Shown: positions 1 through 30,432 of the stretch, piece by piece
Layout: every line of letters starts with the position of its first letter
Position numbering within the stretch: position 1 is the first letter of the stretch
Source of the DNA: a virus
Direction: 5' to 3' (one strand)
Length of the DNA stretch: 30,432 nucleotides
Virus record (IMG/VR): IMGVR_UViG_3300042292_000862
Location: 1 to 30,432 of that record
Position numbers and translations under genes: made by a program
The notes under the pieces: generated by a model
What the model was told of the DNA's origin: nothing
Databases searched by the model: none
The model's input: the letters and a program-made list of their open reading frames with translations, nothing else

Positions 1-418
1 TCATTACCACAAGTTCGGCTAAATCCAATGAATCCTTAAAAAATTGAGGATAAAGCAATTGTTTACCTTTTGAGAAAGGCGGATTACCCACTACAATATC
101 AAATTTTCTATCTATCATTAAGCTATTTATTACTTCAATGCCAATACGCTTGGCGTACTCGGACTTTATCCAATGATCCGAGTAGAACGTTATGTTCTTT
201 GGGTTCACGCCATAATGATACACCAACGAGAACATCCATTCAACATTGAATATGACTAAAATGGTTTTATTGTGAACATCCACTTGGTCCAAGATTTCGT
301 GTACTAGCTTCTTGGGAGTGCGGACATTGTGGCTATCATCATAACGTAGGTGTGGTGGGGCAACATCAATCACCTTGTACAGTTTTGATAGTGTGTCGTG
401 ATTTGCAAAGTTATTCAT
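1..418 (-). CDS. DNA adenine-methylase-like protein, 3' end cut off by window
   Basis: The gene starts at ATG 418 and runs off the left edge, leaving 139 N-terminal residues. The clearest signal is DIVVGNPPF at residues 107-115. This is the NPPF/NPPY catalytic motif IV of amino-N6-adenine DNA methyltransferases, followed by SKGKQLLYPQFF, as in Eco57I-like and other phage methylases. Family members transfer a methyl group from S-adenosylmethionine to adenine in DNA, often to evade restriction. A conventional glycine-rich SAM-binding motif I is not obvious: the equivalent segment reads KTILVIFNVEWM. The cofactor site may therefore be divergent, or the protein may be inactive. A sigma70-like promoter lies immediately upstream, inside the tail of the helicase gene. 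The methylase fold assignment is likely; the target and activity are unknown. Confidence 0.65.
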   Translation of the reverse strand, partial: MNNFANHDTLSKLYKVIDVAPPHLRYDDSHNVRTPKKLVHEILDQVDVHNKTILVIFNVEWMFSLVYHYGVNPKNITFYSDHWIKSEYAKRIGIEVINSLMIDRKFDIVVGNPPFSKGKQLLYPQFFKDSLDLAELVVM

Positions 419-443
419 AAAATCCTCGTTAAGTGAAGTGGCT

Positions 444-471
444 ATTATACAGAATTAAATTTAAAAGTCAA
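444..471 (-). promoter_or_regulatory. Sigma70-type (early) promoter for the methylase-like gene
   Basis: On the minus strand TTGACT (466-471) is followed after 16 bases by TATAAT (444-449), with CTG directly before the -10 box. The start codon at 418 is about 26 bases beyond the -10. The -35 box lies within the last codons of the helicase gene. The same CTG-TATAAT arrangement recurs upstream of the helicase gene, which supports a real phage early promoter read by host RNA polymerase. Confidence 0.6.
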
Positions 472-1870
472 GACTAGAGATTAAATCATCAAAAGTTTCG
501 CTTTTTGCTACTTTATCCCAATACGCTCCCAATTCAATCTCATGAAAGATATTTTCAATATGAGTGGTGGCAGATTTCTTTGGATCATCGCCATAAGCGT
601 TTTCAATCGGATCAGATTCTGGAATATGAACTGGGCTAGTGATAACTACTTCATCATAGCTCAGGTCATATCCACCTTCACGAATGGCATGAACTACCCG
701 ATATACATTGGCTAAATCATCTTCGTTGCCGTTTACCACAGGAACCGATACCCATGCGCAAGTTTTTAGCTCAGGTGCTTTCTTATAAAGGCGAACTGCT
801 CTGCCAATAGTCTGTTGCAACTTCGTTTGGTCCATGCCTCTCAGCAACGCAACCCCGGTGATGCCATCAATATCAATACCCTCACTGAGAATATCGTAAT
901 GAAAAATTAAAGCAGATTGGCAATCTCGCATAATTTCCATAAATGCAGAACGATTTGTCTCAACGCCGTTTATGCTGGAACCAAATTTTGAAGTGATGCA
1001 AAAGATATCGTGATCTGGGAATTTACTCTTCAAAATTTTGGCATTCTCCTCAATTGTGCGAACAGCATTTGTGCCATTCATTGCGAAGATTATTTTGCTG
1101 AATCCCAAGTCCTCTGATAGTTCATGTTGTTTTGTTGCAATCTCAATAACCTTATCCAAAGTTGGATCTTCCACTTCCTCGTTTACTTCGCAATGAGCGA
1201 TGTGCATTCTCGGCGGTAGAATTACTCCCTTTGCAACCAACATGTCGGCAGTTACATTAGAAAGTTTTTTGCCATAAGCGATTTCATTATTGAGACCTCG
1301 TCCGAGGCATGATGCTGTGTGCTTTTCGGTGGCAGTAAAATATAACTTTACGCGAGCGGAAACATTCATCACGTCTACGTGAAAACCTTCGGCAACGCAG
1401 AATTGACTCTCGTCTGCAATCATCGTGTCGAAATTAATTCCCGCCAATCTTCCGCAAGAATGATATGTGCTGAATACCACGAGATCGCGATTTCTGAATT
1501 TTGCATTATCCAAGGCTTCAAGAATATCTGCCTTGCAAGTGGTCGTTGGAACATTGCCGAGAACAGAAAGACTTTGTGCATCCGGCTCATATTCACCGGA
1601 GTGAAATGCTGCTACGTTAAATCCGTTGCTTGCGAATTTGCGGTATTCATCAATCAGTTGGTTAACGAGTAGAATGCGAGGAGCAAGCACCAAATGAATG
1701 CGTGATTCTGAATTTTCACTCATTTGGTGATGCAATGCAGCAGCTTCAAGAAATGTCTTGCCGCCACCAGTTGGGATAACCACTCTGCCGCTAACTGAAC
1801 CGTTGCCAGCATAGATAGCAGCAATAATGTTGTTTAGAGTCTCGGTCTGATAATCGCGTAGTGTAATCAT
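461..1870 (-). CDS. SF2 DEAD/DEAH-type helicase (UvsW-like role possible)
   Basis: A 469-residue superfamily 2 helicase/translocase. Visible motifs in order are: an N-terminal RDYQ Q-motif-like segment (residues 5-8), Walker A PTGGGKT (33-39), motif Ia around LAPRILLVNQL, motif II DESQ (153-156) in place of the usual DEAH/DEAD, motif III FTAT (178-181), motif V ILSEGIDI (327-334) and motif VI QTIGRAVR (353-360). Such enzymes use ATP to move on or remodel DNA. In T4-like phages the comparable protein is UvsW, which unwinds branched recombination intermediates, and the neighbouring gp46/gp47 genes fit that role. The motifs also resemble helicase subunits of restriction systems, and the methylase-like gene lies directly downstream, so a modification-linked role cannot be excluded. 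The helicase family is certain; the specific job is inferred. Confidence 0.85.
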   Translation of the reverse strand: MITLRDYQTETLNNIIAAIYAGNGSVSGRVVIPTGGGKTFLEAAALHHQMSENSESRIHLVLAPRILLVNQLIDEYRKFASNGFNVAAFHSGEYEPDAQSLSVLGNVPTTTCKADILEALDNAKFRNRDLVVFSTYHSCGRLAGINFDTMIADESQFCVAEGFHVDVMNVSARVKLYFTATEKHTASCLGRGLNNEIAYGKKLSNVTADMLVAKGVILPPRMHIAHCEVNEEVEDPTLDKVIEIATKQHELSEDLGFSKIIFAMNGTNAVRTIEENAKILKSKFPDHDIFCITSKFGSSINGVETNRSAFMEIMRDCQSALIFHYDILSEGIDIDGITGVALLRGMDQTKLQQTIGRAVRLYKKAPELKTCAWVSVPVVNGNEDDLANVYRVVHAIREGGYDLSYDEVVITSPVHIPESDPIENAYGDDPKKSATTHIENIFHEIELGAYWDKVAKSETFDDLISSLDF

Positions 1871-1919
1871 TTAATGCCTCTTTAAAATTTTGAATCGGAA
1901 CAGCCCGACCGTGAGAGGC

Positions 1920-1947
1920 ATTATACAGAAAAAATTCAGAATGTCAA
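1920..1947 (-). promoter_or_regulatory. Consensus sigma70 (early) promoter for the helicase gene
   Basis: On the minus strand a perfect TTGACA (1942-1947) is followed after 16 bases by a perfect TATAAT (1920-1925), again preceded by CTG. The helicase start is about 50 bases downstream. The -35 box overlaps the final codons of the deaminase gene. This is the strongest promoter match in the window. Confidence 0.75.
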
Positions 1948-2378
1948 CTATTATGTTTGATTATTTCTACCTCGCATTGTTTCAGAAATTCCACCCCATG
2001 ATCACACCGATAATCCTCAATATAATGCACAGACACGATGCCCGCTTGATAAATCAACTTAGCGCAATGAATACAAGGACTATGAGTACAAAACAACGAT
2101 GATCCTATTCCGCTTAATGTAGATTTCGCTAATTTCATCAAGGCGTTTGATTCCGCATGAAGTACGTAATCGTATGTTTTAAGAGAACCGTCTTCCAATT
2201 CATATTCACATTGATTGAGCCAACCACCACGCCCAGCAGCCGGTACACCATTCCACCCATACAGCAAAGCGTCTTCTGTAGTAACTAACACACATCCTAC
2301 TTGAAGTTTTTTCGCTCTGCTCAATTGTGCTGTTCGTTTAGCTAAATCAAGGTAAAATTCTATCATTCGTTGTTTCAT
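1944..2378 (-). CDS. cd: Deoxycytidylate (dCMP) deaminase-like protein
   Basis: A 144-residue zinc-dependent cytidine/deoxycytidylate deaminase. The zinc and catalytic signature is complete: HAE at residues 74-76 supplies the histidine ligand and the catalytic glutamate, and PCIHC (101-105) supplies two cysteine ligands. The fold follows the usual order, with GCVLVTTEDALLYGWNG as the early core strand. In T4-like phages dCMP deaminase turns dCMP into dUMP to feed thymidylate synthesis during phage DNA replication. The start codon overlaps the stop of gp46 by four bases (ATGA), so translation is probably coupled. T4's enzyme is longer (193 residues) and has extra zinc and allosteric elements; this one is compact. 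Another nucleotide deaminase of the same superfamily is the main alternative. Confidence 0.8.
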   Translation of the reverse strand: MKQRMIEFYLDLAKRTAQLSRAKKLQVGCVLVTTEDALLYGWNGVPAAGRGGWLNQCEYELEDGSLKTYDYVLHAESNALMKLAKSTLSGIGSSLFCTHSPCIHCAKLIYQAGIVSVHYIEDYRCDHGVEFLKQCEVEIIKHNS

Positions 2379-4135
2379 GATGCCTCCTCGCTAAATGAGG
2401 TGAATCCATTTTCTTTAACTACCAACAATTTTCTATCTACTCTGCTCAATAGTTCTTCGCGGTGTGATACCAAGAATATGCTCTTTTGTCTATCGCGTGA
2501 AATCTTCTTCAATACTGATAACGCATTCTCAACACCAGTAGAATCCAATCCGGCATCAATCATTTCATCTATCAATAAAAGATTGATGGATGAAAAAAGA
2601 CTTTCAAACACGTCTCTAAATGCGAAGCTCAATGATAGTGTTAATCGGGTCATCTCACCCCTGCTAAGATTGCCAAAGCACATTTCTCTGCCGTATTCTT
2701 CAATAGATACTGATAAATCATTTTGAAATTTTACAACATGAGGTAAGCCCATTCTATCCAAATAATGCGTCAACCTTGAATTTAGATAAGCTAGATTCTG
2801 ATCAATGATTTTTTTACGAATAAAGCTATCTTTGCTGGTTAGCAATTTTAGCAGAAAATCTTGGTGTTCGTTTATTCGTGTCAGTTCATTGAGCTTATCG
2901 TAGCTAATTTCTTGTAATGCACGATGTTTCATATCATCAATCTGTTCGCCATAAGGATCATGGTCGTTGATTCTACTATTCATCTGTTGTTCAAGTGATT
3001 CTACCGCATGGCGATGATTTAATGCTTGCTCAAGCGTATTGTAAAAAACGGTAGGTCGCTTGCCAATATCACCCAACTCATCAATAATTTTTTTATGTTC
3101 ATGCCATTGAGTATCGTTTGATAACCACTGCGTCACCGCTTCTTGTAGCATTTCGCTCTTTGATTGGATGATTTCATTTTGTTTTTCATCGTGTAGCTCT
3201 TGACCACAAGCGTAACATTTATGTGATTCAAGTGCCTCAATTTCTGTTTTTAGCTTACTCTGAGTTTTCTCTAATCGCTTTTGTTCGGAATCAATTGATT
3301 TAATCCACTTTTCGGCCTCGGTGATCGCTGTGCTTTTAATCAACCATTCTTCCAAATTTTTATGACCTTGAATTTCAGATTCAATTTCAACGTGTGATAG
3401 ATCGTCTAATGCGTTTTTGAATGATTCAATATCTTGAGCTTGTTTATTGAGCCATAATTTTTGTCGTTTGATTAAGCTATCAATTTGCTCTTGAATTTTA
3501 TTGTTGGCTTCATTGATTGCTTTTATTCTGAATTCTTCTTGAGATATAGAATCTCTGGTTGCTTTTGATTGCTCTTTTATTTTTTCTGCTCGTTCACTTA
3601 ACTGAGTGATTCCTAATAGTTGTTCAATAATTACTCGCTGATCGTTCGTCTTGAGTGCTAAAAACGATTCAGTATAGGTGTTGATAGCTACAATATGCTT
3701 GAACATATCATGACTGATGCCTATCAATTTTTCAATCGCGTATTGCGTTTCTCGGCTATCACCCTGAGCTTCATCATTGAATTTTTGCTCTTGGTCGTTT
3801 ACATAAAATTTAAGAATGTTTGGCCTTCTTCCTCGTTCAATTCTGTATTCCTTATCATTGATTGTAAAGTCAATGCTCACCAACATATTTTTATTGTTGG
3901 TTAGATTGATAAGATTATCTTTTTTAATTGAGCTAATAGATTGACCATATAGCGCATATGAAATAGCTTGAAGAATGGAAGTTTTTCCAGTTCCATTTCT
4001 GCTACCATCACCACCAAGATCAATGTTTTCGCCTAAGATCAACGTCAGTTCGTTTGTCCCAAGATGAATTCCTTGAGACGACGCTCCGATTGATAGAAAA
4101 TTTTTGAGTGTAATATTGTTGAGTTTAATTGTCAT
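2375..4135 (-). CDS. 46: gp46-like recombination nuclease ATPase subunit (Rad50/SbcC family)
   Basis: A 586-residue SMC-type ATPase, close in length to T4 gp46 (560). Order of elements: N-terminal ABC half with Walker A SRNGTGKTS (residues 45-53); a charged coiled-coil region (about 180-300); a zinc hook CYAC (Cys307, Cys310) at the hairpin tip; a returning coiled coil (about 315-435); then the C-terminal ABC half with signature LSRGE (490-494), Walker B LLLIDE (519-524), a D-loop and the H-loop SH (557-558). With gp47 it forms the Mre11-Rad50-like complex that resects DNA ends for recombination-dependent replication and helps degrade host DNA. It overlaps the deaminase gene by four bases and follows the 120-residue ORF after nine bases. 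Confidence 0.93.
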   Translation of the reverse strand: MTIKLNNITLKNFLSIGASSQGIHLGTNELTLILGENIDLGGDGSRNGTGKTSILQAISYALYGQSISSIKKDNLINLTNNKNMLVSIDFTINDKEYRIERGRRPNILKFYVNDQEQKFNDEAQGDSRETQYAIEKLIGISHDMFKHIVAINTYTESFLALKTNDQRVIIEQLLGITQLSERAEKIKEQSKATRDSISQEEFRIKAINEANNKIQEQIDSLIKRQKLWLNKQAQDIESFKNALDDLSHVEIESEIQGHKNLEEWLIKSTAITEAEKWIKSIDSEQKRLEKTQSKLKTEIEALESHKCYACGQELHDEKQNEIIQSKSEMLQEAVTQWLSNDTQWHEHKKIIDELGDIGKRPTVFYNTLEQALNHRHAVESLEQQMNSRINDHDPYGEQIDDMKHRALQEISYDKLNELTRINEHQDFLLKLLTSKDSFIRKKIIDQNLAYLNSRLTHYLDRMGLPHVVKFQNDLSVSIEEYGREMCFGNLSRGEMTRLTLSLSFAFRDVFESLFSSINLLLIDEMIDAGLDSTGVENALSVLKKISRDRQKSIFLVSHREELLSRVDRKLLVVKENGFTSFSEEAS

Positions 4136-4144
4136 TTTAATCTG

Positions 4145-4507
4145 TTACTCTGATATGGGCTTGATTGATTGCAAGAAATCCAATGTATCTATGCGTTCTT
4201 TCCAGAAATCTAAAATTACAAAACGATTTCGGTGAATCCACCACTTCACCGCTTCTAGATCATCTGATGATAACTTGCAGTGTCCTCGCACAATAAGATC
4301 ACTTAAATCAATAGAAAATACGTCATGTTCATTAACTCCTCCGGCTATATTAGACACCTTTACTCTACACTCGTGTTTAGCTGCGCCTTTTGGCGAACAA
4401 AAAACCGTGACAGGTAAACCAGTCCGTTTTGAAGGAATATTTGACATTTCATATAGATCGGCTCTCTCTGCGATATTCAATGTCTTTCTGAACCATTCAA
4501 TGATCAT
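4145..4507 (-). CDS. Small conserved-looking protein of unknown function between gp46 and gp47
   Basis: A 120-residue soluble protein with no signal peptide or membrane segment. I cannot assign a named family. The central part (LPVTVFCSPKGAAKHECRV, then a beta-rich segment FSIDLSDLIVRG) and the C-terminal KLSSDDLEAVKWWIHRNRFVILDFWK look like a compact alpha/beta domain. I recall similar sequences in other phages and bacteria without a function. Its ATG overlaps the gp47 stop by four bases (4504-4507), and gp46 begins nine bases after its end. It is therefore made together with the nuclease subunits and could be an accessory or regulator of that complex; this is inference from position only. 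Confidence 0.75.
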   Translation of the reverse strand: MIIEWFRKTLNIAERADLYEMSNIPSKRTGLPVTVFCSPKGAAKHECRVKVSNIAGGVNEHDVFSIDLSDLIVRGHCKLSSDDLEAVKWWIHRNRFVILDFWKERIDTLDFLQSIKPISE

Positions 4508-5520
4508 AGGTTCTGATAAATTGAAAGGAGTAGTTTTGGATCATAAAATTCGCTATTGATGTTGGTCAATTGGGAAGTTACGATTTGGTCAATAGATTCA
4601 AACACGATCTCGCCGGGTGATAGGTCAACGTCGACTTGATTATTTTTAATAGGTATGAGCGTCATTTCTCTTAATGAATAGTCTCTGATAAATGTATCCT
4701 TGATAAAATTGGCTTCTTCGTAACTGATATCAATGTCCAAATCAACCTTGAGATGCATATTCGCCTTCAATATCGTGGGCGCTGTGTCAATCAGTGTACT
4801 TAATTTGGTTGCAGAATACAATGGCTGATTTGGCCATGAATAATACTCTGGTTCGTTGCCCCATTCAAGAATCATACAACCGCGTTCGCTATCGCCAGTG
4901 TCCGAAAAATTGTGGGGAAAAGCGTTTCCAATGTAATGAATGTTGTTTTTACACTGGCGTAAATGAAAATGACCAGAAAAGACTTTTTCTATCTTGTCAA
5001 AATCTTCATTGCGAATTGAACCATGATCGGGCATCGTAACTAAAGAGTTCATCTTAAAGTGAGGTAATTCAAAGTGGCCAAAAACGTATTTTGATTTTAT
5101 TTTTTGAATACGCTTATGCTCATCTTCTACTATCCATGGAACAATCGTAACATCGCCTTCTGATAACCAATTATCGCATAGAACAATGTTATCCAAGTGT
5201 TTCGCCCATTCAAGCGAATTTACCTCACGACTGTTTTTTAGAAAAGAATCATGATTCCCTACGATAAAGTAGAAACGATCAAACGCCTTTGCTAACTTTT
5301 CCAAAGCAATCAGTGAATATTGCAATGTTCTGATATTGAGTGAGGCTCTATTGTTGTGCCAATCACCAAGGAACATACCAGTCTCGCAATTCTGCTCTTT
5401 AGCAGTGGCGATAAACCAATCAATAAATTCCATGCAATCATTGTTGTGAATAACACTATCGGACTTGAGTCCTAAATGGAGGTCCGTGAAAACTGCCGCT
5501 TTTTTAAATAAATTAGACAT
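4504..5520 (-). CDS. 47: gp47-like recombination endonuclease (Mre11/SbcD metallophosphoesterase)
   Basis: A 338-residue calcineurin-like phosphoesterase, nearly the same length as T4 gp47 (339). All five metal-site blocks are present: DLHLG (residues 13-17), GDWHN (52-56), GNHD (88-91), GHFE (148-151) and GHFH (183-186). The C-terminal third is the capping and partner-binding part. It is the nuclease subunit that works with gp46 to process double-strand ends during recombination-dependent replication. It is the first gene of the coupled gp47-ORF-gp46-cd run. The start ATG is preceded by AGGA seven bases upstream, and that AGGA lies within a predicted leader stem (see the leader hairpin entry). 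Confidence 0.93.
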   Translation of the reverse strand: MSNLFKKAAVFTDLHLGLKSDSVIHNNDCMEFIDWFIATAKEQNCETGMFLGDWHNNRASLNIRTLQYSLIALEKLAKAFDRFYFIVGNHDSFLKNSREVNSLEWAKHLDNIVLCDNWLSEGDVTIVPWIVEDEHKRIQKIKSKYVFGHFELPHFKMNSLVTMPDHGSIRNEDFDKIEKVFSGHFHLRQCKNNIHYIGNAFPHNFSDTGDSERGCMILEWGNEPEYYSWPNQPLYSATKLSTLIDTAPTILKANMHLKVDLDIDISYEEANFIKDTFIRDYSLREMTLIPIKNNQVDVDLSPGEIVFESIDQIVTSQLTNINSEFYDPKLLLSIYQNL

Positions 5521-5524
5521 AAAA

Positions 5525-5575
5525 AATCCTACGATAATAATGCAAACATCAGTCTACATCATCTATCATAGGATT
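5525..5575 (-). promoter_or_regulatory. Leader hairpin covering the gp47 ribosome binding site, or gp55 terminator
   Basis: Arms at 5525-5536 and 5564-5575 pair over 12 positions in the minus-strand RNA, with one G-U pair and a 27-base loop. The 3' arm contains the AGGA Shine-Dalgarno sequence of gp47 and is followed directly by six U and then the AUG. The structure could hide the ribosome site. Because it follows gp55 and ends in a U run, it could also act as a weak intrinsic terminator. The stem is AT-rich and the loop long, so stability is uncertain. Confidence 0.4.
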
Positions 5576-5584
5576 GCAAGCTTT

Positions 5585-6457
5585 TTAATGTTCTTCTGAA
5601 TTATGCGCTTTTAATTGAGCCTCAAACACGCCTTGTTGCTGCCTTGACCAACTCGGGTTGAGTCCATTTGCTTCAAGTAGATCATCACGTAAATTTTGAG
5701 CAACTTTTTCATTGTTCAGAATGCGTCTGAATGCATTGGTTACACAGCAAGTGAAGTATGCAAATGGATTGCTACCCTTGGATTCATCAAATTTTAATCC
5801 ACTGATTGACAATTGTAACAATGCCTGATTTCTCATTTCATCTACATAAGAATATGAGCGCCAATTTCCTTTGCTGGAATATCGTTCACATAATTTCATG
5901 AACATCATACCCAATTTATTGGTTATTTGCCCGTGCGTTTGGCAAAATTCTCCATTTTCCAAATCACCCGACCAATGACTTTTCCCGACAATATACGGTA
6001 TCTTATTCTCATCAAGGCGATAGTGATAAAACGGCGGAAAATTCAGTACGACGTATTTTGTGCTGATAGGATTGTCATCATTGATGACATCATCTACTTC
6101 TGGTGATATGTCCGAGAAATCAAATACATCAGTGATATTGATCTTCTTGGTTTTAGTTTTTGCTTCTTTTGGAACAGCTAATGGAATATGATCCCAACAT
6201 GGGACTCGGAATACTAAATCTGTGTGAGAAATCTTTTTTGGATCAATCTCAGCGATTCCTTCCTTCTTCAATCTATCAGCCTTGAGCCTCTTTGCCTCTG
6301 AAATAGTTAAGCGATTTATTTTTTCAACGCTGGGTAAAATAATGTCATATTGATGATCGGTGTCCTTGTTCTGAAAACTACAGTAAGTGATTTTACTGTT
6401 ATGAATCTCTTTTAGAAGATCGCGATTGTTTAGATAATTTACTTTGCTCGGTGTCAC
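5585..6457 (-). CDS. 55: gp55-like late-transcription sigma factor with N-terminal extension
   Basis: I choose the GTG at 6457, giving 290 residues. It is preceded by AGGAGG four bases upstream, and the protein then begins with the T4-like-looking SKVNYLNNRDLLKEIH. An upstream in-frame GTG at 6478 would add seven residues. The C-terminal half carries the gp55/sigma-2-like core: a segment around NWRSYSYVDEM, then QALLQLSISGLKFDESKG, NPFAYFT and NAFRRILNNEK (about residues 180-263). In T4, gp55 replaces sigma70 on host RNA polymerase, recognises TATAAATA -10 boxes and needs the sliding clamp and gp33 for activation. T4 gp55 has 185 residues, so roughly 100 or more N-terminal residues are extra here. 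CATAAATA boxes upstream of the baseplate genes are its probable targets. Confidence 0.85.
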   Translation of the reverse strand: MTPSKVNYLNNRDLLKEIHNSKITYCSFQNKDTDHQYDIILPSVEKINRLTISEAKRLKADRLKKEGIAEIDPKKISHTDLVFRVPCWDHIPLAVPKEAKTKTKKINITDVFDFSDISPEVDDVINDDNPISTKYVVLNFPPFYHYRLDENKIPYIVGKSHWSGDLENGEFCQTHGQITNKLGMMFMKLCERYSSKGNWRSYSYVDEMRNQALLQLSISGLKFDESKGSNPFAYFTCCVTNAFRRILNNEKVAQNLRDDLLEANGLNPSWSRQQQGVFEAQLKAHNSEEH

Positions 6458-6486
6458 TATTCCTCCTCTGTTACACACATGAGTAT

Positions 6487-6515
6487 AATATATCAGATAA
6501 TATCATCCTATGCAA
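6487..6515 (-). promoter_or_regulatory. Possible sigma70-like promoter for gp55
   Basis: On the minus strand TTGCAT (6510-6515), a 17-base spacer and TATATT (6487-6492) lie about 30 bases before the chosen gp55 start. Both boxes deviate from consensus, and the AT-rich context makes chance matches likely. Confidence 0.35.
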
Positions 6516-6538
6516 GAAAAATTTCACTATTTTTCAAG

Positions 6539-6546
6539 CATAAATA
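6539..6546 (+). promoter_or_regulatory. Late promoter (CATAAATA) for the baseplate operon
   Basis: CATAAATA, preceded by G and one base from the T4 late consensus TATAAATA, lies 21 bases before the first baseplate gene. Initiation a few bases downstream would give a short leader. The same G-CATAAATA occurs in front of gp6 and in front of the giant structural gene, which are also expected late genes. Confidence 0.7.
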
Positions 6547-6567
6547 ATACAATACCGTGGAAAAACT

Positions 6568-7437
6568 ATGCCAGAACCATATACTTTAGACCCTGTAAAT
6601 GAACTTAATGCTGCCACACAAGGCTCAGTATTAAATGCTCAGTTACAGCAATCTATCACTAATCAAACAAGTTTATACAATAATGGTGACTGGCGTTTTA
6701 GAATAAGTCTTGCGCCTCAAAGTGATTATTTATATAACGCAAGTCCTGCTGGCATATTAGAGCCACTTAAAGTCACCGATGGTGTTATTTTTCCATATAC
6801 TCCACAAGTATCTACATCGTATAAAGCTAACTACGCGCCGTATCAATTGACTCACTCAAATTATTTGGGGCAATTTTATCAAGGTAGTTCGGTTGACCAA
6901 GTTGATATCTCGGGTGTTTTTACAGCACAAGATACATTTGAAGCTAATTACTTGTTGGCGGTAATTCACTTTTTTAGATCAGTAACCAAGATGTTTTATG
7001 GTCAAGATGCAGAAAGAGGTAGCCCACCACCATTGGTTTATTTGACCGGATTCGGGCCTAATCAATTTATTGAGCATACTGCTGTGGTGTCCAATTTTGC
7101 ATACCAATTGCCACCAGACGTAGATTACATACGTTCAAAAGTTCAAAATACCGGTATTGATTTTTCCAATCAGAGACCAAAACAGAACTCTACATTGACT
7201 AATTTATCATTGGCGGCAACCAGATTGCAGACTGCCGGACTAACCTCGGGTGCTATTCCCCCTAATGCGTTCGCTACACAATCGCCCAATTTAGGTGCAA
7301 GTATTCCAACTTATGTTCCAACTAAAATGACTATCAATATTTCTGTTTTACCGATGCAAACAAGAAGACAAGTGAGTCAATCGTTTAGCTTAAAAGGCTT
7401 CGCTACGGGCGCTTTATTAAAGGGAGGTATGTGGTAA
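6568..7437 (+). CDS. Baseplate tail-tube cap/initiator-like protein (gp48/gp54 type)
   Basis: A 289-residue protein, first gene of the plus-strand baseplate operon. Its middle part, VDISGVFTAQDTFEANYLL followed by AVIHFFRSVTKMFYGQD (about residues 112-148), then PPPLVYLTGFG and YQLPPDVDYIR, matches my memory of cyanophage and marine T4-like proteins annotated as baseplate tube cap or tube initiator. Such proteins sit on the baseplate hub and start polymerisation of the tail tube. T4 gp48 has 364 residues and gp54 has 320, so this is somewhat shorter. I cannot decide between the two. The next gene starts in the TAATG overlap at its stop codon, showing tight coupling. Confidence 0.65.
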   Translation: MPEPYTLDPVNELNAATQGSVLNAQLQQSITNQTSLYNNGDWRFRISLAPQSDYLYNASPAGILEPLKVTDGVIFPYTPQVSTSYKANYAPYQLTHSNYLGQFYQGSSVDQVDISGVFTAQDTFEANYLLAVIHFFRSVTKMFYGQDAERGSPPPLVYLTGFGPNQFIEHTAVVSNFAYQLPPDVDYIRSKVQNTGIDFSNQRPKQNSTLTNLSLAATRLQTAGLTSGAIPPNAFATQSPNLGASIPTYVPTKMTINISVLPMQTRRQVSQSFSLKGFATGALLKGGMW

Positions 7438-7739
7438 TGACTGTTGTATATCCAGCAACCAGCCCCTATTACCTTACGCCATTTGAATCATTTTATCTTG
7501 GTCCTTGGGTAAATCGTCCTATTCCAAAAGAGACTGACGATAGATTATTTGTTATTAACGCGACATATCAATATAGACCTGATTTATTGGCAAACGATTT
7601 GTATTCCAATTCTGGATTATGGTGGGTATTTTACCAAAGAAATCCTAATACATTGACAGCACCTCCTTATGATTTTACGGACGGTGTTCAAATTTATTTG
7701 CCAAAAGTCACGACATTAAAAGCAGCATTAGGATACTAA
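7437..7739 (+). CDS. 53: gp53-like baseplate wedge protein
   Basis: A 100-residue protein starting at ATG 7437 in a TAATG overlap with the previous gene, with GGGAGG nine bases upstream. A GTG at 7431 is also in frame but sits too close to that ribosome site. The sequence PDLLANDLYSNSGLWWVFYQ, then RNPNTLTAPPYDFTDGVQIYLPK, is the typical gp53 tail: a LysM-like fold in which a low-register structure ends in an IYLPK strand. T4 gp53 (196 residues) joins adjacent wedges of the baseplate. Small marine phage versions of about this size are common in my memory. It is followed one base later by the large hub-like gene. Confidence 0.8.
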   Translation: MTVVYPATSPYYLTPFESFYLGPWVNRPIPKETDDRLFVINATYQYRPDLLANDLYSNSGLWWVFYQRNPNTLTAPPYDFTDGVQIYLPKVTTLKAALGY

Positions 7740-7740
7740 T

Positions 7741-10146
7741 ATGCCAGTAGTTGTAGGAGCTAATGTACCTGTTGTAACGACTACTCAGAGTCAAACAACA
7801 CCGCCGACAAATATCACGCTTGTCAATACTGGTGTAAATGGACCACAACCGGTCAACTTAAATGCAAATTCTTCAAACATTGTTCCGGGTACCGGTGCCC
7901 CGAGCGATGATGCAACCATCAACAGAGTAAAAGTCGCTGTTCAAGCCGGTACCCCTTTTAGTGATAGAATCACAGCGCAACCCAATATACTTGACAACTA
8001 TTATAGTTACAATTATGTTTTAACGTGGTATCTGTGTACATCAGATGCTATTGCTAAAGTGATGTCTGGTGATTTATCGGTTCTATCATCTCAAGCAATT
8101 GTTATGCAAAGTGGTGGCGTAAACAATGATGAGCGCAGTCCCTATTTTGATGTTGATTTTTACTTTGACAATCTGATACTTGAAACAAATCCAATAGGAG
8201 AACAATCTACAGCATCAATGGATTCTGAAATGTCGTTTACCGTAGTAGAGCCGGCTGGAATTACGTTAATTCCACGACTGCGAGCAGCAATTAAAGCCAT
8301 GATGGGCGCTGGAGGTGATAAAGATCAATCACTTGGCTCTCAGAATTATGTCATGGCAATTAAATTCTATGGTTATGATGAAAATGGCAATTTGGTACAA
8401 GTAGGAAAACCTCTTTCTGGGCAAAGTAATTACGCATTGGTTGAAAAATTTTATCCATTCCAAATAACCGACATTGAATATAATGTAGGAAAAGAAAACA
8501 AATTGGTTGAATACCACATAAAAGCTATACCTCTCGCCATCACGGTAGTCAAGGGCCAAAATCAAAATAGCTTGATGTACAATGTGGAAGTAAGTGGTAA
8601 TACAGTAAAGGAAGTATTATCAACAGGCACCACGGTAACAACCGGACAAGCAGCGGGGTCGACTACTGAAACTACCGGTAGAATAAATGAAAGTGGAGCA
8701 ACACCGAAAAATACGGTTAGGCTTGGGTTGATGACAGCATTAAATCAATATCAGCAAGATTTGGTTGCCAAAGGAGTATACAGTATACCAAATACTTATG
8801 TCATTGAGTTCGCTGATCCAGAAATAGCAAATGCGGTTGTAGCAGTAAAAGATGGTAGAACAAAAGGAACAGGTATGCCACTTAGAGGTTCAGCGGCAGA
8901 TCAACGTGATCCAAATCGTCAATCTATGGATAAATCAGTGAGATTGATCGACTTCACTGCTGGACAACAGATCACGCAAATCATTGACCAAACTATTAGG
9001 AATAGCACATACATAAGTAACCAATCCAATCTATTGGTATCAGAAACGACTCAGTTTAATAACATCAATGCTGAAAAAAATCTTGATTGGTTTAGTATAA
9101 ATGTACAAGCTATTCCAAAAGGATATGATCCTAAACGAAATGATTATGCTTACACCATTCGGTACGTTATCTCAAGATTTAAAGTCTATAGTGTATTGAG
9201 TCCATATTTTAAACCATCTCCGTTTGCCGGCGTAGTTAAAGAATACAACTATTGGTTTACTGGGTTAAATACGCAGATTCTTCGGTATGAACAACACATG
9301 AAGACTCAACATACTATCATTCTTGGCGGTGATGGTGGTGAGCGACTATCCGAATCGTTGAAAGGACACGAAGATTATAAATTGATATTTTCACCAAGAT
9401 CGGGTGATTCTGGGCATGGTGCAGCTGGCAGAACCAATGATATAGCAGCTAATGCCGCTGATTTTTTATATGATAATCAATCATTGAATGATGCAGAAAT
9501 AGAGATAGTCGGTGATCCGGCATGGATGGCGCAAGGATCATTGTTGAGCCTACCGGCTGCTGAAAATTTAGTATATGGTGGATTCTACCCAGACGGTAGC
9601 ATAAATCTTGATAGTAGTCAAGTATTATTTGAGATCGCATTTAGCGCACCGTCTGATTATGATTTGAGTACCGGCTTAATGGACCCCGATACTCAGATAA
9701 ATGGCATTATTGACAATGTTGGCAGACAAAATAATCCAAGACAAAGAGTGATTTATAGAACATCAAAAATCACAAGTAAATTTGAAAAAGGAAAATTTAC
9801 CCAAACACTCAAAGGGGTGCTTGATGATGGATTATCAAGAGAAAGGCAATTGCAAATAGATAGCATGATAGGATCAGATATAAGAGCGAGTGTAACTGAT
9901 AGAACGCCAGCGAGGAGGGCGCTCACTACACGCAACAATGCGACACAAACTAACGCAACTGGATTAAATTATAGAATACCTACTTCATCGTTGACTCCGA
10001 CAAATAACAATAATGTACCGGTGACGCTTGATAACACAATGCCTGCAACACCACCGCAATCAAACGGTGATATTACTCAGGTTCCAAATGGAACGGAAAC
10101 CTTAGTGACAAATAGCTCAACACAACTAATTAACAGAGAAGCCTAA
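7741..10146 (+). CDS. Large baseplate hub-like structural protein (gp27 position)
   Basis: An 801-residue protein between gp53 and gp5, which is where a hub component is expected. I see no enzymatic motif. The first 65 residues and the last 70 are Thr/Asn/Pro-rich and probably flexible. Recognisable segments recurring in phage hub and tail proteins are: YYSYNYVLTWYL (about 87-98); FDVDFYFDNLILETN with FTVVEPAGITLIPRL (about 136-180); KEYNYWFTGLNTQILRYE (about 500-517); and SKFEKGKFTQTLKGVL (about 678-693), the F-x-x-G-x-F-x-Q-x-L pattern of assembly-domain ends. T4 gp27 is only 391 residues and forms the torus that holds gp5. This protein may fulfil that role with added domains, but the assignment rests on position and weak motifs. 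Its stop overlaps the next start (TAATG). Confidence 0.55.
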   Translation: MPVVVGANVPVVTTTQSQTTPPTNITLVNTGVNGPQPVNLNANSSNIVPGTGAPSDDATINRVKVAVQAGTPFSDRITAQPNILDNYYSYNYVLTWYLCTSDAIAKVMSGDLSVLSSQAIVMQSGGVNNDERSPYFDVDFYFDNLILETNPIGEQSTASMDSEMSFTVVEPAGITLIPRLRAAIKAMMGAGGDKDQSLGSQNYVMAIKFYGYDENGNLVQVGKPLSGQSNYALVEKFYPFQITDIEYNVGKENKLVEYHIKAIPLAITVVKGQNQNSLMYNVEVSGNTVKEVLSTGTTVTTGQAAGSTTETTGRINESGATPKNTVRLGLMTALNQYQQDLVAKGVYSIPNTYVIEFADPEIANAVVAVKDGRTKGTGMPLRGSAADQRDPNRQSMDKSVRLIDFTAGQQITQIIDQTIRNSTYISNQSNLLVSETTQFNNINAEKNLDWFSINVQAIPKGYDPKRNDYAYTIRYVISRFKVYSVLSPYFKPSPFAGVVKEYNYWFTGLNTQILRYEQHMKTQHTIILGGDGGERLSESLKGHEDYKLIFSPRSGDSGHGAAGRTNDIAANAADFLYDNQSLNDAEIEIVGDPAWMAQGSLLSLPAAENLVYGGFYPDGSINLDSSQVLFEIAFSAPSDYDLSTGLMDPDTQINGIIDNVGRQNNPRQRVIYRTSKITSKFEKGKFTQTLKGVLDDGLSRERQLQIDSMIGSDIRASVTDRTPARRALTTRNNATQTNATGLNYRIPTSSLTPTNNNNVPVTLDNTMPATPPQSNGDITQVPNGTETLVTNSSTQLINREA

Positions 10147-11672
10147 TGGCAGAAAACGTAGTCAGAGATAAAGGTAGACCCAATCAATATAAATTTGATA
10201 GAGGTGGTTCGCCAACCGAAATGGGACCATTCATCGGTATTGTTGTCAACAATGTTGATCCTACCAGAAGTGGTCGTTTGCAAGTGTATATTGAAGAATT
10301 TGGCGATACTGAAAAGAGTGGTAAACCGAATTTGACTGATAAATCTTTGTGGAGAACAGTGAGTTATTGCCCGCCGTTCTTCGGCTCAACTCCGAGAGAG
10401 GAATCCCAAACATCAGACGATGTGGGAAAATTTAATGTAAACAATAATAGCTATGGTATGTGGTTTGTTCCGCCAGATACTGGTGTAAGAGTGTTGTGCT
10501 TCTTCGTTGCTGGTGATCCGAACCAAGGTTATTACGTGGGATGTATTCCTCAACCACAGTGTAATCAGATGGTGCCTGCAATTGGCGCGGTTCCGAAAGA
10601 AGAAAGATTGGAAACCAACGGCGCACAGTTGGCATATTTTAATAAAGCGCCATTGGTTCCGGTTACAGAAATCAATATAGCCAATCAAGGTATCACTGAT
10701 AATCCAAAATTCTTTGATCAGAAAAAACCAGTTCATTCTTACGTGGCGATGACATTATTCCAACAGGGGTTAATCAATGATCCAGTAAGAGGGCCGATTA
10801 ACTCAAGTAGCCAGCGTGAAAGCCCAAGCCAATGTTTTGGTATTATTACGCCGGGTAGAGGAATCTATGCTGGTAATCTAGTATTTGACAAAACGTTTTT
10901 GCGCGATGTTCAGAATGAAACACCAGAGGGTGCTCAAATTACTGGCAGACGAGGTGGGCATAGTTTGGTCATGGATGATGGTGATGCTAAAGGAAAAAAT
11001 AATCTGGTTAGGTTAAGAACAGCGCATGGCCACCAGATATTGATGAGCGATGATACCAATTGCTTTTATATCATTCATGCAAATGGACAAACATGGTTAG
11101 AATTTGGACAAGAGGGAACAGTAGATGTATTCTCCACCAACTCAGTTAATGTAAGAACAAAAGGAACAATAAACCTTCATGCAGACGAAGATGTAAATAT
11201 TTTTGCCGGAAATAAGCTCAATATGAAAAGCATGAAAGGAACCACCATGCAATCGGATGATACGCTTGATATTGCGAGTAAGGGATTGATGAGTATCTAT
11301 AGTCAATTTGAATTGGGCATAAAAGCAGATGGATTCCTTGGCATAAAAACAGATTATCTGAGCGCACAAAGTTCAACCGCTATAAATTTAGTCGGAACAA
11401 CTATTTTATTGAATAGTGGGCCACCTACTATTGTTAGCACACCCGATGGTATTACAGAATATATTTTACCCGATACTACATTTGATTCTTCTACCGGTTG
11501 GCAAGTTGACCCAACTGCACTACGAAGTATAGTATCAAGAGCGCCCACACATGAGCCATATCCTTATCATAACCAAGGTGTAAAACTGAATATATCGTTG
11601 GAAGAAGGAAAGCCATCATCAATGCCAAATGCGCCTCAAATGCCGAGTGGGTGGAGCATTACCAAGGAGTAA
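10146..11672 (+). CDS. 5: gp5-type baseplate spike protein lacking the lysozyme domain
   Basis: A 508-residue spike protein. Residues about 28-140 form the gp5/VgrG OB-fold: GPFIGIVVNNVDPTRSGRLQVYI, then WFVPPDTGVRVLCFFVAGDP and GYYVGCIP. A middle section with GHSLVMDDGD and RLRTAHGHQILMSDD (about 275-300) leads into a repetitive beta-helix (about 315-410) with short alternating-hydrophobic strands such as TKGTINLHADEDVNIFAGN and DTLDIASKGLMSIYS, like the trimeric needle of T4 gp5C. In T4 a lysozyme domain lies between OB-fold and helix; no such domain or catalytic Glu-Asp-Thr arrangement is visible here. The protein would puncture the outer membrane mechanically. It lies between the hub-like gene and the 813-residue protein. 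Confidence 0.8.
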   Translation: MAENVVRDKGRPNQYKFDRGGSPTEMGPFIGIVVNNVDPTRSGRLQVYIEEFGDTEKSGKPNLTDKSLWRTVSYCPPFFGSTPREESQTSDDVGKFNVNNNSYGMWFVPPDTGVRVLCFFVAGDPNQGYYVGCIPQPQCNQMVPAIGAVPKEERLETNGAQLAYFNKAPLVPVTEINIANQGITDNPKFFDQKKPVHSYVAMTLFQQGLINDPVRGPINSSSQRESPSQCFGIITPGRGIYAGNLVFDKTFLRDVQNETPEGAQITGRRGGHSLVMDDGDAKGKNNLVRLRTAHGHQILMSDDTNCFYIIHANGQTWLEFGQEGTVDVFSTNSVNVRTKGTINLHADEDVNIFAGNKLNMKSMKGTTMQSDDTLDIASKGLMSIYSQFELGIKADGFLGIKTDYLSAQSSTAINLVGTTILLNSGPPTIVSTPDGITEYILPDTTFDSSTGWQVDPTALRSIVSRAPTHEPYPYHNQGVKLNISLEEGKPSSMPNAPQMPSGWSITKE

Positions 11673-11673
11673 T

Positions 11674-14115
11674 ATGGTTAAGTTTGAATATACCTTACCT
11701 TCGGGTGCGAAATATGTAGTCGTTGCACCACCAGGATCAACACAAGAGCAAGCTGATGTTATTTTTTATTCTCAAGTTGCTTCTGGATCATTGGTTGGAT
11801 ACGAAACAGGACAAACGCTTACCAACGTAACTGTTACTCCGCTTACTTATGAATTAAGTAGACAAAGTAGAGGCACAGCTGGTATACCCGGAACATTATC
11901 TGGTGTTTATACATATCGTGGGCAAATAGTAACAGAGCTTTATAATAAGATTATAGGGGGATATTATAATAGAATAAATCCAGATAACTATGATCCATTT
12001 AATCCGAATCCAGGTCCCGGCCCGAATCCAGGTCCCGGCCCGAATCCAGGTCCCGGCCCGAATCCAGGTCCCGGCCCCGGCCCAAATCCTGATCCATATT
12101 GGCCTATTCCTCCCAACCCAGATCCATTTTATCCACCGGTTCCTCCCAATCCTGATCCAGTGAATCCACCGACGCCGGGTCCTGGTCCTGGTCCGGGACC
12201 AACACCGGGACCAGTGCCGCCACCAAGACCACCGGGTCCGTTACCGCCTATACCACCGCTGCCTATAGTGCCGCCTCAACCAGCACCTTCGCCGCCGATT
12301 CCGGGTGGCAGAGGACCAAATGGCAGAGAATGGGGAGATACTGTGCCACTCTCTGGTAGAGCGGGCGCGATTGTGACTGAATTATTCTCACAAACAGAGA
12401 CACCAAGCCAAGGTTATGATGGATTCTTGAGTCCGACTGAGATTGAATTTGCAGCATCGGTGATTAACAAATATCCCACGGTTCAATCAATGCCAGATTT
12501 ATCTAAGATACCGATTGAATCACCAGTTGATCAAGCCGATGTCATGTTAGCCAAGGGAGAACGCTTGGGTGCAATTCGTGTTGGTCCATTATTGCCGTTC
12601 CAAGTTCAAACATTGCAATCTCAGATAGCCAAAATAGTCAATCAACCATTTGATGAAATAAGTCAAGAAAAAGGTGTAGGTAAGTATGGGCTAACTTGCT
12701 ATCAACTTGAAGTGGGTGGATATGTTAAGCCCGGCACATCTGACCGATACATTGATCTTAATCCGATTGAATTTGAAAAAGTCATGAGTAGCCCTTCTAT
12801 ATGGACAGGTAAAAATGGTGTAAGATCACTTGACGCATATTTAGTTGCCGAAAATTTACAAGATTCAACAAATAATAATCTACTTGATGCTGGATATAAT
12901 GGATTAGTTGCTGCTGGTATAATTGAGCCACCACCAGAACGAGAAGTAACTTATGATAAATCTTGGATTTACACAAATACCGGATTACAACCATTGGGCG
13001 CAAGTTCTATTTTTATGCGAGATGAGAATGGAACAATCGGAACTGGTACATTCAGTTTAGTTCCAACAGCATATTACGAAAGTCTGACCTCAGGTGTTAC
13101 AACAGAAGATGCTACCAGCAATCAGGATTTGGGACTATACAATTTTAACAATGTTAAGAGCGGTGTTGTTAAACAGTTATACCAAGATTATGGCGCTCTT
13201 GTGACGGCATCTGGTAAATTTGGACCAGAAGTAACATCATTGTGGGCGAGTGCCGGAACAGTGGATGTGTTTAATGGCGTTATTCAGAATGTCATTGATA
13301 CTACCAATGGTGTCAACGTAGCTCTAAATCAATTGGGTGGTGTTGGATCATTGTACAATGGTGCAATAAGCACAACCAATCCGTTATCTGCGGCAAGCAA
13401 TGTCAGTAGATCAACTTACGGACAATACGCACGATATGGACAGAATCAAAATTATGTTGGATTGAGAGGTACTAGCGCAATACCTAATTCTGTGGTTCAA
13501 CAATTACTAACACCGATGACTCAAATCGGAGGTGCAATGTCTGTGTATGGAAAATCTGCTCAATACGCAATGAACTTCGCCGATCAAACAGGAGCATTGG
13601 GTGATCTATTCAGTTTTAATAGTTTATCAGATTTCGCGGCAGATTTTACTGCTGGAACCGACCCAGTGGACTTTTTAATATCGCAATTAAATGGCTCAGG
13701 CAATTTGCTAACTGGATTCACAGATGTCAATCAGTTTATCAATCAGATAGGTAGTTTTGGTAGTTTTGGTAGCATATTCAACTCGCTAAATTTAGCAAGC
13801 GCATTTGGTAGCTTGGGCAATCTATTGGGTGGACTTCAGATATTCGGTAATCTTTTTGGTGGTAATAATATTTTCACTTCAAATATTGAGTTAGGAATAG
13901 GATATAGTGACACTGTGGATAGAGCCACTGTAGATGTATCTTCTCAGAATATTTTAGGAGACCCCAAAATACCACAACCGATTTACGGGTATCCGGGTGA
14001 TTTTTGGTTGAGAATAATTTTTGATTTAGTGCGAGCAAACTCAAAGTTAAGTGATTCAGCTAAATTGGGCGATGCATTTATATCTGGTGCATCAAACATA
14101 ACAATAAGGGGATGA
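11674..14115 (+). CDS. Baseplate/tail protein with proline-glycine-rich linker, function unknown
   Basis: I start at ATG 11674, just after the gp5 stop and behind AAGGAG, giving 813 residues. An in-frame ATG at 11629 lies inside gp5 and has no ribosome site. The N-terminal domain (1-105) begins YTLPSGAKYVVVAPPGSTQE. Residues about 107-210 are almost entirely Pro, Gly and Asn, including tandem NPGPGP units, and probably form an extended polyproline rod. Next comes a domain with VGKYGLTCYQLEVGGYVKPG and PSIWTGKNGVRSLDAYL (about 330-390), a pattern I remember from other phage tail proteins without a named function. The C-terminal 120 residues include a Gly/Phe/Leu-rich stretch (SFGSFGSIFNSLNLASAFGS onward) that is strongly hydrophobic. 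It is probably linked to the spike; whether it replaces the missing lysozyme is unknown. Confidence 0.7.
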   Translation: MVKFEYTLPSGAKYVVVAPPGSTQEQADVIFYSQVASGSLVGYETGQTLTNVTVTPLTYELSRQSRGTAGIPGTLSGVYTYRGQIVTELYNKIIGGYYNRINPDNYDPFNPNPGPGPNPGPGPNPGPGPNPGPGPGPNPDPYWPIPPNPDPFYPPVPPNPDPVNPPTPGPGPGPGPTPGPVPPPRPPGPLPPIPPLPIVPPQPAPSPPIPGGRGPNGREWGDTVPLSGRAGAIVTELFSQTETPSQGYDGFLSPTEIEFAASVINKYPTVQSMPDLSKIPIESPVDQADVMLAKGERLGAIRVGPLLPFQVQTLQSQIAKIVNQPFDEISQEKGVGKYGLTCYQLEVGGYVKPGTSDRYIDLNPIEFEKVMSSPSIWTGKNGVRSLDAYLVAENLQDSTNNNLLDAGYNGLVAAGIIEPPPEREVTYDKSWIYTNTGLQPLGASSIFMRDENGTIGTGTFSLVPTAYYESLTSGVTTEDATSNQDLGLYNFNNVKSGVVKQLYQDYGALVTASGKFGPEVTSLWASAGTVDVFNGVIQNVIDTTNGVNVALNQLGGVGSLYNGAISTTNPLSAASNVSRSTYGQYARYGQNQNYVGLRGTSAIPNSVVQQLLTPMTQIGGAMSVYGKSAQYAMNFADQTGALGDLFSFNSLSDFAADFTAGTDPVDFLISQLNGSGNLLTGFTDVNQFINQIGSFGSFGSIFNSLNLASAFGSLGNLLGGLQIFGNLFGGNNIFTSNIELGIGYSDTVDRATVDVSSQNILGDPKIPQPIYGYPGDFWLRIIFDLVRANSKLSDSAKLGDAFISGASNITIRG
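12007..12078 (+). repeat. Four tandem 18-bp repeats in the proline-rich linker
   Basis: The unit AATCCAGGTCCCGGCCCG occurs four times head to tail, the last copy with one change. It encodes NPGPGP repeats and is followed by related Gly-Pro codons. The block is far richer in G and C than its surroundings and is a likely site of length change by slippage. Confidence 0.9.
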
Positions 14116-14119
14116 TGAT

Positions 14120-14494
14120 ATGACAACATTTGTTGGATACAATACTATTGGTCAAACTAAAAACTTCACGTTAGCTGGCAATAAGCTCATCATTCGTGAT
14201 TTATTGAATGCCTTTAATATACGCCAAGGTGAAGTAGTAGGACTACCTCAATATGGAACAATTTTGTGGAACTACGTTTTTGAGACCCAAACGATTGATA
14301 CTGAGAGGGCTATCTACAATGAAATTCAACGAGTATGCGCACAAGACCCACGGATATTTTTGAACTCGGCTCAATTATATCCTCAGTTAAACGGGTTACT
14401 TATTCAACTCTCTATCACTATAGCACCAGCAACAGAAGCTCAGATGTTGAATCTATTTCTGAATCAATCTACAAGATCAGCGGAATATCTGTAA
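14120..14494 (+). CDS. 25: gp25-like baseplate wedge protein
   Basis: A 124-residue member of the gp25/GpW family (T4 gp25 has 132 residues). The conserved core is visible: NKLIIRDLLNAFNIRQGEVV, GLPQYGTILWNYVFE (the family PxxGt motif) and IYNEIQRVCAQDPRI. gp25 forms part of the inner baseplate core bundle with gp6 and gp53 and helps start sheath assembly. It is the last gene of the plus-strand operon, preceded by AAGGGGA and four bases after the previous stop. Its own stop codon abuts the stop codon of the opposing endonuclease gene with no base between, so this operon has no intergenic terminator. Confidence 0.88.
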   Translation: MTTFVGYNTIGQTKNFTLAGNKLIIRDLLNAFNIRQGEVVGLPQYGTILWNYVFETQTIDTERAIYNEIQRVCAQDPRIFLNSAQLYPQLNGLLIQLSITIAPATEAQMLNLFLNQSTRSAEYL

Positions 14495-14584
14495 TCAGAT
14501 TACCCCGCTTCCGGGCGCTGTGCGTAAATTAGTTGATGTTAGTGCCGAAATAATTTCAATATCTTGCACTGTGGCTGCATTGAC
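14495..14584 (-). repeat. gp6 3'-end copy B, fused in frame to the endonuclease
   Basis: These 30 codons including the stop encode VNAATVQDIEIISALTSTN and onward to GSGVI. Against copy A at 15879-15968 they differ in 23 of 90 bases but only 2 of 29 residues (Ile/Val and Ser/Gln). Sixteen of the 18 changed codons are synonymous. Copy B directly abuts gp25, so it is probably the original end of gp6. Confidence 0.9.
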
Positions 14585-15592
14585 TTCAAGATAAGAGACC
14601 AAGAAGGCATATCTTTTTTTGAGGTCTTCTGATGTTATTAATTCGCCTGTTTCAAATCTTTTATCATCTGGATTTACCCTGAATCCTTTGCCTTCTTTGT
14701 TGTATCCCTTGATCTTTCCGTGTAGATGATAAACCACTGGCCAACCGCTTGCTTTAGCGTCAGTGGCGGTCTTTAGTTCGCCTGTCATAATCCTTGCGTC
14801 AGATGTTTTGACTCTTTGTCTCTTTCCTTTCTCGTCATAAACATACGCTGTCTCTTCTCTATGTTTTTGTCTCTTAATCGGCCATCCTAGTGCTACTGCC
14901 TCCTCTAAGGTTTTCCATTTACCTGATATTACTTCGGGATCATTCGGAAACGCTCTTATTCTTTTGCCATTGACATCGTAACGTGTTACTGATCCTCTAG
15001 CAGCTTCCCCCAGATCAATTGAATACCCTTTCTGTTTTGCCATGTCCAATGTTATTAGTTGTCCGTTTATTAGTCTTTCATCTAACGGGTGACACTTTCT
15101 TACACAACCTTCTTTTTCGTCATACGCAGCAATAAAGCCTTTGTGCAAGCTCGCCCCTCTTTTCCCATTATGAACTCCCACTATTTCACCTGTTTCCCAT
15201 CTGGGATCATCCGTGGGAACAAGTCCGATGCCTTCGCCAGTCAGTGTAATTTTGGCTGGTGCCAAGCCAAGTGTGCTGAGATAAGCAGTGTTGCCGTTGT
15301 GGCGGTTTAACCAAGCAGGATTATTGATGACATCAAACCAATGAAGAACTCTGTTCTCCCATTTCTTCGCAACCAAAATCCCCTCCTTTACTGACAAACC
15401 AGGGAATGTTTTTCTGACTGTAATTACATCTGGTTCTCCGTTGAGGTTTCTGAAATCAGTTACGTGGATTGAGGATGTAAAGTAGGTTGTCCAAAGGTCA
15501 GAGGGATGGCAATCTTGGGCGTACCTGACACCATAATACCATATTCCGAGTTGTGACCAACCGATTAGATAGGCAAAAGGTAAATTCGACAT
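14495..15592 (-). CDS. GIY-YIG-like homing endonuclease carrying a gp6 C-terminal tail
   Basis: A 365-residue free-standing endonuclease, with AGGA eight bases before the ATG. Residues 1-97 form a divergent GIY-YIG-like nuclease domain: AYLIGWSQLGIWYYGVRYA, then CHPSDLW, GEPDVITVRKTF and a WENRVL helix, a pattern I know from phage homing endonucleases. Residues 120-322 hold five degenerate repeats built around D-x-R-x-x-x-G-E/Q-L/I (near 129-137, 170-180, 217-226, 264-273 and 310-319), probably DNA-binding modules. Residues 337-365 are not endonuclease sequence: they match the last 29 residues of gp6 in 27 positions. The gene lies directly downstream of gp6 and was probably inserted into its 3' end. 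Such enzymes cut copies of the site lacking the element and spread by recombination repair. Confidence 0.75.
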   Translation of the reverse strand: MSNLPFAYLIGWSQLGIWYYGVRYAQDCHPSDLWTTYFTSSIHVTDFRNLNGEPDVITVRKTFPGLSVKEGILVAKKWENRVLHWFDVINNPAWLNRHNGNTAYLSTLGLAPAKITLTGEGIGLVPTDDPRWETGEIVGVHNGKRGASLHKGFIAAYDEKEGCVRKCHPLDERLINGQLITLDMAKQKGYSIDLGEAARGSVTRYDVNGKRIRAFPNDPEVISGKWKTLEEAVALGWPIKRQKHREETAYVYDEKGKRQRVKTSDARIMTGELKTATDAKASGWPVVYHLHGKIKGYNKEGKGFRVNPDDKRFETGELITSEDLKKRYAFLVSYLEVNAATVQDIEIISALTSTNLRTAPGSGVI

Positions 15593-15613
15593 TGTTAATT
15601 TCCTGTATTATTG

Positions 15614-15686
15614 AATGCTATACAGAAAGTAACTAAGAATTGCAATGCGGCATAAATATGCCGCTGATGTTTTTCTGTATAGCATT
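15614..15686. repeat. Nested inverted repeats upstream of the endonuclease
   Basis: A perfect 15-base inverted repeat (AATGCTATACAGAAA at 15614-15628 and its complement at 15672-15686) encloses a second hairpin, GCGGCAT-AAAT-ATGCCGC (15647-15664). A third imperfect stem follows at 15690-15719 (GCTGAT/ATCAGC plus AGAG/CTCT). The outer arms contain the CTGTATAGC promoter-like sequence in both directions. Confidence 0.85.
15617..15645 (-). promoter_or_regulatory. Possible promoter for the homing endonuclease
   Basis: On the minus strand TTGCAA (15640-15645), a 17-base spacer ending in CTG, and TATAGC (15617-15622) precede the endonuclease start by about 25 bases. The CTG before the -10 box matches the early promoters upstream of the helicase and methylase genes. 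The boxes lie within the inverted repeat of this gap. Confidence 0.4.
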
Positions 15687-15721
15687 AGAGCTGATAGAGA
15701 TTGCACTCTCGTGATCAGCAT

Positions 15722-15880
15722 TATTTATTTATTAGCAAAGAGGTCTTCGATTTCTTTTGCTTTTTCCTCTTGGTATTGTCCTGAGTTGAATTGGTAATTG
15801 AGCTAAGTTGTCCTGTTCTAATAGCAAACTCATCTGTTTCGCTAATTTTTTTCTCAAGAACAAACTCTTTCGCTCTTATC
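15722..15880 (-). pseudogene. Possible frameshifted gene remnant between gp6 and the endonuclease
   Basis: Just past the gp6 stop, another minus-strand frame reads IRAKEFVLEKKISETDEFAI followed by RTGQLSS. A different frame then continues NYQFNSGQYQEEKAKEIEDL to FANK and a stop at about 15722. Joined by a single frameshift near 15790-15810, the two pieces would look like a normal charged protein C-terminus. No start codon or complete gene is present and I do not recognise the family. It may be debris carried in with the endonuclease. Chance open frames of this size are possible. Confidence 0.3.
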
Positions 15881-15968
15881 AGATAACCCCGCTGCCAGGA
15901 GCGGTCCTCAGATTTGTACTTGTGAGTGCCTGAATGATTTCAACATCTTGAACAGTTGCAGCATTTAC
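15879..15968 (-). repeat. gp6 3'-end copy A, the functional end of gp6
   Basis: The last 30 codons of gp6 including the stop. The match to copy B begins sharply at the codon for V in IF-VNAATVQD and extends exactly through the TGA stop. The swaps TCA/AGT, CGC/AGG and TTA/CTG keep the residue while changing two or three bases each, which marks strong recoding. Confidence 0.9.
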
Positions 15969-18900
15969 GAAGATTTGGTTGCTACTGCTACGAATCTCAT
16001 ACAAGTCACCGAACGCTTTTTGTGGACTAAGCGGTACGATAACGATAGACGAAACAACATCGCCTATATTTTTATGAATGTACGAACTTAGTTCACTGAA
16101 GTAAAAAGTTTGACCAAAGGACCATAGATCAATGTTAAAGAAATTATCCATATAGGTAACTACAAGATTCTTTATCTCGCTATTGCTGACCGATGTTCCA
16201 TTGGTTGGGACAACTTTAATAATACCTCTCAATTCTTCATCAGCCTTTGCGCCAAACAACGGCTTAAATTCAACCGAGTTAACCACCATATTATCTGAAA
16301 TCATTCTATATGTTTGGAGATTTGAATATAACGTGGTCAAATAATTCATCGTTGGTGGCAACGGTTTAGGGACTGTGCCTGAAGAATCCTTAATCCAATT
16401 CTGATATGCACGATAGTATTGCAAAGTGACTACATATAAATCAATAATATTGGTGCTACCCGGATCAATCAGATTCGTCAGTGAACTGTTGTGACGATAT
16501 TGGAAATATAAATCTTGTCTACCAATTCTCGCAATAAATGATGATGTAACATCAATCAGTGTTTTTACACCAAGATAGTTCTCTGATATTTTGTAAAATG
16601 GTTGATCAATGATATCATTGTTTGGGAATTGATCGTAGGCATAAAATACTTGTCCATCAAAATACTCCTCTTTGTGCGCTTCTATTTCGCTTTTTACGGA
16701 ATACTGAACATTTACATATCCTTTTTCTACCAATAGATATCTTTCAAGATTATCAAAGTCAACCGTTTTTTGCAAGAATACTAGCTTCTCTGGTGGATTT
16801 ACTGTGGGATCAACAATAACATCAAAGAAATCTGGGTCTTTTGGAATATTATTATCTGGTGTGTTTTGATAACTCACGATTACTTGAAAATCATCTACAT
16901 AACCATCACTTTCAACCGGCTGATCAATGATAGGCATGATAATATCACTGTCTAATGGAAGATTGTTATCTGGTTTACTATTGGTTTTTAATACTTTTAC
17001 AAAATCGCGAATAGTAGTGCCGGATTTTGGATCATATATCGGTGAGTTGCTGTAAAAGAAAAATCTGGTCTCTCGGACACTTCCGAAGAAGTAATCAAGG
17101 CTTCTTGTAATTACGGTATATTTGCCATCGCGAACTGTGCCTTGAATCATCCAACTTGCGTCAAGATTCAGTCCCTCCTTATTTTGAGCATACTCTAAAC
17201 TAAACGGAGCATTGACCGCTAAATTCTGGGACGTGATGACATACCATCTTGTCTGAGGGTTAGTGTCCGCGTTATTATATCCTAATCCAAAATTTCTATT
17301 TAATACGATTTGTTGAACTACTTGCTCAATGATAGCATTCGGAATATCTGAAGCAAAGATCGGTATTACTTTGTATGCGATTGCTCCGGTTGGTACAAAA
17401 GTATCTAAAACTACTGGTCCTTGACCATTGGGTAGATTACCAAACGATGAGCTTGTACCGTCGCTAAAAATTCCTGTTGGTGAAGCCCAAATAAATTCTC
17501 TGTCATTTAATGATCCAAGTGATATAGGGACCAATCTATTTTCTGAGTCAAACACATATCCATCGGGTGCTCGAAACTGAATCAATGCGCCCACTTGAAT
17601 ATATTTTAAATTGTTTGATGATAATGGTCCGATAGAAACCGGATCTTTATTACTATTCATAAAGTATCCGGTGGTCTCGTTGACCAAGTGCGTAGATTCA
17701 TTCCAAGTGACATTTAATTGCCATAAATCCATTCTTGGAAAATTAGCGTAATAGAACTGTCTTGCGCTAATCGTGGCTACTTGTGGGTTAACGTTATTGG
17801 ATAATCCATCGTATACTTCGTTGGTTGAGAGCCAAGTAAATTCCAAAGCATTCGTTGATGTTTCTTCATATATTGCGCCATCACTTGCAAAAATGTTTGT
17901 GCTTGAATATTTTCCGGTTGGATCAACTAAATCAAGATTCCGTGAAATGCCAATCGAGGTTCTATTGATCGCTGAACTTTTGATGATGCTGTTATAAGAT
18001 GTAAATGGAAAATTGGTGTAATCCTCACCGTTGACCATTCTGTTCTGAGTATAATACCTTGCTGGTGCGCGTTGCTTAATCTGATCCAGTGATTCTCTTG
18101 CTTGTGCGTTTGTAACAGGCTCGGTTAATCCACAAGTAAACGTAATAGTCTCAATCTGACCAGTTCTACTTACATAATTTATCGGTATAACGATGCTTTG
18201 CATATTAACAGGATTGATAATATACTCCAATCCGTTGCTGGCTCTTACGTATGTTCTGAATACACCAAGAGGAATTTCCGAGAAAACACCGTCGCCAAAT
18301 GTGAGCGTAATTTGATCATTTGACCGACTGGTGATTGAATAGATTGAACGCTGTTCTGGTGGTAATTGCTCGGTGGCTGCGGTATAAATGTTCTGAACAT
18401 ATGTCCATTGTTTTGCCAAAGAACCAACATCATCCAATTGATATAACCAAACGTCTTGATTATTGATGCCTTCTATGTTAATATCAACAATTCTGTTTGA
18501 TATTTTTTCTGGTAGATTAAAGTTTTGATTTTGCAATACACCTTGCTTGAATAAGAAAAAGTATCCAGTATTTGCGCTGCCGAATCCTAATCCATCGTTG
18601 CGATAGAGCATATTGAATACACCGGACGGCGCTGGTGCTGGCTCATATGTGAATCCTTCGCTGGTTGCGATGGCATTGACCACTTCAAATGGCATATTGA
18701 TGCCATCTACGGTGGTGCTAAAGGGAACAATCGGTAAGACACCAGATACAAAATTTAATGAATATTGACTGGTGTTTACGCCCAAGATTTGAGCGGAATT
18801 TCCCGGTCTTCCCACCTTTTGTGAATCAATTAACGCTGCGTTAACAATAGTGGTGAATTGCTCTTGCCATCCATAATTGCTTGGGTCAGCCCAATTTACT

Positions 18901-19322
18901 GTGATATTGGAAAGATTTAATCCATTATAATCATATACATTTTCTGTTGTTTGAACACTGAATACTTTTAGGTAACCTTGAGATGCCGTGTTTCTTTTCG
19001 GTGTGTATCCAACGAGGTTGGCTAATCTGACTACACTGTCTCTTCGTTCGGCAGTATCTAAATAGTTCTCTCTACTTACCAAATCCGTCCTGAATGCGAG
19101 CGATTGACCCATAAAAGCCATCAAATCTAATATAGCTATTAGCTCTGAGCTTTCGGTATAATCATTGAAATTTTCCGGATAGTAGGTAGTCAGATAATCT
19201 ACAAAAGACTTCCTCAAACTTTCCCAGTCGAAACTTTGAAAATCTGCCTCCGTATAAGTTTGATATATCTGTTTCCAATTCTGTACGCCGAATATTGCTG
19301 TTTGTCTTGCAGTTTTTGCCAC
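15879..19322 (-). CDS. 6: gp6-like baseplate wedge protein, enlarged
   Basis: An 1147-residue protein starting at GTG 19322, with AGGA eight bases upstream. The N-terminal part holds the gp6 hallmark: FDWESLRKSFVDYLTTYYPE, then ELIAILDLMAFMGQSLAFR and ENYLDTAERRDSVVRLANLVGYTPKR (about residues 29-115). T4 gp6 (660 residues) dimerises into the inner ring of the baseplate and, with gp25 and gp53, forms the wedge core that triggers sheath contraction. Here nearly 500 additional residues are present; the middle contains long beta-rich stretches with no motif I can name. The C-terminal region (TNGTSVSNSEIKNLVVTYMD onward) looks like the gp6/GpJ-type wedge end. The final 29 codons appear to have been replaced by a recoded copy that arrived with the endonuclease cassette. 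Its late promoter lies at 19352-19359. Confidence 0.85.
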   Translation of the reverse strand: MAKTARQTAIFGVQNWKQIYQTYTEADFQSFDWESLRKSFVDYLTTYYPENFNDYTESSELIAILDLMAFMGQSLAFRTDLVSRENYLDTAERRDSVVRLANLVGYTPKRNTASQGYLKVFSVQTTENVYDYNGLNLSNITVNWADPSNYGWQEQFTTIVNAALIDSQKVGRPGNSAQILGVNTSQYSLNFVSGVLPIVPFSTTVDGINMPFEVVNAIATSEGFTYEPAPAPSGVFNMLYRNDGLGFGSANTGYFFLFKQGVLQNQNFNLPEKISNRIVDINIEGINNQDVWLYQLDDVGSLAKQWTYVQNIYTAATEQLPPEQRSIYSITSRSNDQITLTFGDGVFSEIPLGVFRTYVRASNGLEYIINPVNMQSIVIPINYVSRTGQIETITFTCGLTEPVTNAQARESLDQIKQRAPARYYTQNRMVNGEDYTNFPFTSYNSIIKSSAINRTSIGISRNLDLVDPTGKYSSTNIFASDGAIYEETSTNALEFTWLSTNEVYDGLSNNVNPQVATISARQFYYANFPRMDLWQLNVTWNESTHLVNETTGYFMNSNKDPVSIGPLSSNNLKYIQVGALIQFRAPDGYVFDSENRLVPISLGSLNDREFIWASPTGIFSDGTSSSFGNLPNGQGPVVLDTFVPTGAIAYKVIPIFASDIPNAIIEQVVQQIVLNRNFGLGYNNADTNPQTRWYVITSQNLAVNAPFSLEYAQNKEGLNLDASWMIQGTVRDGKYTVITRSLDYFFGSVRETRFFFYSNSPIYDPKSGTTIRDFVKVLKTNSKPDNNLPLDSDIIMPIIDQPVESDGYVDDFQVIVSYQNTPDNNIPKDPDFFDVIVDPTVNPPEKLVFLQKTVDFDNLERYLLVEKGYVNVQYSVKSEIEAHKEEYFDGQVFYAYDQFPNNDIIDQPFYKISENYLGVKTLIDVTSSFIARIGRQDLYFQYRHNSSLTNLIDPGSTNIIDLYVVTLQYYRAYQNWIKDSSGTVPKPLPPTMNYLTTLYSNLQTYRMISDNMVVNSVEFKPLFGAKADEELRGIIKVVPTNGTSVSNSEIKNLVVTYMDNFFNIDLWSFGQTFYFSELSSYIHKNIGDVVSSIVIVPLSPQKAFGDLYEIRSSSNQIFVNAATVQDVEIIQALTSTNLRTAPGSGVI

Positions 19323-19351
19323 GATATTATTCCTCGGATAATGTTATACAT

Positions 19352-19359
19352 TATTTATG
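19352..19359 (-). promoter_or_regulatory. Late promoter (CATAAATA) for gp6
   Basis: On the minus strand G-CATAAATA-ATG lies 29 bases before the GTG start of gp6. Seven bases, AGCATAAATAAT included, are shared with the promoter upstream of the plus-strand baseplate operon. It faces away from the late promoter at 19415. Confidence 0.7.
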
Positions 19360-19414
19360 CTAAATTTTACACCCGATTCCTACATTTCGTTTTGAAAAAT
19401 GATAAAAAATCTTG

Positions 19415-19422
19415 CATAAATA
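19415..19422 (+). promoter_or_regulatory. Late promoter (CATAAATA) for the giant structural gene
   Basis: G-CATAAATA lies 27 bases before the ATG at 19450 and is followed by the ribosome site AGGA six bases before that ATG. With the opposite box at 19352-19359 it makes a compact divergent late promoter pair within 127 bases. Confidence 0.7.
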
Positions 19423-19449
19423 CTGTAACATTATTCCCAAGGAACATCA

Positions 19450-22400
19450 ATGGCGAAAATCCGTACAGTAGACTTCTTACCAAACATTTTTCAGACAAGT
19501 AGCAATAAGCAATTTTTAGCGGCTACATTGGATCAAATAGTTCAGAATCCCGAATTCAGAAGAGTGGAGGGATTCATTGGAGCAAAAATTGGTCCCGGTG
19601 TAAACCCCGATGATGCTTACGTTGTTGAACCAACACCAGAGCGCGAAGATTATCAGCTTGATCCATGCGTTGTTTCATTGAAGCCCGATACTAATACATT
19701 AAAAGATGCCATCACGTATCCGGGTATTCTTGATACTATTAAACTACAAGGCGGTGTTGTTAATAATGCTGATCGTTTGTTTGATAGTCAGTATTATTCA
19801 TGGGATCCTTTTGTTGACTTTGATATGCTGTCTAATTATGGTCAATATTTTTGGTTACCGGAAGGACCGTCTGCTGTTACTGTGTCTGCTACCGATGTTC
19901 CGACTACCAATAAATTTTATGTAAAGAGAGAAAACGGCTCATATAGCTTTGACAAAGTAAAGGGAAATGATCCGACTATCACCTTGGCCAGAGGCGGCAC
20001 ATATACATTTGTTGTGGACCAATCGTACAAAGAAGTTAAGTCATTTGATGTTCGCCCTAACTATGATATTCCTGATTCTGCGTTTATGATTAATCGTCAG
20101 AAAAATCCTGAATTGATTTTGGTTAGGGGAAAAACATATTATTTTAATTTGAATCTACCGAAGGCGAAATATCCATTTTGCATTAAAACTGAAGATACTC
20201 TTGGATTTGGTGCGCTATACGAAAATGGTGTTTATAGAAATGGTGCTCCAAATGGTCAGATTATATTTGTTGTTCCACAAACTGCGCCAAATGAATTATA
20301 CTATGTATGCGCAGATCAAGAAAATATGCGCGGTAAAATTACTGTTGTTGATCCGGTTGAGGGAGAAGGGCCGGGATTTTGGATTCAGACTCAACCCGGC
20401 ACATCGGGTGTTCTTCCAGAAGCAAACAATATAAGTTCACGTGATGTATTGGGTGTTGTTAATAATGGATCCAACACCGGCGAAATTACATTTAACGTAC
20501 CCTTGGTTACGGCTCAGAAATTTTATTTTGAGGATTTGACTCAGATTGATTCTGTTGATCTGATCTCCTTTGATTTGACCTATGATGATATACAAGATTT
20601 AGCAGTCAATGACTTTATTCTTCGTTATCCTGATGGCATAGATGGTATCACAAATCTTAACGGAAGAACAATTTTATTTTCTGAGTCTAATGATGTTAAT
20701 ATATCGCGTTGGACTATTTGGAAAGTCATTACGGAAATAAAAACAGGAATCAATTCATTTGAATTGGTTAATGTCGGTACATTGGGTGAATTAGAAAAAA
20801 CTGAAATCAGATTTGGTGAACAATATTCAAGAACAAGTTGGTATCATGAGGTTGATGAATTAAAAAGAATTCCGTTACTGACGGCAACCCTTGATACGCT
20901 ATATTATCAAGATAGCATTGATTCTACAATGTATGGTAAGATCAAGCTAATCAATCAAGATTTGTCATCTACGATTTTGATTGATGAGATCATTGGTGCT
21001 AAAAATTATATTTCGCCTAATGGAGTGCAATTTACTAACGGCTTAAAGGTAACATTCCAAGGTTCGGTTGAGCCATCCGCTTATATCGGAAAAGAATTTT
21101 ATGTAGAGGGCGTTGGTGTATCTATTCAATTGATACCCGTAGAACGGTTTGTTACGCCAGAGCAGTGTTTCAGAAATCTGCCCATACCGTATGATTTTTG
21201 GGCATATGATATCGGTGGCTATGATGGCTATCTCCATGCACCCATTGATCCAGAATACGTTGTTAGCAGTAGAACAAGTTTAGATCGCAATGCGTGGAGT
21301 CGGAGCAATCGTTGGTTCCATCGTGATGTCATCTTGGCAACCAATTATTACAATAGAAAAACTAATCTGAATGTTGAGTTAGATTCATTTGTTCAAGCTA
21401 AGAGGCCGATACTTCAATTCAGGGGTAGTACTAAGCTATTCAACTTTGGAACTTATGGGCTTGATCCGATTAGCGTAATAGATTTTGATACACGCGATGC
21501 ATTGCTTGAAGTAAATGGCGAATCAGCGTATGTAGTAGATGGTTATAGCTTGAAGGAAGGTTCAACTGTTATTTTTGCCGGTGATTTGAATCCGGAAGTT
21601 AGACGTACCATTTTCAGAGTGAGATTCATCAATCCGGAGCCTGTTAACAATGGCAATTATGATATCTTGCCTTATGCAATGACACCATTTTCTGCTCCCA
21701 CTGTTCCTTGGTCCGCTGTTATATATCTTGATCCAATATATGTATGTGAGCCCAATGATAGCACAGTTTGTTTAGAAGGTCAATACCCTGATGATTATCA
21801 CACAAAATTTTTATCGGGTAATTATGATATGGCCCCTTATGCCTCTACTCCTTATGATTCACCAGCTTCTGAAAAGCAAAATCCCTATAATGGTGGAGTA
21901 AAGGGCGTTACGTTCTATTATGATGGTTTGGTGTGGGTCTATGCTCAACAGATGGAAAAAATCTACCAACCAATTTTATTTGATATATTCAATCAATCAG
22001 GATTTAGTTTAGCTGATAGAGATGCATATCCAAGTTCTACTTTTACCGGTTCAGAATTGTTTAGTTATGCTGTTGGTACAGGCAATGATGATCCTGTTAT
22101 CGGAATTCCTCTGAAGTATCTTAATATTCAGAATATCGGTGATTTAGTATTTGAAAATGATTTATATACTCAAACATTCTCTTATGTGAAAAATAGTACT
22201 GCGTTCAATGAAAATGTGAGTATCGGATTTGTGCGCCAATATTCTTCAAGAGTAGATTATGATCTTGAAATCGGTTGGCAAAATGGTATTACCAATTCAA
22301 TTGATAGACAAATCTCTCAATTTAAGTATGATGCTCAACCTGTTAGATTGGATGTTGAAATTGATATATTAGAAAATGTCAATTCATTGGCCATTTTTAT

Positions 22401-25400
22401 CAACGGATTGTTTATTGAACCGTCGCGCTATGATCTGATAACTGTATACGGAAAAACACAAATAAATTGGAAAGATGTCTATCCGCTGAACTCAACGATT
22501 GAAGTTATTTATTATAGCTCTCAGGTGAGCACAGATGGGCATTATCAGATACCAATGAATCTTGCAAATAATCCATTAAATGGCAATAGTCCACAATTTA
22601 GTTTGGGTACTATTCGCAATCATTATGACACTATTGCTATTACCGTGCCGGGATTAGAGGGAAAAATAAACGGCGCTAACAATAGTCGCGATTTAGGTAA
22701 TCTTGTTCCTTATGGCTTGCAGATACTACAACAAAGTAGTCCGCTTACGCTTGCTGGCTACTTCATGCGTGATAAAGAGTATGACATATTTGGTTCATTA
22801 GCATTTAACGACAGAGAATATACTCAGTTTAAGAATCAACTGTTATCTACAGTTGCCAATAATGAATTTGGATACATGAATCCCAGTGATATTTTGGACT
22901 CATGTATCTCAAGAATTAACTTAGGTAAAACGAACATTGATCCATTTTATTGGAGCGATATGTTACCCGTTGGTGCCGATTATACCGAGCAAGTCTACAA
23001 AATAAATGCTCTGAGCACTGGTGTTTTTGGCACTGGGCAAGTATATGATTTTACATCAGCTAATTTTAAAGGGCTATCAATTTATGTAACTGAATTTGAT
23101 TTACAAGAAAATAGTGTTACGCGATTGCTTGAACGCGGTAGCGAATATCTTGTTAGCCAAGTTGAGCCTATTGTAACAGTATTAGTTAACTTGCCAATTG
23201 GAAGTATTGTCACCGTAAGAGAATATCCTCATACTCAAGCCAACTTTGTTCCGAATACGCCGACCAAGATGGGTCTATATCCAAAATATAAGCCCATGAT
23301 ATACTATGATACCACTTATGTCAAGCCTCATTTAATGATTCAGGGGCATGATGGTAGTTTAACGCTCGCGTTTGGTGATATCAGAGACCAAGTATTACTT
23401 GAATTTGAAAAGAGAATTTACAATAACATCAAGCTAGATGGCAATCCTGTGCCGATGTTATCATCGGATGTTATTCCGGGATTCTTCAGAACAACTGACT
23501 ATAGTAAAGAAGAAATAGTTAGTATTCTTGAGATAGATTTTTTAAGTTGGGTTGGTAATAACAGATTGGACTATCGCAGCCAAGATTACATCGCCAATAA
23601 CGCATTTACTTATAATTATTCCGAGTGTGGCACGAAACTTGATTCTGACTTCCAAGTTAATAATTTTGAAGAAGAAAGAATGCCCGGTGCATGGAGAGGA
23701 ATTTATCGTTATTTTTATGACACAACGAATCCAGCAAGAACACCTTGGGAGATGCTTGGGTTCAGCGAGCAACCCTGTTGGTGGTGTGATAGATATGGTC
23801 CAGCGCCTTACACAAGCGGAAATTTAGTACTTTGGGAAGATTTGGAAAATGGATATGTGGCTGATCCAGCTGGTCCATATTATCTGCCAAAGTATGCAAG
23901 ACCGGGCTTGACGAATGTAATCCCCGTTGACGAAGAAGGAACATTGATAGCACCATTGTATAGCGTGGTTGGACAATTCAATGAATTTTCGTTTAAGAAA
24001 AGTTGGACGGTATTGGACGGTGGTCCCACTGAATATGCATGGTGGACCAGTTCATCCTATCCATTTGCAGTAATGAGATTGCTTGCACTGACTCAACCGG
24101 CTGAATTCTTTAGTTTGTTTATTGATCGTGATCTATATCGGTATGATTCTGAATTGAATCAATACTTATATAATGGACGTTACAGAGTTGGGCCTCAAAA
24201 TGTGGAAATATACGGAAACGGCGTAAGCAAGGCGAGCTATATCAATTGGATTATTGATTATAATAAACAACTCGGTAGAGACAGCACTACCCTACTTACG
24301 GAAAATCTGCGCTATTTAACAGTGAAGATGGGATATCGTGTAGGTGGTTACACTGACCATGAGTATCTGACTGTGTATGCCGATCATGCATTGCCCGGAA
24401 GCGCAAATGATTCTCAGAAGATTCCGGTTGAGAACTATTCTATTACGTTATATAAAAATCAACCTAATAAACAATTGGTGTATAGCGCAGTAACTATCGA
24501 GGTTATTGATGGCGGTTATAGAATAGGCGGCTATGATACTATTCGCCCCTACTTCAAGGCATTTATCAGTCAAAGTAGTGGAATATTAAGAACAATTACT
24601 ACTGGGGGTATTACTGTTCAAGTTCCAGCAAACTACACAGATAAGATAGCTGTTATACCTTATGCTACTGTATTCTCAAATGACGCTATGGTTGTTGATT
24701 TTATTCTCAGCTATGGATTATACTTGGAAAGTATCGGAATGTCATTTCAATCTATTGAGAACGGAAAAGTAATGGATTGGAATCAGATGGCAGAAGAATT
24801 TTTATACTTCTCTGGTCAAAACTGGGCAATTGGTACGGTAATTGCATTGAATCCAGCTGGTATTAAATTTACTGTCACAACTCCAGGCGAAGTGGCTGAT
24901 ACTATTGAAAGTGTTGTTCCAGAGAACATGATATTAGATCAATATCGTGTTGCATTGCCAACAAGAGAGATTAACATTGAACGTCTTGAAAATAATCTTA
25001 CTTTGGAATCTCCAACGGGAAGAACGCTATCGTTTGCGCGTCTACGATTTGTTCAATTTGAAGATATTATAATCATTGACAATAATACGGTATTCAATGA
25101 TCTTATTTACGATCCTATTACCGGCGCAAGGCAAAGTCGCCTTTTGATTAACGGGTGGGTTACTACCGAATGGAATGGAACAATGAATGCTCCGGGATTC
25201 ATTCTGAATAGACAAGAAACGGTTCAAGAGTGGAAATCAAACAAGAAATATACCAAAGGGCAAATCGTTCTATTCAAGAATAATTATTGGAGCGCATTAG
25301 AAATAATTCAACCAAAGGAGAAATTTGAATACTCTGAGTGGATTATCAGTGATTATTCCAAGATTAACACCGGGTTGATGCTCAATCCACCCAATATGTC

Positions 25401-28400
25401 CGATCAATTAGCCAATAGCTATGATGTGTATGATGCTAACTTGAACATTGATCAGGATTTATTGAGTTTTGGACTGATTGGATTTAGACCAAGAAAATAT
25501 ATGTCTGACTTGAATCTGAATGATATCAGTCAGGTTGGATTATATCAACAATTTTTAGGATCAAAAGGAACTCCTCGCTCGGTTGAAGCATTTACTTATG
25601 CGGATCTTGGTAAGGAACAAGGTTCATATAAAGTTAAAGAAATTTGGGCGATATTATCGTCCACGTATGGGGCTAATGCGAATAAGAGTTTTGTTGAATT
25701 CAGATTGAACGAAACTTATCTTACATCAAATCCTTGTACATTGCAAGTGGTCAGACCATTCCAAATATCAGACGCAGATCAAACATTTTTGGTATCAGAT
25801 TTATGGAGAACATCCGCCGTTGTTACGACACCAGATATTTTCCCAACATCATTGCGAGATTACTCTGAGACAGCATTGCCATCAGCTGGATACGTTGACA
25901 TAGAAGATGCCGATATTACAGTATTTGATATCAATGACCCATCATCTATTTTGAATAAGATTGATACGGTAGGAGTTGGTACTATAATTTGGGCAGCTAA
26001 GTCAAATAACTACGATTGGAATATCTATCGTTGCGAAGTTATGTCTTCTCAGATTACTCAGGTTAGCAATAACTTAAATGGTACTTCAATTGTTCAATTC
26101 AAAGGAATCCACGGACTAAAAATAGGTGATTTAATTATCATCAGATACGTGAATACCTCAATTGACGGTGTTTACAGAGTGCTTGATGTTACTGGAATTA
26201 ACACAATTATTATAGCATATAATTTTACAAATTCAAATCAATCTACGGTATATTGCACCGCTCTCGCATTCAGAATGGAGACAACAAGAGTTAAGCAACC
26301 AAGTGATATTGCTTCTCTGCCTTATGTTAATAACTTGACATTTGATTCTAAAGTATGGGTAGACAATAACGGCGATGGATTGTGGGAGGTCATTGAAAAG
26401 GTACAACCGTTTGACTTCAAGCAAAATCTTCGTGAAAAAGCATCGGAACAAGACTCTTATTTTGGATACTCAGTATCACAATCTTATGACGGTAAGATGG
26501 CGATCATCGGCGCACCGGGTGCAAATGCTGGTAACGGACAAGTTGAATTTTTTAAATTAGCCATTGATCCCAATAATATAAAAGATCAGCCCTATGAATT
26601 CATTGATGATATTCGTTCAAACGCAGAAGACACTAAAGCATTAGGATGCGCAACATCACTCGGAAAGGACGCATGGTTAGCTATTGGAGCTAATCAGAGC
26701 TACAATGGTGTTGGTTATGTATTAACTCTGACTAAAGAAAGTTCACTGACTGGATTATATGGTGATCAGCAATTGCTGATACCGGATTCGCTTGATCCTA
26801 TCAACTTTGGTTCTTCTGTTAGTGTTAGCTTTAACGAACAATGGTTGTATGTTGGAGCACCAATATCAAACCAAGTATTTGCTTATGCGAGAATTGATGT
26901 TCCCTCTGAGGCTGTTGTTTATGTAGCAGACGGATCACAACGTAGATTTAATTATAGTTTACATTGCTTGATTGATTCGGATTATCCAGAACAACTTCAA
27001 ATTTTAGTTGACAATCTTAACTTAGAATACCCCTATGATTATCGTTTGGATAACGGTGATGTAGTATTGACTGCTATTCCGAATAAATTGCAAGAGGTGA
27101 AAATTTCTCGTCGCATAGGCAAACTGATGAATCAGTATATCTTTAAGGATGTAGAAACGATTGGTGGATCAGGCACAGATGCTACGTTTGATGTGGGCGT
27201 TACGAGTGGCGAATACTCTGTTGCGATTCTGAACAATGGTGTTAATTATAAAATCGGAGATACTTTAACAATCAATGGAAATCTTGTTGGTGGTGTTACG
27301 CCTACTAATAATATCACTATCAATGTCACTAAGGTAGATAAATTTGGCAATATTATATCTTTTAATTACGCTGGGCAAGCAATATATAACAATCAATCTT
27401 ATGAGCTTAGACAGTATTTCTATTCTGTGAGCAGTGTTTACTCATTTGTTGTTACATTGAATGCTAAAATTCAAAGACCGTTTATTGATTATACATATGA
27501 TCCGCTAACGACAACCATTACGTTTGTGAATGTTCCAGCAGAAGGCGTGGATATCACTGTGAGAGCAGACTCTTATTGGGAATTGACTAATGTATTAAAT
27601 GGTAATGTTAGTTCATTGGCCAAATTCGGGTATGCTATTAGCTCCTCTGGACAAGGTAGACAACTTATTGTTGGAGCACCTTACGATGACTTAAACGGAT
27701 TAGCGGTTGGATCAACTACATTATACAATAAAACAATGTTTGCCTATAATGTCAAAGATTCTAATCAACGTATCTACGATATTCCAGAATATAACAATGG
27801 ACCAATAACAGTTTCTATTAACGGCACTTTATTAACAAATAAAAAGTATTCTGTTTTGGGCCAATATCAAGTCATTGAAACATCACCGACGAAGTATGCT
27901 GTAGAATTATCACCTTGGGTAAGTTTGGGACTCGGTGATAATATTGATATTGATACATCTATCATTACTCAAGTACAGAAGTTTACTACTGGACAAAAAG
28001 TAACCAGCCAGTTTGGTAATTCATTAGACTTCGCACCAACGAATAACGAATTTTTCGTTGGTGCTCCGGCAGATAATTCAAGTTACGAACAATCTGGGTC
28101 GGTTTATAGATATTTGAACCAATCAAGGACTTATGGTACTACTGTTAGTACAAATTGTAATCCTGTATTAACGGCTGGCAGTTACATTCTCGTGAACGGA
28201 AGCCTGATTAAGATTAAATCATCGCCGAAAAATACTATTGAAGAATTGATTATCTCAATAAATTCTTCTGATATTCCCAATGTTACAGCAAAAGCAACAT
28301 CAAATGCGGTATTTTACGGTAACGGAAAAGATAAGACTTACAACATAGGAAATATCTATTCGTCTGCTGCTTCTTATAATACTAAGGTATATCTGAACAA

Positions 28401-30432
28401 TACATTACTGGTAGAAAACGTAGACTATACCTATAACAACAGCAACGAGACGCTTACGTTTATTCTCGTGCCATCACTTAAAGATAGAATTACTGTAGTG
28501 TCTGGTAGGATTATAATATCAGCCAATGTATTAAACGCAAATGATAGATATCATGCGAATTATGATGGTCGTAATGAACTGACGGTGTTGCCAGGACAAG
28601 GACCATCGTTTACTCAAATCGGATTTGATACTTATACTCAGGTTCAGAAAATCGTTAGCCCTAGACAATCTTCCTTTGCTAACTTTGGCTACTCAGTATC
28701 TATAGATTCTGCGTTCGTAAATTTGGTGGTAGGCGCTCCGAATGGAAATGCCTATGAAGAAATGTCATTTGACAATGATACAACCTACTTTGATAGTTAT
28801 AGTACAGTATTCTCGGATGTCATCTTTGGATGTGGTGTTGCATATACATATGATTATATGAACTCAGTTAATGCCTCTATTAGTAATCCGGGCAAATTCA
28901 TTTTTGGACAGCAAGTTTATAATAGAAATCTGAAGAACTTGGATAGATTTGGTCTGGCTGTAAATTATGTAACTGAAAGCCTCATCATAGGTGCTCCGAC
29001 CAGTTCAAATAAAAATAATGTAAACACTGGTAAAGTATATGTTTATAAAAATACCAACAATCTTCCGAGTTGGCAAGTCAATCATATAGAAACTCCTCAA
29101 GTAGATTCGCACACAATCAACTCTACGTTTATGTATGACCGACTGGTTGGTAGTTGGCAACAATACTTTGATTGCATCAATCCCCTTCAAGGAAAAATAT
29201 TAGGTGCTGCGGCTCAAAATATTGATTATATTGGTGCCGTTGATCCTGCGAACTATAATGTCGGTGTTATTCATAACATAGGCGATAGTTGGGGTGAAGA
29301 TCAATTGGGAAAAATATGGTGGGATACTGATACCGTAAGATTCTTAAATCCATACCAAAACAATATCAACTATGCAAGTCGTAGATGGGGACAAATATTC
29401 CCCGGAAGCACTGTGGATATTTATCAATGGGTCGTGAGCAATGTGCCGCCTATAGCCTATACTGGTGCTGGTGTGCCGTTGTCAACGACCACATATACTA
29501 TGCGTTCAACAATAAACGAGCAAGGATATTACAATGTAGAATACTACTATTGGGTGAGAGGTCTAAGCACTGTTGAATATAAGTATGGCAAAACTTTAAG
29601 CTCAAATGTTATATCTCAGTATATCAGTGATCCTCGCTCAAGCGGTATACCATATATCGCTATTCTTGGACCAGGTCAAGTGGCAATCTACAATGCTTTG
29701 AATTACATTTCTGCGGCTGATACGATTCTTCATATTGACTACGATCAATCGCCCAATGATGATTGTATTCATACTGAGTATCAGACGATTCTTACCAACG
29801 ATGGTGATTCATTCTTAACTGATGTAGTTTATAGAAAACTAATAGATAGCTTCGCTGGCTCAGATGTAAGTGGCAACAATGTGCCCGATCCTATGCTGAG
29901 TCCTGGTGAAAAATATGGTGTTCAATTTAGACCACGTCAATCAATGTTCATTGACAGATTTTCTGCATTGCGAGATTACTTGACTGCTGCCAATACTATC
30001 ATTAACCAGTATCCTGTTTCTGAATCAAAGTCAATGTCGTTATTGTTTGCACAACAAGCAATTCCGCCGGCAAGAGAAGGAAGTGTCATAATATGGAATG
30101 AATCAGTTCCAAACAATCAGATTTTGGAATATCAAGATATTGCTGATAAACCAGATGGATATCGTTATCTTGTTGACTCAAACAGTAATTATAGAGGATA
30201 TTGGACAGTACTTGAAATAGATAGAACACTAACAGAAACATTTAAGTTGGTGATGATTCAATCATATTATACACCAAATTACTGGAATTATGTAAATTGG
30301 TATGAAATAGGATATGATCCAAACACAGAAATAGTGGCAGAAGTTCCATATTATGCTGCCTTGCAATCACTATCAGAAGAAATTGCCCCAGTAGATAGTA
30401 CGGTTAAAGTGACTACAAATAGTCGCGGAAAG
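19450..30432 (+). CDS. Giant virion structural protein with FG-GAP propeller, open at window end
   Basis: The frame from ATG 19450 stays open to the last base: at least 3,661 residues, with the C-terminus outside the window. Residues about 211-303 look cupredoxin-like: NPELILVRGKTYYFNLN, then YENGVYRNGAPNGQIIF and LYYVCADQENMRGKITV. A block near 610-720 (AWSRSNRWFHRDVI onward) recalls large structural proteins of marine T4-like phages. Around 1926 a short W-x4-Y-x2-G motif resembles a chitin-binding CBM5/12 core. Seven FG-GAP-like repeats begin near 2338, 2398 (degenerate), 2453, 2726, 2855, 3079 and 3167, suggesting a seven-bladed propeller with long insertions. After it comes IWWDTDTVRFLNPYQ and RRWGQIFPGS. 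It is probably a baseplate or fibre component. In T4, gene 7 follows gene 6, but I see no gp7 homology. Confidence 0.75.
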   Translation, partial: MAKIRTVDFLPNIFQTSSNKQFLAATLDQIVQNPEFRRVEGFIGAKIGPGVNPDDAYVVEPTPEREDYQLDPCVVSLKPDTNTLKDAITYPGILDTIKLQGGVVNNADRLFDSQYYSWDPFVDFDMLSNYGQYFWLPEGPSAVTVSATDVPTTNKFYVKRENGSYSFDKVKGNDPTITLARGGTYTFVVDQSYKEVKSFDVRPNYDIPDSAFMINRQKNPELILVRGKTYYFNLNLPKAKYPFCIKTEDTLGFGALYENGVYRNGAPNGQIIFVVPQTAPNELYYVCADQENMRGKITVVDPVEGEGPGFWIQTQPGTSGVLPEANNISSRDVLGVVNNGSNTGEITFNVPLVTAQKFYFEDLTQIDSVDLISFDLTYDDIQDLAVNDFILRYPDGIDGITNLNGRTILFSESNDVNISRWTIWKVITEIKTGINSFELVNVGTLGELEKTEIRFGEQYSRTSWYHEVDELKRIPLLTATLDTLYYQDSIDSTMYGKIKLINQDLSSTILIDEIIGAKNYISPNGVQFTNGLKVTFQGSVEPSAYIGKEFYVEGVGVSIQLIPVERFVTPEQCFRNLPIPYDFWAYDIGGYDGYLHAPIDPEYVVSSRTSLDRNAWSRSNRWFHRDVILATNYYNRKTNLNVELDSFVQAKRPILQFRGSTKLFNFGTYGLDPISVIDFDTRDALLEVNGESAYVVDGYSLKEGSTVIFAGDLNPEVRRTIFRVRFINPEPVNNGNYDILPYAMTPFSAPTVPWSAVIYLDPIYVCEPNDSTVCLEGQYPDDYHTKFLSGNYDMAPYASTPYDSPASEKQNPYNGGVKGVTFYYDGLVWVYAQQMEKIYQPILFDIFNQSGFSLADRDAYPSSTFTGSELFSYAVGTGNDDPVIGIPLKYLNIQNIGDLVFENDLYTQTFSYVKNSTAFNENVSIGFVRQYSSRVDYDLEIGWQNGITNSIDRQISQFKYDAQPVRLDVEIDILENVNSLAIFINGLFIEPSRYDLITVYGKTQINWKDVYPLNSTIEVIYYSSQVSTDGHYQIPMNLANNPLNGNSPQFSLGTIRNHYDTIAITVPGLEGKINGANNSRDLGNLVPYGLQILQQSSPLTLAGYFMRDKEYDIFGSLAFNDREYTQFKNQLLSTVANNEFGYMNPSDILDSCISRINLGKTNIDPFYWSDMLPVGADYTEQVYKINALSTGVFGTGQVYDFTSANFKGLSIYVTEFDLQENSVTRLLERGSEYLVSQVEPIVTVLVNLPIGSIVTVREYPHTQANFVPNTPTKMGLYPKYKPMIYYDTTYVKPHLMIQGHDGSLTLAFGDIRDQVLLEFEKRIYNNIKLDGNPVPMLSSDVIPGFFRTTDYSKEEIVSILEIDFLSWVGNNRLDYRSQDYIANNAFTYNYSECGTKLDSDFQVNNFEEERMPGAWRGIYRYFYDTTNPARTPWEMLGFSEQPCWWCDRYGPAPYTSGNLVLWEDLENGYVADPAGPYYLPKYARPGLTNVIPVDEEGTLIAPLYSVVGQFNEFSFKKSWTVLDGGPTEYAWWTSSSYPFAVMRLLALTQPAEFFSLFIDRDLYRYDSELNQYLYNGRYRVGPQNVEIYGNGVSKASYINWIIDYNKQLGRDSTTLLTENLRYLTVKMGYRVGGYTDHEYLTVYADHALPGSANDSQKIPVENYSITLYKNQPNKQLVYSAVTIEVIDGGYRIGGYDTIRPYFKAFISQSSGILRTITTGGITVQVPANYTDKIAVIPYATVFSNDAMVVDFILSYGLYLESIGMSFQSIENGKVMDWNQMAEEFLYFSGQNWAIGTVIALNPAGIKFTVTTPGEVADTIESVVPENMILDQYRVALPTREINIERLENNLTLESPTGRTLSFARLRFVQFEDIIIIDNNTVFNDLIYDPITGARQSRLLINGWVTTEWNGTMNAPGFILNRQETVQEWKSNKKYTKGQIVLFKNNYWSALEIIQPKEKFEYSEWIISDYSKINTGLMLNPPNMSDQLANSYDVYDANLNIDQDLLSFGLIGFRPRKYMSDLNLNDISQVGLYQQFLGSKGTPRSVEAFTYADLGKEQGSYKVKEIWAILSSTYGANANKSFVEFRLNETYLTSNPCTLQVVRPFQISDADQTFLVSDLWRTSAVVTTPDIFPTSLRDYSETALPSAGYVDIEDADITVFDINDPSSILNKIDTVGVGTIIWAAKSNNYDWNIYRCEVMSSQITQVSNNLNGTSIVQFKGIHGLKIGDLIIIRYVNTSIDGVYRVLDVTGINTIIIAYNFTNSNQSTVYCTALAFRMETTRVKQPSDIASLPYVNNLTFDSKVWVDNNGDGLWEVIEKVQPFDFKQNLREKASEQDSYFGYSVSQSYDGKMAIIGAPGANAGNGQVEFFKLAIDPNNIKDQPYEFIDDIRSNAEDTKALGCATSLGKDAWLAIGANQSYNGVGYVLTLTKESSLTGLYGDQQLLIPDSLDPINFGSSVSVSFNEQWLYVGAPISNQVFAYARIDVPSEAVVYVADGSQRRFNYSLHCLIDSDYPEQLQILVDNLNLEYPYDYRLDNGDVVLTAIPNKLQEVKISRRIGKLMNQYIFKDVETIGGSGTDATFDVGVTSGEYSVAILNNGVNYKIGDTLTINGNLVGGVTPTNNITINVTKVDKFGNIISFNYAGQAIYNNQSYELRQYFYSVSSVYSFVVTLNAKIQRPFIDYTYDPLTTTITFVNVPAEGVDITVRADSYWELTNVLNGNVSSLAKFGYAISSSGQGRQLIVGAPYDDLNGLAVGSTTLYNKTMFAYNVKDSNQRIYDIPEYNNGPITVSINGTLLTNKKYSVLGQYQVIETSPTKYAVELSPWVSLGLGDNIDIDTSIITQVQKFTTGQKVTSQFGNSLDFAPTNNEFFVGAPADNSSYEQSGSVYRYLNQSRTYGTTVSTNCNPVLTAGSYILVNGSLIKIKSSPKNTIEELIISINSSDIPNVTAKATSNAVFYGNGKDKTYNIGNIYSSAASYNTKVYLNNTLLVENVDYTYNNSNETLTFILVPSLKDRITVVSGRIIISANVLNANDRYHANYDGRNELTVLPGQGPSFTQIGFDTYTQVQKIVSPRQSSFANFGYSVSIDSAFVNLVVGAPNGNAYEEMSFDNDTTYFDSYSTVFSDVIFGCGVAYTYDYMNSVNASISNPGKFIFGQQVYNRNLKNLDRFGLAVNYVTESLIIGAPTSSNKNNVNTGKVYVYKNTNNLPSWQVNHIETPQVDSHTINSTFMYDRLVGSWQQYFDCINPLQGKILGAAAQNIDYIGAVDPANYNVGVIHNIGDSWGEDQLGKIWWDTDTVRFLNPYQNNINYASRRWGQIFPGSTVDIYQWVVSNVPPIAYTGAGVPLSTTTYTMRSTINEQGYYNVEYYYWVRGLSTVEYKYGKTLSSNVISQYISDPRSSGIPYIAILGPGQVAIYNALNYISAADTILHIDYDQSPNDDCIHTEYQTILTNDGDSFLTDVVYRKLIDSFAGSDVSGNNVPDPMLSPGEKYGVQFRPRQSMFIDRFSALRDYLTAANTIINQYPVSESKSMSLLFAQQAIPPAREGSVIIWNESVPNNQILEYQDIADKPDGYRYLVDSNSNYRGYWTVLEIDRTLTETFKLVMIQSYYTPNYWNYVNWYEIGYDPNTEIVAEVPYYAALQSLSEEIAPVDSTVKVTTNSRGK
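26461..29040 (+). other. Seven FG-GAP-type repeats (predicted integrin-like beta-propeller)
   Basis: Within the giant protein the pattern FG-x-S/A-V/I ... V/I-G-A-P ... G-x-V-x-x-Y recurs. Examples are FGYSVSQS with IIGAPGANAGNGQVEF (26461), FGSSVSVS with YVGAP (26806), FGYAISSS with IVGAP (27625), FGNSLDFA with FVGAP (28012), FGYSVSID with VVGAP (28684) and FGLAVNY with IIGAP (28948). A weaker unit, LGCATSLGKDAWLAIGANQS, lies at 26641. About 270 residues separate units 3 and 4, and about 220 separate units 5 and 6; both gaps could be inserted domains. Seven units is the integrin-alpha number. Confidence 0.75.
28033..28064. repeat. Perfect 11-bp hairpin inside the giant gene
   Basis: GCACCAACGAA (28033-28043) and its exact complement (28054-28064) flank a 10-base loop. 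The arms encode parts of an FG-GAP unit, including VGAP. It may affect translation or mRNA processing, or may be chance. Confidence 0.8.

Follow-up and report, generated by a model that had tools for sequence, protein, structure and literature searches.

A homing endonuclease cassette with a divergent replacement gene end in the baseplate wedge gene gp6 of a jumbo phage, and the same layout at other phage genes

Main finding

In a jumbo-phage contig we identified a gp6-like baseplate wedge gene in which the native 3' coding end has been displaced and a divergent one stands in its place. Very probably, a cassette composed of a foreign in-frame gp6 end and a free-standing GIY-YIG-like homing endonuclease invaded gp6, and the gene was rescued by the end that came with the invader. 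This reading was derived from sequence comparison, and cleavage, homing, expression and rescue are inferred. The insertion, the in-frame replacement by a divergent end, the orphaned native end, the recurrence of this layout and the horizontal spread of such ends can be seen directly in the compared genomes. Judged by the arrangement of their loci, related endonucleases appear to follow the same strategy in about ten other phage genes, at either the end or the start. We further lean towards the broader view that these are widespread phage homing elements which invade 3' or 5' coding ends with a cleavage-proof, naturally divergent replacement end, act as natural home-and-rescue drives, leave orphans and scars, and spread mobile ends after the endonuclease has been lost.

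Table 1. Features of the window and loci where the end or start of a gene is duplicated across a related endonuclease
Feature	Position or locus	Strand	Remarks
Source record IMGVR_UViG_3300042292_000862 (window)	1 to 30,432		30,432 bases
gp25-like baseplate wedge gene	14120..14494	+	convergent, abuts copy B stop; PF04965 GPW_gp25 E=7.5e-07; junction identical in L003
Copy B, native gp6 3' end, now orphan	14495..14584	-	fused in frame to endonuclease ORF
Endonuclease ORF including copy B	14495-15592	-	runs in frame into copy B
Whole inserted cassette	14582..15987	-	1,406 bp; divergent gp6 end, hairpin spacer, endonuclease
GIY-YIG-like homing endonuclease proper	14585..15592	-	336 aa; catalytic domain in about residues 1-100, followed by about five repeats
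Spacer, gp6 stop to endonuclease start	15593..15878	-	286 bp; absent from L003
Strong RNA hairpin	15614..15686	-	just upstream of endonuclease; 15-bp outer stem, inner GCGGCAUA stem
Copy A, cassette-borne replacement gp6 3' end	15879..15987	-	about 36 codons, in frame; duplicated part 15879-15968
gp6-like baseplate wedge gene, chimeric	15879..19322	-	1147 aa; native up to 15988, foreign end 15987-15879
DNA ligase, end duplication	L076		strong; 20/29 positions including stop
Exonuclease, end duplication	L031/L032		strong; 34/58
Unassigned gene, end duplication	L046		strong; 14/19, stop at both ends
RNA ligase, start duplication	L330		strong; 38-residue near-identical match, score 158
RegA, end duplication	L052, L116		shorter, well placed
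Phosphoesterase, end duplication	L088/L090		shorter, well placed
SPFH-like gene, end duplication	L041		shorter, well placed
phrog_11903, end duplication	L328		shorter, well placed
UDP-glucose dehydrogenase, start duplication	L345, L373		shorter, well placed
NAD-synthetase-like gene, start duplication	L017 (isolate RHph_I1_18)		shorter, well placed

The gp6 gene and its duplicated end

The window, by which we mean the whole stretch of 30,432 bases analysed, is from a member of a jumbo-phage lineage (giant phages), and its gp6 is 30-34% identical to gp6 of RaK2, 121Q and Atu_ph07. The gene was assigned by its profile match (phrog_10646 baseplate wedge subunit, E=6e-267) and by fold comparison, which gave T4 gp6 (3h2t) and other baseplates. 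It is a single uninterrupted full-length ORF, with the same number of residues as in the close relative L003 described below. On the plus strand, a hub-like ORF at 11629-14115 contains a proline/glycine repeat tract (PNPGPGPNPGPGP...) with an 18-bp repeat-unit indel relative to L003, and a reading frame of 3,661 aa with FG-GAP repeats (PF14312), a giant virion protein, runs from 19450 open to the window end at 30432; its start is also present in L003.

The last 29 codons of gp6 together with the stop occur twice on the same strand, with 67/90 bases and 27/29 residues identical, as an earlier note on this DNA had claimed. Its count of 16 synonymous changes among 18 altered codons was likewise reproduced: 12 codons are identical between copies A and B, 16 differ synonymously and 2 change a residue (V/I, Q/S), and third codon positions account for 16 of the 23 base differences. 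Beyond codon 29 on the upstream side and beyond the stop on the downstream side, similarity ends abruptly; the match is far above chance (tblastx 63.4 bits, E about 1e-13). In 513 control gene ends without an endonuclease, a score of at least 60 was reached by nothing other than a tandem paralog and the ligase scar discussed below, and 0/513 had an unexplained downstream copy at that score.

The empty site and the order of events

The gp6 search returned a sole close contig, L003 (IMGVR_UViG_3300043425_001255), which is the only near-identical one with an empty site. Its identity to the window is 98.4% in one flank (7.4 kb) and 97.6% in the other (3.5 kb); it has no endonuclease, and its uninterrupted gp6 ends with the stop directly against convergent gp25. 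Identity in the alignment extends up to window position 15988 and resumes at 14581, and in between 22 bp of L003 (TCAACCAAATGAGATTTTTGTT; L003 7336-7357) are replaced by the 1,406 bp of the cassette, a net gain of 1,384. Copy B matches the L003 gp6 end at 87/87 bases (14495-14581). The part of gp6 next to copy A is more than 99% identical to L003, and within the last 90 bases copy A and the native end disagree at 23. An alignment of this kind with an endonuclease-free relative had been proposed in the earlier note, which took copy B, abutting gp25, for the ancestral gp6 end; the L003 gene bears this out, with copy B bases at its end and the same junction to gp25. The proposed insertion of about 1,384 bp upstream of the last 29 codons held as to net size and order of events; the foreign part of gp6, however, amounts to about 36 codons and not 29, because 22 bp of native gp6 were replaced as well, in a stretch starting at 15987.

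The cassette sits at a conserved position, within the codons for QPNEIFV|NAATV. The 22 bp of L003, which are absent from the window gp6, encode residues shared by the family ('(S)xPNEIFV' / 'S-Q/A-P-N-E-I-F-V'), and L003 is therefore not a deletion product of the window. On these comparative grounds we regard the polarity as settled, with the empty site first and the cassette inserted later. In more distant gp6 genes, of which about 70 complete ones were compared (40-64% identity), the end occurs once and no such endonuclease lies nearby. Endonuclease-free relatives with both copies, which would have spoken against the insertion, were thus not met for gp6 in any of these genes. They do occur at the DNA ligase (L173, L176), where they are best read as scars left after loss of the element. 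In the gp6 model the insertion point lies within the conserved C-terminal domain, in a confidently modelled part (residues 318-331, pLDDT 83-93), so that a gp6 merely truncated there would lose conserved structure. That gp6 requires its own end remains an inference, as gp6 function was not tested. Two further differences between the window and L003 were observed: a 29-bp patch in gp25 (14286-14314) with 11 differences, about 270 bp from the insertion and in near-identical surroundings, and a second dense SNP cluster in the N-terminal region of gp6 (L003 4000-4600).

Origin of the replacement end

Compared with 46 other gp6 ends, copy A and copy B show the same distance (59/90 bases in either case), and the closest match of each is the other copy (67/90), which points to an unsampled sister lineage as the source of copy A. 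The earlier note had called this end recoded. Pairs of gp6 orthologs with 27-29/30 matching positions share 68-80/90 bases (5th-95th percentile), and the 67 bases shared by A and B fit such an ordinary ortholog, so no special recoding is needed. Copy A is therefore best seen, from its sequence, as a naturally divergent ortholog from that putative sister lineage. Codon usage did not separate it from copy B. The donor was not found: at the nucleotide level, isolate phages showed only a weak 170-bp match to the complete cassette, and a degenerate DNA search for the peptide common to both copies returned only L003 and the distant gp6 of L012.

The endonuclease and the spacer

The enzyme matches PHROG homing endonuclease families, and its N-terminal domain has phage homing endonuclease homologs with 37-52% identity (51% to that of Variovorax phage V45v66). 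The GIY-YIG catalytic residues Y8, Y19-Y20-G21, R23, E79 and N96 are invariant or nearly so, and the repeats after this domain form about five modules of the type 'D..GK..RV..D.R..TGEL'. The assignment of the window enzyme to the GIY-YIG family has modest support. The match to phrog_5123 (E=2e-4), however, runs through residues 105-142, SegE_GIY-YIG was matched by 1/15 relatives (E=0.009), and a Pfam search of the window endonuclease gave no match, GIY-YIG included. Against the PDB there was no profile match and no significant fold match, the latter with a low-confidence model (pTM 0.33), in which the copy B tail is also of low confidence (pLDDT <50). No close relatives were detected in a single-protein search of viral contigs; the nearest full-length relative is the second endonuclease of L041 (33% over 337 aa), and the relatives that were found are phage proteins.

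In the spacer, the hairpin region (15590-15725) has a folding energy of -40.2 kcal/mol (z = -5.5 vs shuffles), and an Rfam search gave no intron match. Since gp6 is one uninterrupted ORF that ends before the endonuclease, the view that the gene was invaded without an intron or intein can be upheld. In most of the 3'-end cases described in the next section the endonuclease and the host gene lie on opposite strands, and for this reason the in-frame fusion of the window enzyme to copy B is probably incidental.

The same layout at other phage genes

In a set of 149 non-redundant related endonuclease domains (110 + 39) from viral contigs and isolates, we asked whether the end or start of the gene beside the endonuclease is repeated on the far side of the latter. 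Such a duplication across the endonuclease was found at about 13 loci in 11 host-gene families, gp6 included (Table 1); the gp6 locus of the window counts among the strong cases. The 99.5th percentile of the score for mismatched pairs was 45.8; L328, L345, L373, L116, L052 and L088/L090 lie below this value, and what speaks for them is their location next to the endonuclease, at the corresponding end of the gene. Several cases comprise matches of only 9-20 residues and are individually weak.

Other matches were rejected: those of L094 and L087 are neighbouring endonuclease genes, those of L010 and L053 repeated leader or intergenic sequences, and the match of L041 at 2352 is an exact contig-end repeat, while those of L020, L077 and L109 look low-complexity or wrong-frame. 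The related enzymes in the split genes PX29 gp17 and KARL-1 nrdA were set apart as a different strategy. In Aeromonas phage PX29 (L011), a related endonuclease lies between two annotated pieces of terminase that carry the description of N- and C-intein halves, an arrangement that is a different solution to the same invasion problem. In L041 (368-3383), an SPFH-like gene stands between two endonucleases of the window's family.

Stages of invasion and loss at the DNA ligase

Comparison of 80 ligase loci revealed empty and invaded genes, a scar after endonuclease loss, and genes with the K-type end alone. Endonuclease-free ligases mostly end with '...TYSLRFPRFVRFRDDK'. The invaded ligase of L076 has the K-type end '...SYSLRFPRFKTFRYDK', with the endonuclease behind it and, beyond that, the orphan '...TYSLRFPRFVRFRDDK' followed by a stop, i.e. 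the end of the endonuclease-free ligases. In L173 (3500-3790) and L176 (3047-3300) both ends are found about 80 bases apart with no endonuclease, which is best read as the scar of a lost homing element. The body of the L076 ligase is nearest to the V-type L164 (77%) and its last 90 codons to the K-type L188 (84%); the ligases of L177 and L173 make the same V-to-K switch with other V-type bodies (82-83%). V-type bodies with K-type ends imply that replacement ends moved between ligase lineages, and such ends outlive the endonuclease and spread horizontally between phages. A further arrangement was noted in L053 (also in L324 and L188), where the ligase has an endonuclease on each side and the two endonucleases share a leader of about 100 bp; no orphan end was found at the L053 ligase.

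Alternative explanations

Two same-strand copies of one gene end with a nearly unchanged protein could also result from a tandem duplication of the gp6 end in this genome, after which the copies drifted synonymously and an endonuclease was inserted between them. Copy B, however, agrees with L003 at 87/87 bases and copy A differs at 23/90, yet the surrounding 11 kb are about 98% identical; copy A moreover starts inside the replaced 22-bp stretch and not at a duplication boundary, and the relatives have a single copy only. We consider this course of events very improbable. Equally improbable is the reverse order, in which L003 would be derived by deletion of the cassette from a window-like ancestor. 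Endonuclease loss does occur at the ligase site (L173/L176), but the 22 bp of L003 with their family consensus could not have come from the window gp6, which lacks them, and a crossover between A and B would leave an end composed of both.

Passive mosaicism, by which recombination brought in the endonuclease along with a neighbouring gp6 end that is not needed for homing or rescue, is in our judgement unlikely. It is favoured by the resemblance of copy A to an ordinary ortholog and by the SNP clusters elsewhere in gp6 and gp25, which show recombination in the lineage, but the recurrence of the layout speaks against it: the native end is orphaned beyond the endonuclease at about 13 loci, which represent 11 families and include gene starts as well as ends, against only the tandem paralog and the ligase scar in the 513 control gene ends. 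As both contigs are metagenomic, with one contig per allele, an erroneous assembly of two phage strains from the same sample can be imagined; given the clean junctions, the reading frames that are all open, and the homologous architectures in contigs unrelated to these and in the genome of an isolate (L017), it can practically be dismissed. Invasion of gp6 by a cassette that supplies its own gene end is the explanation we retain.

Proposed mechanism and implications

During mixed infection, the enzyme would cut the joined native site of an uninvaded gp6, and repair from the invaded phage would copy the cassette into the cut gene. The supplied end would keep gp6 functional, and the invaded allele would no longer be a target, with copy A changed and copy B deprived of the left half-site. 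All of these steps, cleavage included, are inferred. Self-immunity of the invaded site, which the earlier note had proposed, is plausible because neither copy in the window keeps the joined native site; it is untested.

A selfish endonuclease may thus have a further route, beside introns, inteins and split genes, into the coding sequence of an important phage gene. Footprints of homing could explain the duplicated gene ends and sudden breaks of identity in phage genomes, and in these elements nature would provide a counterpart to engineered home-and-rescue gene drives that also shows the aftermath of drive loss. Several of the invaded genes, namely DNA ligase, RegA, RNA ligase and gp6, are from families that have been studied in T4, so that the idea is open to direct testing.

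Comparison with known systems

Gene-end replacement is known in outline from fungal mitochondria; in phages it is apparently undescribed, and recurrent there. No phage case of a gene-end-replacing endonuclease was found in the open-access literature, subscription papers being outside the search. The fungal cases are mORFs with inserted C-terminals, in atp6 of Allomyces macrogynus and in atp6, atp9, cox2 and nad3 of Glomus sp.; there a divergent C-terminal has been inserted, the native one agrees with that of a relative, and transcripts of the hybrids occur (PMC3630166). For atp6 the native end has 91% and the inserted one 64% nucleotide identity, with mostly synonymous changes, and the atp9 case involves a GIY-YIG enzyme (PMC3630166). 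As in these mORFs, the phage element brings a divergent in-phase gene end and an endonuclease, and the native end persists downstream, near-identical to that of an element-free relative. The gp6 cassette also has the mORF features that can be read from sequence, namely an ORF inserted in a gene end (here with L003 as the empty site), an end in phase and divergent, and a retained native end. In contrast to the fungal systems, which concern organelle genes and mostly LAGLIDADG enzymes, it is tailed-phage genes that are invaded here, by a phage GIY-YIG-like family; the endonuclease is often antisense to the host gene, and gene starts as well as ends can be replaced.

The seg and mob enzymes of T4 and its relatives resemble the present ones in being free-standing phage endonucleases beside conserved genes, with co-conversion of flanks, and differ in that the known examples are located beside genes; a text search of a review on them gave no mention of gene ends that are duplicated or replaced (PMC2988022). 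The searched text of a second review or survey of such enzymes contained no gene-end replacement either. Group I introns and inteins are of another type, as here no splicing element rejoins a split gene and the gp6 ORF ends before the endonuclease. For insertion into a split gene, we take nrdA of phage Aeh1, invaded by mobE, as the example. In this type, the gene works as two polypeptides. Like the gp6 cassette, it has an endonuclease gene within the coding region of an essential gene and no intron, whereas gp6 does not consist of two complementary pieces and is one uninterrupted ORF to which a new end was supplied; a split reductase gene is mentioned in PMC10448857.

The closest engineered analogy is with 'home-and-rescue' gene drives, synthetic constructs whose target is recoded (reviewed in PMC8996256); they likewise combine a nuclease with a differently coded, cleavage-resistant stretch that restores the disrupted essential gene; in the phage, resistance and rescue are inferred. 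Whereas those drives are engineered and act in diploids, the phage elements would be natural, would use a divergent ortholog and would depend on phage co-infection.
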